Under the pieces are notes generated by a model. It was not told where the DNA came from. It made no database searches and saw only the letters and a list, made by a program, of their open reading frames with translations. This document shows positions 1 through 58,621 of a DNA stretch of 58,621 nt, in pieces (the stretch's first letter is position 1; every line of letters starts with the position of its first letter). A program made the position numbers and the translations under genes. Location of the stretch: the NCBI GenBank assembly GCA_017408685.1, contig JAFQUE010000003.1:1-58621 (forward strand). Reading direction: 5' to 3'. This DNA is from Bacteroidaceae bacterium (GTDB lineage: Bacteria > Bacteroidota > Bacteroidia > Bacteroidales > Bacteroidaceae).

Positions 1-382
1 AACGGCAAGAATAAAACGACCGAGGGATGTTGCTTGCAACTCGCAAGCAAAGTTTTATTCGACTTGTGAACTCTGTGCCGGGCTTTTTGGTCCTTTTGAG
101 CCCAAAAGGACATGAAAGCAAGAGTTGAAGAAAAATACAAGTAAACAATTAAGGTTGATGACTGCCGTAGAATATCAGACGAGCAAAAGCGAGTAAGAAC
201 CTCTAAAACAGTTCAACGTAAAAAGTTGGGGAGATACTCCTGTAATGACATGGAAATGGGAATAGATATAAGTCTTATATTCTTCAACACAACTTACCCT
301 TAATCTGTTACCATATATTCTTTTTGTAGTCGTTCTTACTGATCAGTAAGAACCTCTAAACAGTATTCCCTAACAATCAGAT
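1..382. other. Non-coding left edge
   Basis: I see no credible gene here. Short open frames run in from the left edge (to about 69 and about 113), but none resembles a known protein, and the window edge prevents judging whether one is the tail of an upstream gene. The stretch contains a GTCCTTTT/AAAAGGAC hairpin near 89-112, a palindrome at 332-353 and a direct repeat. It may be the edge of a degraded mobile or intergenic repeat; that is inference. Confidence 0.4.
192..364. repeat. Direct repeat pair plus palindrome
   Basis: A 20-21 base direct repeat (AGTAAGAACCTCTAAA followed by CAGT) occurs at 192-212 and again at 345-364. The second copy forms the right half of a perfect 22-bp palindrome at 332-353 (GTTCTTACT, GATC centre, AGTAAGAAC). 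No adjacent transposase is visible, so its nature is unknown. Confidence 0.6.
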
Positions 383-408
383 AAAAAAGCGAGTGCCTGA
401 GCACTCGC
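383..408 (-). terminator. Intrinsic terminator of the SRP RNA
   Basis: A perfect 8-bp stem GCGAGTGC/GCACTCGC with a 4-base loop (389-408) is followed on the minus strand by six T. It lies directly downstream of the SRP RNA gene. Confidence 0.85.
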
Positions 409-414
409 CTATGG

Positions 415-516
415 GGTGGGTAAGCTACCTACATCGCGCCGCTACAACCAACTACCTTTGCTGCGGTCAAGCCCTGGAGGATTCGCTAGGAGCTGGCCGT
501 ATAGGACTTACCCATA
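415..516 (-). ncRNA. ffs: Signal recognition particle RNA (small bacterial type)
   Basis: The minus-strand transcript is closed by an 8-bp end helix (TGGGTAAG at 507-514 with CTTACCCA at 417-424). Its apical part has the domain-IV-like arrangement CCAGGG...GCAGCAAAGG (454-477). In established biology this RNA scaffolds Ffh for co-translational targeting of membrane proteins. A Bacteroidetes -7 promoter lies upstream and an intrinsic terminator downstream, giving a transcript of about 145 nt or less. The domain-IV loop is not the enterobacterial sequence, so a covariance-model search would be needed to settle the assignment. Confidence 0.72.
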
Positions 517-535
517 CGTTTTCGTTAATCTTGCG

Positions 536-543
536 CAAAGGTA
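536..543 (-). promoter_or_regulatory. Promoter -7 box of the SRP RNA
   Basis: TACCTTTG on the minus strand matches the Bacteroidetes -7 consensus TAnnTTTG. It predicts transcription starting near 526-530, just before the SRP RNA end helix. Confidence 0.7.
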
Positions 544-590
544 GGAAAAAAAAATGAGGATACAAATAATCATCATTCTTTTTTAACATA

Positions 591-624
591 TTGATGTGCG
601 GGAGCGGTATTTTTATTACCTTTG
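591..624 (+). promoter_or_regulatory. Promoter of RNase P RNA
   Basis: The -7 box TACCTTTG is at 617-624, with a TTG at 591-593 as a possible -33 element (spacer slightly long at 23). The predicted start near 630 fits the RNA end at about 640. Confidence 0.65.
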
Positions 625-639
625 CAGGCAGAAACAGAG

Positions 640-993
640 ACAACAGCCAGCCGGTCTGTCGCCGTTGCCGCAAGGCAAAGGAGGAAAGTCCGGGCAGCAC
701 AGAGCACTCCACTTCCTAACAGAAAGGCGCCTGCGAAGGCGGAGTAACGCAGAAGAAAATAACCGCCCCTCATGCGGGGTAAGGGTGAGAAGGTGGGGTA
801 AGAGCCCACCGGCCGTGCAGCGATGTACGGGCCGTGTGTCTTGGAGGCTGCAAGTTCATGTAAACCGGTGTTTGAGGGTTGCTCGCCCAAGCCGGAGGGT
901 AGAACGCTTTAGCATGTATGGCGACACACTGCATAGATGAATGACAGACACCCCGCAAGGGGCACAGAACCCGGCTTACAGGCTGACTGTTAC
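640..993 (+). ncRNA. rnpB: RNase P RNA, class A
   Basis: This is the catalytic RNA that trims the 5' leader of pre-tRNAs. The diagnostic conserved cores are both present: GAGGAAAGTCCGGGC near 680-694, and ACAGAACCCGGCTTACAGG near 964-982. The P1 helix pairs ACAGCCAGCC (643-652) with GGCTGACTGT (981-990). The length of about 350 nt fits class A. The promoter is directly upstream, and a 14-bp hairpin follows at 997-1033. The exact 5' end is inferred from the promoter and P1. Confidence 0.95.
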
Positions 994-996
994 ACA

Positions 997-1033
997 AAGT
1001 GGGTGACCCAAAAGTAAAATGGGTCACCCACTT
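997..1033. repeat. GGGTGACCC-type palindromic hairpin, copy 1
   Basis: A perfect 14-bp stem (AAGTGGGTGACCCA and its complement) encloses a 9-base loop. It sits between rnpB and the convergent antiporter gene and probably acts as a bidirectional terminator, although no long T-run follows. A near-identical copy, including the flanking TCTGTAGGGAG, occurs at 11466-11498. Confidence 0.8.
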
Positions 1034-1060
1034 CTGTAGGGAGGTTGGAACTTTCAGTTT

Positions 1061-2572
1061 TCAACTTTCAGCTTTCAGTTTTCCGCTTCCCTCTACCTCC
1101 ACCTCGGAACTTGCCACGGTAAGCAAGTGGTCGCCTTCAAGCAGTTTCAGCGAACCATCGGGCACCATATACTTTTCGTCACGCTTTACAAGCATTACCA
1201 AGACGCCCCTTGGAAGAGCAAGAGCCTGCAATGTATCTCCTTTCTCTTCAATGAGTTCTGCCGTTACAGTTATTTCGCTCAATTCACCGGCCTCTTCGGG
1301 CAATTCAACATCAAAATGATTCTTTTCTGCCGGCGGCAACAGAAGTTTCAGTTTGCCGGCAGCCATTGCAATTGTACCGCCTTGCAGAACAAGAGAGAGC
1401 AAGGTAATAAAGAATACAATATTGAATATATCACTGCTTCCAGGCACATTCTCCACCACAGGATACATTGCAAAGATGATTGGTACAGCCCCTCTAAGTC
1501 CCACCCATGAGACAAAGACTTTGGAACTTATACCTATGTTCTTGAATGGCAGCAGCGAGATAAACACACTAAGAGGGCGTGCGAACAACATCATGAACAC
1601 ACCGATAAGCAAGGCTGCAACGGCTGTTTTCCACATCTCACTGGGGTCAACAAGCAGACCTAATAGCAAGAACATGCATATCTGCACAATCCATGTAAGC
1701 CCATCGAAGAAGGCCGACACCTGCTTACGGTTCTTCATTTTGTTGTTGCCTACGATGATACCTGCCATATACACAGCAAGATAACCGTTGCCACCCAACA
1801 TATCGGTAATTGCAAAGGTAAAGAACACAATGCTCATAAGCATGATTGAATAGAGCGGAATATTATTCAGGTTCACCTTCTTCATGCACCATACAGTAGC
1901 AAAACCGGCACCGGCACCAATCATGGCACCGGCAGCAAACTGCTGCACAAGTATCGTCAATGAGTTCACCACAAGTTCGGGGACATTGAGTGTGGAGAGG
2001 TCAGTATTCCCCACACTCAACGCCAACTGTATGAGCACAATTGTAAGGATATACGCCATGGGGTCATTGCTTCCGCTTTCAAGTTCCAACATTGGCTGCA
2101 GATTGTTCTTGAGTCTCATATTCTTTCCTCGTAGAATATTGAATACCGTAGCCGAATCGGTTGATGACATTGTCGCAGCAAGCAGAAAGCAAGTAATGAG
2201 CGGCAGTTCAAACGACAGCAGTTCCCACTGCGAAAGGCCGAAGATAAAAGCACCCGTAAAGGCAGTTGTGAGCAACACACCTACGGTTGAAAGCACAAGA
2301 CCGGGACCAAAGACCGGTTTAATGTCACTTATCCTCGTCTCCACTCCACCTGTAAAAAGAATTACACACAAGGCAACCATACCCACGAACTGCGCCTGCC
2401 CCACATTGTCGAACTCTATTCCCAAGCCATCACTGCCGAAGAGCATTCCGGCAACAAGGAACAACAGCAATGTCGGCATGCCGAAACGGCCGCCCGCCTT
2501 GGTGATGAGAATACTGCAGAATATGAGTATTGAACCTACAAAAAGTATGTTTTCCGATGTAAAAGATATCAT
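1061..2572 (-). CDS. K+/H+ (CPA1-type) antiporter with C-terminal TrkA-C domain
   Basis: 503 residues. It is an inner-membrane cation/proton antiporter of the CPA1/NhaP2 group, which exchanges K+ (possibly Na+) for H+. About 12 hydrophobic segments fill residues 1-400. The family motifs ESGSNDPMAY (about residue 165) and VGLRGAVPI (about 345) are clear. A hydrophilic tail from about residue 405 (LPEEAGELSEITV...GDHLLTVAS) fits an RCK/TrkA-C regulatory domain. The ATG at 2572 is preferred over a TTG two codons upstream. It is the last gene of the glsA-ansB-porin-dcuB run, 38 bp after dcuB. The C-terminal codons (KLKAES) lie in a CTTTCAG-type low-complexity repeat. Confidence 0.88.
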   Translation of the reverse strand: MISFTSENILFVGSILIFCSILITKAGGRFGMPTLLLFLVAGMLFGSDGLGIEFDNVGQAQFVGMVALCVILFTGGVETRISDIKPVFGPGLVLSTVGVLLTTAFTGAFIFGLSQWELLSFELPLITCFLLAATMSSTDSATVFNILRGKNMRLKNNLQPMLELESGSNDPMAYILTIVLIQLALSVGNTDLSTLNVPELVVNSLTILVQQFAAGAMIGAGAGFATVWCMKKVNLNNIPLYSIMLMSIVFFTFAITDMLGGNGYLAVYMAGIIVGNNKMKNRKQVSAFFDGLTWIVQICMFLLLGLLVDPSEMWKTAVAALLIGVFMMLFARPLSVFISLLPFKNIGISSKVFVSWVGLRGAVPIIFAMYPVVENVPGSSDIFNIVFFITLLSLVLQGGTIAMAAGKLKLLLPPAEKNHFDVELPEEAGELSEITVTAELIEEKGDTLQALALPRGVLVMLVKRDEKYMVPDGSLKLLEGDHLLTVASSEVEVEGSGKLKAES

Positions 2573-2610
2573 ATACAAAATTCTTTACGGTGCACACACC
2601 ACACCCTTTA

Positions 2611-3912
2611 TCAATACAACTGTATGAGCAACAGTCCGGTGCCTATTGCAACGACTGTTGCTACAAGCCCCGGCATCATGAACGAATGGTTGAGCACCCA
2701 CCGTCCAATCCTTGTGGTACCCGTGCGGTCAAAGTTTATGGCAGCAACCAACGTAGGATAGTTTGGAATAAAGAAGTAACCGTTCACAGCCGGGAACAAT
2801 GCTATGAGCATCATAGGGGATATGCTAAGCGCAACGCCAAGCGGAACTATGGCGCGCACTGTCGCTGCCTGACTGTAGAGCAATATCGACATCACGAACA
2901 GCGCAATACCGAAGAGCCATGGCATTTCGGTAACGACACCTTCAATGGCACTCTTCAGTTCCACAATGTTACCGGCGATGAACGTATCGCCCATCCAGGC
3001 AATACCGAAAATCGCCACTACGGCCTGCATACCGGCCGAAAATACGCTGCCTTGAGCCGCTTTCAGTCCATTGGTGCGTGTAATAATGAGTATGAGTGCT
3101 GCAGTCGCAAGCATGAGCATTTCAATTATGAGTGGCATTCCCACTTGAACACCATCAAATGATGGACGGAGCGACGGGACAGAACCGAAAAGGACGATGA
3201 GCAATGTGGCACCTATGAAAAGGATTACCGAAGTACAGGCCTTGAACATATTGTCGGCCCCTTTCAGTTCAACATGCTTGACATCAAGTTCACCGCTCTT
3301 GAGACGACGCTGGTATTCAGGGTCATCGACAAGGTTCTTACCGACTCTCATAGAGAACAGAGCACCCACAAGAACACCTGCCAGAGTAGCAGGGATACTC
3401 ACTTTCAGAATATCGAACAGAGTAATGTCGTAACCGGCAAGCAACCCGAGCAAGGCTACTGTGGCAGCCGAAATGGGTGAGGCTGTGATAGCCTGCTGCG
3501 ACGCAATGACCGCAATGCCGAGCGGGCGTTCGGGACGTATCTTCGTCTCCGTCGCGACCTCGGCAATCACCGGCAGCACCGAATAGGCGACATGCCCTGT
3601 TCCGGCCAGGAAAGTAAAGGTATATGTCACAAGCGGAGCAAGTATTGTCACATACTGCGGAGAAGAGCGCAAGATTTTCTCGGCCACCTTCACCATATAA
3701 TCAAGACCGCCAGCCGCCTGCATGCAGGCGGCTGCGGAAATGACAGCGGCAATCATCATCATAACATCGATAGGAAGTTCGCCGGGCTGCAGACCAAACA
3801 CAAAGGTCAAGACTGCGACACCCAGACCACCCATGACACCAAGACCTATTCCGCCAAGACGTGCACCTATGATTATGCACACAAGCACAATCAGCAATTC
3901 AACAAAAACCAT
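2611..3912 (-). CDS. dcuB: Anaerobic C4-dicarboxylate transporter, Dcu family
   Basis: 433 residues, close to the 446 of E. coli DcuB. It is a very hydrophobic inner-membrane carrier whose family exchanges fumarate, malate or aspartate for succinate during fumarate respiration. The N-terminus VELLIVLVCIIIGARLGGIGLG, the segment FLAGTGHVAYSVLPVIAEVA and the block ASQQAITASPISAATVAL are characteristic of DcuA/DcuB. ATG at 3912 is chosen over an upstream TTG. It follows the porin by 23 bp, and asparaginase lies two genes upstream, so aspartate released from asparagine is a plausible substrate. DcuA versus DcuB cannot be separated by eye. Confidence 0.88.
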   Translation of the reverse strand: MVFVELLIVLVCIIIGARLGGIGLGVMGGLGVAVLTFVFGLQPGELPIDVMMMIAAVISAAACMQAAGGLDYMVKVAEKILRSSPQYVTILAPLVTYTFTFLAGTGHVAYSVLPVIAEVATETKIRPERPLGIAVIASQQAITASPISAATVALLGLLAGYDITLFDILKVSIPATLAGVLVGALFSMRVGKNLVDDPEYQRRLKSGELDVKHVELKGADNMFKACTSVILFIGATLLIVLFGSVPSLRPSFDGVQVGMPLIIEMLMLATAALILIITRTNGLKAAQGSVFSAGMQAVVAIFGIAWMGDTFIAGNIVELKSAIEGVVTEMPWLFGIALFVMSILLYSQAATVRAIVPLGVALSISPMMLIALFPAVNGYFFIPNYPTLVAAINFDRTGTTRIGRWVLNHSFMMPGLVATVVAIGTGLLLIQLY

Positions 3913-3935
3913 CAGCAACAGATTTTAGTCCCTTG

Positions 3936-5120
3936 TCAAAAGATAGGCAACTGGTAAATGAATCCTAATGCCACTCTCTGGGTGCAGTTGTCCTTCGAAC
4001 CGGCAACCTTTGCCCTTTCGGTATAAAGATTATTCTGACCCACATAAGTAAGGAAGAAGTGCAGATTGGTATCCATGGGATAATACTCGACACCGGCCAC
4101 ATACCCTATCGATGTACGGTAGTTGCCTTTGCCGTACCCTTCGGCAGCCTTGAACTCTCCTGCGGTATCGAACATACCTTTTGCAAAGAGATTCCACTTG
4201 GGACTTAAACGGTAGTTTATTTTTGCCACTACCGAATTGTACATCGCATTGAACCTGTTATGGCCGCCCTGCTTACCAAGGATATTGGTCATTATGCCCT
4301 TGCGGTCAACCTGTTCAAGAGAACTCATGAGGTCTATGTACATGTTGCAGTTCTTTGAAAAGTTGAACTGGTTACCCAATGCCACATAATACATGTATTT
4401 GCCATGCGTCTCCTCCATAAGCGAAGCCGACCAGCGTGTCTGCCACACATTAGAGAACATGTTGGCATTCCAGTTGAGGCTGTATACAAGCGGCAGACGG
4501 CTCTCCTCAAGCCCAGGACCATATGTTGCCTCCTGTGAACCGTTGCGACTGTCGAGAATCTGGAACTGCAGCTGCTGACTCGGAGTTATGTCATATGTAA
4601 GCGTAACACCGGTCATAAAGTTGCTCATATTGTTGATAATCTCGCTGTACTGGTATATTTCAATGGGATTTGCGTCAAACTCAAAACCGCCGTATGCAGC
4701 ACACTGCTTACCGGCATACAATGAGAAGTGTTTGTTCAGTTGAACTCCGATATATGCAAGGTCAATGGAGTTAGGCAGATTATCAACCATGCCTTCTCCG
4801 TCATTGCTGCGGTTAAGGCGCTGGCGCCAACGGTACGATAGCCAACTGTTCACATTTCCTTTGGCTTCAATGCGCAACTGTTTCATCTCAAAAGCCCCCT
4901 GGCTGAGCCCGTTGCGGCCATCCTGGTTGAATTTTGCATTGAACGCCCCATGCATGTTCATATAAAGATTGAACCAGTCGTTCTTCTTCTCAATCTTCGA
5001 TACCCGCTCAAAAAGCGACTTCTCATCATCCGGTGCCATAGCATTACGCGATGTCACCTGCGCCTGAGCAACAGTTGCCGCAAGCAACAACAGCGCAAAC
5101 AGAGTGTTTCTCATCTTCAT
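3936..5120 (-). CDS. Outer-membrane porin, phosphate-selective porin O/P-like
   Basis: 394 residues with a signal peptide (MKMRNTLFALLLLAATVAQA) and a short coiled region near residue 40. The rest alternates beta strands (LSYRWRQRLNRSNDG, LYAGKQCAAYGGFEFDA, AGVEYYPMDTNLHFFLTYVG) and ends in an aromatic residue (YQLPIF), as expected of a barrel protein. The pattern fits the Porin_O_P family, although phosphate specificity cannot be inferred. It is 12 bp downstream of ansB and 23 bp upstream of dcuB, so it may admit amides or dicarboxylates to the periplasm. That role is inference from the operon. Confidence 0.8.
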   Translation of the reverse strand: MKMRNTLFALLLLAATVAQAQVTSRNAMAPDDEKSLFERVSKIEKKNDWFNLYMNMHGAFNAKFNQDGRNGLSQGAFEMKQLRIEAKGNVNSWLSYRWRQRLNRSNDGEGMVDNLPNSIDLAYIGVQLNKHFSLYAGKQCAAYGGFEFDANPIEIYQYSEIINNMSNFMTGVTLTYDITPSQQLQFQILDSRNGSQEATYGPGLEESRLPLVYSLNWNANMFSNVWQTRWSASLMEETHGKYMYYVALGNQFNFSKNCNMYIDLMSSLEQVDRKGIMTNILGKQGGHNRFNAMYNSVVAKINYRLSPKWNLFAKGMFDTAGEFKAAEGYGKGNYRTSIGYVAGVEYYPMDTNLHFFLTYVGQNNLYTERAKVAGSKDNCTQRVALGFIYQLPIF

Positions 5121-5132
5121 AGCAGACTGTTA

Positions 5133-6236
5133 TTAGTAGTTATTGAAATATTTCTGAATTACTCTCCAGTCGTCGGTCTGTGTCAGCGCAAGCATGAGCA
5201 GTATGCGTGCCTTCTGCGGATTCAGGCCCCATGAAGCGACAAACCGGTACTTATTGTCATCCACCTCGGCATCCAATGTCGTCGCGCCTGTTGGCACACG
5301 GCTTGAACGTACCACTATGATACCGGCCTGGCGCGCTTTCTCAAGTTCAGGGAACACATTCTTGTGGATGTTGCCGTTACCAACACCCGCATATACAATG
5401 CCTTTATAGTTCTTCTCAATCATCATATCAATGACATCACCCTCTACATTGGAGTATCCATAAGCAATTCCCACCTTTGGAAGCACCTTGAGACCGTCAA
5501 TATTGAAATGAGGGGTTCTCGGTTCGGCATGCAATGTACCATCATGGACATAATCGACACACTGGCCGCTGTAGTTCGCGGGTGCATGATAGTAGAATAC
5601 CTCCCCATTATGGATATACCCCAAAGCACCTGCATTAGGCGACTGGAACGTCTCGACACTTGTTGTGTTTGTCTTTGTAACATCTGCCGCACCGTAAACC
5701 TTGCCGTTCATGCACACAAGTACACCGCGATTCTTTGAAGCAGGCGAAGCGGCTGTAACCACGGCATTATAGAGGTTTGCAGGGCCGTCGGCACTTATTG
5801 CGGTCGAAGGACGCATTGCCCCCACAAGAACTACCGGTTTGCTGCTGTTGACTACAAGACTGAGAAAGAAGGCCGTCTCCTCCATGGTGTCGGTTCCGTG
5901 AGTGATGACAACACCGTTCACATCGGCACGTGCAAGCAGTTCATTAACCCTCTTTGCAAGTACAAGCCACACCTCGTCGCTCATATCCTGCGAACCTATG
6001 TTCACTACCTGTTCGCCTTCCACATTGGCAACATCCTTTATTGCAGGCACAGCGTCAAGCAATGTTCCTATAGCCACCTGACCGGCCGAGTAGTTACTTT
6101 TTGTAGCCGAAGAGCCCGAACCGGCTATTGTCCCGCCTGTTGCAAGAATATACACCTTCGGCAACTCACGGGCCATCACTGCAACTGCCACAAGCAACAT
6201 GGCAGAGAGCAGACTGAATCTTTTAAGGAAATTCAT
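5133..6236 (-). CDS. ansB: Type II (periplasmic) L-asparaginase
   Basis: 367 residues with an N-terminal signal peptide (about residues 1-22). It hydrolyses L-asparagine to aspartate and ammonia in the periplasm. Both signature motifs are intact: ATGGTIAG (nucleophilic Thr, about residues 32-39) and THGTDTMEET (about 111-120), as is the IGSQDMSDEVW block. The C-terminal DPQ-like region is present as the SWGLNPQKARILL segment. It is 75 bp downstream of glsA and 12 bp upstream of the porin. No separate promoter was seen, so transcription from the glsA promoter is likely. Confidence 0.93.
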   Translation of the reverse strand: MNFLKRFSLLSAMLLVAVAVMARELPKVYILATGGTIAGSGSSATKSNYSAGQVAIGTLLDAVPAIKDVANVEGEQVVNIGSQDMSDEVWLVLAKRVNELLARADVNGVVITHGTDTMEETAFFLSLVVNSSKPVVLVGAMRPSTAISADGPANLYNAVVTAASPASKNRGVLVCMNGKVYGAADVTKTNTTSVETFQSPNAGALGYIHNGEVFYYHAPANYSGQCVDYVHDGTLHAEPRTPHFNIDGLKVLPKVGIAYGYSNVEGDVIDMMIEKNYKGIVYAGVGNGNIHKNVFPELEKARQAGIIVVRSSRVPTGATTLDAEVDDNKYRFVASWGLNPQKARILLMLALTQTDDWRVIQKYFNNY

Positions 6237-6311
6237 AATACGATTGTTTTAGTTATGGTTATTTCAATATCTACAATTCAAAACAGCGCAAGGCATAGTT
6301 TTGTTGCACCG

Positions 6312-7226
6312 TCAGAAGATTGACTCGTCGGTCATTGTCGTCAACTGCTCCAGCGCCTTCATTCCCATTACAGAGTTCCCCTTGCTGTTGAGTCTGGGAC
6401 TCCACACGGCAACAGAATAGCGCATGGGGCATATTGCTGCAATTCCTCCACCTACACCGCTTTTTCCGGGCAAACCCACAAGATAGGAGAACTCCCCGGC
6501 CTCATCATAGAAACCGCATGTCTGCATGATTGCATTCAAGCGCTTTATTTGCGAACGGGTAAGTTCTATTCCGGCGTAGCGGAACGGTTCGGCATGGTCG
6601 GCCAACGCCAGAAAGGCCTTCGCCAATTCACGGCAGTTCATCTCAACAGAACATGTAAGGAAATAGAGCCGCAACACCTCTTCGACATCACACTCTATGT
6701 TCCGGTGATATTTGAGCAAGTTGGCAATGGCCGCATTAAGATAGGCAGTCTCGCGTTCCGAGCGTGCAACCTGTTCGTTGTAAACGACATTTTCGCTTCC
6801 GCTGAGAGCACGGAGGAACCCGATAAATCTTTCTGCCGGATTCTCAAAAGAGGTAAGCAGTATGTCGACAACCACCATAGCACCGGCATTAATGAAAGGG
6901 TTGCGCGGAATACCGTGTTCCACCTCAAGTTGCACAAGAGAGTTGAACGCAGTACCCGAAGGTTCCTTTCCCACTCTTGACCACAGGGTTTCACCCTTTA
7001 CCGAAAGTGCCATGGCAAGGGCGAACACCTTTGATATACTCTGTATTGAAAAGCGTTCGGCATAGTCCCCTACTTCATAGACGCCGCCTTCAATGGTATT
7101 AAGGCATATTCCGAACTTGTCAGGGTTAACCTTTGCAAGTTCAGGAATGTAATCGGCCACCTTACCCACATTTGAATAAGATTTTACAGATTTGTATATA
7201 TCCTCTAAAATAGTCCTGTAATCCAT
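6312..7226 (-). CDS. glsA: Glutaminase A
   Basis: 304 residues, the usual length for the serine-dependent beta-lactamase-fold glutaminases. It converts glutamine to glutamate and ammonia in the cytoplasm. The catalytic SxxK appears as SIQSISKVF near residue 66. NPFINAGAM, a tyrosine-rich core and the GKSGVGGGI block near residue 260 are also present. The ATG at 7226 (MDYRTIL) is chosen because an upstream in-frame start is only TTG at 7298 and a -7 promoter box at 7256-7263 lies between them. It heads the operon running to the antiporter. Confidence 0.93.
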   Translation of the reverse strand: MDYRTILEDIYKSVKSYSNVGKVADYIPELAKVNPDKFGICLNTIEGGVYEVGDYAERFSIQSISKVFALAMALSVKGETLWSRVGKEPSGTAFNSLVQLEVEHGIPRNPFINAGAMVVVDILLTSFENPAERFIGFLRALSGSENVVYNEQVARSERETAYLNAAIANLLKYHRNIECDVEEVLRLYFLTCSVEMNCRELAKAFLALADHAEPFRYAGIELTRSQIKRLNAIMQTCGFYDEAGEFSYLVGLPGKSGVGGGIAAICPMRYSVAVWSPRLNSKGNSVMGMKALEQLTTMTDESIF

Positions 7227-7255
7227 TCTAATATTTTCAGCAACATCATTGAGTG

Positions 7256-7263
7256 CAAAAATA
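7256..7263 (-). promoter_or_regulatory. Promoter -7 box for the glsA operon
   Basis: TATTTTTG on the minus strand fits TAnnTTTG. It predicts a start about 20 bases before the ATG at 7226, which fixes the glsA start. Confidence 0.6.
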
Positions 7264-7313
7264 ACATTTTTTCCGAACAAAAACTGATACACGGGCAATA
7301 AGGTTCAATAAAA

Positions 7314-7345
7314 TTTGCTTTGTGGAGACAATATCCCTATCTTCG
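7314..7345 (+). promoter_or_regulatory. Promoter of the SPOUT methyltransferase
   Basis: TTTG at 7314-7317, a 20-bp spacer and TATCTTCG at 7338-7345 match the Bacteroidetes sigma-A promoter. The ATG is at 7364. Confidence 0.7.
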
Positions 7346-7363
7346 CAATAACCATATGAACTT

Positions 7364-8167
7364 ATGTCGATAATTGAGATAACATCACTGACCCACCCCG
7401 GTGTCAGTATCTTCAGTACCCTGACCGAGGCACAGTTGCGCATGAAACGTGAAGGCGAACAGGGAATATTCATTGCCGAAAGTCCCAAAGTGATAAACGT
7501 TGCACTAAATGCCGGCTATCGGCCGCTTGCTCTGCTGTGCGAAAAGAGACACATTTCAGGCGACGCTGCCGGAATCATTGCCCGCTGCGGTGACATGCCG
7601 GTATACACAGGTGAGCGCGAATTGCTGTCAAACCTCACCGGTTTTACCCTTACCCGCGGTGTACTCTGCGCAATGCAACGCCCTGCAGAGCCCGACATTG
7701 CAGATATCTGCAGCACAGCCCGGCGCATTGTTGTCATCGACGGTGTGGTTGATACCACAAACATCGGAGCAATCTTCCGCAGTGCCGCAGCACTTGGAAT
7801 TGACGCAGTGCTGCTCACCCGCAACTCATGCGACCCGCTCAACCGTCGCGCAGTAAGAGTATCCATGGGAAGTGTGTTTCTTGTTCCATGGACATGGCTC
7901 GACGGCGGAATAGCCAGGCTCCACCAACTTGGTTTCACAACCGCGGCCATGGCGCTCACCGATGATTCCATTTCCATTGCCGACCCGCGGCTCACCAAGT
8001 GCAGCCGTCTTGCCATAATCATGGGTACCGAAGGCGACGGACTGCCCGAAGAAACAATCAAGGCAGCAGACCACATAGTCAAAATACCAATGTCGAACAA
8101 TGTCGATTCGCTAAATGTCGCAGCAGCAGCCGCCGTTGCTTTTTGGGAGTTAAGGAGCAGGGATTGA
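7364..8167 (+). CDS. TrmH-family (SPOUT) RNA 2'-O-methyltransferase
   Basis: 267 residues. It transfers a methyl group from SAM to a ribose 2'-OH in rRNA or tRNA in the cytoplasm. An N-terminal substrate-binding region (about residues 1-100) precedes the knotted SPOUT domain. The three SpoU motifs are intact: DTTNIGAIFRSAAALG (about 126-141), IIMGTEGDGLPEE (about 219-231) and IPMSNNVDSLNVAAAAAV (about 240-257). The exact target nucleotide cannot be assigned. It is divergent from glsA and not in an operon. Confidence 0.9.
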   Translation: MSIIEITSLTHPGVSIFSTLTEAQLRMKREGEQGIFIAESPKVINVALNAGYRPLALLCEKRHISGDAAGIIARCGDMPVYTGERELLSNLTGFTLTRGVLCAMQRPAEPDIADICSTARRIVVIDGVVDTTNIGAIFRSAAALGIDAVLLTRNSCDPLNRRAVRVSMGSVFLVPWTWLDGGIARLHQLGFTTAAMALTDDSISIADPRLTKCSRLAIIMGTEGDGLPEETIKAADHIVKIPMSNNVDSLNVAAAAAVAFWELRSRD

Positions 8168-8229
8168 CATACACGGACAGACGCGGAAGGCAAGCAACTA
8201 TTATTTTCCAAGTTTCCAAGTTTCATTCC

Positions 8230-8258
8230 TTGTTTCTCGCAAGTTATTCTTATATTTG
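8230..8258 (+). promoter_or_regulatory. Promoter of the GH20 gene
   Basis: TTG at 8230-8232, an 18-bp spacer and TATATTTG at 8251-8258 form a strong consensus match, 40 bp before the ATG. Confidence 0.75.
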
Positions 8259-8297
8259 CAAAAAAGAATTTTATTTATAATTAATTAAATCATAATC

Positions 8298-10277
8298 ATG
8301 AAAAACAGAATTCTATTCCTGCTGGCAGTAATTTGCTTTGCATTTGTGGCAAACGTATCTGCAGCCGACAAGAACAAGAAGCCTTTTGTAATTCCTGAAC
8401 TCCGTGAATGGAAAGGTGCAACAGGCGAGTTCACAATCACACAGGAGACAAAGATTGTCTACCCCAAGAAGAATGCTGCACTTGCCGAGGTTGCAATACA
8501 GTTTGCAAGTGACTACAAAAAGATGACAGGCGTTGAACTTCAGGTTATTGAGGGCAAGTCATCAAAGGGTGACATTGTATTTTCTGTAAAGAACAACAAG
8601 AAACTCGGCAATGAAGGCTACACAATCAGCATTGCAAACAAAGTTGAGATTGCAGCAGCTACACCACGTGCTGCAATGTGGGCTACACGCACTATCCTGC
8701 AGATTGCAGAGCAGAATGCAAATACTCTTCCAAAGGGCAACATCGTTGACTACCCCGATTATGAAATGCGCAGTTTCATGCTCGATTGCGGACGCAAGTT
8801 CATCCCCATCAGTTTCCTTCATGAATATGTTGACTTCATGTCATACTACAAGATGAATACATTCCACATCCACCTGAACGACAACGCTTTCAAGCAGTAC
8901 TTCAACCATGATTGGGCAAAGACTCCATCAGGTTTCCGCCTTGAGAGTGACCTCTTCCCCGGCCTCACATCACGCGACGGTTACTACACCAAGGAGGAGT
9001 TCATTGAACTTCAGAAGCACGCTGAGCGCGTAGGTGTTGAGATTATCCCTGAGATTGATGTACCCGCTCACTCACTGGCATTCGTACACTACCGCCCCGA
9101 ATTGGGCAGCAAAGAGTATGGCCTTGACCACCTTGACCTCTTCAACCCAGGCACATATACATTCATCGACTCACTCTTCATGGAGTACCTTGGCGGCGAT
9201 GAGCCTGTATTCCGCGGCCCACGTTTCCACGTAGGTACCGACGAGTACTCTAACCGTGACACAGCTGTTGTTGAGAAGTTCCGCTACTTCACTGATTTCT
9301 GTATCCGCACAGCAGAGAAGTATGGCAAGCAGGCTTGCGTTTGGGGTGCGCTCACACACGCAAAGGGCAACACACCTGTAAAGGTTGACAATGTGCTCAT
9401 GTATGAGTGGTACAACGGCTATGCAAATCCGACTGACATGATTAACCTTGGTTATGATGTAATAAGCATTCCCGACGGTTTAACATACATTGTACCCGCA
9501 GCAGGCTACTATTACGATTACCTCAACTGCAACTACCTCTATAACAACTGGACACCGGCAATTATCGGCAATCAGACATTCGAAGAGAAGCACCCGAAAA
9601 TCAAGGGCGGTTCATTCGCAGTATGGAACGACCACGCCGGCAACGGTATCAGTTGCAAGGACATCCACTACCGCGTGTTCCCTGCAATGCAGACTATGGC
9701 CGTAAAGATGTGGACCGGTGCAAAACCGGCAGTTCCCTTTGAGGAGTTCGACAAGGCACGCCTTGCCCTGAGCGACGCTCCGGGCCTAAACATCGCCGGT
9801 CGTTTCAGCGGCGAGAAGAGAACCCTTGTTGAAGTTCCTGCACTCAAGCCCGCAACAGACCTTGTAAAGAACACAGGCATTAGAGAAGTTGGATATGATT
9901 ACAGCGTGTCATTCGACATCGACTATACAAAGGAGTGCCCGGGTACCGTATTGACAACTTCACGCGACGCGGTGTTCTACATTGCCGACCCCGTTAGCGG
10001 CAAACTCGGTTTCTCACGCGACGGTTACCTCATGACCTTCAACTACAGTTTCTTCCCAGGTGAGAAGGCACACGTTACAATCAGCGGTAACCAGCAGGTT
10101 ACAAAACTCTTCGTAAACGGCAAACTGGTTGAGACACTCGACAAGCAGACACTCTACCACAACGAGGGCGGCAAGGACAAGATGTACTACGTGCGCACAC
10201 TTGTGTTCCCGCTTGAAAAGACAGGTAACTTCAAGAGCAAGGTTACAAACTTCAAGGTTGAGAACGTTTGTAAATAA
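8298..10277 (+). CDS. Beta-N-acetylhexosaminidase, GH20
   Basis: 659 residues with a signal peptide (cleavage after about residue 22, VSAADK). GH20 enzymes release terminal GlcNAc or GalNAc from glycans by substrate-assisted catalysis. An N-terminal GH20b-like domain spans about 28-150 and the TIM barrel about 155-490. The catalytic Asp-Glu pair is in HVGTDEYS (311-318; D315, E316). The C-terminal 120 residues look like a beta-sandwich (VSFDIDYTKEC...FNYSFFPGEKAHVTISGN) that may bind carbohydrate. A mucin or host-glycan role is inferred. It is a single-gene unit with its own promoter and terminator. Confidence 0.92.
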   Translation: MKNRILFLLAVICFAFVANVSAADKNKKPFVIPELREWKGATGEFTITQETKIVYPKKNAALAEVAIQFASDYKKMTGVELQVIEGKSSKGDIVFSVKNNKKLGNEGYTISIANKVEIAAATPRAAMWATRTILQIAEQNANTLPKGNIVDYPDYEMRSFMLDCGRKFIPISFLHEYVDFMSYYKMNTFHIHLNDNAFKQYFNHDWAKTPSGFRLESDLFPGLTSRDGYYTKEEFIELQKHAERVGVEIIPEIDVPAHSLAFVHYRPELGSKEYGLDHLDLFNPGTYTFIDSLFMEYLGGDEPVFRGPRFHVGTDEYSNRDTAVVEKFRYFTDFCIRTAEKYGKQACVWGALTHAKGNTPVKVDNVLMYEWYNGYANPTDMINLGYDVISIPDGLTYIVPAAGYYYDYLNCNYLYNNWTPAIIGNQTFEEKHPKIKGGSFAVWNDHAGNGISCKDIHYRVFPAMQTMAVKMWTGAKPAVPFEEFDKARLALSDAPGLNIAGRFSGEKRTLVEVPALKPATDLVKNTGIREVGYDYSVSFDIDYTKECPGTVLTTSRDAVFYIADPVSGKLGFSRDGYLMTFNYSFFPGEKAHVTISGNQQVTKLFVNGKLVETLDKQTLYHNEGGKDKMYYVRTLVFPLEKTGNFKSKVTNFKVENVCK

Positions 10278-10302
10278 AATCATTACCACATAGTTAACAA
10301 CG

Positions 10303-10339
10303 GTGGGTGGCCTGAAAGAAAATGGGCCACCCGCTTTTT
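10303..10339 (+). terminator. Terminator of the GH20 gene
   Basis: An 11-bp stem with two G-U pairs (GTGGGTGGCCT with GGGCCACCCGC, 10303-10334) is followed by TTTTT. It is a diverged relative of the GGGTGACCC hairpins elsewhere in the window. Confidence 0.8.
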
Positions 10340-10428
10340 GTATAGCGGTTGGATATAAAGATGTAGTTTAAGACCCTACAGAACATTTCACTAATATATA
10401 TGTTTAAATTTCAATATTGACATTACCG

Positions 10429-10436
10429 TAATTTTG
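10429..10436 (+). promoter_or_regulatory. -7 box upstream of the barrel gene
   Basis: TAATTTTG fits TAnnTTTG and lies 29 bp before the ATG at 10465. It argues against a start further upstream. Confidence 0.5.
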
Positions 10437-10464
10437 TTTTTTGTACATATATATTGAAACGTTT

Positions 10465-11442
10465 ATGAGAAGAATTCACATCTTTGCAGCAACAATGCTG
10501 CTTGCAACCGTAATCGGTGCCAATGCGCAGGATAAGGACCATGGACCAAAAGGCAAGGCCATAGTACAGATTTACACCAATTTCCACAGCGGGTTCGGTG
10601 CAGTGAATGACGACCGCGGGTTCGCGCTCGACCGCAGTTACATAGGCTACGAGTATAACTTTAAGAGAGGCATTACAATAAAAGGAGTTCTTGACATAGG
10701 GCAATCGAGCGACGTTGATGATTACCAACGTATTGCTTATATAAAGAATGCATTTATAGGTTGGAATTGGAGGGGATTGACACTGGGTGGCGGTCTCATA
10801 CCCACCACACAGTTCAGTTACCAGGAGAATTTCTGGGGTTACCGATATGTTTACAGGTCATTCCAGGATATTTACAGGTTCGGCAGCAGCGCCGACTTAG
10901 GCATTTCGGTAGCGTACCGCTTTGCGCGATGGATTGAAGCCGATGTCATAATCGCAAATGGCGAAGGATTCAGGCAGGTACAGGTAAGCGACGGGCTTCT
11001 CTATGGCATTGGAACGACCATAATGCCATTCAAAGGAATGTCTTTGAGGTTATATGCAGGAATGAACGAGGGCACCGACGGAGCAAAGGACATCATCAAC
11101 TACGCAATGTTCGCAGGATACAAGCACCGTTATTTTTCATTGGGTGTGGAGTACAATATTATGCGCAACAGCAATCACATGGCAGGAAAACACCTCTATG
11201 GTTTCTCGCTTTTCGCAACGGGAAGCCCCATCAGTTGGTTGAGCATATATGCCCGCACAGACGGACTCATGTCAAGCGACAGTTGGAACGAACTGGAAGA
11301 CGAGGTTACTGTTGTTGCGGGAGTAGAGTTCAAATTAGGAAGATATGTAAAGATTGCGCCTAACTTTAGAATGGCTGTTCCAAAGGCCGAGACTATGCCA
11401 AACCGTTATTATGGATACATAAGTTGCAGTTTCGGACTGTAA
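10465..11442 (+). CDS. Outer-membrane beta-barrel protein, porin-like
   Basis: 325 residues with a signal peptide (MRRIHIFAATMLLATVIGANA, cleavage before QDKD). Short amphipathic strands and many aromatic residues follow (SYIGYEYNFKRGITIKGVLDI, FWGYRYVYRSFQDIYRFGS), ending with CSFGL. It looks like a small porin of about 14-16 strands. The start at 10465 is chosen because the -7 box ends at 10436 and a start at 10441 would leave almost no leader. Substrate unknown. Neighbours are unrelated, so no pathway can be inferred. Confidence 0.75.
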   Translation: MRRIHIFAATMLLATVIGANAQDKDHGPKGKAIVQIYTNFHSGFGAVNDDRGFALDRSYIGYEYNFKRGITIKGVLDIGQSSDVDDYQRIAYIKNAFIGWNWRGLTLGGGLIPTTQFSYQENFWGYRYVYRSFQDIYRFGSSADLGISVAYRFARWIEADVIIANGEGFRQVQVSDGLLYGIGTTIMPFKGMSLRLYAGMNEGTDGAKDIINYAMFAGYKHRYFSLGVEYNIMRNSNHMAGKHLYGFSLFATGSPISWLSIYARTDGLMSSDSWNELEDEVTVVAGVEFKLGRYVKIAPNFRMAVPKAETMPNRYYGYISCSFGL

Positions 11443-11465
11443 AACAAATATCTCGCAACGGAAAA

Positions 11466-11498
11466 GTGGGTGACCCAAAAGTAAAATGGGTCACCCAC
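11466..11498. repeat. GGGTGACCC-type palindromic hairpin, copy 2
   Basis: A perfect 12-bp stem (GTGGGTGACCCA and its complement) with the same 9-base loop as copy 1 (AAAGTAAAA), followed by the same TCTGTAGGGAG flank and TTGGA. It lies between convergent genes (barrel and AlkD-like), as copy 1 does. Confidence 0.85.
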
Positions 11499-11530
11499 GT
11501 CTGTAGGGAGATTGGATAAAAAGAGCCTTT

Positions 11531-12343
11531 TTAGTCAGCCTCTACCATACGGGTGCGGAACGACTCACGTGCCTTGCGTACATAGAGCCTGACGACGTCG
11601 GCAGGCAACTTTGAATCACGCACAAAAGTGCGCGTGCGTTCCGGAAATTTCGCAAGTGCAGTCGCAAGCAACCAAGCAACACCCATGCGTACATAATAGG
11701 GTGAGACGCCTTGCACACTACCCTCTTGTATGGTTTTCGGTTTACCCTTGATGGTACGGTACTGTGATACTATGTCATTGAACGGGAGAGTCTCCAACCT
11801 GTCAAAGACCTTGCCTACCCACCCGTCACAAAGCAGATAGCACATAGAAGTCACCAAGGCAAAACGTACCTCGAATTCGCGTTTGGAAGCAAACCACTGC
11901 TGAAGCCAAATCCACAACATCTCCTTCTCAACCTTTGCCATCCATTTTGCATTGGCACAGAAAGCGTCGCAAACAGCCCAATTGTCAAGCACCGGGACAT
12001 AGTTTGAAAGCATTGCAAAACGATGTTCAGGTGTACACTTCTCAAGATTTATCAGAAAGCCCCATATAACGGTTTCTTCGTAACAGAGGGTGTCTCTCGG
12101 GACCTGCACGAAACAACCTATGACTTCAGTACCGCAGCAACAGCGGCGTATTTCCCCACCGGGCAACATGACATCACAACCATCACGCGAAATCCGTTTT
12201 GCAACAAGTTTCATTTCGGGCGTGTGAAGTCCCAACACCCTTCGCTGCGGCAAGGCATTGACTACGCGCAGGTGACCCTCCCGGTAACGTGCGTCGCTGA
12301 TGAAACGGTCGCACACAAGCGGTTGAAGCAGATGTTCAATCAT
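11531..12343 (-). CDS. DNA alkylation repair protein, AlkD-like
   Basis: 270 residues, all-helical with HEAT-like repeats. AlkD-type proteins excise N3- and N7-alkylated purines without base flipping. The family pattern is visible in LDNWAVCDAFCANAKWM (about 124-140), the WLQQWFASKREFEVRFALVT segment and the terminal helices (YYVRMGVAWLLATALAKFPE). The reading frame is complete and starts with an ATG at 12343. It is 83 bp downstream of the GNAT gene on the same strand and may be the last gene of that operon. No signal peptide. Substrate range is not predictable from sequence. Confidence 0.8.
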   Translation of the reverse strand: MIEHLLQPLVCDRFISDARYREGHLRVVNALPQRRVLGLHTPEMKLVAKRISRDGCDVMLPGGEIRRCCCGTEVIGCFVQVPRDTLCYEETVIWGFLINLEKCTPEHRFAMLSNYVPVLDNWAVCDAFCANAKWMAKVEKEMLWIWLQQWFASKREFEVRFALVTSMCYLLCDGWVGKVFDRLETLPFNDIVSQYRTIKGKPKTIQEGSVQGVSPYYVRMGVAWLLATALAKFPERTRTFVRDSKLPADVVRLYVRKARESFRTRMVEAD

Positions 12344-12425
12344 CGTTAATTAATCATTAAGGGAGACTAAGGGATTAAAGGAAATAAAGGACAATGGATA
12401 ACATGTTACCTTTCAGCTTTCCGTT

Positions 12426-12977
12426 TTAACCTTTCCGCTTCTGCATGTGCCACATCTTGTGTCCAAGAAACGTTGTTGCATTCACACGCTCAAAGCCTAA
12501 TGAGGAATAGAGCGCCTCGGCACGGGGATTATCAAAATCCACAATAAGCCCCACGCGTTCATGACCTGCTTTAAAAGCCTTTTCGGCAGCCGCCGTAAGC
12601 AGCCTGCTGCCAACCCCCATGCCGCGATACTCGGGAAGCACAGCAAGCGAATCGAGATAGAACTCACCCGCCGATGTCTCGTCCTCAATCTCTACCTCAT
12701 GCCCCAAACGTGCTCTCATGATTTCCAGCAACGGTTCACGCAGTTCACAGAGACGCGCACCGTCATACCCTACAATTGCCCCTGCAGGTATACCGTCTAC
12801 CTCGGCCACAAGAGCATTGCAGTAACTGTATTGCGCGTCGGTACGTGCAGCAAGTTCCCTGAACACACCGTATAACGGGTGCGAATCGTCATAGTGCAGC
12901 GCCATGAGTACCGCTTTGGCTACCAATGGGGCGTCCTGCAATGTTGCTTCCCTTATCGTAATTTCCTTTTTTTCCAT
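12426..12977 (-). CDS. GNAT family N-acetyltransferase
   Basis: 183 residues. It transfers an acetyl group from acetyl-CoA to an unidentified amine. The acetyl-CoA binding motif A is clear in SLAVLPEYRGMGVGSRLLTAAAEKA (about residues 110-134; R/Q-x-x-G-x-G/A pattern), and motif B is in NPRAEALYSSLGFERV. The C-terminal codons lie in a CTTTC-rich repeat tract. The ATG at 12977 is 9 bp downstream of the lipoprotein gene on the same strand, indicating co-transcription. Confidence 0.85.
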   Translation of the reverse strand: MEKKEITIREATLQDAPLVAKAVLMALHYDDSHPLYGVFRELAARTDAQYSYCNALVAEVDGIPAGAIVGYDGARLCELREPLLEIMRARLGHEVEIEDETSAGEFYLDSLAVLPEYRGMGVGSRLLTAAAEKAFKAGHERVGLIVDFDNPRAEALYSSLGFERVNATTFLGHKMWHMQKRKG

Positions 12978-12986
12978 TACAACTTA

Positions 12987-13604
12987 TTATTCTGCTATCA
13001 AAGGCAATATTTCAGCCTCGAATATATCTTTAGCCATTATGCGGTAATGCGGAGCATAATGGTTGTTGTATCGCTCGCTGTGGTGCACCGCATAGTGCCC
13101 CGAAGAGAGCATTTTTTCTATTGCGATTGTCTCCTCCGTGTAATTCGGGAGATTGAGGGACATCCCGTCAATGACCCTCTTTATACCGGCCCACTCGGCA
13201 GCCCACCACTCCACTTCAACTGGTTGAACCTCGCGCACACTCCGCAGAAAGCAAGATAAATATTTATCCAACGATACCTTGCCGCTTGAAACTACAGCCA
13301 ATGCAACACGCACATAGTTGCCATAGTCGCCTGTAGGTTCATACAACAGCATGGCAGTATCACCGGCTACTGCAAGTTCACGACGCAGATATGCTGCAGC
13401 CCGTGCCGTGTCGGCAACAATATGCCCGGGACCGAAACGGTCCTGAAAGAAACTCTTGTAGATATCTTGCAGAGTCGATTGTGGATAATCGGAGAGCATA
13501 CGCTCAACCGCAGCCCGTACACGCGCCGCGTCGACATCATTCTCCTGCACCGTTCCGCACGAAACCATTGCAAGAAGCATTAAAGCACAAAGGAACCTGC
13601 GCAT
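12987..13604 (-). CDS. Conserved lipoprotein of unknown function
   Basis: 205 residues with a lipoprotein signal (MRRFLCALMLLAMVSCG; Cys at residue 16). The mature part is mostly helical, with DIYKSFFQDRFGPGHIVAD (about 45-65) and a C-terminal stretch rich in H and Y (SSGHYAVHHSERYNNHYAPHYRIM). The clustered histidines and tyrosines could form a binding or catalytic site, but I do not recognise the family. Its ATG overlaps the stop of the DUF362 gene by one base (TAATG), so the two are translationally coupled and probably act together. Confidence 0.75.
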   Translation of the reverse strand: MRRFLCALMLLAMVSCGTVQENDVDAARVRAAVERMLSDYPQSTLQDIYKSFFQDRFGPGHIVADTARAAAYLRRELAVAGDTAMLLYEPTGDYGNYVRVALAVVSSGKVSLDKYLSCFLRSVREVQPVEVEWWAAEWAGIKRVIDGMSLNLPNYTEETIAIEKMLSSGHYAVHHSERYNNHYAPHYRIMAKDIFEAEILPLIAE

Positions 13605-14602
13605 TACTTGTCAATGCTTCGCAATTCATACTTCCTTGAACCAAGACCAATCGCATGGGCGTGTTCAAGAATATGTATTCCGTGACGTGAGTTTATGCGC
13701 TCGATAAGCGGTGCAGCATTGTCGTCATCGGTAGACGGATAGTTGAACACAAGGTCGACGCAAGCCTGGTCAAGCGCAACAGGGTCCATTGAGGCAAGAA
13801 TACCCACATCGTTCATTTCGGGGTCTTCGGGTGAAGCGTCGCAGTCACAGTCGACTGACAGGTTGTTCATTACATTGATGTAGATTACACGACCCTTGAA
13901 ATAGTCGTGCACCGACTGTGCTGCCACAGCCATACACTCGATGAACTTGTCCTGTTCGGCGGTATGTTTCCATATCACCTCTTTATCTTCTGTGGCACCT
14001 GCAGAGTGGATATACGCCTTGCCGTTTGCCGACGCCACACCAATGGACTGGTTCTTGAGCACACCGCCGAAACCGCCCATTGCGTGCCCTTTGAAGTGGG
14101 CAAGATTAACCATCCAGTCATAATTGAGCATATTCTCGCCCACGATGTTGTACTTGATGTATGTCGTATCCTTGACTGGAATCTTCACTTCGCCATAACC
14201 GTCGAGAAGGTCAACCGGAGCAATGGCGGCAAAACCATGCTCTTCAAAAACCTTCATATGAGTTTCTGTTTCAAAACGCGGTCCTTTATATGCCGTGTTA
14301 CACTCCACAATTGTACCGTTCACCTTGTTTACAAGGTCTTTTATAAGTGCAGGTTGGAGAAAGTTGTGCCCGCCGGGCTCGCCTGTAGATATCTTAACGG
14401 CCACCTTGCCGCTTGGAACAACGCCAAGCGCGTCATAAATCCTTACAAGAGACTCCGGGGTAATCTCCTTGGTCATGTACACTACCGGTTTTGCGTCCCC
14501 GCACTCCTTTGCACTGTCGGCAGGCGCAGCCGTATTCCCGGTTGCATTTCCGCATGAAACAAGCAGCATTGCTGCAATTGCCATAGAAGTAAACATTTTC
14601 AT
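13604..14602 (-). CDS. DUF362 domain lipoprotein
   Basis: 332 residues with a lipoprotein signal (MLLVSCGNATG; Cys at about residue 17). The DUF362 core is recognisable: VAVKISTGEPGGHNFLQPALIKDLV, NLAHFKGHAMGGFGGVLKNQSIG and the DVGILASMDPVALDQACVDLV block near the C-terminus. Many DUF362 proteins carry a ferredoxin domain at the end; this one lacks it (no CxxCxxC cluster), so it is the short form. Biochemical role unknown. It heads a four-gene run (DUF362, lipoprotein, GNAT, perhaps AlkD-like) behind a good promoter at 14638-14668. Confidence 0.85.
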   Translation of the reverse strand: MKMFTSMAIAAMLLVSCGNATGNTAAPADSAKECGDAKPVVYMTKEITPESLVRIYDALGVVPSGKVAVKISTGEPGGHNFLQPALIKDLVNKVNGTIVECNTAYKGPRFETETHMKVFEEHGFAAIAPVDLLDGYGEVKIPVKDTTYIKYNIVGENMLNYDWMVNLAHFKGHAMGGFGGVLKNQSIGVASANGKAYIHSAGATEDKEVIWKHTAEQDKFIECMAVAAQSVHDYFKGRVIYINVMNNLSVDCDCDASPEDPEMNDVGILASMDPVALDQACVDLVFNYPSTDDDNAAPLIERINSRHGIHILEHAHAIGLGSRKYELRSIDK

Positions 14603-14637
14603 ATTGTTATCTATTGTTTATGTATTTTTTGGAGATA

Positions 14638-14668
14638 CGAAGATAGTCGCTAATATTTGCATTTCCAA
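14638..14668 (-). promoter_or_regulatory. Promoter of the DUF362 operon
   Basis: On the minus strand, TTTG (14665-14668), a 19-bp spacer and TATCTTCG (14638-14645). Confidence 0.7.
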
Positions 14669-14687
14669 AAAGGAAGATATATTTTTG
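14656..14687 (+). promoter_or_regulatory. Promoter of the LolC/E-like permease gene
   Basis: TTTG (14656-14659), a 20-bp spacer and TATTTTTG (14680-14687). It overlaps the divergent DUF362 promoter, so the two transcripts probably compete for polymerase. The leader before the ATG is about 100 nt. Confidence 0.65.
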
Positions 14688-14794
14688 TATTATAAAAATA
14701 GAACGAAGAAATACTTTTGGGATTCCTGACATGCGTTAGGGACCGAAGGTCGCAATGACAAGAAACATCGTTCTTAAGAAGGAATAAGACAACA

Positions 14795-16033
14795 ATGAAC
14801 CTGGAACTGTTCATAGCACGCAGACTTTACGGCACCCGCAAAGGTGTACGGCACATATCACGCCCGGCTGTCGCAATTGCGCAATGGGGTGTAACAATAG
14901 GTGCAGTCATCATGATTGCGTCCATTTGCATTATAGTCGGCTTCAAGCAGCAGGTGCGCGAGAAGGTATTCGGTTTCGGAGGGCATGTGCAGATGATGAC
15001 CTACAACGGGAATGCCGTGGGCGAGAGCCCGCTCACTATCGACGATGAGTTCATGGAGAGACTTGGCGATATCCGCAATGTGGCAACCGTGCAGCAGTAC
15101 GTGCAGAAAACCGGAATAATCATGGGGGAAAAGGAGTATGAAGGTGTTGTCGTCAAGGGCATTGGCAAAGACTACGACCTATCGTTCATTGAATCGCACA
15201 TAATCGAAGGCACCATGCCGACATTCTGCGATACAACCCCATCGGGCAGCATAGTCATTTCAAGGCTCATTGCCGAGAAGATTGGAGTAAAAACAGGTGA
15301 CAGAATCAACATCTATTTCCTTGACAAGGGTATAAAGGCGCGCAAACTCACCATCGGGGCCATTTACAACACCCACCTCAATGAATTTGACGCTGCAATG
15401 GCATATACTGACATTTATACCACACGCGGCATAAACGATTGGGAGAACGACAAGGTTTCGGGCATTGAGATAAGATTGGACGACTATTCACTCATGGAAA
15501 ATACCGTAGAGGACATCTGCGATGTGGCCCTTTATGCGACATCCATGAACGAAGAGCAGATAATTGTTCCAACCATTGAAGAACTGAACCCTGCAATGTT
15601 TGCATGGTTAGGTGTGCTTGACCAGACGGTGTGGATGATACTCATTCTCGTTGTTATGATTGCGGCATTCACAATGATTTCAGGATTGCTTATAATAATA
15701 CTCGAAAAGGGCAACCTCATTGGAATACTGAAGGCCGTAGGGGCAAAGAATGTTTCGATAAGAAAAATTTTCATCTACTATGCGGGGTTCATTATAGGCA
15801 AAGGTCTTATAATAGGCAACATCATAGGAATTGGACTGTGCCTGCTGCAACAGCACTTCAAGATTGTTGCCGTCGACCCCGAGATGTACTACATGGACCG
15901 CGTACCCATTGAATTCACATGGTTGCTGGTACCGATGAACATTGCCATGTTCGTTATTTCTGTTGCAGCACTTGTGTTGCCATCTATGATAATATCCAGG
16001 ATTGAGCCTACAAAGGCAATTAAATTTGAATAG
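14795..16033 (+). CDS. ABC transporter permease, LolC/LolE/FtsX-like
   Basis: 412 residues. The topology is that of lipoprotein-release or MacB-type permeases: one N-terminal membrane helix (about 26-50), a large periplasmic domain (about 51-265) and three C-terminal helices (about 275-300, 325-350, 370-400). The opening NLELFIARRLYGTRKGVRHISRPAVAIAQWGV is typical of LolC/LolE in Bacteroidetes. The likely role is extraction of lipoproteins from the inner membrane for transfer to the outer-membrane pathway. No ATPase gene (lolD) is adjacent; ftsE further on is on the other strand. The stop codon lies inside a 47-base palindromic terminator. Confidence 0.85.
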   Translation: MNLELFIARRLYGTRKGVRHISRPAVAIAQWGVTIGAVIMIASICIIVGFKQQVREKVFGFGGHVQMMTYNGNAVGESPLTIDDEFMERLGDIRNVATVQQYVQKTGIIMGEKEYEGVVVKGIGKDYDLSFIESHIIEGTMPTFCDTTPSGSIVISRLIAEKIGVKTGDRINIYFLDKGIKARKLTIGAIYNTHLNEFDAAMAYTDIYTTRGINDWENDKVSGIEIRLDDYSLMENTVEDICDVALYATSMNEEQIIVPTIEELNPAMFAWLGVLDQTVWMILILVVMIAAFTMISGLLIIILEKGNLIGILKAVGAKNVSIRKIFIYYAGFIIGKGLIIGNIIGIGLCLLQQHFKIVAVDPEMYYMDRVPIEFTWLLVPMNIAMFVISVAALVLPSMIISRIEPTKAIKFE

Positions 16034-16071
16034 CATAATAGCGCCTGACAGGCGCTATTATGCTATTCAAA
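16025..16071. terminator. Bidirectional palindromic terminator
   Basis: A perfect 22-bp stem with a 3-base loop (GCGCCT-GAC-AGGCGC at the tip). It starts within the last codons of the permease gene, includes its TAG, and lies before the convergent lysA stop. Confidence 0.85.
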
Positions 16072-16107
16072 GGCAGTATATCACCGGTCATGACCGGATA
16101 CACATTG

Positions 16108-17268
16108 TCAGATATCGGTTGAGAGTACTGCCCTTGGCAATTCGCGGCAGTTGTAACCGAATGCCATGGCCTCGCCATAAGCACCGGCAGAACGTATGGC
16201 AAGTATATCGCCACGCTGTGTAGAAGGCATGCGACGGTCCTTGCAGAACACATCGGAGGACTCGCAAACAGGACCTACGACATCATACACCTCGTCGGGT
16301 TTATCCGATGTGAGGTTCTCTATGCGGTGATAGGCGTCGTAGAGTGCCGGGCGAATGAGGTCATTCATTCCCGCGTCCACTATCACGAACTTCTTGCATG
16401 TACCGTTCTTTATATACGTCGCACGGGTAATGAGCGCTCCACACTGTGCCACAAGACTCCTCCCCAATTCAAAATGGAGTTGCTGTCCGGGGTGCAGTTT
16501 CAGGTTGTTCGCATAAGTCGCAAAATATGCCTCAAAATCAGGTATAGGATATCTGTCGGGGAAGTCATAGCGTATGCCAAGACCACCGCCTACATTTATA
16601 TGGGGAAGCACAAGACCGCGGGTCTCCACAAGCAGTTCCTGCAGTTCGTTGATTCGGCAACAGAGCGCTATGAAATCATCCATCACCAGCAACTGCGAAC
16701 CTATGTGGAAATGAAGGCCTATGAGTTTGACATGCGACATTGATTCAATCACATCGATAACAGCATCGAGCTGCTCATAATTGACACCGAACTTATTCTC
16801 GGCAAGACCGGTGGTAATATTCGCATGCGTGTGTGCCCCCACATTGGGATTCACGCGCACAGCCACCTGTGCCACTACCCCACGCTCGGCAGCAAGCCTT
16901 TCGATTGCCTCAATCTCGGGCACGGACTCCACATTGAAACAGAAGATTCCCGCGTCGAGCGAAAGGGCAATTTCCTTGTCGGTCTTGCCCACGCCGGCAA
17001 ACACCACCTTGCCGGCAGGAATACCGGCATTGAGCGCAGCACGAACCTCGCCTCCGCTCACGCAGTCGGCGCCGATACCGGCCTGATTGACAATTTCAAG
17101 CAGACGATGATTATAGTTTGCCTTTATAGCATAATGCACATGAAACCCCTCATACTTTGCAGCCTCGCGCTTTACGGCGTCAAGTGTCGCCTTCAACAGG
17201 TCCACATCGTAGTAGTAGAAGGGGGTCTCGATAGAGGCAAACGCCTCAACAGGAAACTTCATCTTCAT
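16108..17268 (-). CDS. lysA: Diaminopimelate decarboxylase
   Basis: 386 residues. A PLP enzyme that makes L-lysine from meso-diaminopimelate, the last step of the lysine pathway. The PLP lysine is in VHYAIKANYN (about residue 48), the phosphate-binding glycine loop in NVGGGLGIRYDFPDRYP (about 230) and the C-terminal active-site motif in CESSDVF (about 333). ATG at 17268 is preferred over a TTG two codons upstream. Its start is 7 bp after the lysC stop, so the two form an operon with ftsE upstream. Confidence 0.93.
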   Translation of the reverse strand: MKMKFPVEAFASIETPFYYYDVDLLKATLDAVKREAAKYEGFHVHYAIKANYNHRLLEIVNQAGIGADCVSGGEVRAALNAGIPAGKVVFAGVGKTDKEIALSLDAGIFCFNVESVPEIEAIERLAAERGVVAQVAVRVNPNVGAHTHANITTGLAENKFGVNYEQLDAVIDVIESMSHVKLIGLHFHIGSQLLVMDDFIALCCRINELQELLVETRGLVLPHINVGGGLGIRYDFPDRYPIPDFEAYFATYANNLKLHPGQQLHFELGRSLVAQCGALITRATYIKNGTCKKFVIVDAGMNDLIRPALYDAYHRIENLTSDKPDEVYDVVGPVCESSDVFCKDRRMPSTQRGDILAIRSAGAYGEAMAFGYNCRELPRAVLSTDI

Positions 17269-17274
17269 TGTCAA

Positions 17275-18600
17275 TCACTTTTTGGAGTTGAAAATGGTAG
17301 CACTCAAAGAACGCAGAGCCCTTACCTTGTCTTCCTCGCGTACAAGGAATGAAATGTTGTAGTTGCTTCCGCCATATGAAACCATGCGCACAGGAATATC
17401 CTTCATAGCCTCCATTGCACGCGCCTCGAAGCCCACATTCTCCCAATTGAGGTCGCCTACGACGCATACAATACACATGTTGCGGTCGACGGTAATTGTA
17501 CCAATCTTCTGCAGTTCGGCAACAATATCATCGAGCCTCTTGTCGTCGTCTATTGACACTGAAACGCCGACCTCGGATGTACACACCATGTCGATTGAGG
17601 TTTTGTGGGCCTCGAAAATCTCGAACACCTTGCGCAGGAAACCATAGGCGAGCAACATGCGGCCGCTCTTTATCTTTATGGCCGTGATATTGTCCTTGGC
17701 CGCAATGGCCTTTATTTCACCCGGACGGGTAAGGTTATTGTCTATGCGTGTGCCCTCTGCTGTAGGGTCCATAGTATTGAGCAGACGTACCGGTGTACCT
17801 GTCAGTTTTGCCGGAAGAATACATGTGGGGTGAAGAATCTTTGCACCGAAGTATGCAAGCTCGGCACTCTCCTCAAAATGGAGATTACGCACGGGAGTTG
17901 TACCCTCCACAATTCGCGGGTCATTATTGTGTACACCGTCAATGTCGGTCCAAATCTGCACTTCGGCAGCATTCACAGCCGAACCGATAAGTGTTGCCGT
18001 GTAGTCACTGCCACCACGTTGCAGGTTGTCGTAACTGCCTTCGTGGTTCATGCATATGAAACCTTGGGTGATATATATCTTGCCCTCTTTCTCAAGGTCG
18101 ACAAGCGGCAGAAGGTGCTCGCGAATGTAACCGAGGTCGGGTTCGCCGTTCACTGCCAGACGCATGAAATCAAGAGCATTGAGAAGTTCAACATCAAGCC
18201 CCAGTTCCTTCATGTAGAAGGTAACCATGTTTGTGGACATTATTTCACCCTGTGCCACAATCTCTTTCTCAAGTTCGTCGCTCAACGGTTCAAACGCAAG
18301 GCTGCGCAAATGGGCAAAGATAGTGTTTATCTTTTCGGTTGCGGCAGCAGCATACTCCTCGCTGCTGTATAGTTCCTTTATGGTCTGCATATATTTTGTA
18401 TGCAGCACGGTGGAGTGCTCGCATGCACCGTTGGGGTTACCGTTCCTTAGGTAATTGGTAAATTCTATGAGCGAATTTGTGGTTCCCGACATTGCCGAGA
18501 GGACAACAATCTTTGACTCGCCGTCGGATATAAGTTTCACTACATTCTGCATACGCTCGGCCGAACCGACTGACGTACCGCCAAATTTCAATACTTTCAT
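17275..18600 (-). CDS. lysC: Aspartate kinase (monofunctional)
   Basis: 441 residues. It phosphorylates L-aspartate, the first step towards lysine, threonine, methionine and diaminopimelate. The N-terminal kinase domain starts with KFGGTSVGSAERM (residues 4-16) and contains GGSDYTATLIGSAVNA (about 213-228). Two ACT domains occupy about 300-441 (e.g. VCTSEVGVSVSIDDDKRLD and VRMVSYGGSNYNISFLV) and probably mediate feedback inhibition. There is no homoserine dehydrogenase fusion. Coupling to lysA suggests the lysine-linked isoform. The gap to ftsE upstream is 41 bp with no visible promoter. Confidence 0.93.
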   Translation of the reverse strand: MKVLKFGGTSVGSAERMQNVVKLISDGESKIVVLSAMSGTTNSLIEFTNYLRNGNPNGACEHSTVLHTKYMQTIKELYSSEEYAAAATEKINTIFAHLRSLAFEPLSDELEKEIVAQGEIMSTNMVTFYMKELGLDVELLNALDFMRLAVNGEPDLGYIREHLLPLVDLEKEGKIYITQGFICMNHEGSYDNLQRGGSDYTATLIGSAVNAAEVQIWTDIDGVHNNDPRIVEGTTPVRNLHFEESAELAYFGAKILHPTCILPAKLTGTPVRLLNTMDPTAEGTRIDNNLTRPGEIKAIAAKDNITAIKIKSGRMLLAYGFLRKVFEIFEAHKTSIDMVCTSEVGVSVSIDDDKRLDDIVAELQKIGTITVDRNMCIVCVVGDLNWENVGFEARAMEAMKDIPVRMVSYGGSNYNISFLVREEDKVRALRSLSATIFNSKK

Positions 18601-18641
18601 ATATTCTTTGTCTTTTATTTGTTCCGTTAATTATATTAATG

Positions 18642-19340
18642 TCACTCCTCGCAGCACTCCTCAACAAGTTGGGACTTCTTAACCAGTTTCTGGCCCCCAC
18701 AGCGGTATACGGTACCAGGATAGGCCTTTAGCCACTGTTCATTGTGGGTTATCATGAGCACAGTCATGTTCTCCTTCCTGCACACACTGTGCAACAGGTT
18801 CATTATGTAGTCGCCTGTCTCATGGTCGAGATTACCGGTGGGTTCATCGGCAAGCAACAGCGCCGGACGGTTGAGGATGGCGCGTGCTATTGCAATACGT
18901 TGCTGTTCACCGCCTGAGAGTTCATGAGGGCGTTTATACCCCTTCTGGGGCAGACCTACAAGTTCAAGCACCTCTCTAATGCGAAGTTCTCTGTCGGTCT
19001 TGTTCTTCCAACCGGTACAACGCAACACAAAATCAAGATTATCGTGGACAGTGCGGTCTGTAAGCAACTGGAAATCCTGGAACACAATGCCCATTCTCTT
19101 ACGCAACTTCTGCAAATGCCTGTTCTTGATATTCTGCATTTCATATTCACCGAACACCAAAGCCCTGCCGCCACTGATTTCAACCTCGCCATACATAGTC
19201 TTGAGCAGGGTTGACTTACCCGAGCCTACGGTTCCCACAATATAAGCGAACTCGCCCTCGGCAAGGGAGAATGTCACATCCTCAAGAATAATCTTGGAAT
19301 CAATCTGTATGTCAACGTTTCTGTAATCGATTACCGGCAT
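18642..19340 (-). CDS. ftsE: Cell-division ABC ATPase FtsE
   Basis: 232 residues. It is the ATPase of the FtsEX complex, which in other bacteria activates peptidoglycan hydrolases at the septum. Walker A is GTVGSGKST (about 36-44), the Q-loop is in FQDFQ, the signature is LSGGEQQR (about 141-148), Walker B is LLLADEPTG (about 161-169) and the H-loop is MITHN. The spacing and the [21 protein letters not shown] region fit FtsE better than LolD, although the two are close. No ftsX is adjacent; it leads into lysC-lysA. Confidence 0.82.
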
Positions 19341-19371
19341 TGCTGTATTCTGTTATATTTAGAATTTGTTA

Positions 19372-19379
19372 CAAAAATA
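19372..19379 (-). promoter_or_regulatory. -7 box of the ftsE-lysC-lysA operon
   Basis: TATTTTTG on the minus strand, 31 bp before the ftsE ATG. No clear -33 element. Confidence 0.5.
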
Positions 19380-19517
19380 GAGATATTTTTCGTAACGGCA
19401 GCAATGCCATGCCACTAAATTTAATATCGCAGCCACTTCAAAAGCAGAATTTATTAATATTTAATAAAAAGCACTCTTGGCGACAGAGCAAAGACAACAA
19501 GTTCCAATAATTTTAGT

Positions 19518-19525
19518 TACCTTTG
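19518..19525 (+). promoter_or_regulatory. -7 box of the LytTR gene
   Basis: TACCTTTG is a perfect -7 box. It lies between a possible TTG start at 19477 and the ATG at 19573, so it supports the downstream ATG. Confidence 0.6.
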
Positions 19526-19572
19526 TAGACACTTTTCTGCGGCATGACCGCAAACAACCGATACTGAAACAT

Positions 19573-20457
19573 ATGATAGAAGAATATACCTCGGCACTTT
19601 TCAAGAATGTACCCAAATATCTGCTCGAGAAGAGGAACCAGATTATAATGGTCCTTTTCGTGTCGATATTCGCGGTTGCATTCATAAACATATTCCAGCC
19701 CTTCGGGTCGGATACCTGGATTGACAACAAAAAGATTACAACGACATTATACTTCCTGTGGTCTACAGTACTTGTGAGCATTGGCATGATTGTGGTCGCA
19801 ATAAGCCGCGTAATCATGTACCGCTACTCGCGCAAGCCCAACCACAGCATAACCGTATTGAAATACCTCGGATGGGTATTTCTGGAACTGTTGCTTCTCT
19901 CGGGCGCATTCACGATAATAGCACTCATAGTAAAGAGCAACCTGAACCTCACCACCGATGACCCCATGGAGATATTCGTGAATGCCATCAAGAACACGGC
20001 ATTCATACTCTTTATCCCTTACATACTATGCCTGCTCTACTTCTCTTACCAGAACAAGAATTTCAAACTGAAGGAACTTATGGGCGAATACCTTGGGGTG
20101 AAGTCGAGCAACCTGATATCGATACGCGACTCGCGCGGAGTATTGCAACTCTCCGTAGCAAAGGAAAACCTGTTATACATAGAATCGGCCGACAACTACA
20201 TATGCATATGGTACCAGAAAGGTGACTTGCTCAAAAAGAAACTCATGCGAATAACCATGAAGGAGATAAGCGAGCAACTTGCCGACACCAACATAATGCG
20301 TTGCCACCGTTCCTACATGGTGAACCTTGACCTCGTGAAGGTAATGCGCCGCGAGAAAGAGAACATATTCCTTGAACTTGGAGTTCCCAACGTAAAGGAG
20401 ATACCCATTTCAAAGACATACGGCGAAAACGTAATGCGCCGCCTTGTAAATGTTTAA
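19573..20457 (+). CDS. Membrane-bound LytTR-type transcription regulator
   Basis: 294 residues from the ATG at 19573; a TTG at 19477 would add 32 residues but lies upstream of the promoter box. Four membrane helices fill residues 20-185 (IIMVLFVSIFAVAFINIF, TLYFLWSTVLVSIGMIVVAI, YLGWVFLELLLLSGAFTI, TAFILFIPYILCLLYFSY). A C-terminal LytTR DNA-binding domain follows (about 200-294), with the typical KENLLYIESADNYICIWY and RCHRSYMVNLDLV segments. It resembles Bacteroidetes one-component membrane regulators, for which the signal is unknown. It overlaps purN by 8 bases. Confidence 0.85.
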   Translation: MIEEYTSALFKNVPKYLLEKRNQIIMVLFVSIFAVAFINIFQPFGSDTWIDNKKITTTLYFLWSTVLVSIGMIVVAISRVIMYRYSRKPNHSITVLKYLGWVFLELLLLSGAFTIIALIVKSNLNLTTDDPMEIFVNAIKNTAFILFIPYILCLLYFSYQNKNFKLKELMGEYLGVKSSNLISIRDSRGVLQLSVAKENLLYIESADNYICIWYQKGDLLKKKLMRITMKEISEQLADTNIMRCHRSYMVNLDLVKVMRREKENIFLELGVPNVKEIPISKTYGENVMRRLVNV

Positions 20458-21052
20458 CAAACCACAAATTACGACAGACGTGAAGAAGATTGCCATCCTT
20501 GCTTCGGGCAGTGGTTCAAATGCCGAGAACATTGCCAATTACTTCAACGGTTCCGGTTATGCCGAAGTATCTCTTATCATTGCCAACAACCCCGAGGCGT
20601 ACGTCATTGAACGTGCCAAAAGACTTGGCATTGAATGCGCCGTAGTGACTAAAGCACAATTCATGGAGGCCGACAGCATTATAGCAATGCTGCAGGAACG
20701 TTGCATTGATTTTGTGGTGCTTGCAGGGTTCTTGCTGCTCGTGCCCTCAAAACTAATTCAGGCCTATCCCGGCAGAATTGTGAACATACATCCGGCACTG
20801 CTTCCCAAGCATGGCGGCAAAGGTATGTACGGCGACCGCGTACACAAGGCCGTTGTGGAAAGCGGTGACACAGAAAGCGGAATCACAATTCATCTCATTG
20901 ATGAACAGTATGACAAAGGCACCACATTCTTCCAGGCAAAGTGCCCTGTATTGCCAACCGACACCCCCGATGATGTTGCAGCAAAGGTACATGCATTGGA
21001 ATACGAGCACTTCCCGCATGTGATTGAAGAGATTCTTCACACACTGGACTGA
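20450..21052 (+). CDS. purN: Phosphoribosylglycinamide formyltransferase
   Basis: 200 residues. It transfers a formyl group from 10-formyl-THF to GAR in de novo purine synthesis. The N-terminal ASGSGSNAENI (about 18-28) binds the substrate phosphate. The catalytic NIHPALLP (Asn and His, about 105-112) and the Asp in TIHLIDEQYDKG (about 142) are intact. The ATG lies inside the end of the LytTR gene, so translation is probably coupled. Whether the regulator affects purine genes is unknown. Confidence 0.93.
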   Translation: MFNKPQITTDVKKIAILASGSGSNAENIANYFNGSGYAEVSLIIANNPEAYVIERAKRLGIECAVVTKAQFMEADSIIAMLQERCIDFVVLAGFLLLVPSKLIQAYPGRIVNIHPALLPKHGGKGMYGDRVHKAVVESGDTESGITIHLIDEQYDKGTTFFQAKCPVLPTDTPDDVAAKVHALEYEHFPHVIEEILHTLD

Positions 21053-21060
21053 AAAGCATA

Positions 21061-21103
21061 AACAAATAAAGCGTTCTGAACAACTCAGAACGCTTTATTT
21101 GTT
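21061..21103. terminator. Bidirectional palindromic terminator
   Basis: A perfect 19-bp stem with a 5-base loop (GCGTTCTGA/TCAGAACGC core, with AT-rich ends giving U-runs in both directions), between convergent purN and pepT. Confidence 0.9.
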
Positions 21104-21131
21104 TATAAGGATTTACTACTGTTCAGTCACT

Positions 21132-22373
21132 TCATTTTGCAAGGTCCTTCACACCCGCTGCAATATTCACCACTGTCATAACAGCCTTCTCCATCACCTG
21201 AACCGACACGAACTCATAGCGGCTATGGAAGTTCACGCCACCGGCAAAGAGGTTAGGACAAGGAAGTCCCATGAAAGAGAGTTGTGCACCATCGGTACCG
21301 CCGCGGATTGGTTTCACGTTGGGTACCACACCGGCCTTCTGCATGGCAGCCTTGGCAAGTTCAATGATATGCATTTTGGGTTCTACCTGTTCACGCATGT
21401 TACGGTACTGTTCCTTGAGTTCAAGGGTAACCACGCCGTTGCCATATTTCTCGCACATAGCCTTTTCAACAGTGCGCATGAACGCCATGCGTTTTGCGAA
21501 TATATCGCCGTTGTGGTCACGGATTATATATGAAACCTCGGCGTGGTCCACACCTCCGTTTATCCCCATGAGGTGATAGAATCCCTGATACCCCTCGGTA
21601 CACTCGGGAGACTCCATAGCCGGTATTGTAGAGACAATGTCAGTTGCCACACGGAGAGCGTTAAGCATTTTGCCCTTTGCGTAACCCGGGTGAACGTTAC
21701 GGCCCTGAATTGTGAAGAGCGCACTGCCGGCATTGAAGTTCTCGAACTCCAGTTCACCCTCGGTGCTGCCGTCAACAGTATAAGCCCAGTCGCAACCGAA
21801 GAGAGGTACATTGAAGTTGTGAGCACCACGGCCAATCTCCTCGTCGGGATTGAATGCAATGCGTATCTTGCCGTGCTCTATCTCGGGATGTGCCTGAAGG
21901 TACTCGATTGCAGTTATGATTTCGGCCACACCGGCCTTGTCGTCGGCACCCAGCAAGGTGTGCCCGTCGGTAACAATGAGTTCATGACCCGCATAGTTCT
22001 GCACTTCGGGAAAATCGGAAACACGCAGAACGATATCATCCTTTGCCGAGAGCACGATATTGCCGCCGGAATAGTTGATTACATTCGGTTTCACATCCTT
22101 GCCGCTCATGTCGGGACTTGTATCGAGGTGTGCGATAAAACCCACAACCGGCAAATCCTTATTGGTATTGGCAGGGAGGGTGGCATAAAGATAACCTTTA
22201 TCATCAAGCACCACATCACTCAGTCCCATAGCCTTGAGTTCCTGTTCAAGGAAACGGGCGAACACGAACTGCCCCTCGGTTGTAGGAACAGTCGTGGCAC
22301 TGTCACATGACTCTGTATCAAATGTCACATACTTAAGGAAGCGCTGCAACATGTTATTCTTGAATTCACTCAT
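21132..22373 (-). CDS. pepT: Peptidase T (tripeptide aminopeptidase)
   Basis: 413 residues, the typical length. It is an M20-family di-zinc peptidase that removes the N-terminal residue from tripeptides in the cytoplasm. The metal and catalytic residues are visible: [11 protein letters not shown] (about 84-94), [13 protein letters not shown] (about 142-154), [11 protein letters not shown] (about 177-187; catalytic EE), the Asp of WAYTVDG, and the final His in NFHSRYEF. The [13 protein letters not shown] signature is near the C-terminus. It follows the DUF2027/Smr gene by 13 bp and probably shares its transcript. Confidence 0.95.
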
Positions 22374-22386
22374 AATTATATAGTTT

Positions 22387-23481
22387 TTATTTTATTATCA
22401 CCATTGTGGCTCCGAAGCCGTATTTTTGGAAAGAGGCGTCCTGCGAGAGACAACGCGGATATTTGCGGCGGATTTCCTGTGATATTGCATTGCGCAACAC
22501 GCCTTCGCCTTTGCCGTGTATGAATACAATCTTCTTTCCCTTATACTTGAGATTCTCGTCCATAGTCCTGCGCACCACATCGAGTTGGTAGTTGAGCATA
22601 TCAAAACTGTTCATGCCTGCAGTGGTTTCAAGCAGTTCATCGATGTGCAGGTCAACTTCAAGTATATCGCTTCCTTTGGTTATCTTGGGGCGCGGAGCAG
22701 ATTTCTGCGGTTCGTCGCCTTTCTTTTTGCCGAGAATAACCTGTTGGATTTCTTCGGCGTCGGTAAAGACCTCCTTTGTAGGTTTGTCATCGACTACAAG
22801 TTCATAGATGAGCGCTCCTTCGTCGAAGAACGGGTTTTCGCGGAACAGATGAAGTTTATAGAACTTTACCGTGTCAATGCGCCGTTCTATGTTCATTGCG
22901 GGTTTAAGCGCAAAAGGTTTCTTCTCCTTGAATGGGAGAAGTTGCACGCACACATGCTCGATATCGTTCAGTTCTTCGCGCCCGAACTCCTCGAGGAACA
23001 TCTTTGAGTTAGGTTCAAGCACCCCGTTGGCACGTACGGCCCAACTGCGGCCCGAGGCCGAGAGATATGTAAAATAGAGCATGTAGTTGCTGTCGTTGAT
23101 AAGGTATGCCTCGAAGCGTGAATTGCTCAGCGACTTCTCGTCCATAGGCAAAAAAGCAAGCAGCACATTCAACCGCTCACCTTCGGGGCGTTCCATGGGA
23201 CGGTAGGAGACAATGGGCTCAAAGGATTCATCTTCCTCAGGGAGAACCTTTGCCTGAACAGGTTCAGGACGCCTTTTTACCTCCTCATCCTTTGCCTTCT
23301 GCGCAGAAGTCTTCTTCTCGAAGTTATATTCGTTTGTATCCACAGCAACGCACTCGCGCACGTTCATGGGGATTTCAAAACCGTCGGCGTCCTCGACAAG
23401 CACAATATCCTTGCCGCGGAAACCGGTCACTACGCCGCCACCGGTCTCATATATAAAACGGACCTTATCACCTATCTTCAT
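22387..23481 (-). CDS. DUF2027 and Smr domain protein
   Basis: 364 residues. The N-terminal 70 residues are a small beta-rich domain ([39 protein letters not shown]). A charged linker and the DUF2027 beta domain follow (about 95-260). The C-terminal Smr domain (about 280-364) has DLHIDEL and the [12 protein letters not shown] loop. Smr domains of MutS2 and ribosome-rescue factors cut or bind DNA or RNA branch structures. The domain combination is widespread in Bacteroidetes but its substrate is unknown. A TATCTTCG box at 23507-23514 (minus) probably drives it and pepT. Confidence 0.85.
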
Positions 23482-23580
23482 AAATCAGCATTATATTCTT
23501 AAAACGCGAAGATAGTGATAAAAAACGAAAATTTCAGCAAAGAAAGCAGAAAACAGCAAAAGAAAGACCGCAAAAAAGGA

Positions 23581-24618
23581 CTATCCTAACTCCTCGATAT
23601 TGCCAAAGCGCTCCCACACACGTGCAAACCCGTACTCACCGACCTTGCCGGCAGGCACGCGCAGCAGAGTGCGTGCATATACATCGGCGTCGGCAATATC
23701 GGCCGAGCACATGGGGGCTGCGTCGCAAAGTACACGCAACTCCTTGAGCGACCTGCAACTACGGAATGCCTGGTCGCCTACATTCACAACCGCAGCCGGC
23801 AATGTTATGCTCTCGATAACCGAACAGTTGTAGAAAGCGCCGTAACCAATGCTGAGCACACCATCGTGCAACAGAACGCTCCTGAGCGAAGTGCAATTGG
23901 CAAGCACACCCTGGTCGAGCATGTTGACGCTATGCGGCAACACAAACTCTTCAAGCGACGAGCAACCCCAGAAGGCGCCCTTTTTCACAGCCGCCACACT
24001 TGACGGCAGTTCCACCTTGCGCAATGAAGAACAATCGCGGAACGCCCAGCCCTCGACCGAAAGGAGGCCTTGGGGTAAAGCAACCTCGGTGAGCGATGAA
24101 CAGCCGCAGAAGGCATACTCCCCTATTGTGTCGACCAGATTGCCCACGGATATCCTTTCAAGCGCCTTGCAACCGTCGAAAAGCGACGGTTCAACGTTCA
24201 CAAGATTATCGGGGAGGAAGACTTTCTTCAGTGCGGTGCAACCGGCAAATGCCGCACGGCCAATGACAAGCACATTAGGCGGCAACACAGCCTCTTCGAG
24301 CGATGTACACCCTTTGAAAGCCTGCAAACCAATCACATGCAGTGCACTATTGAATGTTACCGAAGCCAGCATTGAGCACCCCTCAAAGGCGCTGATACCG
24401 ACCGAGTCGATATTCTCCCCAAGCACAACCGAGCGCAATGCAGTACAATCCATGAAAGCCTCATCAAGAATATCGGCCACCGGATAACAGACACCCCCTA
24501 CCTCAATGGTTGCAGGAATTGTAACTGTGCCCGAATAGGGAACAAGACTCTTTGTGACAGTAGCATTCTTCTTGGCACTGTCAAGCAGATATGTTATATT
24601 GTCAACTACTGTAATCAT
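23581..24618 (-). CDS. BspA-type leucine-rich repeat protein without signal peptide
   Basis: 345 residues. After a short N-terminal segment come about eleven tandem 23-residue LRR_5 repeats (pattern IG..AF.GC.SL..V.LP..V) from about residue 50 to 305, and a short tail. Family members are usually surface or secreted adhesins (Bacteroides/Treponema BspA), but this one begins MITVVDNITYLLDSAK with no signal peptide or anchor. It is therefore predicted cytoplasmic unless exported by another route. It starts 5 bp after queA and is probably co-transcribed with it. Confidence 0.82.
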   Translation of the reverse strand: MITVVDNITYLLDSAKKNATVTKSLVPYSGTVTIPATIEVGGVCYPVADILDEAFMDCTALRSVVLGENIDSVGISAFEGCSMLASVTFNSALHVIGLQAFKGCTSLEEAVLPPNVLVIGRAAFAGCTALKKVFLPDNLVNVEPSLFDGCKALERISVGNLVDTIGEYAFCGCSSLTEVALPQGLLSVEGWAFRDCSSLRKVELPSSVAAVKKGAFWGCSSLEEFVLPHSVNMLDQGVLANCTSLRSVLLHDGVLSIGYGAFYNCSVIESITLPAAVVNVGDQAFRSCRSLKELRVLCDAAPMCSADIADADVYARTLLRVPAGKVGEYGFARVWERFGNIEELG

Positions 24619-24623
24619 AATGT

Positions 24624-25838
24624 TCAGGGTATAAGCAGTGAACTGTCGCCGTAACTCAGGAAACGGAAACCGTTGGCAAGCGCATAGTCATATATGCTGC
24701 GCCAGTTGCCGCTTACAAAAGCCGACACAAGCAGCAGCAATGTGCTTTTGGGTTGATGGAAGTTGGTCACTATTGCTTTAACAATGCGGAACGTGTACCC
24801 GGGCGCAATCATTATCTGGGTATGGGAATGCACACGGTCAAGCCCGTTACGTCCAAGCCAAGCGACAAGCGCCTCGAGCGCCTCAACGCTGCTTAACGTG
24901 TGCTCACGGTTATAAGGGGTCCACTGCCCCACATGCAGTTCATCGACTGCAATATCGGGATTCTCTGCCACCATTTCGCCAAGAAAATAGAGGCTTTCCA
25001 AAGTACGCACCGATGTTGTACCCACGGCAACCGCACTGCCGCCGTTTGCAATAAGTCTTTCAAGCAGTTCCTTTCGCACCTCGATATATTCCTCATGCAT
25101 TTCGTGCTCCGCAATGAGTTCACTCTTCACAGGTTTGAATGTGCCCGCACCCACATGCAAAGTAACCTCCTCGCGCTGCACTCCGGCTGCCGACAGCGCC
25201 TCGAGCACAGCCGGCGTAAAGTGCAGGCCGGCAGTAGGTGCAGCAACAGAACCCTTTACCTTTGAATACACTGTTTGGTAGGTGCGTGTATCACTCTCCT
25301 CCGTCGCACGGTTAAGGTATGGCGGAATGGGGAGTTCGCCCGCCGCCTCAAGAAGTTCGGCGAACGACACACCGCAGTTCCACGAGAAGCGCACATGATT
25401 CACGGCGGCAGCGCTGCCCAAACGTTCAACCGACAGGGTTACATCCCTGCCACCGACATTCACAACCTGCGAAAGCACTCCACCTTTCCAACGGTTGGAG
25501 TTGCCCACAAGGCACTGCCACACACACTCCCGCGTCTCAAGGAAAATCTGCTGGTAGTCACACGGCACCTCGGGTTCAAGACAGAACACCTCGATGAGCG
25601 CTCCGGTCTCCTTGCGGAAACGCAGACGCGCCTGAATAACCTTGGTATTATTGAACACCATCAACGCCCCTTGAGGAATATACTTGGGAAGGTTAGAGAA
25701 AGTATCCTCGCTAACCTCACCTTTATTATAAAGCAGCAGTTTCGATGTATCACGCTCCGCAAGCGGATATTTCGCAATCCTCTCATCGGGCAACGGATAA
25801 TCATACTCCGCTATCGCTATCTCCTGAATATTTTTCAT
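24624..25838 (-). CDS. queA: S-adenosylmethionine:tRNA ribosyltransferase-isomerase
   Basis: 404 residues. QueA moves the ribosyl group of SAM onto 7-aminomethyl-7-deazaguanine in tRNA, giving epoxyqueuosine. Recognisable parts are DYPLPDERIAKYPLAERD at the N-terminus, MVFNNTKVIQARL, SVAAPTAGLHFT (about 205), LHVGAGTFKPV and the C-terminal NFHQPKSTLLLLVSAF. The ATG at 25838 is 24 bp past a strong promoter box. It is longer than the E. coli protein (356), mainly through an extra segment between about 85 and 165. No other queuosine genes are in the window. Confidence 0.93.
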   Translation of the reverse strand: MKNIQEIAIAEYDYPLPDERIAKYPLAERDTSKLLLYNKGEVSEDTFSNLPKYIPQGALMVFNNTKVIQARLRFRKETGALIEVFCLEPEVPCDYQQIFLETRECVWQCLVGNSNRWKGGVLSQVVNVGGRDVTLSVERLGSAAAVNHVRFSWNCGVSFAELLEAAGELPIPPYLNRATEESDTRTYQTVYSKVKGSVAAPTAGLHFTPAVLEALSAAGVQREEVTLHVGAGTFKPVKSELIAEHEMHEEYIEVRKELLERLIANGGSAVAVGTTSVRTLESLYFLGEMVAENPDIAVDELHVGQWTPYNREHTLSSVEALEALVAWLGRNGLDRVHSHTQIMIAPGYTFRIVKAIVTNFHQPKSTLLLLVSAFVSGNWRSIYDYALANGFRFLSYGDSSLLIP

Positions 25839-25866
25839 AAAAAATCTTTGCACCGCATTCGCAGTG

Positions 25867-25897
25867 CAAAGATAGTGCAAGACAAAAGCAGAACAAA
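25867..25897 (-). promoter_or_regulatory. Promoter of queA and the LRR gene
   Basis: Minus strand: TTTG (25894-25897), a 19-bp spacer and TATCTTTG (25867-25874), a near-perfect consensus. The short leader can form a GCAC/GTGC hairpin; no preQ1 aptamer was recognised. Confidence 0.8.
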
Positions 25898-25962
25898 ATA
25901 AGCCTGCTTATTTTTTATGCCGAGACAAAATTCTACATTAAAAAACAATAATATAATCCGTA

Positions 25963-26877
25963 TCAGCGGAACAGTCTGACAGCAATACCCACTTGAATAT
26001 CCCACACAAATACAATCTTTTCATTACCAAGCTCGTGGCCGAACTCTTCTTCTTGGAAACCGAAATAACCATCCTTTAAATGACCGGCACCCAATCCCAG
26101 TCCCCCGAAAACCCCGAATGTTTTGTTCTTGCCCCAGAAATAATCATAATTGATGTCGCACATCATTGCATAGTTCTCAACTACGGGAGTTTCCGAGATT
26201 GAAAGTCCCCAAGCAACAGTATTATTGTCATCGATTGCAAAATAGGTTCCAATCCCAACATGCCATGCAAGTTTTTCTTTGTTATCCCCGTTAAAAAGCC
26301 AATCCTTTCCAATGCCGCCATATAGGAGATATCCGGTTGCCCCTCCCAAATGACATCTTAAATCGAAATATTCACCATAGGCACGCGAAATGGCAACACG
26401 AGCCTCTACATTAGGATAGCAATCACGATTTATATGCATTCCACCTTCTGCCATACGGCCAACAGACTTAGCCATATTACGCCCAAATTCCGCACCGCTT
26501 GAACTACTATTGTTATAATTACCGCTGTTACTATCGGAATTGCTTCCCGGTACATATTCCAAAGTCTCAAACCTGTACGTATATATTTTATAATTGGCAG
26601 TTGCTGTACTTTTCCTTTCAAATCCCTTGTGACCATCACACATTATTTTTCGTCCTCGGCTGTCATAAACTGAATAGACCTTGACATAACCATTTAATCT
26701 CAAAGTGCTGTTCACACTATATGTGCCCTTATCAGTTTCAACTTTAACCGGGCTACTTATGCCGGAAGCGACCTCAAATACCGTATATTCTTCAGTGTCT
26801 CTGTCACGTGCGTCCTGTGCAATAGCCATATTGCATACAAGGATGGATATTGCAAATAATAAAAATATCTTTTTCAT
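25963..26877 (-). CDS. Secreted protein of unknown function with barrel-like C-terminus
   Basis: 304 residues from the ATG at 26877 (a GTG three codons upstream is less likely). A signal peptide (MKKIFLLFAISILVCNMAIA) is followed by a small beta domain (about 25-105; SSPVKVETDKGTYSVNSTLRLNGYVKVYSVYDSRG). A Ser/Asn-rich linker (GSNSDSNSGNYNNSSSSG) comes next. The C-terminal half (about 140-304) has alternating glycine/aromatic strands (GYLLYGGIGKDWLFNG, NKTFGVFGGLGLGAGHL) ending GIAVRLFR, like small outer-membrane barrels. No family recognised. It is downstream of the Sel1 gene on the same strand (47 bp gap), so the two may work together. Confidence 0.7.
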   Translation of the reverse strand: MKKIFLLFAISILVCNMAIAQDARDRDTEEYTVFEVASGISSPVKVETDKGTYSVNSTLRLNGYVKVYSVYDSRGRKIMCDGHKGFERKSTATANYKIYTYRFETLEYVPGSNSDSNSGNYNNSSSSGAEFGRNMAKSVGRMAEGGMHINRDCYPNVEARVAISRAYGEYFDLRCHLGGATGYLLYGGIGKDWLFNGDNKEKLAWHVGIGTYFAIDDNNTVAWGLSISETPVVENYAMMCDINYDYFWGKNKTFGVFGGLGLGAGHLKDGYFGFQEEEFGHELGNEKIVFVWDIQVGIAVRLFR

Positions 26878-26924
26878 AATTACCACAATATTTATGTTAT
26901 TAGAAATTCATTTTGACTATACCT

Positions 26925-28112
26925 TCATTCTACTCCTAAATCCCTGAGCACCATAGTGGCAATAAGCGCCGCATAAAAATCATCCCATCCCTCATCTGCA
27001 GGAAATACTGCTCTGGCATATTCAATTGCCTTAGTCTTATCACGCTTCACTCCGGTACCTGTCTTATAGATATCAGCCATTAGAGCCAATGCACGCGGAA
27101 CATTTTGATTGGCAAGGGCCTCCAACTTGGCAATCCCTTGTGCTTTGTCAGGTTGTACATGCTTGCCAAGTATCATATAATACGCAATCATTGCCTCAGC
27201 CTGTAACGAACCCTGGTCAGCAGCCTTCAGATACCAATTTACATCATCATTGACATCTGCAAGGAAAAGTGAGGCGTCGGCACACCCTCTTTTCGAAGAG
27301 AGTACAAGCATCTGTTTCGCCTTATCCCTATCAAGTCCAAGACCGTGGGAACCATAATAATAGCATATTGCAAGTTCATACATGGCTAATGGATGACCAT
27401 TTTCGGCCGCATTCTCTAAGAGAATTAGTCCCTTTTCCGTTTCTTTCTCACCATAGACTCCATGCAGCAGAAGATAGCCATAATAGGCCCTTGCTTCCAG
27501 ATTACCTTCTATTGCCGCCTTCTCGTACCAATACAACGCTTTTTGGGTATCATGCTCAAAATAAATACCTTGTTCATAATGAGTAGCCAAAACATACATT
27601 GCTTCGTGATAATTCAGTTCTGCTGACTTTTCAAGCAGAATGTATGAATAGTTCACATCCCTTTCAACGTATTGTCCATCAAAATATATTCTGGCCAAAG
27701 TATATGTAGCCTCGGGCGAACCTGCCTCCACAGCCATTTTATACCAGTCAAGTGCTTTGCCTGCATCTTTGGGCTGGCCCAAAAGTCCCATATAATGGAC
27801 ATGTCCCATCTCACCCATTGCATCCGCATACCTTTGTTCTGCCGACTTTGTCAGCCACTTGAACGCTTCATCGGGGTTTTCGTCAAAATATATCCGGTAA
27901 AGATTGTACTGGGCTGCAGGATGATTGAGAGCTGCCGCTTTATGATAGAATTCCTTTGCAACAGTTGCATTCTTTTCACATCCGTTGAGCCCGTTACTAT
28001 ATTCCTCTGCTTTGTTAAAGAACTCTTCGGCCTGCAAGTTTGCATTCTGTGCGCATACACAACAAACAGACAAGAAAAAGAAAATTGTAAAAGAAAAACG
28101 AAGGGTTTTCAT
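26925..28112 (-). CDS. Secreted Sel1-like repeat protein
   Basis: 395 residues with a signal peptide (MKTLRFSFTIFFFLSVCCVCAQ). About nine Sel1/TPR-like helix pairs follow (e.g. AMGEMGHVHYMGLLGQPKDAGKALDWYKMAVEAG, ARAYYGYLLLHGVYGEKETEKGLILLENAAENG). Such repeats form a curved scaffold for protein-protein contacts. Two short repeats near 80 and 290 are imperfect. Its partner is unknown; the adjacent secreted protein downstream is a candidate. Probably periplasmic. Confidence 0.85.
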   Translation of the reverse strand: MKTLRFSFTIFFFLSVCCVCAQNANLQAEEFFNKAEEYSNGLNGCEKNATVAKEFYHKAAALNHPAAQYNLYRIYFDENPDEAFKWLTKSAEQRYADAMGEMGHVHYMGLLGQPKDAGKALDWYKMAVEAGSPEATYTLARIYFDGQYVERDVNYSYILLEKSAELNYHEAMYVLATHYEQGIYFEHDTQKALYWYEKAAIEGNLEARAYYGYLLLHGVYGEKETEKGLILLENAAENGHPLAMYELAICYYYGSHGLGLDRDKAKQMLVLSSKRGCADASLFLADVNDDVNWYLKAADQGSLQAEAMIAYYMILGKHVQPDKAQGIAKLEALANQNVPRALALMADIYKTGTGVKRDKTKAIEYARAVFPADEGWDDFYAALIATMVLRDLGVE

Positions 28113-28189
28113 AGTATTGCATTATGTTATACCTATGAACTCCCCAAATTCGGCATTAATAAACAAATAGTGAATTCAAGTATGGATAT

Positions 28190-28494
28190 AAAAAAGACGT
28201 GGGAGTTTCTACTTCTCGCTTATCCCACGTACAGGCTCTCGCATTGCCCCCACCCAAGGATAAGCAACGCAGCCAGCCCACGTCGTGACATATTATATGC
28301 AAAAGAGCGCCACTTTGTTCAGTGACGTGCGGATATAATACACCCAACGCAGACGTTCCGTTGCCGTATCTTCTTGGGTTTGTCAAATTTGCGAGATTTG
28401 TACGTAGAAGATAACGTCCGTAAACGTCCTTTTCTCAATGGCATTGCCATTGAATCCAAAATGTTACCCACCAACCCTTTCGGGCCAACTGAGT
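28190..28494 (-). ncRNA. Large structured RNA, unassigned
   Basis: No protein fits here, but the stretch has a strong minus-strand promoter and a T6 run at its end, giving about 300 nt of RNA. Helices seen (plus coordinates): GACGTGGG 28196-28203 with 28277-28284; GCTTATCC 28218-28225 with 28258-28265, nested inside it; CGCCACT 28308-28314 with 28321-28327; TATCTTCT 28367-28374 with 28406-28413, extended by GACGTT 28352-28357 with 28413-28418. A competing terminator-like helix pairs 28197-28203 with 28224-28230. The 3' half has a sequence (AGCGAGAAGTAGAAACT on the minus strand) that looks conserved. It is not tmRNA, SRP or RNase P RNA. A 6S-like, Bacteroidales-specific or HEARO-like RNA is possible, but I cannot assign it. 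Confidence 0.6.
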
Positions 28495-28499
28495 TTATG

Positions 28500-28530
28500 C
28501 AAATATAGAGAATCCGGAATAATGAGCAAA
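28500..28530 (-). promoter_or_regulatory. Promoter of the structured RNA
   Basis: Minus strand: TTTG (28527-28530), a 19-bp spacer and TATATTTG (28500-28507). One of the best promoter matches in the window. Confidence 0.8.
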
Positions 28531-28611
28531 AATTATTATCATTTTTTTACAAAGAAACCGGGTTTTCTGTTTTACAAATGAGAAGAAATCCCCTATGCCG
28601 TTTAGGTTTTT

Positions 28612-28810
28612 TACCTTTGACGATTTGGGAATAAACATTGCAAGGGAGTTATTCCCGCCCCCTCCCGTATCATGCAGATATTACTGTAACAATGTTGTTG
28701 GCGCAGCAGCAACTGTCGTAGGGTTCGCAGCACTCAGCCGGAAGTTTAGTAGATTACTTCTGCTGCCCGCTGGTTGAATGCAGTCATGCAAAACTATTTT
28801 GATTTTTTGG
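28612..28810 (+). other. Possible short RNA downstream of an orphan -7 box
   Basis: TACCTTTG at 28612-28619 is a good -7 box without a gene after it. The following 170 bases hold a GGGAATAA/TTATTCCC hairpin (about 28628-28657) and a CAGC..GAAGT/ACTTC..GCTG hairpin (about 28735-28767), with a T-run near 28803-28808. A 60-codon frame here looks non-coding. A small RNA is possible but unproven; otherwise this is empty intergenic DNA. Confidence 0.3.
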
Positions 28811-28835
28811 AATAAGGTGAGCCAAGGTTCCTCCA

Positions 28836-29447
28836 CTACACTTGCAGCCCCAGTTTCTTTAATCTTGAATGTATTGCTCCCGGTTTGCGGCGGAAATGTT
28901 CGGCGAGTTCTTCTACAGTAGCACCCTCACCCCAAAGAGAGAGCAGTTCCTCGTCATTGTTGTCGGTCCAGGGCATATATGCATTAGGAAATTCCTGCCG
29001 GCAGGCATAGACAGAATATCGTGGTTCGCCTGTCAACTGTTTGTAGGCCTTGAGGTATTTTTTTAGTCGTTTTACATCTTTGTCCGATAGATAAGGAAGA
29101 CGACGGATATCCATATTATCACTCAAGTCATTGAGTTTTACAGCCACTGCCAATGGATTGTCCTTTATGCGGGTTATAAACTTGTCATAGGGTTCATTTG
29201 CAGAAAGTTTTGTGAGACAACGCAATGCTGCAATTATTTCAGCAGAGAAACCTTCGGCCTCAAGCATTTCAAATGTCCAGCCGCTGTCCTCGACGACATC
29301 GTGCAGTACTCCGGCAATCTTCTCTTCAAGAGACTTGCCGGCAGCCATAACACGCAGCGGATGAGTTATATACTCACACCCGGCCTTGTCCAACTGTCCG
29401 CGATGAGCCTCGGTTGCAATCTCTATCGCCCTTTCAAGAGTACTCAT
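28836..29447 (-). CDS. HD-domain alarmone-hydrolase-like protein with C-terminal HTH-like tail
   Basis: 203 residues. Residues 1-140 match the HD hydrolase of RelA/SpoT and Mesh1 proteins: AHRGQLDKAGCEYITHPLRVM, VLHDVVEDSGWTFEML (HD..ED metal and catalytic motif, about 47-62) and VKLNDLSDNMDIRR. The predicted reaction is removal of pyrophosphate from (p)ppGpp or a related nucleotide. No synthetase domain is present. Residues 155-203 (MPWTDNNDEELLSLWGEG...RRKPGAIHSRLKKLGL) resemble the Myb/SANT-like helix-turn-helix tail found on some Bacteroidetes helicases. Third gene of the uvrD-nspC operon (1-bp gap). Confidence 0.82.
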   Translation of the reverse strand: MSTLERAIEIATEAHRGQLDKAGCEYITHPLRVMAAGKSLEEKIAGVLHDVVEDSGWTFEMLEAEGFSAEIIAALRCLTKLSANEPYDKFITRIKDNPLAVAVKLNDLSDNMDIRRLPYLSDKDVKRLKKYLKAYKQLTGEPRYSVYACRQEFPNAYMPWTDNNDEELLSLWGEGATVEELAEHFRRKPGAIHSRLKKLGLQV

Positions 29448-29448
29448 A

Positions 29449-30630
29449 TCAGCACATGCGGTCTCTGTAGTCCTCGTACCCGAAGACTTTATACATCTCC
29501 AGTTCGCCGTTCTCGTGCAGCAGCGCTATGCTTGGGTGTGATATTCCGTTGAACATGTTTGTCTTCACCGTGGTGTAATGTATCATATCCTCGAACACCA
29601 CTTTGTCGCCTACCTTCAACGGCTGCGGGAATTTCCAACTGCCCATATAATCGCCGCTCAAGCAACTGTTGCCACCCAAGCGGTATATATTCTCCTCGAA
29701 TGGAGCACCCTTCACGGCACTGGCCTCAAGCGATTCGGCACCTGTAACAACCGGTTGATAGGGCATTTCAAGACAATCGGGCATGTGGCATGTAAAACTT
29801 ACATTCAGGATTGCTGTACGAATGCCACGGCTCTCCACAATATCCACTACTTCGGAAACGAGTGAACCCGTCTGCCATGCAAATGCCGAGCCCGGTTCAA
29901 GAATGACCTGCAGGTTGGGATAACGGCTACGCAGTCCTTTGAGCAGGGCAATGAGGTGCTCTACATCATAGTCCTTACGTGTCATCAAGTGCCCGCCACC
30001 AAGGTTCAGCCACTTTATTTTCGGCAGCCACTTGCCGAATTTTTCTTCAATGTGCACCAACGTATTTTCAAGTGCATAGGAACTTGACTCGCAGTGGCAA
30101 TGGCAATGGAAGCCCTCGATACCGGCGGGAAGTTCACCGGGCAGCAGGTCGGCCGTAACGCCGAAACGGCTACCGGGAGCACAGGGATTATAAAGTTCAG
30201 TCTCAATCTCGGAATATTCGGGATTTATGCGTATACCGCATGAAATCTCATGCCCGGCCTCTTTCGTCATGGGATAGAAGCGCTCATACTGCGTCAGTGA
30301 ATTGAACGATATGTGGCTGCTGCAACGCATTATTTCACCGAACTCTTCCGTGGTATATGCGGGCGAAAAGGCATGCGCCCTGCTGCCGAACTCCTCAAAA
30401 GCAAGACGGGCCTCATGAATGGAACTCGCAGTCACCGAGTTAATATACTCGCGGAAGATAGGAAAACTCTTCCACAAAGCAAATGCCTTGAAAGCAAGAA
30501 TTATCTCTACACCGGCCTCACGCGCCACGCGGCTTATGAGAGCAAGATTCCTGCGCAAGAGAGCCTCCTCCATGACATAGCATGGTGACGGCACCTTATT
30601 AATAAGGTCTTTATCCATTATCTTATACAT
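29449..30630 (-). CDS. nspC: Carboxynorspermidine/carboxyspermidine decarboxylase
   Basis: 393 residues. A PLP fold-III decarboxylase that makes spermidine or norspermidine in the alternative polyamine pathway. The N-terminal SPCYVMEEALLRRNL, the PLP lysine in ILAFKAFALW (about residue 48), the HCHCHCESSSYALENTL block and the C-terminal GGNSCLSGDYMGSW (active-site Cys, about 330) fit NspC. The partner dehydrogenase is not in the window. Its ATG overlaps the uvrD stop by one base (TAATG); an alternative ATG is four codons in. Confidence 0.92.
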   Translation of the reverse strand: MYKIMDKDLINKVPSPCYVMEEALLRRNLALISRVAREAGVEIILAFKAFALWKSFPIFREYINSVTASSIHEARLAFEEFGSRAHAFSPAYTTEEFGEIMRCSSHISFNSLTQYERFYPMTKEAGHEISCGIRINPEYSEIETELYNPCAPGSRFGVTADLLPGELPAGIEGFHCHCHCESSSYALENTLVHIEEKFGKWLPKIKWLNLGGGHLMTRKDYDVEHLIALLKGLRSRYPNLQVILEPGSAFAWQTGSLVSEVVDIVESRGIRTAILNVSFTCHMPDCLEMPYQPVVTGAESLEASAVKGAPFEENIYRLGGNSCLSGDYMGSWKFPQPLKVGDKVVFEDMIHYTTVKTNMFNGISHPSIALLHENGELEMYKVFGYEDYRDRMC

Positions 30631-33035
30631 TATCCAATAATCTTTAGTTTTGCAAATTTAAGCAGCAGGGTCTTCACTCCTGCATTCTGGAATTTTATTG
30701 TAGCCTTGGCATTCTCACCGGAACCTTCGGTTGCCCGCACCTCGCCCACTCCAAAGCGGTCGTGCTGCACAATCATCCCCACGCTCAACGCTGCAGGGTT
30801 GCTCTTGGGAGCATGGAAATCACGCTCTACATCGGATACACGGCGCAGGTTGGCCGGTTTCTGCATAAAGGCCGAAGCACTGATTACACGCTTACCCTGC
30901 CCAGGTTCGTTCTGCAGTGCGGCACGGGAACCGGCGCCCCCTTGTGATTGGTGCCCATCCCATGAACGGCGGTCGCCAAACGAGCTCTGGCGTGAAGCAC
31001 CGTTGGTAGCGCCGAACATGCCACCGCCGCGCCATGACTGCCCGCTTTGCCGGGAGTGTTGCTGCACCCCACCCTGCATGGCAACATAGCGCGAATCGAT
31101 TTCCTTTATAAAACGACTCGGTTCACAAAAGTTGAATTGCCCGAACTTGTAACGGCTTTTGGCAAAGGAGAGTACGCAATGGTCTTTCGCACGGGTTATG
31201 GCAACATAGAACAGACGACGTTCCTCCTCCATCTCACGCAGCGAACTCTGTGCGCACTGGTTTGGGAAAAGGTCCTCTTCAAGACCCACAATGAACACCG
31301 TGCGGAACTCAAGCCCCTTGGCCGAGTGTATTGTCATTAGCGTCACATGGTTACCGTCGTCTTCATCCTTGGCGTCAAGGTCGGTTATGAGCGCAACCTC
31401 AGAGAGGAAATCCACAAGTTTATCGTTGCTGTTGCCCTCTTCGCGACGCACATCGACAAAATCGGCAATGCCGCTCATGAGTTCCTGAACATTCTCCTGA
31501 CGCGCCTTACCCTCGACACTGTTATCATTGTTGAACTCCATGAGCATGCCACTCTCCTGCAGCACAAGGCGTGCCGTTTCAATGGCATTCTTCTCCTGTG
31601 CATAAACAGTGAAGCGGTCTATCATGGCTGCAAAAAACTGCAGTTTGGCAAATGTGCCCTTTGTCACATCAAGCGCCGGCTGGAAAGGGTCGGCGATGAC
31701 TTGCCAGAAACTTGTTCCGCGCTCCATTGCCGCGTCTTTCACCTTCTGCAGGGTCTTGTCACCGATACCGCGTGCCGGGAAATTGATAATGCGTTTGAAC
31801 GCTTCCTCGTCGCTGTTGTTGCATATCAGACGGAAGTAGGCAATGACATCCTTGATTTCCTTGCGCTGATAGAACGAGAGACCACCATAAATCCTGTAAG
31901 GATAGGAGCGTTTGCGGAAGACCTCTTCAAATATACGTGATTGGGCATTGGTGCGGTACAGTATGGCAAAATCACTGAATTGCAGGCCTTCGCGGCGGCG
32001 CAGTTCGGCAATCTTGTTCGCCACAATCTCGCCCTCTTCAAAGTCGGAATATGCCGAATAGAGCGAAAGCGGTTCACCCTCGCCACGGTCGGAGAAGACC
32101 GTTTTCTTTATCTGTTCCTGATTGCGTGCGATAAGACTGTTCGCAGCATTTACAATCATCTTCGTGGAACGGTAGTTCTGCTCGAGTTTGAATATTTTTG
32201 CCCCTCCGTAGCGCTCGGTAAAACCGAGGATATTCCCAATGTCCGCACCGCGGAACGAATATATACTCTGCGCGTCATCACCTACAACACATATTGCCTT
32301 ACGTGCCTGAGTCAGTTGCCACACAATGCAACCCTGTACATAGTTCGTATCCTGGAACTCATCGACAAGCACATAGCGGAAACGTTCCACATACTGTTCA
32401 AGCACCTCGGGCATGTCCCTGAAGAGCCTGTATGTATTCACCAGCAGGTCATCAAAATCCATTGCATTGGCAAGGCGGCAACGTTCGGCATACCTTTTAT
32501 ATATTTCATATGTCGATGGTATTTTTGCATGCAGGTCGTCACGGCGTAGCCCCTGGTCATTCTCATAGTCGCCGGGAGAGATAAGCGCACTCTTGGCTGC
32601 CGAAATACGCTCGGCAACGGCATTCGGTTTATACACCTTGTCATCGAGTTGCATTTCCTTTATGATACTCTTTACAAGACTGCGCGAATCGGCCTGGTCA
32701 TATATGGTAAACTGCGGACTGTAACCTATGTGGTGTGCCTCGCGACGCAGTATCTTGGAAAAGACCGAGTGAAAGGTTCCCATCCAGAGCATTGAGGCAG
32801 CCCTCTCGCCCACACGTGCTGCAATTCGCTCCTTCATCTCCCCGGCAGCCTTGTTTGTAAATGTAAGAGCAAGGATAGACCATGGTTCATATCCATGTTC
32901 GAGCAAATAGGCAATCTTGTATGTGAGCACACGTGTTTTACCCGACCCCGCACCGGCAATCACCAGCGAAGGACCATCGAGATACCGCACAGCGTCGAGT
33001 TGCGCTCCGTTAAGTTCTTCTTCGAAGTTTATCAT
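30630..33035 (-). CDS. UvrD/PcrA-type DNA helicase
   Basis: 801 residues. A superfamily-1 3'-5' helicase of DNA repair and replication-fork processing. Motif Ia-type Walker A is GAGSGKT (about 26-32), Walker B is LVDEFQDTNY, motif III is GDDAQSIYSFRGAD, motif IV is QNYRST, and motifs V and VI are VTLMTIHSAKGLEF and LFYVAITRAKD. A Ser/Gly/Gln-rich linker (about 650-715) leads to a small C-terminal domain (VGMIVQHDRFGVGEVRA...VKTLLLKFAKLKII), as in PcrA. ATG at 33035 is chosen since a TATCTTCG box lies at 33063-33070; an upstream in-frame extension to 33143 reads as non-protein. Confidence 0.95.
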   Translation of the reverse strand: MINFEEELNGAQLDAVRYLDGPSLVIAGAGSGKTRVLTYKIAYLLEHGYEPWSILALTFTNKAAGEMKERIAARVGERAASMLWMGTFHSVFSKILRREAHHIGYSPQFTIYDQADSRSLVKSIIKEMQLDDKVYKPNAVAERISAAKSALISPGDYENDQGLRRDDLHAKIPSTYEIYKRYAERCRLANAMDFDDLLVNTYRLFRDMPEVLEQYVERFRYVLVDEFQDTNYVQGCIVWQLTQARKAICVVGDDAQSIYSFRGADIGNILGFTERYGGAKIFKLEQNYRSTKMIVNAANSLIARNQEQIKKTVFSDRGEGEPLSLYSAYSDFEEGEIVANKIAELRRREGLQFSDFAILYRTNAQSRIFEEVFRKRSYPYRIYGGLSFYQRKEIKDVIAYFRLICNNSDEEAFKRIINFPARGIGDKTLQKVKDAAMERGTSFWQVIADPFQPALDVTKGTFAKLQFFAAMIDRFTVYAQEKNAIETARLVLQESGMLMEFNNDNSVEGKARQENVQELMSGIADFVDVRREEGNSNDKLVDFLSEVALITDLDAKDEDDGNHVTLMTIHSAKGLEFRTVFIVGLEEDLFPNQCAQSSLREMEEERRLFYVAITRAKDHCVLSFAKSRYKFGQFNFCEPSRFIKEIDSRYVAMQGGVQQHSRQSGQSWRGGGMFGATNGASRQSSFGDRRSWDGHQSQGGAGSRAALQNEPGQGKRVISASAFMQKPANLRRVSDVERDFHAPKSNPAALSVGMIVQHDRFGVGEVRATEGSGENAKATIKFQNAGVKTLLLKFAKLKIIG

Positions 33036-33062
33036 TGTTGCACCAACAGCCAATAATTTCCG

Positions 33063-33070
33063 CGAAGATA
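33063..33070 (-). promoter_or_regulatory. -7 box of the uvrD operon
   Basis: TATCTTCG on the minus strand, 28 bp before the uvrD ATG. Confidence 0.55.
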
Positions 33071-33151
33071 GCGAAAATCCCGCACATTTCCGAACACAAC
33101 CCCGCAAACCTTGTTTAGAAGATATATAAACCCGCAAAAGCACTTACAACC

Positions 33152-33769
33152 ATGAGCAATTTAGTAAAAGAAAACCGCACCGGTTTCCAAATGCCGGTAC
33201 TGATTTACCCCACCGGTGCATTGGCACCTGTGATAAGTCAGGCAACAATGGAAATGCACTACGGCAAGCACCTTCAGACGTATGTCGACAACTTGAACAA
33301 GTTTGTAACAGGCACCGATTTCGAGGGCCTCACACTACGCGAGATTATAATGCAGGCACCGCCGGGACCACTATTGAACAATGCAGGGCAGGTTTTGAAC
33401 CATTCGCTTTATTTCGAGCAGTTCACGCCCAACCCGCAAGGCAACAATACTCCCGGGCACAACCTCAAGGAGTTCATACACTTCGATTTCGGGAATTTCG
33501 AGACGCTTAAAAAGAAGATGGAGGAAGCAGCCGCTTCACTCTTCGGCAGCGGTTGGGTGTGGCTGGCACAGGAAGAGAGCGGCAAACTGGGTATTGTGAG
33601 CTGCCCTAACGGCGACACACCTTTGCGCCACAGGATGACACCGCTCTACGGTATTGATGTATGGGAACATGCCTATTACCTCGACTACCAGAACCGGCGT
33701 GCCGAGCATGTGAAAAGACTTTGGGAGATTGTAGACTGGGAAATGGTCGAAAGCAGACTTGACATATAA
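33152..33769 (+). CDS. sodB: Superoxide dismutase (Fe/Mn)
   Basis: 205 residues. It dismutates superoxide to oxygen and hydrogen peroxide and protects this presumably anaerobic organism during oxygen exposure. The four metal ligands are in MHYGKHLQTYV (His), LNHSLYFEQF (His), and DVWEHAYYLDYQNRRAEHV (Asp and His). The GSGWVWLA and NNAGQVLNH blocks are standard for the family. Iron versus manganese (or cambialistic) use cannot be settled by eye. Divergent from uvrD. The stop codon is inside a 46-bp palindrome. Confidence 0.95.
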   Translation: MSNLVKENRTGFQMPVLIYPTGALAPVISQATMEMHYGKHLQTYVDNLNKFVTGTDFEGLTLREIIMQAPPGPLLNNAGQVLNHSLYFEQFTPNPQGNNTPGHNLKEFIHFDFGNFETLKKKMEEAAASLFGSGWVWLAQEESGKLGIVSCPNGDTPLRHRMTPLYGIDVWEHAYYLDYQNRRAEHVKRLWEIVDWEMVESRLDI

Positions 33770-33809
33770 CCGATTAAGGCGCCATATATGGCGCCTTAAT
33801 CGGTTATAT
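33764..33809. terminator. 46-bp perfect palindrome, bidirectional terminator
   Basis: A perfect inverted repeat (20-base arms around ATATAT) covering the sod stop codon and lying before the convergent EEP nuclease gene. Confidence 0.85.
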
Positions 33810-33830
33810 GACACTTTGAAAACAATGTGA

Positions 33831-34871
33831 CTATCTTGCCTCTTTTACCAAATACACTATCACCGGCAAGTGGTCACTGTATCCATTAAGCCACACACCT
33901 CCTGCATGGGTGCGCAAGGTGTTGCCTTTGTAGCGTCCCTCCTGCTGGAACATATAATTGCGGGAGAAGATTTCTGTCTTGTAGAGTTTCAATGTAGAAC
34001 GGTCGTTGCCAAGCAGGTTGCCGGAAACCACAATCTGGTCAAAAAGATTCCATTTGCCTTTGTACTTGAGCGTACCGTGCCCCTTCTTGCGGAGGATATT
34101 CCACCAAGGATTATAAAGGTCGGTTGCACCTTTCACCTCCTCTTTCTCACGCACGGCACCAAGACACTTCTTCATACTCTTGTTATCGGGGTCATCGTTC
34201 ATATCACCCATAATGAGTACTTTGGTGTCGGGTTGTTCATTCATTATTGAGTCCTTGAGTTGGCGCACCAGAACTCCGGCGCGTTCGCGCGCAGGGGATT
34301 TGGCATAACGTGATGGCCAGTGGTTTACGATAATGTGAACCACTTCGCCGCCCATTTCGCCGCTTACGATAAGGAAACCACGGGTCTTGTATGTAGTGTC
34401 GTTATCTTCGGTTGTATAAGGGGCAAGTTTCGAAGCAATGGGTTTAAAGAGTTTAGGATTGTAGAGCAAACCGCAATCGACGCCTCGCTTGTCGGGGCCC
34501 TCGATATGTACGAAATCCCAACCACGCGGAGCAAGAATCTCATGATTCACAAGGTCGGCCAGCACACGACTGTTCTCGATTTCCGAAACGCCCACCGCCG
34601 CCATTCCTGCCGGAACGACATCAGTACCCATCTCATTGAGCACCGTGGCCATATTCTTGAGTTTATTGGTATACTTGAGGGTTCCCCACTTGTTTGTTCC
34701 GTCGGGCAAGAACTCATAGTCATTCTTTCCCTGGTCATGGATAGTGTCGAAAAGGTTCTCGAGGTTGTAGAAACCCACACTGTAGACCTCATACTTCTTC
34801 TGTTGGGCAAATGCTGTAGAAAGGAACACGAACAACATGAGCACAACCATCATGCAACTATACTTTCTCAT
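33831..34871 (-). CDS. Secreted endonuclease/exonuclease/phosphatase-family protein
   Basis: 346 residues from ATG 34871 (MRKYSC). A signal peptide (about 1-23) precedes the EEP fold. Family motifs are GFYNLENLFDTIHD (metal-site Asn/Glu), GVSEIEN (about 96), IVNHWPSRY, LIMGDMNDDPDN and the C-terminal SDHLPVIVYLV (catalytic Asp-His). EEP enzymes cleave phosphodiester bonds in DNA, RNA or phospholipids. Periplasmic or surface location is predicted. It may supply nucleic-acid fragments to a transport system such as the one at 36.4-42.5 kb, but it is on the other strand with ilvC between. Confidence 0.85.
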   Translation of the reverse strand: MRKYSCMMVVLMLFVFLSTAFAQQKKYEVYSVGFYNLENLFDTIHDQGKNDYEFLPDGTNKWGTLKYTNKLKNMATVLNEMGTDVVPAGMAAVGVSEIENSRVLADLVNHEILAPRGWDFVHIEGPDKRGVDCGLLYNPKLFKPIASKLAPYTTEDNDTTYKTRGFLIVSGEMGGEVVHIIVNHWPSRYAKSPARERAGVLVRQLKDSIMNEQPDTKVLIMGDMNDDPDNKSMKKCLGAVREKEEVKGATDLYNPWWNILRKKGHGTLKYKGKWNLFDQIVVSGNLLGNDRSTLKLYKTEIFSRNYMFQQEGRYKGNTLRTHAGGVWLNGYSDHLPVIVYLVKEAR

Positions 34872-35063
34872 TATATATATATTGTTTTGTTTCTGCATTT
34901 TTACGGTGGGTAAAATTAATGAAAAAAAACGTCTGTTGTATCATGGATACAGGATTTATATTCCAAATAAATGAAAAAATCGGTATTCTCCACCCTGCAC
35001 AGTCCAACATACAGCATTCTGAATCAATTTGTAATATATTTTTACGCATAAATTCCTTTTTTC

Positions 35064-35095
35064 TTTGATTTTGTCAAATTTTACTATTACTTTCG
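35064..35095 (+). promoter_or_regulatory. Promoter of ilvC
   Basis: TTTG (35064-35067), a 20-bp spacer and TACTTTCG (35088-35095), 55 bp before the ATG. No leader-peptide attenuator was recognised in the leader. Confidence 0.65.
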
Positions 35096-35149
35096 CGGTC
35101 CGAATCAATTCAACATATCCGAAATAACAATAATTAAAACTATACAATA

Positions 35150-36196
35150 ATGGCACAGATGAATTTTGGCGGCGTCATCGAGAACGTCGTGACACGTGAA
35201 GAATATCCATTGGCAAAAGCATTGGAGACATTGAAGGACGAGACAATAGCTGTAATAGGTTATGGCGTACAGGGTCCGGGCCAGTCGCTCAACCTGCGTG
35301 ACAACGGTTTCAATGTGATTGTAGGCCAGCGCAAGGATTCAAAAAGTTGGGACAAGGCCGTTGAGGACGGTTGGGTTCCCGGCGAGAACCTTTTCGAGAT
35401 TGAGGAGGCATGCGAAAAGGCAACAATCATAGAATACCTCCTTTCCGACGCAGGCCAGATTGCAGTATGGCCCACAGTGAAGAAGCACTTGACTCCGGGC
35501 AAGGCACTCTACTTCTCTCACGGATTCGGAATCACATACAAGGAGCGCACAGGCATTGTACCTCCCGCCGATGTAGACGTAATCCTCGTAGCACCTAAGG
35601 GTTCAGGTACCTCGCTGCGCCGCATGTTCCTTCAGGGCCGCGGTTTGAACTCAAGTTACGCAATCTTCCAGGACGCTACAGGACGCGCTTGGGACCGCGT
35701 AATAGCATTGGGCATTGGTGTTGGTTCGGGTTATCTTTTCGAGACCACATTCAAGCGCGAGGTTTATTCCGACCTTACAGGTGAGCGCGGCACACTCATG
35801 GGCGCCATCCAGGGTATCTTCGCTGCACAGTACGAGGTTCTGCGCAAGAACGGCCACACACCTTCCGAGGCATTCAACGAGACAGTAGAGGAGCTTTCAC
35901 AGAGCCTCATGCCACTCATCTCGGAAAACGGCATGGACTGGATGTATGCCAACTGCTCTACTACAGCACAGCGCGGTGCGCTCGACTGGTGGAAGAAGTT
36001 CCGCGACGCCACAATGCCTGTTTTCAACGAACTCTATGCCGAGGTTGCAGCAGGCAACGAGGCACAGCGCAGCATTGACACCAACTCACAGCCCGACTAC
36101 CGTCAGAAACTGGAAGAGGAGTTGCGCGAAATGCGTGAGACCGAGATGTGGCAGGCCGGAGCCGTGGTACGCAAACTCCGCCCCGAGAACAATTGA
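35150..36196 (+). CDS. ilvC: Ketol-acid reductoisomerase
   Basis: 348 residues, a short class I enzyme. It catalyses the isomerisation and NAD(P)H-dependent reduction of acetolactate in valine, leucine and isoleucine synthesis. The Rossmann motif is VIGYGVQGPGQSLNLRDNG (about 35-53), followed by SHGFGITY (about 124) and the Mg2+-binding helices (DLTGERGTLMGAIQGIFAAQYEVL, LYAEVAAGNEAQRSI). It stands alone, without the other ilv genes, with its own promoter and a strong terminator. Codon use looks biased to high expression. Confidence 0.95.
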   Translation: MAQMNFGGVIENVVTREEYPLAKALETLKDETIAVIGYGVQGPGQSLNLRDNGFNVIVGQRKDSKSWDKAVEDGWVPGENLFEIEEACEKATIIEYLLSDAGQIAVWPTVKKHLTPGKALYFSHGFGITYKERTGIVPPADVDVILVAPKGSGTSLRRMFLQGRGLNSSYAIFQDATGRAWDRVIALGIGVGSGYLFETTFKREVYSDLTGERGTLMGAIQGIFAAQYEVLRKNGHTPSEAFNETVEELSQSLMPLISENGMDWMYANCSTTAQRGALDWWKKFRDATMPVFNELYAEVAAGNEAQRSIDTNSQPDYRQKLEEELREMRETEMWQAGAVVRKLRPENN

Positions 36197-36213
36197 GAAT
36201 AGCGCATACACAT

Positions 36214-36256
36214 TACAACAATCGCCTGCAAGTTCAACTTGCAGGCGATTGTTGTA
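36214..36256. terminator. Palindromic terminator of ilvC
   Basis: A perfect inverted repeat with 21-base arms around a single C (GCCTGCAAGTT-C-AACTTGCAGGC core), 18 bp after the ilvC stop. Confidence 0.85.
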
Positions 36257-36276
36257 TTAAAAAAAGTTTATATCTC

Positions 36277-36307
36277 TTTCACATAAATATACTTTTTTTT
36301 ATCTTTG
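36277..36307 (+). promoter_or_regulatory. Promoter of the TonB-dependent receptor operon
   Basis: TTTC (36277-36280), a 19-bp spacer and TATCTTTG (36300-36307). The leader before the ATG is about 75 nt. Confidence 0.65.
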
Positions 36308-36388
36308 TAGGTTAGCAGGCGGCTTTCTGCACCACCACAAAACCGCCAAACAACAAAGTATTTAAGTATCAATTCATTATAAATTATC

Positions 36389-39019
36389 ATGATTAAATCA
36401 AAGTTCGCAGCATTTTTGTTGCTATGTCTCGCCTGCATAACAGGCGCCAATGCACAGGAACAGTCTGCCACGAAAACCGGGGACGGCAAAATCAAACAGC
36501 CGCCCGCACGTATGCTCTATGCCGACACGCTCCTGCTCAAGGAGGCAAACGCAGTGGACAACGTCATTACCATCAATGACGAGGGCAATGAGTCGTACAC
36601 ATTCTCCGAAGGGCAGCTTGGTGACGATGATGACTACGCAGGAACAACCGCAATGGTCTCATCGAATGATGACTACTTCCTTTCCGAAGTAGGTTATCTG
36701 TTCAGTCCCATGCGTTTCCGCGTTCGTGCATACGAGTCAATGTACAACAACGTCTATGCCAACGGCGTGCTCATAAATGACGCCGAGAGAGGACAATTCA
36801 GTTACGGAATGATTGGCGGTCTCAACGACGCTACCCGCAACAAGGAGGGCGCGACCTATCTTGAGCACAACCGTTTCGGTTTCAGCACCATTGGCGGTGC
36901 AAGCAACATAAACATGCGTGCCAGCCAATATGCCGCAGGCAACAAGGTATCACTTGTAGGCTGTAACCGCAACTACCTTGCCCGCCTTATGTACACAGGT
37001 TCTACGGGTCTCATGCAGAACGGTTGGGCGTTCACGGCCTCGGCTTCATACCGTTGGGCGAACGAGGGTGTAATTGAAGGAACATTCTACAACTCACTGG
37101 GTTACTTCCTTGCCGCCGAGAAGAAAATCAACGACAAGCATAGCATTTCTATTGCCACATGGGGTTCACCCACCGAGCGTGCACAGCAAGGTGCCGCAAC
37201 AGAAGAGGCATACTGGCTGGCCGGTACCCATTATTACAACCCCAACTGGGGATATCAGGACGGCAAGAAACGCAATGCCCGCGTGGTGAATTCATTTGAG
37301 CCTGCTGTCCTTTTCACATGGGACTACAAGATAAACGACAGAATGCAGTTGACCACATCACTGTTCGGCAAATATTCAATGTACAGCACAACAGCCCTCG
37401 GCTGGAACGGCAACGCAGCCGACCCGCGCCCCAACTACTACAAGAACCTGCCAAGTTCGGCATTCGATGTATGGGACATTGAATATACCCCTACTGAAGA
37501 CGAATTGTCGGACTACATGCAACTCTACAACCAATGGACATCGAGCAAAGCCAACCGCCAGCTCGACTGGAACTACATGTATTTTGCCAACCGTCAGGCA
37601 AACGCCGTTGGCGGCGAGTGTCTTTACTATGTAGAGCGCCGTCACAACGACCAGTTGGCACTCAACCTGGGTTCAACACTAAACATTGAGTTCGACAAGT
37701 ACAACACCGGTACAGTGGGACTTAACCTGGGAAGCACCAAAGGTATGCACTACAAAACAATGAGCGACCTGCTGGGTGCAGACAAGTACACCGACATCGA
37801 CAAGTTCTCGGTCGGGGACTTCGGGCCAAGCAGCGACTATGTACAGAATGACATAGACAACCCCAACCGCCGGATTGGTGTAGGTGACGTTTTCGGATAT
37901 GATTATGACCTGAATGTCAACAAAGCGAACCTCTTCTACCAGCACCGTTTCGACAAAGGCATTTACCACCTGTTTGCAGGCGCCCACCTCGAGGGGACCA
38001 CAATGGAGCGTTACGGTCACATGCGCAACGGACGTGCGGCTCTCTTTTCAAAGGGCAGCAGCGGCACTGCCTACTTCCTTGGTGGAGGTGCCAAGTTCGG
38101 TCTCATCATGCAGTTTGATGCATACAACACACTCTCTTTCGGTTGGGGTTACGAGAACCGTGCGCCCATCGCATACAACTCGTTCATTGCTCCACGTATG
38201 CGCAACGACTTTGTACAGGGACTCGAGAACGAGAACATCCTCAATGCCGAAGTCTCTTACAGCCTGAATGCTGGTCCGGTGACAGCAAAGGTTAGCGGAT
38301 ATGCAACCATGTTCAACGACTGTGTTGAGCAGAATGCTTTCTACAATGACTCTGAAGCACAGTTCACATACCTCACAATGACAGCTGTCGACAAAGTACA
38401 CTATGGTCTTGAGGCTGCCGTTGTATACAACATAACATCGTCACTTTCGGTGAACGCTGTCGCTTCGGTGGGCAATGCCGAGTACAGGAACAACGCCAAA
38501 GGTTTCCTGATAAGCGAGAACGAGGATGTGTTGCATTACGAGAATGTCTACATGAAAGGAGTCAAGGTCGACGGCACCCCTCTCACAGCATTGAGCCTTG
38601 GCGTGGACTACAACGTAAGCGGCTGGTACCTGAGCGCAAACGTCAACTACTACGACAGGATATATATCGACGCTTCAAGATACGCACGTCTTGAAAAAGT
38701 TGTCGGTTTGCCAACTATTGACGCCACAACAGGCGAGGAAATCCTCAACATCCCCACCCAGTTCAAGGGTAAAGGTGGTTTCATGGTAGACGCGTCTATT
38801 GGCAAGAGCATTAATTTGAGGGGCGGAAACAGACTCAACATAAACTTGAGCCTGAACAACATCCTCAACAACCAGAAGATGATTACAGGCGGTTACGAGC
38901 AGAACCGTGGCGACAGCAACTCGCAAGGCGAGGCACGCGTATACAAGTTCTCGAAGAACCCTTACCTCTACTATGCCAATGCATTCAATGCATACCTGAA
39001 CATCGGTTTCCGTTTCTAA
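36389..39019 (+). CDS. TonB-dependent receptor without carboxypeptidase-like domain
   Basis: 876 residues with a signal peptide (cleavage after about residue 22, GANAQ). A plug-like region (about 60-190; VGYLFSPMRFRVRAYESMYNNVYANGVLINDAERGQFSYGMIGGLND) precedes a long barrel with many aromatic girdle residues and the C-terminal AYLNIGFRF. It imports an unknown ligand using TonB energy. The usual N-terminal carboxypeptidase-regulatory domain of SusC-like proteins is absent. It is the first gene of a three-gene operon with two lipoproteins (22-bp and 22-bp gaps). Confidence 0.85.
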   Translation: MIKSKFAAFLLLCLACITGANAQEQSATKTGDGKIKQPPARMLYADTLLLKEANAVDNVITINDEGNESYTFSEGQLGDDDDYAGTTAMVSSNDDYFLSEVGYLFSPMRFRVRAYESMYNNVYANGVLINDAERGQFSYGMIGGLNDATRNKEGATYLEHNRFGFSTIGGASNINMRASQYAAGNKVSLVGCNRNYLARLMYTGSTGLMQNGWAFTASASYRWANEGVIEGTFYNSLGYFLAAEKKINDKHSISIATWGSPTERAQQGAATEEAYWLAGTHYYNPNWGYQDGKKRNARVVNSFEPAVLFTWDYKINDRMQLTTSLFGKYSMYSTTALGWNGNAADPRPNYYKNLPSSAFDVWDIEYTPTEDELSDYMQLYNQWTSSKANRQLDWNYMYFANRQANAVGGECLYYVERRHNDQLALNLGSTLNIEFDKYNTGTVGLNLGSTKGMHYKTMSDLLGADKYTDIDKFSVGDFGPSSDYVQNDIDNPNRRIGVGDVFGYDYDLNVNKANLFYQHRFDKGIYHLFAGAHLEGTTMERYGHMRNGRAALFSKGSSGTAYFLGGGAKFGLIMQFDAYNTLSFGWGYENRAPIAYNSFIAPRMRNDFVQGLENENILNAEVSYSLNAGPVTAKVSGYATMFNDCVEQNAFYNDSEAQFTYLTMTAVDKVHYGLEAAVVYNITSSLSVNAVASVGNAEYRNNAKGFLISENEDVLHYENVYMKGVKVDGTPLTALSLGVDYNVSGWYLSANVNYYDRIYIDASRYARLEKVVGLPTIDATTGEEILNIPTQFKGKGGFMVDASIGKSINLRGGNRLNINLSLNNILNNQKMITGGYEQNRGDSNSQGEARVYKFSKNPYLYYANAFNAYLNIGFRF

Positions 39020-39040
39020 CATAAAAAAGAGGATATAATT

Positions 39041-39874
39041 ATGAAAACAATTAAATATATATCAGTACTTGCACTCACGCTCTTCACAGCAACATCGTGC
39101 ATGAACGTGTTCGACGAACCGGAGTTCAATGTTTTTCCATTCGGAAATAATGAAATAGGCGAGGCAAACACCACCATCGACGAACTCAAGACAATGTTTG
39201 CTTCCACAATTTCGGCAAGCGGCGTAAAGGAGGTAACAGACAGCATAATTATCGAAGGTGTCGTTGTTGCCGACGACGCTCAAGGCAATGTATACAAGCA
39301 ACTTATCATAAATGACACGACAGGTGCCATAATCATTGGCGTGAACGACGTAGGTCTCTACTCAATGACACCGGTGGGCCAACGTATACGCATTGACTGC
39401 CGCGGATTGCATGTAGGCGGTTACGGCAAGATGGCACAGGTGGGCGGTCTCTACAATGGCGGCATAGGCCGAATGAACCAGTACCTGTTCCCACAACACG
39501 TGCGCCTGATAGGTGCCCCCGACAGGACACAGCGCGAGATGACACCCGAGGTCATTGACGAGTCATTCTTTACAAACGAGAACAAGGACAAGCTTGCAAA
39601 GTATGTGCGCCTTGAGAACGTGGAGATTACCGAGGCCGACGGCACAGCGCTATGGGCACCGGCAGAACTTGACCCTACAGAATCAGGTATTGTAGAACGC
39701 CACATAAAGATGGGCAAGACCAACATTGTGTTGCGCATGAGTACATATGCCGACTTTGCAAACGAGATTATCCCCGATGGCAAACTCAACATCAACGGTG
39801 TTCTCACACGCTTCAAGGACTATTGGCAGTTCGTAATCAATGCAACAAGCGATATCGAGCAAATTCAGGAATAA
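39041..39874 (+). CDS. DUF5689 lipoprotein (OB-fold-like)
   Basis: 277 residues with a lipoprotein signal (LALTLFTATSCMN; Cys near 20), so probably on the outer membrane. The middle (about 60-200) matches DUF5689: SIIIEGVVVADDAQGNVYKQLIINDTTGAIIIGVND, then GQRIRIDCRGLHVGGYGKMAQVGG and a C-terminal GKLNINGVLTRFKDYWQFVINATSDIE. Similar OB-like folds are found in extracellular nucleases. It likely cooperates with the receptor upstream as a surface ligand-binding subunit. The ligand is unknown. Confidence 0.82.
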   Translation: MKTIKYISVLALTLFTATSCMNVFDEPEFNVFPFGNNEIGEANTTIDELKTMFASTISASGVKEVTDSIIIEGVVVADDAQGNVYKQLIINDTTGAIIIGVNDVGLYSMTPVGQRIRIDCRGLHVGGYGKMAQVGGLYNGGIGRMNQYLFPQHVRLIGAPDRTQREMTPEVIDESFFTNENKDKLAKYVRLENVEITEADGTALWAPAELDPTESGIVERHIKMGKTNIVLRMSTYADFANEIIPDGKLNINGVLTRFKDYWQFVINATSDIEQIQE

Positions 39875-39895
39875 TAATAAAAACAATATAAAACC

Positions 39896-42475
39896 ATGAA
39901 AATCAAAAATTTATTTTTGGCAGCGATGACCCTATTCGCATTCAGTGCGTGTACATTCATCCCTGAATCGCCCTACGATTTCCCTCTCGACGATTCAACC
40001 GAAGGTGGCGCGGCCAATGGAGGTACAACTGAAGAGGGTGTCTACATCAACGAGACATTTGCTTCAAGTTTCGGCGTTTTCAGCACCGTAGAGACCGTGG
40101 GCAACACCCCTTGGATTATCGACTACAAGACAGCAAAGGCAACATCGTATGTTGACGGCGTAAACAATGCCGCAGAAAGTTGGCTTATATCAACCCCTGT
40201 CGACTTCACAAACGAGACTGAGGCATTTGTGGCATTCGAGTACATCATCCGCTACTCCGAGAGCGGCAAGGTTGCCAAGAACCACCAGTTGCTCATCAGT
40301 TCAGACTATGCAGGTGACCCCGCAAAGGCGACATGGACCGACCTGCCATATGGCGCGGTAGAAGGCAGCGACTGGACAACATTCTACAAGGCAAACGTGG
40401 CTGTACCGACCGACTTCCTTAAGAAAAGCGGAATTGTATTTGCACTCCGTTACACAGCCACAACAAAGGCCGGCACATGGGAGGTAAAGAACTTCAAGGT
40501 TGCCCATGGCACAGCCGCTGAGCCCGAAAAACCCGAGGACGCACAGGAATACACAGTTGCCGAGGCTATGGCAGCCTTTACAGGCACAGCAAAGCCTGCT
40601 ATTGTAAAGGGTTATATCGTAGGTACAGTAAACGGTCAGGTATATACTGAGGGTTGCGTCTTCAGCGGAACAGCGGAGTCAAATACCAACCTTCTTATTG
40701 CCGACAATGCCGATGAGACAGACTACAACAACTGTATGCCTGTACAGTTGCCAAGCGGCGCAGTGCGCAGTGCATTGAACCTTGTAGACAACCCAGGCAA
40801 CTACAAGAAGCAGGTAACCCTCACCGGTAGCCTTGAGAAATATTTTGGCGTTACAGGTTTGAAGAGCGTATCGAAGTATGTCATCGACGGCGTAACTCCA
40901 GAAGAGCCCGAGACTCCCGAGGGTGCATACATCAGCGAATCTTTTGCAACAAGTTTCGGTACATTCACAACACAGGAGACAGTAGGCAACTATCCTTGGG
41001 TAATCGACTTCAGCACAGCAAAGGCAACATCGTATGTTGACGGCGTAAACAATGCCGCAGAAAGTTGGCTCGTATCACCGACAATCGACCTCACAAACGA
41101 GACAGAAGCATACATCGCATTCGAATATATCATCCGTTATGCCGAAAGCGGCAAGGTTGCCGACAACCACCAGTTGCTTATTTGTAACGACTTCTCGGGC
41201 GATGTTGCAACAGCATCATGGGTGAATATTCCTTATGGTGCTGTCGAGGGAGTCGACTGGCAAACATTCTACAAGGCAAATGTTGCAGTTCCTGCAGAGT
41301 TCCTTGGCAATAGCACTGTTACTTTCGCACTCCGCTACATGGCAACAAGCAAGGCCGGAACATGGGAAGTAAAGAACTTTGTTGTTGCACACGGTGCAGC
41401 AACAGGCGAGACACCGGAAGAACCCGAGACACCCGACACACCTGTTGTTCCAAGCGGTGAGAACCTGCTTGCCAACGGCAGTTTCGAGGATTGGAGCGGC
41501 AGTTCTCCAATTGCTTGGGGAGAAGGGAACGTCGGTCATAACGCCACTATTGCCCAGAGCAACGAGGCACGCACAGGCAGTTATTCGGTTATTGTAAACG
41601 GAACAACAACCAACAAGCGCCTTGCCTCAAAGAGTTACACCCTTGCAGCCGGTACATACACATTCAGCGTATATGTAAAGGCAAACGGAGCAGACGCCGG
41701 TCATTGCCGTATAGGATATGTACCTCTCACCAACGGTGTTGCAGGACAGTATAAATATGAGACACCTGCTGCTTCGGCAGCGCCTGCCGAGTGGACTCCA
41801 AGAGTATACGAGTTCACACTCACAGAGCAGACAGAGGTTGCGTTTGTTGTAATGAACAACAAGACAGGCAACGGCGCTTCATTCCTTGTCGACGACGCTT
41901 CATTGACAACAACCGACGGTTCAATCTCCGGTGGCGGCAATGAGGAAGGCGGTGATGAGGAAGAACCCGAGACTCCTGCAGCAGGAGGCGAATACCTTAA
42001 CGAGACATTCGCTACAGACCTCGGTTCATTCAAGACTCAGGAAGTTGTAGGCAATTTCCCATGGGTATTTGCAGCCAATTATGGTGCAAAGGCTTCAGGT
42101 TACTCAAACGGTGCAAGCCAGGATGCTGAAAGTTGGTTGATTTCACCGGCAATGAACCTCGCTGGCGAGACAGCAGCAAACATTGCCTTTGATTATGTAA
42201 TAAATAAGGGAGATGTAAATGCAGCCGCTGCAAACCACAAACTGCTTGTAACAAACAACTACACAGGCGATGTAACAACCACAGAGTGGGTTGAGGTTGA
42301 CTTTGGTGCAGTGAACAACAATAACTGGACATTCCACAACACAGGAGAGATTGCACTACCGGGTTCAGTAATGGGTAAGTCTGCAGTTGTCGTTGCATTC
42401 AAGTATATGTCAACAACAGCAAACTCAAGTACTTGGGAAATAAAGAACGTTGTCGTTTCAAGCGCAACAAAATAA
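39896..42475 (+). CDS. Large surface lipoprotein with choice-of-anchor J, DUF6359-like and CBM-like domains
   Basis: 859 residues with a lipoprotein signal (LFAFSACTF; Cys near 19). Domain order: choice-of-anchor J 1 (about 48-205), DUF6359-like OB domain (about 215-330; YTVAEAMAAFTG...AIVKGYIVGTVNGQVY), anchor J 2 (about 342-500), a CBM4/9-like sandwich (about 520-675; LLANGSFEDWSG) and anchor J 3 (about 700-859). Acidic PEEPETP linkers separate them. Anchor J 1 and 2 are so alike that 56 bases are identical at 40130-40185 and 41015-41070. It likely binds a polymer at the cell surface for the receptor. Not an enzyme as far as I can see. Confidence 0.82.
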   Translation: MKIKNLFLAAMTLFAFSACTFIPESPYDFPLDDSTEGGAANGGTTEEGVYINETFASSFGVFSTVETVGNTPWIIDYKTAKATSYVDGVNNAAESWLISTPVDFTNETEAFVAFEYIIRYSESGKVAKNHQLLISSDYAGDPAKATWTDLPYGAVEGSDWTTFYKANVAVPTDFLKKSGIVFALRYTATTKAGTWEVKNFKVAHGTAAEPEKPEDAQEYTVAEAMAAFTGTAKPAIVKGYIVGTVNGQVYTEGCVFSGTAESNTNLLIADNADETDYNNCMPVQLPSGAVRSALNLVDNPGNYKKQVTLTGSLEKYFGVTGLKSVSKYVIDGVTPEEPETPEGAYISESFATSFGTFTTQETVGNYPWVIDFSTAKATSYVDGVNNAAESWLVSPTIDLTNETEAYIAFEYIIRYAESGKVADNHQLLICNDFSGDVATASWVNIPYGAVEGVDWQTFYKANVAVPAEFLGNSTVTFALRYMATSKAGTWEVKNFVVAHGAATGETPEEPETPDTPVVPSGENLLANGSFEDWSGSSPIAWGEGNVGHNATIAQSNEARTGSYSVIVNGTTTNKRLASKSYTLAAGTYTFSVYVKANGADAGHCRIGYVPLTNGVAGQYKYETPAASAAPAEWTPRVYEFTLTEQTEVAFVVMNNKTGNGASFLVDDASLTTTDGSISGGGNEEGGDEEEPETPAAGGEYLNETFATDLGSFKTQEVVGNFPWVFAANYGAKASGYSNGASQDAESWLISPAMNLAGETAANIAFDYVINKGDVNAAAANHKLLVTNNYTGDVTTTEWVEVDFGAVNNNNWTFHNTGEIALPGSVMGKSAVVVAFKYMSTTANSSTWEIKNVVVSSATK

Positions 42476-42500
42476 GCATGTAAAAATGCCGATAAAATAA

Positions 42501-42538
42501 AACAAATGCGATGGGCTAACCCATCGCATTTGTTTTTA
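42501..42538 (+). terminator. Terminator of the receptor operon
   Basis: A 15-bp perfect stem (GCGATGGG/CCCATCGC core) with loop CTAA, followed by TTTTT. Confidence 0.9.
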
Positions 42539-42550
42539 TAATATCGACAA

Positions 42551-42627
42551 TCTGTACTCTGTACTCTGTTATCTGTACTCTGTTATCTGTACTCTGTTAT
42601 CTGTACTCTATTATTTGTACTCTATTT
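42551..42627. repeat. 14-bp tandem repeat
   Basis: Five to six copies of CTGTACTCTGTTAT, the last two degenerate. The array runs up to and over the stop codon of the M28 gene (42622-42624). Possibly variable between strains. Confidence 0.85.
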
Positions 42628-44337
42628 TTGTGTTATATACATATCCACCAGCGGAACAACAACAAGTACATCAAGCACGGCAAGCATGAGCACCGCACCA
42701 AGGGCACCTATTGTAAGCGCCATTGCCAAGGCATAGAGGAACGAGAAGGCATGCAACAGGATAAGCGCAATTGCCAACAAGAACCACACCTTTAGTTTCG
42801 TTATCCTGTACAGCATAACAGCAACAGTTGCAACCGCCAAGGGAATAAAGAACATAAGGTTCTCGTTTATTGCAACAAGCAACAGCAGGCTCAGGAACAT
42901 CATTAAAAGAAGAGTACCATAAAGTTTGTTTGTCGACAACTGTACCGCAGCCTTTGCTCCTGCACTCAAACGTATTGAACCGGAAGTTGCGTCAACAATC
43001 TTGCAACGCTGCCTGATGTGCCCCCCTGCAACCAGCAGCACCATTACGACAACTGATACCGTCATTGCCACATTGTCGAACTGTATGCCCTGTACAATAC
43101 CGAAAGGTTTGAACGTGACACCGGTGACAAGGCACAAGAGATAAGCAACAAGTTCACCGGCCGCAAGCACTGCCAAGGCAACAAGAAGAGAATTCAATGC
43201 CACGCGCAACACTCTCCTCAATTGCACACGCCCGCGCAAAATCTCCACCACAAGCATAACGGCAAACAGCACAAATATAATTGAGTTAAGCAGGATATAC
43301 TGCCCTTTGGTAAAGTTGAACAAGCCAAGCAATGGCAAAGTAAAATTGATGGTATCATCTGACGCAACAAGAGCGTTGCGGTTTGAATATTCCGCACCGG
43401 TAATATACCTGCGCACAACGGGAACAACCTGCGAACCATAGTGCTGTATGGACTTTGGAGTTACATTGGAGAGATTGTCAAGGTCGGTATGGTAGTGGTT
43501 TATATCGGCAATGGTAGAGAAGTTCATGCCGGGTATTTCATCCTTCACAATAGTAAAATCGGTAAAGTTGGGCATGAAACCATATACTACGGTTGTCAAT
43601 GAATATGTGAAAGGATATTCGGCTGCCGAGGCATAGAGTTCCATGATTTTTTCATTGCCGGGAGAAGTCTCAAAAAGCAGTGCGGGACCGAACGGGCCGC
43701 GAGCCTCAAGATTTATCATGAAACCCACATCGTTGAACTCCTCGCGGTTGTTCTCCCAAATGGCCTTCATACCCTTCATACCAACCTCTTCGGCGTCGGT
43801 GAAGAGGACCTTTATACCTTGTTTCCAATCGCTCTTATAATTCAAGGCCTGTTTTACGCTCTCCAATATCACCCCCACGCCGTAGCCGTCATCGGCAGCA
43901 CCAAAGGACCATACTGTATCATTTTTGGCAATGGGCTGCGAGTAACGCGAATCGTAGTGCGCAACCATGAGAAGGTACGTAGGTTGCCCGCCATGGTTCA
44001 ACGGTTCAAACGTTGCAAGCACGTCTGTTGCGTCAAAGGTGTATGTCACATGTTTATTTTCAGGCCCGGTGAGCGATTTATATTCAAAGAGCCGTACAGT
44101 ATCGGCGCCGAGTTGTTCGAGCCTTGAAACAAGATAATCACGCACCTCGGCACGTTCAGCCGGGTGCGCCACCGAATGGTGCTTGCGCGAAATCACCTCA
44201 ATATCCTTCACCACCCGCTCTGCGGAAAATCCCGGAGAATCAACACTCTCGACAGCAGGACGACTGCCCCAACCGTATGCAACCAGCCCAATCGCTACTG
44301 CAACTGCCGCTAACAGAAAAATCCTTACTTTATTCAT
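42622..44337 (-). CDS. Membrane-anchored M28 metallopeptidase
   Basis: 571 residues. An N-terminal membrane helix or signal anchor (about 5-25) precedes a periplasmic di-zinc M28 domain (about 40-325). Likely zinc ligands are His and Asp in VAHYDSRYSQP, Asp in GAADDGYGVG, Glu in LFTDAEEVGMKG and a His in HYHTDLDNLSN. The C-terminal 240 residues hold about seven membrane helices (e.g. YILLNSIIFVLFAVMLVVEIL). This is the layout of Fxna/ERMP1-type peptidases. It would trim peptides outside the inner membrane. No operon partner; the 3' end touches a tandem repeat. Confidence 0.87.
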   Translation of the reverse strand: MNKVRIFLLAAVAVAIGLVAYGWGSRPAVESVDSPGFSAERVVKDIEVISRKHHSVAHPAERAEVRDYLVSRLEQLGADTVRLFEYKSLTGPENKHVTYTFDATDVLATFEPLNHGGQPTYLLMVAHYDSRYSQPIAKNDTVWSFGAADDGYGVGVILESVKQALNYKSDWKQGIKVLFTDAEEVGMKGMKAIWENNREEFNDVGFMINLEARGPFGPALLFETSPGNEKIMELYASAAEYPFTYSLTTVVYGFMPNFTDFTIVKDEIPGMNFSTIADINHYHTDLDNLSNVTPKSIQHYGSQVVPVVRRYITGAEYSNRNALVASDDTINFTLPLLGLFNFTKGQYILLNSIIFVLFAVMLVVEILRGRVQLRRVLRVALNSLLVALAVLAAGELVAYLLCLVTGVTFKPFGIVQGIQFDNVAMTVSVVVMVLLVAGGHIRQRCKIVDATSGSIRLSAGAKAAVQLSTNKLYGTLLLMMFLSLLLLVAINENLMFFIPLAVATVAVMLYRITKLKVWFLLAIALILLHAFSFLYALAMALTIGALGAVLMLAVLDVLVVVPLVDMYITQK

Positions 44338-44460
44338 AACATCAAGTTTAGAAACTGCTTATTTTGTGCTAAAATAGCAAAAAAATGAACAAAGCGTAAA
44401 ACTGCAGCCGCACAAATTGAACTTTAAAGCAGATAAGTTATAAAGTTTGTCAACAAATTG

Positions 44461-44482
44461 AGGGTGACCCAAAAGTCACCCT
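44461..44482 (-). terminator. GGGTGAC hairpin downstream of the small gene
   Basis: An 8-bp stem AGGGTGAC/GTCACCCT with loop CCAAAA, related to the other GGGTGACCC hairpins. It follows the minus-strand gene at 44514-44822. Confidence 0.6.
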
Positions 44483-44513
44483 GACACGACGTTTGGCAAA
44501 ATGTCGGCGTTGT

Positions 44514-44822
44514 CTATTTCTTGTCTTGGATTCCGAACGAAAGCCACACTTCGGGAGAAAAACGTTGCTTTATTGGTGTTTTAGAAGCGTTGAATGCCTC
44601 CTTAAGTTCTTCAAGACAGGCATGGGCAGCCTCGCGCGCTTCCTTCAATTTGGCTTCGGCAACATCCTGTTCGGCGCCGGCCTGCTCAAGTGCACTGCAT
44701 GCAGTCGACAACCTGTCGACATCCACAGCAATACCATTCTTTGCAAGCACATCGATCTGTTTCCTGACACCTTCAATCAAAGATTGAGCCTTTGCAATAG
44801 GCTCCATATAAATTTTGTTCAT
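44514..44822 (-). CDS. Small helical protein of unknown function
   Basis: 102 residues, almost wholly helical and charged, with a coiled-coil-like core (STACSALEQAGAEQDVAEAKLKEAREAAHACLEELKEAF). No signal peptide or membrane segment. The ordered amphipathic heptads and a GGGTGAC-type terminator downstream argue that it is a real gene. I do not recognise a family. It is a single gene between M28 and the divergent fabG. Confidence 0.65.
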   Translation of the reverse strand: MNKIYMEPIAKAQSLIEGVRKQIDVLAKNGIAVDVDRLSTACSALEQAGAEQDVAEAKLKEAREAAHACLEELKEAFNASKTPIKQRFSPEVWLSFGIQDKK

Positions 44823-45068
44823 GATAATTGTTTTTTAATGAATTCATATTTCACAAGACTACAAAGCCTTGTTTCTTACGTAAAATTAAATTAAAAAACA
44901 GAAACAAACAAGAACCTATATCACTATATATCAACAACATATACACACCCAAGACATTGAGAACCAACGGATTGAAAAATAATTAAAAAAAGTTAAAACT
45001 AAAGATACACACTATACAGAACATGCACTTTAAAAGGTTTTGATTATCGGAAATCCGAAGTAAAATAG
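44823..45068. other. AT-rich intergenic region
   Basis: Upstream region of two divergent genes (the small helical protein and fabG). I see no further gene or hairpin of note. Confidence 0.5.
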
Positions 45069-45076
45069 TATCTTCG
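45069..45076 (+). promoter_or_regulatory. -7 box of fabG
   Basis: TATCTTCG, 25 bp before the fabG ATG. A TTTG at 45039-45042 is too far (26 bp) to be a confident -33 element. Confidence 0.5.
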
Positions 45077-45100
45077 CAACAGTAACAAAACATACACATC

Positions 45101-45847
45101 ATGAAACTATTGGAAGGAAAGACTGCCCTTGTCACAGGGGCGACACGAGGAATAGGACGTGCAATTGCAGTCAAGTTCGCACAGGCAGGTGCCAACGTGG
45201 CATTCACATATAGGCAAATCAACAGCAATGCCGAGGAATTGATAAAGGAAATTGAGGCAATGGGAGTGAAATGCAAGGGATACGCTGCCGACGCTGCCGA
45301 CTTTACGGCCACAGACGCTGTGGTAAAGGAGGTTGCTGCCGACTTCGGGCGCATTGATGTGCTCGTGAACAATGCAGGAATAACCAAGGACGGACTGATA
45401 CTGCGCATGACGGAAGAACAGTGGGACGCAGTAATAACCACAAACCTTAAATCGGCATTCAACTTCACACGCGCCGTTGTACCTTTCATGGCAAAGCAAC
45501 GCGGCGGCAGCATAATAAACATGTCGTCGGTTGTGGGCGAGAACGGCAATGCCGGACAGTGCAACTACTCGGCGTCAAAGGCAGGCCTCATAGGACTTGC
45601 GAAATCTATTGCCAAGGAGATGGGCCCGCGTGGCATACGCGCCAACTGCATTGCCCCGGGATTCATTGTCACTGACATGACAAGCGCAATACCCGAAGAA
45701 ATGCGTGCCGAGTGGGCAAAGACCATTCCGCTGCGCCGTGCCGGCAACCCCGAGGATGTTGCCAACGTAGCATTGTTCCTTGCCAGCGACATGTCGGCCT
45801 ACGTAAGCGGACAAGTCATCAATTGCTGCGGCGCAATGAGTTGCTGA
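45101..45847 (+). CDS. fabG: 3-oxoacyl-[acyl-carrier-protein] reductase
   Basis: 248 residues, a classical short-chain dehydrogenase. It reduces 3-oxoacyl-ACP with NADPH in fatty-acid elongation. Cofactor loop TGATRGIGRAIA (about 12-23), NNAG (about 90) and the catalytic Ser-Tyr-Lys in NMSSVVGENGNAGQCNYSASKAG (about 139-161) are intact. It ends with NCCGAMSC. Most FabG proteins sit with acpP or fabF; this one is alone, so it could also be a related reductase, although the sequence is close to FabG. Confidence 0.92.
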   Translation: MKLLEGKTALVTGATRGIGRAIAVKFAQAGANVAFTYRQINSNAEELIKEIEAMGVKCKGYAADAADFTATDAVVKEVAADFGRIDVLVNNAGITKDGLILRMTEEQWDAVITTNLKSAFNFTRAVVPFMAKQRGGSIINMSSVVGENGNAGQCNYSASKAGLIGLAKSIAKEMGPRGIRANCIAPGFIVTDMTSAIPEEMRAEWAKTIPLRRAGNPEDVANVALFLASDMSAYVSGQVINCCGAMSC

Positions 45848-45853
45848 AAACCC

Positions 45854-45896
45854 AAAAGCGGGTGACCCATTATACTTTTGGATCACCCGCTTTTTT
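45854..45896 (+). terminator. Terminator of fabG (GGGTGACC-type)
   Basis: Stem AAAAGCGGGTGA with TCACCCGCTTTT (45854-45865, 45883-45894), then a T-run. A diverged relative of the other GGGTGACCC hairpins. Confidence 0.85.
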
Positions 45897-45937
45897 ATCC
45901 AAGAAGACTCTTTTTATCCGACCTCGGTACAAGAGCC

Positions 45938-46912
45938 TCACTCCCAAAAGATTATAGGACTAATCCTGAAAGTATCCTTTACCTCATTATACCCGGCCTT
46001 GTTGTCGCACCCCACGAATGTCATCTTCTTGCCAATGGCCTTGCAGTCGACAATGCACTGCTCCTGAGAAGTTATCCACACATTGTTCTTGTCATCGATT
46101 GAAATGCATATTGCCGGCCTCTCCTTATACTTTCCGTACTTTATGCTGCGATACTTGAGGTCGTAATGCTTTCCGCCGTATGCAATCTGTATATTACCCT
46201 TGCGGTCGAAACTTATGCGCCCGCTACCTTCGGCAGGTTTGAAGTTGTCGCCCCTTTTTGCAATCAGCACACTGCTGTAACAGAAGTGGTAGTCATACGT
46301 TGCCGAAAGGTCATATATTGCCGCAGGAGTGTACCCGCCACGCCAACTGCTGTTATCGTTTTTCTTTATTACGAACCTGTTTTCAAGTGTCTTGGGCACA
46401 TAAACCGTATTGTATTCACTCTTCAGAATGAAATAGTTCTCATCCTCACCCACCTGGGTGAACTGCGCCCACGCGTCACGCTTCATATTCGGACGAAACT
46501 CTATCCATTTGCCGTTACCGCGCACAAAATAGCCGTCATATTCGGTACTTGTAGTGGTATAACAATAGAAGAGACCGTGGGTATAAGGACACACCGGGTG
46601 CACACTGATTGTGTTGTACACTACCTCCCAATTGCCGTTCTTCTTGCGATCGACAAAAACCTTGTCGCGTGGAATCTTGGGCACGGATACATTGCAGCGT
46701 TTGCTTTCAATGTAGTAAAACTGGTCGGTCTCACGGTACTGCTTATACTCGTTCCAAGGTTCAGCCTTGTCGGCCGGACGATACTCTAACCACTTGTCGC
46801 CGTTCTTTACAAAATAACCGCCTTCATAGACCACGAGTGCAGTTGTCTGCGCAATGGCAGAAAATGCAATAAAGCACATTGCTGCCAGACTAATAAAAAA
46901 TTTCTTTTTCAT
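45938..46912 (-). CDS. Secreted protein with duplicated domain, unknown function
   Basis: 324 residues with a signal peptide (MKKKFFISLAAMCFIAFSAIAQ). Two homologous units of about 70 residues follow: GYFVKNGDKWLEYRP...VFVDRKKNGNWEV (about 31-100) and GYFVRGNGKWIEFRP...FVIKKNDNSSWRG (about 127-195). A C-terminal beta-rich part (about 210-324) includes RISFDRKGNIQIAYGGKHYDLKYRSIKYG. No family recognised. The aromatic, short-strand character suggests a periplasmic binding module. Confidence 0.75.
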   Translation of the reverse strand: MKKKFFISLAAMCFIAFSAIAQTTALVVYEGGYFVKNGDKWLEYRPADKAEPWNEYKQYRETDQFYYIESKRCNVSVPKIPRDKVFVDRKKNGNWEVVYNTISVHPVCPYTHGLFYCYTTTSTEYDGYFVRGNGKWIEFRPNMKRDAWAQFTQVGEDENYFILKSEYNTVYVPKTLENRFVIKKNDNSSWRGGYTPAAIYDLSATYDYHFCYSSVLIAKRGDNFKPAEGSGRISFDRKGNIQIAYGGKHYDLKYRSIKYGKYKERPAICISIDDKNNVWITSQEQCIVDCKAIGKKMTFVGCDNKAGYNEVKDTFRISPIIFWE

Positions 46913-47053
46913 AACTATTGAGTTTTTTTTATATTTATATCTGTATTGACCGCATGCGGTTTAACCATTCAGTTTTCACTTTGACAACGCCGTCTTTTCG
47001 CAACCCGCAGGGCGTGACCTTGCCACGCAGCCTGCGACCTGTTGCTGCCGGCG

Positions 47054-48511
47054 TTATCGAAGCCTGCGGCTTTCACCTTTCACCTTTCCGTTTCCTGTCA
47101 GTTTCTCCCAATATCCGGTCTCAAAGTGTACACCGCAGTCGAACGAGACACCGTTCTTCTCGTAAGGACCTTCAATAATCTCAATATTGCCCAAATTAAT
47201 CACGATATTGCACTTTTGGGCAACTCCCGTAATGCCATCTACGGTACAATCGTTCACGGCATTCTCAAAGGCGCCTGCACCACCGATGATAACATCCATG
47301 CGGCAAAGTTTATCGGCCGGGGAATCAAAGACAAGAACCACGCCCGCAGGGCTGTAATACTGTACAAAGCGCATGCCGTCCTTTTCAATGCGGTTGGTTA
47401 CCTTCATGTTGTTGTATTTGGCACCGATATTGCGGCAGAGCAGCTGCTCAAGGTCTTTTACCATTATGTTATACCCCTCTTCGGTATCGGAAACGCGATA
47501 CAGATACAATGGTGTACCGCCCTGAATCTCATTCTTGAATATTGCCTCCATTGTAGGTGAATAGCCGCTGGCCTGCCAACTTTTCTTGTCGCTGTGCCTC
47601 TTCACATACTCCGCTACTACAAACATTGGATGTTCTACCCCTGAGCGCTGCCCGTTCTTACCTATAATGTTTTTATCGCGACCTTTGTAGAAGCCCGTGC
47701 CGTTAATCCAATCGAGTATACCCTCACGCGCATGAGGCTGCACACTCATCCATTCCTGCTCATCGAGCATGGGAGCAACAAGGAAACTCTCATCAATGCA
47801 AGGGATATACACGAACGAGGGACCTCCAAGCCCGGCAATATTCTTGCGCAGGAGTTCAATCTCATCGTCCCACTGTTTCTTTATTGCCTTAATTTCATTT
47901 TCAATTGCCGCCGCACGTTCAGAGGTTGCCGTTCTTTTCTCATCCTTAAGCATGTCTATCCGGGGCTGATAGTGATTGAAAAGCGCCATAATGACTTCCT
48001 TGGGCAACAGAGGCCTTACAGTCTCATCGGACTGCACTACATGAAGTTCGGCCGGTGCTTCGATAGATATATCTCCCGAAGAACTCATTTCAAAGCCTGA
48101 GGACATCATCATTACTTCCTTTAGCGATAGGCCTTTTGCAATAATGACCTGAATATCGGACATATGCTCATCGGCAATAAAGAGCGCATAACCGTCACCC
48201 CAGAAACCCATTTGCTGGCTGTCCTCTTCACTCACACACACCAACAGTTCCATGCCAAGGAAGTCTTCGGCAAAATACAAATCATGCTTGTTCAACAATG
48301 CTTTTATACTTCTGTAGCACTCATCATCACCCGATGAGAAAATGCGTGCCCAAGATTTATCATCAACATGTCTTTCCCTGCTATGCAATGTACCTTGAAG
48401 AGATGAAAATTCCTTAATAAATGTCTCAACTCCCCTTTTGTCTATTCCCTGCGCCTGCAATCCTGCCGCAAAGACAAACAGGAGCACAAATGTCGTATAT
48501 ATATTTTTCAT
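47054..48511 (-). CDS. Secreted protein of unknown function in the ECF sigma operon
   Basis: 485 residues from ATG 48511 (MKNIYTTF), with a signal peptide ending near AGLQAQ. A central coiled-coil-like segment (about 200-235; MLKDEKRTATSERAAAIENEIKAIKKQWDDEIELLRKN) divides two mixed alpha/beta parts. An upstream in-frame ATG at 48559 lies within the end of the preceding gene and would destroy the signal peptide. It is 16 bp after the DUF4252-like gene, so it is the last gene of the sigma operon. The last codons (KVKGESRRLR) lie in a CTTTC repeat tract. Confidence 0.72.
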   Translation of the reverse strand: MKNIYTTFVLLFVFAAGLQAQGIDKRGVETFIKEFSSLQGTLHSRERHVDDKSWARIFSSGDDECYRSIKALLNKHDLYFAEDFLGMELLVCVSEEDSQQMGFWGDGYALFIADEHMSDIQVIIAKGLSLKEVMMMSSGFEMSSSGDISIEAPAELHVVQSDETVRPLLPKEVIMALFNHYQPRIDMLKDEKRTATSERAAAIENEIKAIKKQWDDEIELLRKNIAGLGGPSFVYIPCIDESFLVAPMLDEQEWMSVQPHAREGILDWINGTGFYKGRDKNIIGKNGQRSGVEHPMFVVAEYVKRHSDKKSWQASGYSPTMEAIFKNEIQGGTPLYLYRVSDTEEGYNIMVKDLEQLLCRNIGAKYNNMKVTNRIEKDGMRFVQYYSPAGVVLVFDSPADKLCRMDVIIGGAGAFENAVNDCTVDGITGVAQKCNIVINLGNIEIIEGPYEKNGVSFDCGVHFETGYWEKLTGNGKVKGESRRLR

Positions 48512-48527
48512 ACGTATTCTCTTCAAA

Positions 48528-49055
48528 TTAAAAACCGAAATTAAAACCATCCATGCCATTCTCCATAAACTCGCTGTACCCCATGCCTACGATGAAGGCG
48601 ACTCTGAGTTCCTCGCCCCCGTCATCGGACAGAACAAGGATAGCGTCGGAACTGCTATACACTATGGACTGTTCATTATCCTCACTGTTCAGGACCATAA
48701 GTTTCATTCCCATTACCTCTTCGTCACCGTTAAGGAATGGAAGCATGGCATTCTTGAGCCTGTTGTAACCGACTTCGTTAGTCGACATGAACTGGCGCAT
48801 ATACCTGAGCGAGCCGAATACCTTCAATGCGTCACCGGCAAGCATCTCTGAGAACATCTGCTTGAACATTGCCACAGATATATATGCATAGTCTACCCCC
48901 CCTGCCGCTCTGGTTTTTGCAAGTTTCTGCATATATAGTTCTACCTCGCTCTTTTCCTTTACCTGCCGATTGCAGGATGGAGTTGCCATGACGGGTTGCA
49001 TTGAACCCAGACCGACAAACAGGAAAAGTGCCAAAAGAAATATTTTCCGTTTCAT
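48528..49055 (-). CDS. DUF4252-like secreted protein
   Basis: 175 residues with a signal peptide (MKRKIFLLALFLFVGLGSMQPVMA). The segment GGVDYAYISVAMFKQMFSEM and the pattern SIVYSSSDAILVLSDDGGEELRVAFIVG fit the DUF4252 family, which commonly sits next to ECF sigma factors in Bacteroidetes. Biochemical role unknown. It is 9 bp after the anti-sigma-like gene and 16 bp before the 485-residue protein. Confidence 0.75.
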   Translation of the reverse strand: MKRKIFLLALFLFVGLGSMQPVMATPSCNRQVKEKSEVELYMQKLAKTRAAGGVDYAYISVAMFKQMFSEMLAGDALKVFGSLRYMRQFMSTNEVGYNRLKNAMLPFLNGDEEVMGMKLMVLNSEDNEQSIVYSSSDAILVLSDDGGEELRVAFIVGMGYSEFMENGMDGFNFGF

Positions 49056-49064
49056 ATGATTAAA

Positions 49065-49631
49065 TTATTTTGTTATCATTTTATTGTTGACCGACAAGGT
49101 AGACTTCAATGTTTCCCTCATCTCATTTGCGTTGCTGAATGTGACAGCCATTGCCTGCTGCATATCACCGACAGCAATCATGAAGCACTTCATTGCGTCT
49201 TCGGGATTGTCGAAGGTATCCTCATCCGAGAACTCGGCAACTGCCGGGTGCAGTTCCTGAGAAGGCAGATTCTCATCCATGAACATGTAACCTGCAACAA
49301 CAAGCACCGCCGCAACTGCACTGCGCCAGATAAAACGGGGAATAACAAACCGGCGCCCCCGGCTGCCGCCCACACTATCCTCATCCACTTGGGGCAACAC
49401 TTCATCGGTCGCCAGAGAGTCAATCATTGCTTCAAGTCGTGCTTCGGCACCGGCGGGCAACTCTGCAGTTTCCTCACTGCCGCAAAGAAGCATTATTGCC
49501 TCTTTGTCCTTTTGGAGCGCGGCAGGAACGTTGTGCTCACGAAGGTAGGCGCACAGTCCGCGCTCCTCCTCGACAGAAAGTTCCGCGTTGAAGAACTTCT
49601 CTATCATTGTCCTAAGTTTCTTTTCTTCCAT
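49065..49631 (-). CDS. Anti-sigma-factor-like membrane protein
   Basis: 188 residues. A cytoplasmic N-terminal helical part (about 1-95; KLRTMIEKFFNAELSVEEERGLCAYLREH) precedes one membrane helix (SAVAAVLVVAGYMFM, about 104-118) and a short periplasmic tail. The topology and position 12 bp after the ECF sigma gene fit an anti-sigma factor, but I do not see a clear zinc-binding HxxxCxxC motif. It may be a non-zinc variant. Confidence 0.75.
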   Translation of the reverse strand: MEEKKLRTMIEKFFNAELSVEEERGLCAYLREHNVPAALQKDKEAIMLLCGSEETAELPAGAEARLEAMIDSLATDEVLPQVDEDSVGGSRGRRFVIPRFIWRSAVAAVLVVAGYMFMDENLPSQELHPAVAEFSDEDTFDNPEDAMKCFMIAVGDMQQAMAVTFSNANEMRETLKSTLSVNNKMITK

Positions 49632-49643
49632 ATCCTGACTCCT

Positions 49644-50129
49644 TTATATTTTAGCATATAATTCTTTGAACCTTTTTCTCACTCGCGACACCATCACCCT
49701 TATGTTGCCCTGCGAAAACCCTGTAATGCTCTCAATCTCCTCAAGACTGCAACCATTCATCTTCATGAGCATTACATGCCGCTGCGGCGGAGGGAGAGAG
49801 GCAAGGAACTTCTCAAGATACTCTCCTGCCTCATGTTCCTCAATCTCCGGCGGCGATTCCACAGCGATTTCATCGGATGACAGCACGCACTCCTCGCCAT
49901 GATTCCTTACCGCCCTCAAGCGGTCAATACATATATTCTTGAGCAATGTACGGCAATAAGCCTCCGGCGAGACTAACCCTCCAAGTTCACCCTTATGCTC
50001 CCACAAACGCAGATAAAGGTTCTGCACAGCATCCTCTGCCTCAAAACTGTCGCAAAGCATACGGAATGCCTCGCGATAGAGTAGCTTTTGCAGCGGCAAG
50101 AACCGCCTTTTGAATTCTGCGTGTGTCAC
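49644..50129 (-). CDS. ECF RNA polymerase sigma factor
   Basis: 161 residues. Region 2 is FKRRFLPLQKLLYREAFRMLCDSFEAEDAVQNLYLRLWEHK (about 5-45) and region 4 is SLPPPQRHVMLMKMNGCSLEEIESITGFSQGNIRVMVSRVRKRFKE (about 110-156). No region 3, as expected for ECF factors. It probably controls its own operon and unknown envelope genes. The start is GTG at 50129, because an in-frame TGA precedes it nine bases upstream. It is the first of four genes. Confidence 0.9.
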   Translation of the reverse strand: MTHAEFKRRFLPLQKLLYREAFRMLCDSFEAEDAVQNLYLRLWEHKGELGGLVSPEAYCRTLLKNICIDRLRAVRNHGEECVLSSDEIAVESPPEIEEHEAGEYLEKFLASLPPPQRHVMLMKMNGCSLEEIESITGFSQGNIRVMVSRVRKRFKELYAKI

Positions 50130-50449
50130 TTTATCTCAATGTTTGTAGTTCTCTCATTATGCCGCAGCATATGATTCCTGTACTCCTTCACCCAATAGAC
50201 GAAGAAAATGCGAATTTGTTACAACGGGAAGCAAAAAAAATAATTATTTTGGCAGAAAGGAAAGAAAAAAACAGGACAAAGAGTCTTATTTTCATAATTA
50301 TTTTAAAAGTTGTGCAACTTTAAAGGATATATGTGTTTTCATCAAACTGACGGAAAAGGACATCAATTGTTACAGCAGTTAAGATTAATTAACCAAATTA
50401 GAATTAATCTTTTTTTCAAAACAACAACTTTATCGGCATTCAACAACAG
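50130..50449. other. AT-rich intergenic region at the left edge of the accessory island
   Basis: The sequence contains no gene that looks real. Base composition falls sharply compared with the flanking operon, and runs of A and T dominate. The promoter of the DUF4417 gene is at its right end. No attachment site or tRNA was seen. Confidence 0.5.
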
Positions 50450-50457
50450 TACCTTTG
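50450..50457 (+). promoter_or_regulatory. -7 box of the island operon
   Basis: TACCTTTG, 20 bp before the DUF4417 ATG. The -33 element is weak. Confidence 0.6.
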
Positions 50458-50477
50458 TAATAAAAAGGTTATAGACT

Positions 50478-51116
50478 ATGGAAACAAACGTTAATCATAA
50501 AACGTACAAGATGAAATTATTTGAAGACCTAATAATAGAAAGTGCCTTTGGAATGCCTCTACAGCCAATTTACAAAGGCGAGATACCCTGTGAATTATTA
50601 TCATTCAACAAAGCCGTTGCACAAAAGAGGTATGACACAACTGTACATTTTTATATCAATGACAAGGAGTTCACAAGAATACTTACGTATCCCGAAAAAT
50701 ATCTTGAGATACTAAAACGTTTCAAATCAGTTATAGCACCGGATTTCTCTCAATACATAGAAATGCCCTACCCGATGAGACTTTATCATTGTTATCTTAA
50801 CAAGGCTTTTGCTGCTTATTGGAGCAAAAATGGCATAAATGTTATTCCCAACATAACATGGAGTACCCCTGATAGTTATGATTACAGTTTTGCAGGTATT
50901 GAAAAGAACGGTATAATTGCCATAAACTGTACAGGAGTAAAAAAATCGGCGTATTCAAAGTTTCTGTGGTTAGAAGGATACAAAGAGGCCATCAAACGTT
51001 TAGAGCCAAGACACATTATAAGATACGGCGAAAAAATGCCAGGTGAGTTTGAAAAGATAAGCACATATTTTGAGAATGAAAACTATAAATTGTTAAATAA
51101 TGGGAGGAAACGGTAG
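50478..51116 (+). CDS. DUF4417 domain protein
   Basis: 212 residues. The pattern fits DUF4417 proteins found in phages and mobile elements: VHFYINDKEFTRILTYPEKYLEILKRFKSVIAPDFSQY (about 52-90), AAYWSKNGINVIPNITWSTPDSYDYSFAGI (about 114-143), AINCTGVKKS and LEPRHIIRYGEKMPGEF. No enzyme motif is obvious. The function is unknown; some relatives lie beside toxin-like genes. It is AT-rich, unlike the host genes nearby, and overlaps the next gene by 17 bases. Confidence 0.75.
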   Translation: METNVNHKTYKMKLFEDLIIESAFGMPLQPIYKGEIPCELLSFNKAVAQKRYDTTVHFYINDKEFTRILTYPEKYLEILKRFKSVIAPDFSQYIEMPYPMRLYHCYLNKAFAAYWSKNGINVIPNITWSTPDSYDYSFAGIEKNGIIAINCTGVKKSAYSKFLWLEGYKEAIKRLEPRHIIRYGEKMPGEFEKISTYFENENYKLLNNGRKR

Positions 51117-51477
51117 TTTTTTTAGTGGAATAACTAACTTTGAAGATGGTAGGACATACAAGACTATATTAAGCATTGGAGATAATATAAAGATACTTGA
51201 AACCAAAAATCCACATAATAGTCTTAAACTCCCAGAGGAGAGCCACACTCCGAATAGGACATATGCAACGTTTTATCGTAATGGAAAAGGATTGAAAGAA
51301 ATCGCAGAATATGGTCCCGACGGAAAGAGGATTAATTCAATACATCTTCAAGATCACAAGGGGTTAGGGCCACATTGGCATCCTTGGAAGGATGGCGGTC
51401 AAGTAGAAAACGCCGCTTATGATTTAACAGACAGGATGAAAAGTATTATAAACAAAATCATAAACGTCAAGAAATGA
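51100..51477 (+). CDS. Small toxin-like protein with H-rich C-terminal motif
   Basis: 125 residues. It begins with a flexible MGGNGSFFSG segment like those before toxin domains in phage-linked polymorphic toxins. The second half has GPDGKRINSIHLQDHKGLGPHWHPWKDGG (about 73-101), a D/H-x-x-x-x-x-HxH arrangement recalling small nuclease toxin domains. Its ATG lies within the DUF4417 gene, and its stop TGA overlaps the ATG of the following immunity-like gene (ATGA, 51474-51477), the layout typical of toxin-immunity pairs. Toxicity is inferred, not shown. Confidence 0.6.
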   Translation: MGGNGSFFSGITNFEDGRTYKTILSIGDNIKILETKNPHNSLKLPEESHTPNRTYATFYRNGKGLKEIAEYGPDGKRINSIHLQDHKGLGPHWHPWKDGGQVENAAYDLTDRMKSIINKIINVKK

Positions 51478-52166
51478 ACAGACCATATATAATCAACAAC
51501 ATTGACGGCAACCCGATGAACGCCAAATATCCACCAAATAAGGAACTGTACGGCGATGAGTTCGGTGGATACAAAAACAGAACAGAAGAAGTTCTGTTCT
51601 ACGAATTTATAGTGTTGGAAAAAGATGTCTCTTTTATATACAATGGAACGAGATATTACTTTTACAAGCACAACACCCCCGCAACAGCATACAATGCAAC
51701 CAAGAAAGAGATTATTGCTGAATACCCGAATGAAATAGAACTGATTGAAAGTTTCTCAATTGATGGCATACCGTTTTTGGAGTTGAGGGATGAAATATGT
51801 GACCTAAGCACGTATAGGAATGTGTTCAAACCACACTTTGATTTAGACAAGGACGGATACCCTTACAACTGTAAGTATCCGCCAAATAAAGAGAAATACG
51901 GTTTTTCGTATAATGGTTACAAAAGCTCTTTCGAGGAAACTCTTTATTATGATTTTGGAGTCCAGAACTATGACCTATACTTTAAGTATAAAGGCAAAGA
52001 GTATCATGTGCTTAATGAGTTTAATCATGTAGCCTTATGCGATGAACATTATACCAAAGAATACGAAGTTTTCGCTGATGAAATGGATTTCATTGAGAAT
52101 TTCAATATTGACGGTGTACCTTTAATTAATTTAATTGAAGAACTTGAAGAAGCAGACCCTATGTAG
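51474..52166 (+). CDS. Immunity-like protein, copy 1 (two internal repeats)
   Basis: 230 residues, acidic and rich in Tyr and Glu. It consists of two related units of about 100 residues (about 6-105 and 122-222), each with DGxPxNxKYPPNKExYG, a GYKxxxEExLxYxFxV stretch, a YxGxxYxxxxxxxxA segment and an ExIExFxIDGxPxxxL end. No signal peptide. It is coupled to the toxin-like gene by an ATGA overlap. Its function as an immunity protein is inferred from position, acidity and tandem duplication. Copy 2 follows exactly 740 bp later. Confidence 0.7.
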   Translation: MNRPYIINNIDGNPMNAKYPPNKELYGDEFGGYKNRTEEVLFYEFIVLEKDVSFIYNGTRYYFYKHNTPATAYNATKKEIIAEYPNEIELIESFSIDGIPFLELRDEICDLSTYRNVFKPHFDLDKDGYPYNCKYPPNKEKYGFSYNGYKSSFEETLYYDFGVQNYDLYFKYKGKEYHVLNEFNHVALCDEHYTKEYEVFADEMDFIENFNIDGVPLINLIEELEEADPM

Positions 52167-52213
52167 TTTCATAAAGACTACGCTTTACAACAATCAATCA
52201 TAAACTTCAAGAA

Positions 52214-52906
52214 ATGAACCGACCTTATATAATCAACGACGCTGAAGGCAACCCGATAAACGCCAAATATCCACCGGACAAGGAACTATACGGCGATGAG
52301 TTCAATGGATATAAAAACAGAACAGAAGAAGTTCTGTTTTACGAATTTATGGTGTTGGAAAAAGAAGTCTCTTTTACATACAATGGGGTAAAATATTATT
52401 TCTACAAGCACAACACCTTGGCAACAGCATACAATGCAACCAAGAAAGAGATTATCGCTCAATACCCGAATGAAATAGAACTGATTGAAAGTTTCTCAAT
52501 TGATGGCATACCGTTTTTGAAGTTGAGGGATGAAATATGTGACCTAAGCACGTATAGGAATGTGTTCAAACCACACTTTGATTTAGACAAGGACGGATAC
52601 CCTTACAACTGTAAGTATCCGCCAAATAAAAAGAAATACGGAGATTCTTATGAAGGATACAAAAACTGGGCCGAGGAGGTTTTATTTTACCGTTTTGGAG
52701 TTTTATGCTATGATGCAAGTTTTACTTACAAGGGTAAAGAGTTTTTTCTGTTGAAAGAATACAATCATGCGGCAACATGTGACAAGAATTTTACTGAAGA
52801 ATACGAAGTTTATGCAGATGAAATGGAGTTGATTGAAAATTTTAAAATTGACGGCAAGCCATTGATTGAACTAATTGACAAGATTCAAAATATTGATTCG
52901 GAGTAG
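52214..52906 (+). CDS. Immunity-like protein, copy 2
   Basis: 230 residues, the same length as copy 1. The first 145 residues are nearly identical to copy 1 (differences include INDAEGNPI for INNIDGNPM), while residues 146-230 are much more diverged (ENFKIDGKPLIELIDKIQ against ENFNIDGVPLINLIEELE). This mosaic suggests gene conversion of the first unit, or selection for a different second unit. The upstream spacer (52167-52213) contains no toxin gene, so copy 2 is an additional immunity-like gene, perhaps against a variant partner. Confidence 0.7.
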   Translation: MNRPYIINDAEGNPINAKYPPDKELYGDEFNGYKNRTEEVLFYEFMVLEKEVSFTYNGVKYYFYKHNTLATAYNATKKEIIAQYPNEIELIESFSIDGIPFLKLRDEICDLSTYRNVFKPHFDLDKDGYPYNCKYPPNKKKYGDSYEGYKNWAEEVLFYRFGVLCYDASFTYKGKEFFLLKEYNHAATCDKNFTEEYEVYADEMELIENFKIDGKPLIELIDKIQNIDSE

Positions 52907-52953
52907 TTGCATAAAGACTACGCTTTACAACAATCAATCATAAACTTCAAGAA

Positions 52954-53022
52954 ATGAACCGACCTTATATAATCAACGACTCTGAAGGCAACCCGATAAA
53001 TGCCAAATATCCACCGGATAAG
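52954..53022 (+). pseudogene. Truncated third copy of the immunity-like gene
   Basis: The first 23 codons match copy 2 (start MNRPYIIND, then EGNPINAKYPPDK), then homology stops abruptly after GATAAG at about 53022. The frame runs on through unrelated sequence to a stop at 53131-53133, overlapping the end of the outer-membrane gene on the other strand. This marks a deletion or recombination end-point of the island. Confidence 0.8.
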
Positions 53023-53084
53023 GGTACAAAACAGGGGAGAAATTCAGGTGATTTCGCTCGTTTGCACAAGCATTCAGTTTACAA

Positions 53085-55916
53085 CTACTTTCCTCCGATA
53101 TTGAACCTGTATATCGCATGCAGCATGACATAGCTGTAGAATATCTTATCACGGTTGAAGTAACGCATGCCCGGCCGCACATAACTGTATTCCGCTGTGC
53201 GCTGGTGCAGTATATCCACAGCCTCGAGCTGCAAGGTCAGAGCCTTGTTCTTGAGGAAAGACTGCGAGACGGTTGCGTTCCACAACCACTGGTCATGGTT
53301 CATTATCTCATCGGCATAGCCACGGCGGCCGTACAACCCGAACGAGGTATTGATTTTCATTCCGAACGGAAGGTCAACCTGCGGCTGAAGTGTACACTCG
53401 AATGTGTGTCCGCTCTGGTTGTACTCGGGAGTGCTGCCGTAACGTGAGATGTCGGCAGAATATTGGCCGTTAAGGTTCACGTTCCATATTCCGCTGCGCC
53501 ATTTGAGAGACATGCCGGCACGTGGGGAGTGGCCGTATACAACTGAAAGTCCGAGTTTATCGCCCATTGCGCCTATATAGTTCTTGTCGCGGCTTATATG
53601 ATAGGCTCCACTTACAAACAATGTCCAATGACGCTCCTTGTCAAGCGGCTGTTCGGTATTTGCACCCACTGCAACAAAGTAGACCCCGTTGACATTATCC
53701 TTGGTGTGCAGCTGTTTGCCTGTTTGCGGGTCGGTCACAATTATATCAACAATCCTGTTGTTGTATAATCCGCAACTTGCGTAGAGGCTGTAACTGTCGC
53801 CGCGCTTCTCGTTGAACCAACGGCTGAAGAGGTTGAAATGGTTTTGCCATTGGGTCTTAAGGCCGGGGTTGTTTACACGCTCAACCATCTGGTCGCTGGT
53901 GTCGGTAACAGGCAGCAGCTCAAGTAACGAAGGACGGTGTGAGTAGCCGAAATAGCGGAGTGTTACCTCGCTGTTCTTTACAGGTTTCCATTTTATATCG
54001 GCATATGGAGTAAAATCGAAATAACTACGCGAGGGAGAATGTGCCGTACCCCCTCTTTCATACAGCAGTTCCTCATCGTAATATTCAATTTCCACAGCCA
54101 ACGCTGCTTCAATTTTGTCCCAAACGCCCGTGACTGAAGGGTCAATCAAATGCCTCTGTTCTCTCCTCTTTGAACAGTGACTGTTTGCAATGTCTATCAC
54201 TGCCGCAAGTGAATCGGCAGTGGACGGACGCACTCCCGGTAGCAGCCCGGGCTGTGAATAATAAGGGTAACGGTCGAGCCTGTAGATAGTATAGTCATCA
54301 TTGTTCTTCATCAGGAGATAACGGTAGTCTACCGAAAAGCTCAGGTTCTTGTTGAATTTTCCTTCAAGAGCAATCTTTGCCCTGAGGTCGCTGTTAAAGG
54401 ACGGTGCGGTGCTGTATCGGCGCTCTACAGACTCAGTGGCGCTACTATTGAAATAACGGTAATTCCTGAGGATGTCCGCTGAGCCATTGTGGCTGTCCAT
54501 GTGGTAAGCGGCCCCTACACTAAGCGAATAGCCCTCTTTCCTGAAGCGATGAATATAGCGGACATCCGTCTCTAAAGAATTGTTGTCGCTCACGGTTATA
54601 TTTTGCGAGGAGTTTGAGTTTACACCCATTGCCCCAAGTTCAGCGCTGACATTTTCGCCCACAAGCCCTTTTTCGGGATTGGGGATATCCATTGCTGCCG
54701 AATAGGTTGAGAGATAGGAAGTACCTTCGTTGCGGTTATCGCTGTAACGATAGTCAATTGTCGCAGCAATGCGGTTAAGAGTATCGATGTTATATGTGAT
54801 ACTGCCGTTAAGGTTCAGGTTCCTGTCGCGACCGTCACTGACGGTGCGCTGATAGGAGTAATGGTTCCCTGCAGCGCCAAGGATATATTCTGTATTCGAT
54901 ATACGGTCATTGCCGCCGCTTGTGTGGCCGGCCTCCACCTCGGCATTGAGTTTAAGGTGACGAGCCTCGGTGTTCTTGCGGCCGTTGTCCCACGAGAATA
55001 TAGCACCCGCCTTGCGATAGGTGTAGAGGCCCATAGGTCCCCACGGGTCACTCTGCCAGTTGCCGTTTTCATCGGCAACCTGGTTCTCACTAATGTTGTT
55101 CATCTGGGCATAGACGGCGGTTCGGCGCTTGTCGGTGAAATTGGAGGCGAAAGCCTTTGCCATGTACTTGCTGTGCGTACCACCGCCGAGGTCGGCATTC
55201 ACGTTCCACTGCGTCTGGTACTCCTTCTTTATCTTGAGGTCTACAACTGTAACCTTGTCAGCATCGTGCACGCCTGCGAACTCCTTCTCCTCATCGGTCT
55301 TCTCATAGACTGCGATATCCTGTACCGCGTCGCTCACAATGTTGGACATTGCAGTGTTGGCGTCACCGATGAAAGGCTTACCATTGACAAGGATTGAACT
55401 CACGGCCTTGCCCTGGAAAGTAAGAGTTCCGTCGGACTCCATAACAAGGCCAGGCAACTGCTTTATGAGCGCCGCAATGGTAGAACCCTCGGGAACGCGG
55501 AATGCGTTGGCATGGTACACGAATGTGTCGGCCTTTATTGTCAGTACCTGTGCAAGGCCTGTCACCTGCAGTTCATCGAGCAGCACATCGCGCGCCAGCA
55601 TAAGGTCGCCAAGTTTAGCCACCGGGCGCTTTGCAGTAAGTTCGACCTTCTTCTTCATTGTCTCGCACCCCACAAAAGAGATTTCGAGCATATACTTGCC
55701 GGCACTCTTTGCCTTTATGTCGAAACGCCCGTCGGCAGCAGTGGGAACGGCAGCAACTGCTGTTGTATCGTTCTTGAGCAGACGCACCGTTGCCGAGGGA
55801 AGCCCCTCGGTAACATTCTCGGCATCCACCACCCTGCCCTGCACGGCAAAGTTCTGTGCCAGGGCTGCAGAGAGAGCAAATGCACAAAGTACAAAAAGTG
55901 ATAATGCCCTTTTCAT
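53085..55916 (-). CDS. Outer-membrane beta-barrel protein with carboxypeptidase-like regulatory domain
   Basis: 943 residues from ATG 55916 (MKRALSLF); an extension to 56012 would cover the promoter. A signal peptide (about 1-20) and a carboxypeptidase-regulatory-like sandwich (about 22-105) precede a plug-like region (about 120-230; GLVMESDGTLTFQGKAVSSILVNGKPFIGD). A barrel follows to the C-terminus (MLHAIYRFNIGGK). It fits the Bacteroidetes outer-membrane barrel family related to TonB receptors. Substrate unknown; no lipoprotein partner is adjacent. It is the right-hand host neighbour of the island. Confidence 0.85.
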   Translation of the reverse strand: MKRALSLFVLCAFALSAALAQNFAVQGRVVDAENVTEGLPSATVRLLKNDTTAVAAVPTAADGRFDIKAKSAGKYMLEISFVGCETMKKKVELTAKRPVAKLGDLMLARDVLLDELQVTGLAQVLTIKADTFVYHANAFRVPEGSTIAALIKQLPGLVMESDGTLTFQGKAVSSILVNGKPFIGDANTAMSNIVSDAVQDIAVYEKTDEEKEFAGVHDADKVTVVDLKIKKEYQTQWNVNADLGGGTHSKYMAKAFASNFTDKRRTAVYAQMNNISENQVADENGNWQSDPWGPMGLYTYRKAGAIFSWDNGRKNTEARHLKLNAEVEAGHTSGGNDRISNTEYILGAAGNHYSYQRTVSDGRDRNLNLNGSITYNIDTLNRIAATIDYRYSDNRNEGTSYLSTYSAAMDIPNPEKGLVGENVSAELGAMGVNSNSSQNITVSDNNSLETDVRYIHRFRKEGYSLSVGAAYHMDSHNGSADILRNYRYFNSSATESVERRYSTAPSFNSDLRAKIALEGKFNKNLSFSVDYRYLLMKNNDDYTIYRLDRYPYYSQPGLLPGVRPSTADSLAAVIDIANSHCSKRREQRHLIDPSVTGVWDKIEAALAVEIEYYDEELLYERGGTAHSPSRSYFDFTPYADIKWKPVKNSEVTLRYFGYSHRPSLLELLPVTDTSDQMVERVNNPGLKTQWQNHFNLFSRWFNEKRGDSYSLYASCGLYNNRIVDIIVTDPQTGKQLHTKDNVNGVYFVAVGANTEQPLDKERHWTLFVSGAYHISRDKNYIGAMGDKLGLSVVYGHSPRAGMSLKWRSGIWNVNLNGQYSADISRYGSTPEYNQSGHTFECTLQPQVDLPFGMKINTSFGLYGRRGYADEIMNHDQWLWNATVSQSFLKNKALTLQLEAVDILHQRTAEYSYVRPGMRYFNRDKIFYSYVMLHAIYRFNIGGK

Positions 55917-56009
55917 TGTATTATGTATTTTTTGTCGTTTATTGTTCTTCAGTTGCGAATACGAGTTGCATGACAAGTCCATTGATTCGCCCGCCGGGCA
56001 TATCCTTCG

Positions 56010-56017
56010 CAAAGATA
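56010..56017 (-). promoter_or_regulatory. -7 box of the outer-membrane barrel gene
   Basis: TATCTTTG on the minus strand, about 94 bp before the ATG at 55916. It supports the downstream start. Confidence 0.55.
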
Positions 56018-56109
56018 ATCATTCTACAAAATTTACCCCCCCAATTGTTAAATCACGTTAAAAACATTCTAAAAAAAAGGGATATGCTACACACGGCGAT
56101 GTTTATTAA

Positions 56110-56117
56110 TTAATTTT
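56110..56117 (+). promoter_or_regulatory. Orphan -7 box of a possible small RNA
   Basis: TAATTTTG fits TAnnTTTG. No gene starts downstream on this strand; an intrinsic terminator follows at 56176-56210. No clear -33 element. Confidence 0.45.
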
Positions 56118-56123
56118 GTATAT

Positions 56124-56210
56124 GCTTAAGCACCACGCGTTGGCGCTGTAACATCGCTTTTGCAACATATCCCACACAGCCGGAAGAACCACCAAACCGG
56201 CTGTTTTTTT
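56124..56210 (+). ncRNA. Possible small RNA, about 87 nt
   Basis: Sequence between an orphan -7 box and a terminator in a gap where both neighbouring genes point the other way. The 5' part has short self-complementary stretches (CACGCG, GGCGCTGT). The terminator is ACAGCCGG/CCGGCTGT followed by T7. No open frame. A trans-acting small RNA is plausible but there is no expression evidence. Confidence 0.45.
56176..56210 (+). terminator. Orphan plus-strand terminator
   Basis: 8-bp stem ACAGCCGG/CCGGCTGT (56176-56183, 56197-56204) followed by TTTTTTT. There is no plus-strand gene upstream, and the orientation excludes it from serving the minus-strand genes. Confidence 0.75.
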
Positions 56211-56297
56211 ATTTTATTCTACGTTCATTCATTAAGCAGACGCAAGAATAACTGTTTTGTTACAGTTTTTTGTGTTAAAAAAGTTTAACGTTCTGTG

Positions 56298-57518
56298 CTA
56301 TTCTTTACCGACAATAATCTCCACACAACCATTCTCGCGCAAAACAGCGAGAGTCAACACATCGGGGAGCGGATAGAGCGCTGTAACATTGCTGTCATTT
56401 GCCTTTATGCCATTAATTGTCTCAATGCGGTCGCCACGGCGCAGGCCTGCCTTCTCGGCGTTGCCGTCTTCAAGAAGGCCGTTCACAACCCAATGGTCGG
56501 CCATTGGCGTGAAAGCAATACCGAAATAGTTGGGTTGCGGCGCACTGAAGTTCCTGTTAGGGCGAAGATAGATTGTCCAATGTGCAAAATCCATTATGAC
56601 ATCAAAGCGTTCAAGGAGTTCATTGCCTACAAGCCCGGCGTAACGTTCATCGGCCAAAGAGCCCTTATGGTTCTCGGACCATGAAATGCGCACATCGTTT
56701 ATAGCATGCCCGCCCACGGTTATCCGTGAGGCACAAACATCATTCTGCACAGCAGAGCCTCCAATTCCGCCCACTGTATAAACGAACTTGCCGCCGCCAT
56801 CGAACACTCCATTGGCCTTCAGTTTGCCGGCAGTGGTGCTGTTCATAGACAATGTGCCGGGCATTCCGGTATCGAGCAGAAAATCTCCGTTAAAGGTATA
56901 ACCGTTAGCGAATGTTACGGAGAGCGGCAAAATCATACGCTCTTTCTTGTCGCCGAGCCATTTGCAATCAATGCGTACAAAGTCACCGGCAATCGCTTCT
57001 TCATTGGCAAGGAAACGTATATAGCCGTCGGCATAATTGAATTCCACTCGCTCGCCCAGCATGAACGGCAGACCGAACAGGCCATCGGTATCATTACCCA
57101 CTATCTTACGGAGATTCATCACTACCGCCATCTGTTCATGATGTGACTTGCCGCCAACCTTGTAGTTCCAGCCGCTTGCGTCGATATTTGCCATCTCCAT
57201 TCCATTTCCTGCCCCGCCAAGCATTGCCTTGCGCAAGTTGCCGTTTATGGCAAAATGATAAGCATAGAATGCCGAGTCGAGCAACAGATTGCTTGCTCCC
57301 GTATCGAATATCATGCGCGCCGGGAACGAGTCGCGCAACACCATATCAAAGCATATATGGCGCCTGTAACTGAATGGAACGGCTCCGGTTGGAAGTTCCA
57401 ACGCAATAGTGTCGCTACTGCTCACAGGAGTTTCATTCTGTTGTACAGGCCTTGAACAGGCAGTCAGGAGCAGAACAACAACCAAAGTTGTCAAGCATTT
57501 GTGTCTTGTCATAATCAT
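56298..57518 (-). CDS. Retropepsin-like aspartyl protease with PDZ domain, lipoprotein
   Basis: 406 residues with a lipoprotein signal (VVVLLLTACSR; Cys near 21). Two pepsin-like halves carry the catalytic motifs FDTGASNL (about 70-77) and LDTGMPGT (about 210-217). A C-terminal PDZ domain follows (about 325-400; DGNAEKAGLRRGDRIETINGIKA). It may act on peptides or misfolded proteins in the periplasm. The start could be M1 or M3. Independent unit, minus strand. Confidence 0.85.
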   Translation of the reverse strand: MIMTRHKCLTTLVVVLLLTACSRPVQQNETPVSSSDTIALELPTGAVPFSYRRHICFDMVLRDSFPARMIFDTGASNLLLDSAFYAYHFAINGNLRKAMLGGAGNGMEMANIDASGWNYKVGGKSHHEQMAVVMNLRKIVGNDTDGLFGLPFMLGERVEFNYADGYIRFLANEEAIAGDFVRIDCKWLGDKKERMILPLSVTFANGYTFNGDFLLDTGMPGTLSMNSTTAGKLKANGVFDGGGKFVYTVGGIGGSAVQNDVCASRITVGGHAINDVRISWSENHKGSLADERYAGLVGNELLERFDVIMDFAHWTIYLRPNRNFSAPQPNYFGIAFTPMADHWVVNGLLEDGNAEKAGLRRGDRIETINGIKANDSNVTALYPLPDVLTLAVLRENGCVEIIVGKE

Positions 57519-57557
57519 AGGGTTTTAATAGTATTATTGTCGCTAACCGCGCACTTG

Positions 57558-57584
57558 TTCATCCTGAGTGAAACGAAGGATCTC
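57558..57584. repeat. Remnant of a dispersed intergenic repeat
   Basis: The segment TTCATCCTGAGTGAAACGAA followed by GGATCTC resembles the short dispersed repeats found between genes in many Bacteroidales. Only one copy is in the window, so the call rests on general knowledge. Confidence 0.4.
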
Positions 57585-57609
57585 TTCTACGCAAACACGC
57601 TGTTGCCAC

Positions 57610-58621
57610 TTATTGCAAGCGGAACATTATAGGCAGTGTAAAGCTTACATTAACAGCCTTGCCGCCTTGAGTACCCGGGTTCCATTTGGGCATTGCAGAC
57701 ACTACACGCACAGCCTCATCCTTGAGAGCCTTTTCAGCAGCGGCGCGCAGTGCCATTATCTCATCGGTACTCAGCGCCTCGCCTTTTTCGTTCTTGAATG
57801 CGGTAACCATAATCTTATCAAGCTCATTCTTTGAATTGGCCAACAGTTCCTCCTTCTGCGCAAGTGTACGTTTCATTATCACAATTTTCGCCCTCTCATC
57901 TTCCAGAAGCTTTTGTGCATTTTCCAGTTCTTCGCGACGGCGATTGAGAATATTTTCCGGCGTACCGCCCTTCTTTAGAACTTCCGACTCTTTTTTCCAC
58001 TTGTCAATGTGCTGCTCAAATTCTTTGCAATCATTCTCGATACTTTCAATACTAAACTTGTAGTGTTCGATTTCTTTCGCTGTTTGCTCGGCAAGCGAGA
58101 CTTCGGAATAATCCGAGGTAAAGTCAGACTTAACCACTTCGGCATTTGAAATGCTACCGTCGGACATGACAACAAACCTCACAAAAACTTTACCTTGCCC
58201 GTTGATGTCACGCGCAGCCTTGGGATATTTGACGTTCATTCTGAGCCACCTCATCAGTTCCGCCAATCCACCGGGATACTCAGGTGCAATCTCGCATACC
58301 TGATAGATTTTCTCTCCACCATCGGTAGTGCGTTCCTCAACATTAAAGTCTACTGTAAACGCAGAAACCTCCTTCTTGCCATTGACTACGGGAGCGGGGT
58401 TACCCACAATGCCGGCATGGGAACCGGAAGATGTTGTAATGAATATTATACCCTCCTTGTCCTTTACATTGTATTTCTCGTTCAGTTCGGCAGTGAGTGC
58501 GCTGTTCTTTATTACCTCAATATGAGCGATTGAAGAGGATTCAAGCTCTTTAAGGTCACCATCAAACACCTTGCCATCCACGACTATGAGCGCATTATCC
58601 TTGACATCAGTGTCTACAATG
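57610..58621 (-). CDS. M56/TonB-type protein, N-terminus beyond the window, with interrupted TonB C-terminal domain
   Basis: At least 336 residues; the frame is open to the right edge (VDTDVKDNALIVVDGK), so the N-terminal part, often an M56 BlaR-like peptidase with membrane helices, is missing. A plug-like segment (LIVVDGKVFDG...IEVIKNSALTAELNEKYNVKDKEGIIFITT) is followed by a TonB C-terminal domain (EYPGGLAELMRWLRMNVKYPKAARDINGQGKVFVRFVVMSDGSI). About 130 residues of coiled coil (KEIEHYKFSIESIENDCKEFEQHI...IVIMKRTLAQKEELLANSKNEL) then intervene before the domain resumes with KDEAVRVVSAMPKWNPGTQGGKAVNVSFTLPIMF. The insertion is unusual. Confidence 0.8.
   Translation of the reverse strand, partial: IVDTDVKDNALIVVDGKVFDGDLKELESSSIAHIEVIKNSALTAELNEKYNVKDKEGIIFITTSSGSHAGIVGNPAPVVNGKKEVSAFTVDFNVEERTTDGGEKIYQVCEIAPEYPGGLAELMRWLRMNVKYPKAARDINGQGKVFVRFVVMSDGSISNAEVVKSDFTSDYSEVSLAEQTAKEIEHYKFSIESIENDCKEFEQHIDKWKKESEVLKKGGTPENILNRRREELENAQKLLEDERAKIVIMKRTLAQKEELLANSKNELDKIMVTAFKNEKGEALSTDEIMALRAAAEKALKDEAVRVVSAMPKWNPGTQGGKAVNVSFTLPIMFRLQ

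What the first reader, a model, noticed from the sequence alone, without database searches (positions are those of the whole stretch)
50450..53022. AT-rich island: DUF4417, toxin-like protein and tandem immunity-like genes
A promoter leads into three tightly overlapping genes: DUF4417, a 125-residue protein with a GGNGSFFSG start and a DHKG...PHWHPW motif, and an acidic immunity-like protein. The second and third overlap by ATGA, as toxin and immunity genes often do. A second immunity-like copy and a broken third follow. The composition is clearly more AT-rich than the neighbouring genes. DUF4417 is known from phages. The grouping as a compact defence or competition cassette is inference, but the combination is not one I recognise.
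Basis: partly seen in the sequence, partly recalled or inferred. Interest (0 to 1): 0.75.

Follow-up and report, generated by a model that had tools for sequence, protein, structure and literature searches.

The report
Phage-derived toxin and tandem immunity genes
A bacterium carries a small cassette, apparently taken from phages, that probably encodes a cell-poisoning protein and repeated copies of the protein that protects against it; in phages the same kind of cassette puts many different toxin-like domains behind one short shared tag.

Summary
In detail: an AT-rich island holds DUF4417, a 125-residue protein, an overlapping acidic 230-residue protein, a second full acidic copy and a truncated third. 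Toxin plus immunity is the best reading. The small protein is a divergent relative of the toxin domain Ntox24: 8 of 47 family members match that Pfam model, all below its cut-off, and Y, H, H residues are conserved. The acidic protein is a doubled phrog_3711-like domain, and two Firmicutes Ntox24-type toxins are followed by genes of that same family. Congeneric genomes show toxin-immunity-toxin-immunity, a decayed DUF4417 and orphan immunity genes; the window's extra immunity copies are preceded by in-frame remnants of a toxin tail. In phages DUF4417 accompanies genes that share an MGGRGA leader but fall into 33 further sequence clusters, a few with toxin domains. I found no description of that link in the library searched. 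Against: 59 of 70 homologues lack an adjacent acidic gene, the one Ntox24 toxin above cut-off does not align, and toxicity and fold are untested.

The parts
50450..50457 (+). TACCTTTG, possible Bacteroidota-type -7 box (consensus recalled)
   Evidence: present in the sequence, but not above chance
50478..51116 (+). DUF4417 protein, 212 aa, full length
   Evidence: PF14386 E 7.2e-49, profile 15-176 of 183; carries the 19 columns invariant in 13 aligned DUF4417 proteins
51100..51477 (+). Ntox24-like toxin candidate, 125 aa, with MGGNGS leader; overlaps DUF4417 by 17 nt
   Evidence: phrog_9479 E 1e-9; family link to Ntox24; Y55, H86, H92, H94 present
51474..52166 (+). immunity candidate copy 1, 230 aa, two repeated domains (about 51474-51824 and 51825-52163)
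   Evidence: ATGA overlap; internal repeat; phrog_3711 E 1.2e-6
52167..52213 (+). spacer with in-frame toxin-tail remnant ending in the ATGA of the next gene
   Evidence: translation ..HKDYALQQSIINFKK* beside true tail ..MKSIINKIINVKK*
52214..52906 (+). immunity candidate copy 2, 230 aa
   Evidence: 177 of 230 residues identical to copy 1, omega 0.27; phrog_3711 E 9.6e-12
52907..52953 (+). second spacer with the same toxin-tail remnant
52954..53031 (+). truncated third immunity copy (first 26 residues)
   Evidence: 69% identity over query residues 1-26

Best explanation
The island is a phage-derived toxin-immunity cassette that has settled in a bacterial chromosome. Gene 2 makes a small Ntox24-like toxin behind a short MGGxG leader; by the published prediction for Ntox24 it would be a metal-independent RNase. 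Gene 3 makes an acidic immunity protein of two repeated domains that binds and blocks it. The immunity copies downstream are what remains of further toxin-immunity modules whose toxins were lost, kept because immunity alone protects against cells or phages that carry the toxin. DUF4417 is the phage partner of leader-tagged proteins, probably used in phage late gene expression or virion loading, and dispensable in the chromosome. Shown here: homology, gene order, module remnants, signs of purifying selection, the DUF4417-leader link. Inferred: toxicity, RNase activity, direct inhibition, the role of DUF4417, and the benefit to the cell.
For: Toxin: Pfam Ntox24 is matched by 8 of 47 family members, best 8.3e-5 at 23.2 bits, cut-off 24; comparison of the 47-member profile with three Ntox24-type C-termini gives 93.4%, E 2.5e-7, an unrelated control 0.2%; Y55 in 47 of 47, H92 in 47, H94 in 44, the published signature being Y, H, H (PMC3482391, passages). 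Immunity: two Firmicutes Ntox24-type ORFs are followed by genes matching phrog_3711 at 1e-12 and 4e-13, the family matched by the window's acidic proteins; direct comparison 79.1%, E 1.6e-5. Modules: G698 has toxin-immunity-toxin-immunity with 4-nt overlaps, G710 toxin-immunity behind a decayed DUF4417, G711 an orphan immunity gene with 220 of 230 residues identical to copy 1. Toxin-tail remnants precede immunity copies 2 and 3. Omega 0.10-0.18 between the three intact congeneric toxins, 0.27 between the window's two immunity copies.
Against: The window's own toxin has no Pfam match at E up to 1 and no family member reaches the Ntox24 cut-off; the three bridging toxins are themselves just below it, and the one searched toxin above it, L163, does not align beyond PHxH (0.7%). 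Only 11 of 70 family members have an acidic neighbour within 20 nt, whereas 89.4% of MuF toxin genes are reported to be followed by a small ORF (PMC5576092, passage). The known partners Imm50 and Imm53 were not detected. No PADLOC model and no solved structure matches. Synonymous divergence between the congeneric toxins is near 1, so the omega values are rough. No toxicity data.
Confidence: 0.76

Rival explanations
1. An intracellular toxin-antitoxin module: the pair acts inside its own cell as an addiction or anti-phage (abortive infection) system, with no delivery to other cells.
For: Stand-alone 125-aa toxin without an export domain and with an overlapping partner; Zhang et al. report Ntox24 in apparent type II toxin-antitoxin systems (PMC3482391, passage).
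Against: Orphan immunity genes without toxin in G711 and G293 and immunity multiplication are more typical of protection against foreign toxin; phage relatives often lack a partner; no PADLOC match.
Confidence: 0.35
2. A decaying phage remnant with no present function; the intact frames are recent.
For: Truncated third copy, toxin-tail remnants, DUF4417 decay in G710 and absence of an intact DUF4417 in G698; found in few genomes (3 of 295 for the toxin; 4 of 24 congeners).
Against: Omega 0.10-0.18 between intact toxins and 0.22-0.27 between close immunity copies; Y, H, H residues and DUF4417 invariant columns retained.
Confidence: 0.12
3. The leader family are phage structural or packaging accessory proteins, not toxins, and the acidic protein is a chaperone or regulator of them.
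For: Location beside packaging genes in several phages; 59 of 70 family members have no acidic neighbour; most of the other leader proteins have no Pfam match.
Against: Ntox24-like signal, other leader proteins with ADP-ribosyltransferase, papain-fold toxin and CdiA_C matches; recurrence of the phrog_3711-type partner behind Ntox24-type tails of larger Firmicutes ORFs.
Confidence: 0.12

Closest known systems
Ntox24 (Pfam PF15529) polymorphic-toxin domain
   Same: Conserved tyrosine and two histidines, PHxH-type motif; near-threshold Pfam matches in 8 of 47 family members; Firmicutes Ntox24-type ORFs are followed by a phrog_3711-type gene like the window's toxin
   Different: Stand-alone 125-aa protein with an MGGxG leader rather than the C-terminus of a large exported toxin; below the curated cut-off
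MuF polymorphic toxins of temperate phages (PMC5576092), including Bxa of Bacteroides with two immunity proteins (PMC11699363)
   Same: Phage-borne, exchangeable toxin domains, small immunity ORFs, sometimes two, occurrence in Bacteroidales
   Different: No MuF domain; the shared part is a leader of about nine residues, and DUF4417 is a separate neighbouring gene
ParB-DUF4417 proteins of phages (PMC12704722)
   Same: Same DUF4417 domain; L015 is such a long form annotated as DUF4417 protein
   Different: The window's protein has no ParB part; the passages I read do not mention leader-tagged neighbours
Phage-encoded ESX-secreted toxin cassettes of Mycobacterium prophages (PMC10654092)
   Same: Compact phage-borne toxin-immunity cassettes with exchangeable toxin domains
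   Different: They carry WXG100 secretion parts; none seen here
Orphan toxin-immunity modules of CDI and Rhs loci (recalled)
   Same: Tandem modules with immunity genes left behind and traces of toxin 3' ends
   Different: No large parent exoprotein gene among the ORFs read between 48.5 and 56 kb

Membership tests
Ntox24 (PF15529) | score above Pfam's curated cut-off (24 bits) | tested here: not met
   best family member 23.2 bits; window protein no match
Ntox24 (PF15529) | conserved Y, H, H (PMC3482391 table; the same paper's text speaks of a single conserved histidine) | tested here: met
   Y55 47/47, H92 47/47, H94 44/47; equating them with the paper's residues is inference
Ntox24 (PF15529) | all-beta fold | not testable with these tools
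   structure prediction switched off
Ntox24 (PF15529) | published immunity partners Imm50 or Imm53 | tested here: not met
   no Pfam immunity family in the window's acidic proteins or nine partners of relatives; published toxin-antitoxin versions have another, uncharacterized antitoxin family
DUF4417 (PF14386) | Pfam match above cut-off | tested here: met
   166.2 bits against 28.9
MuF polymorphic toxins | N-terminal MuF domain | tested here: not met
   no Pfam match in the 125-aa protein
phrog_3711 (function unassigned; proposed immunity family) | profile match | tested here: met
   copy 2 E 9.6e-12, copy 1 E 1.2e-6
Type II toxin-antitoxin system | toxicity neutralised by the partner protein | not testable with these tools
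   needs an experiment
PADLOC defence systems | profile match | tested here: not met
   five proteins (three of the window, two relatives), none at E up to 0.1

The most novel reading that the evidence does not exclude
DUF4417 and the MGGRGA leader together define an undescribed phage polymorphic-toxin system. A leader of about nine residues replaces the usual large trafficking domain, DUF4417 (alone or fused to ParB) recognises it and loads the tagged proteins into the virion or processes them, and the effector domain behind the leader is exchanged freely among Ntox24-like, ADP-ribosyltransferase, papain-fold, CdiA-C-like and many unknown domains. The window shows such a cassette captured by a chromosome, where immunity genes multiply as protection against phages or neighbours armed with it.
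Probability: 0.35. Interest if true: 0.82.

Novelty: new variant of a known kind. Interest (0 to 1): 0.63.

Why it matters
It offers a testable role for DUF4417, a domain seen in 473 phage records without an assigned function, and suggests that a very short tag may be enough to place diverse toxins in one phage pathway. It also shows how bacteria capture such a cassette: the DUF4417 partner decays, toxins are lost, immunity genes multiply. Acidic genes of this family in other genomes could then be read as protection against a specific phage-borne toxin.

Tried and rejected
Structure prediction of the small protein (switched off); no fold search was therefore run. Solved structures: no credible match for the small protein or its family (only chance-level matches at E 0.1 or worse) and none at all for DUF4417 or the acidic domain. 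Plasmids: no match for toxin or immunity. Phage records: one weak match to the window's toxin, none to the acidic protein. NCBIfam: no credible match. Pfam matches of the small family other than Ntox24 (25 of 33 families were shown; for example FlgD_ig in 7 of 47, best 0.0011, and APH-like_N in 6 of 47, best 0.0015) are nearly as numerous as Ntox24 (8 of 47) but at least ten times weaker at best; I judged them chance or compositional. L163, a Bacteroidota Ntox24 match above the cut-off, did not align with the family beyond PHxH (0.7%), and L164 alone gave only 29.6% (E 5.7e-4). An empty-site comparison was not decisive: in congeners the two flanks lie on different contigs. The idea that the leader is only a ribosome-binding-site or overlap effect was rejected: its glycine and arginine codons vary synonymously among 73 sequences.

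Full report
Observation. DUF4417 overlaps the 125-aa gene by 17 nt, the 125-aa gene overlaps the first acidic gene by ATGA, and a full second and a truncated third acidic copy follow at 740-nt spacing. GC is 0.350-0.365 in the three 1-kb windows concerned against 0.407-0.528 in the other 55. The flanking genes, on the other strand, are an ECF sigma factor and an outer-membrane beta-barrel protein. I read ORFs only between 48.5 and 56 kb of the window and noticed no phage structural gene there, but did not scan the rest. The claimed promoter is not above chance. The acidic protein is itself two repeats of about 115 residues, so the locus holds four full copies of that domain and the start of a fifth.

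The small protein. By single searches it is nearly orphan: no Pfam or NCBIfam match, phrog_9479 at 1e-9, one weak phage record, and 3 of 295 genomes sampled from the order, its own included. Stepping through a fecal contig (L004) and Streptococcus phage A25 (L016) gave a large family: 55 loci in viral contigs and 7 in genome contigs. In alignment A8 (47 sequences, window included) the leader residues G2, G3 and G5 are present in 46 of 47, Y55 in 47, H86 in 46, H92 in 47, H94 in 44. Eight of the 47 match Pfam Ntox24, best 8.3e-5, 23.2 bits, cut-off 24; the other Pfam families shown were weaker. Zhang et al. 2012 (PMC3482391; I read passages) list Ntox24 as all-beta with conserved Y, H, H, found also in toxin-antitoxin systems; the text elsewhere speaks of a single conserved histidine and suggests a metal-independent RNase. 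I searched genomes for Ntox24 itself: 0 of 7, 2 of 395 in the window's phylum, 2 of 249 in the phylum of G687. The C-termini of three of these four ORFs (alignment A13) match the A8 profile at 93.4% and E 2.5e-7; an unrelated control gives 0.2%. The fourth, L163, the only one above the curated cut-off, does not match, and the three that do are themselves just below it. I therefore call the window's protein Ntox24-like and do not file it as a member.

The acidic protein. It matches phrog_3711 (copy 2 at 9.6e-12, copy 1 at 1.2e-6), a family without assigned function. In two Firmicutes genomes (L291, L292; host group inferred from G687's record) the ORF with the Ntox24-type tail is followed immediately by a 79-aa gene that matches the same phrog_3711 at 1e-12 and 4e-13. 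Direct profile comparison with the window family gives 79.1%, E 1.6e-5. So both halves of the pair recur together, in one case behind a 360-aa ORF of different architecture. Acidic partners of more distant relatives (L009, L010, L012) are probably the same fold (71.7%, E 3.5e-5; control 0.2%). None of nine partners matches a Pfam immunity family.

The genus shows how the array arose. Of 24 congeneric draft genomes, 4 match the cassette DNA. G698 has toxin-immunity-toxin-immunity, each pair with a 4-nt overlap, beside genes that look like a phosphate-transport operon; its first toxin copy has a frame break after the leader, and traces of a DUF4417 3' end precede the toxins. G710 has toxin and immunity behind a DUF4417 gene with most of its middle missing. 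G711 has an immunity gene with 220 of 230 residues identical to copy 1, no toxin, and a truncated second copy after it. G695 has only remnants. G293, in the same order, has a single-domain orphan. In the window, immunity copies 2 and 3 are each preceded by an in-frame tail ..DYALQQSIINFKK* ending in the same ATGA overlap, while congeneric toxins end in ..NKIINFKK or ..NKIVNFKK. The simplest reading is that copies 2 and 3 were once parts of toxin-immunity modules. Omega is 0.10-0.18 for the three comparisons of intact toxins, 0.27 between the window's immunity copies and 0.22 against the orphan; synonymous divergence of the toxins is near 1, so these are rough. Both components seem to have been under selection, and DUF4417 was not needed to keep the pair.

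The phage origin is wider than the pair. The window's DUF4417 finds 473 phage records, 369 of them of Mycobacterium phages. Of the eight such records I opened, four have an annotated terminase within the stretch (L014, L015, L016, L019); in L013 and L020 the gene lies at the genome's left end, L017 is unannotated (a portal-like ORF by eye), and in L018 it lies in a tRNA cluster. Of 62 loci fetched by the small protein alone, 56 also hold DUF4417. Of 72 distinct DUF4417 genes fetched by DUF4417 alone (80 loci kept of 228 found; 8 duplicates dropped), 29 have the small family nearby and 67 have some ORF with a loose leader pattern within 2.5 kb; at least one of the 67 (L109) is a chance match, and the pattern also hits methylases and terminases. 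I then searched viral contigs by the leader alone, at DNA level (104 stretches, 80 loci returned). Of 84 matches I dropped 19 duplicates and 11 proteins under 60 aa; of the remaining 54 distinct proteins 46 lie with DUF4417 on the same strand in the same locus, 34 of them of the small family and 12 others, and 8 do not (many loci are partial). The leader is a protein-level signature: GGT, GGC and GGA all occur often at each glycine and five arginine codons are used, 73 sequences. Behind the leader the 64 other ORFs fall into 34 BLAST clusters, one being the L109 chance match. Of 37 proteins scanned, two match ADP-ribosyltransferase toxins, two papain-fold glutamine deamidase toxins, one CdiA_C, one DUF6883 and one NDUS4; no other family matched at 0.01.

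Mechanism. I think it most likely that the 125-aa protein is an RNase-type toxin blocked by the acidic protein, and that in phages the leader-tagged toxins belong to the packaging-stage gene set and may be carried in the virion. For the latter, published context exists only by analogy: head-packaged ADP-ribosyltransferases encoded near terminase and portal genes (PMC9503650, passages), a VIP2-MuF fusion predicted to be a virion component (PMC7302621, passages), MuF toxins (PMC5576092, passages) and Bxa in Bacteroides with two immunity proteins (PMC11699363, abstract and section 7). The leader could be a loading or processing tag and DUF4417 its reader; that is inference.

Against. Only 11 of 70 family members have an ORF of 70-250 aa with net charge -4 or lower starting within 20 nt of the toxin end (one of the 70, L144, is a weak match). 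For MuF toxins 89.4% are reported to be followed by a small ORF (PMC5576092, passage). A toxin made only at the end of a lytic cycle would not need immunity, but it is equally possible that the phage proteins are not toxic to their hosts. Toxicity, fold and any virion association are untested.

Literature. DUF4417 appears in 3 papers of the library; one reports ParB-DUF4417 fusions in phages (PMC12704722, passages), another lists a DUF4417 gene in a Streptococcus phage table (PMC8066415, one passage), the third I did not open. Ntox24 appears in 1. Polyvalent phage proteins (PMC5512222, passages) do not mention DUF4417 in the text searched. Searches for the leader letters gave 11 papers and 27 papers, 20 listed, none on phage toxins by title. 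Most subscription journals are not in this library, so prior description cannot be excluded.

Noticed in passing
L016 3525-3935 (Streptococcus phage A25): The annotated gene starts 27 nt later than an in-frame ATG and so lacks the MGGRGASSG leader; such annotation may hide the leader in other records.
   Followed up: partly
L187 and L186, beyond the sigma-factor gene (G711, G695): At the sigma-factor side, where the window has the cassette, two congeners have a different gene pair resembling a HigB/HigA toxin-antitoxin module (names recalled), then an enolase-like gene.
   Followed up: partly
L004 and L302: Two different hosts have the toxin-immunity pair next to genes that look like phosphate-transport (pst) genes; in L004 it is also preceded by an XRE-like regulator and an ImmA/IrrE-like protease (names from memory).
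   Followed up: no
L009 3148-3756: A 202-aa gene resembling an ADP-ribosyltransferase by eye (no Pfam match) lies directly before the toxin-immunity pair and DUF4417 in what looks like a prophage.
   Followed up: partly
leader ORFs of L091, L100, L124, L128, L142: Several leader proteins have LQFF or LQLF just before GGRG, as if a longer conserved N-terminus or cleavage site existed.
   Followed up: no
L182 364-475 and L185 1-118 (G695): Immunity remnants lie beside two paralogues of the same outer-membrane gene, near contig ends, suggesting a repeat-rich hot spot.
   Followed up: partly
L293 and L294: Two loci with several toxin-like and immunity-like ORFs in series, one of them Ntox24-type.
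   Followed up: partly
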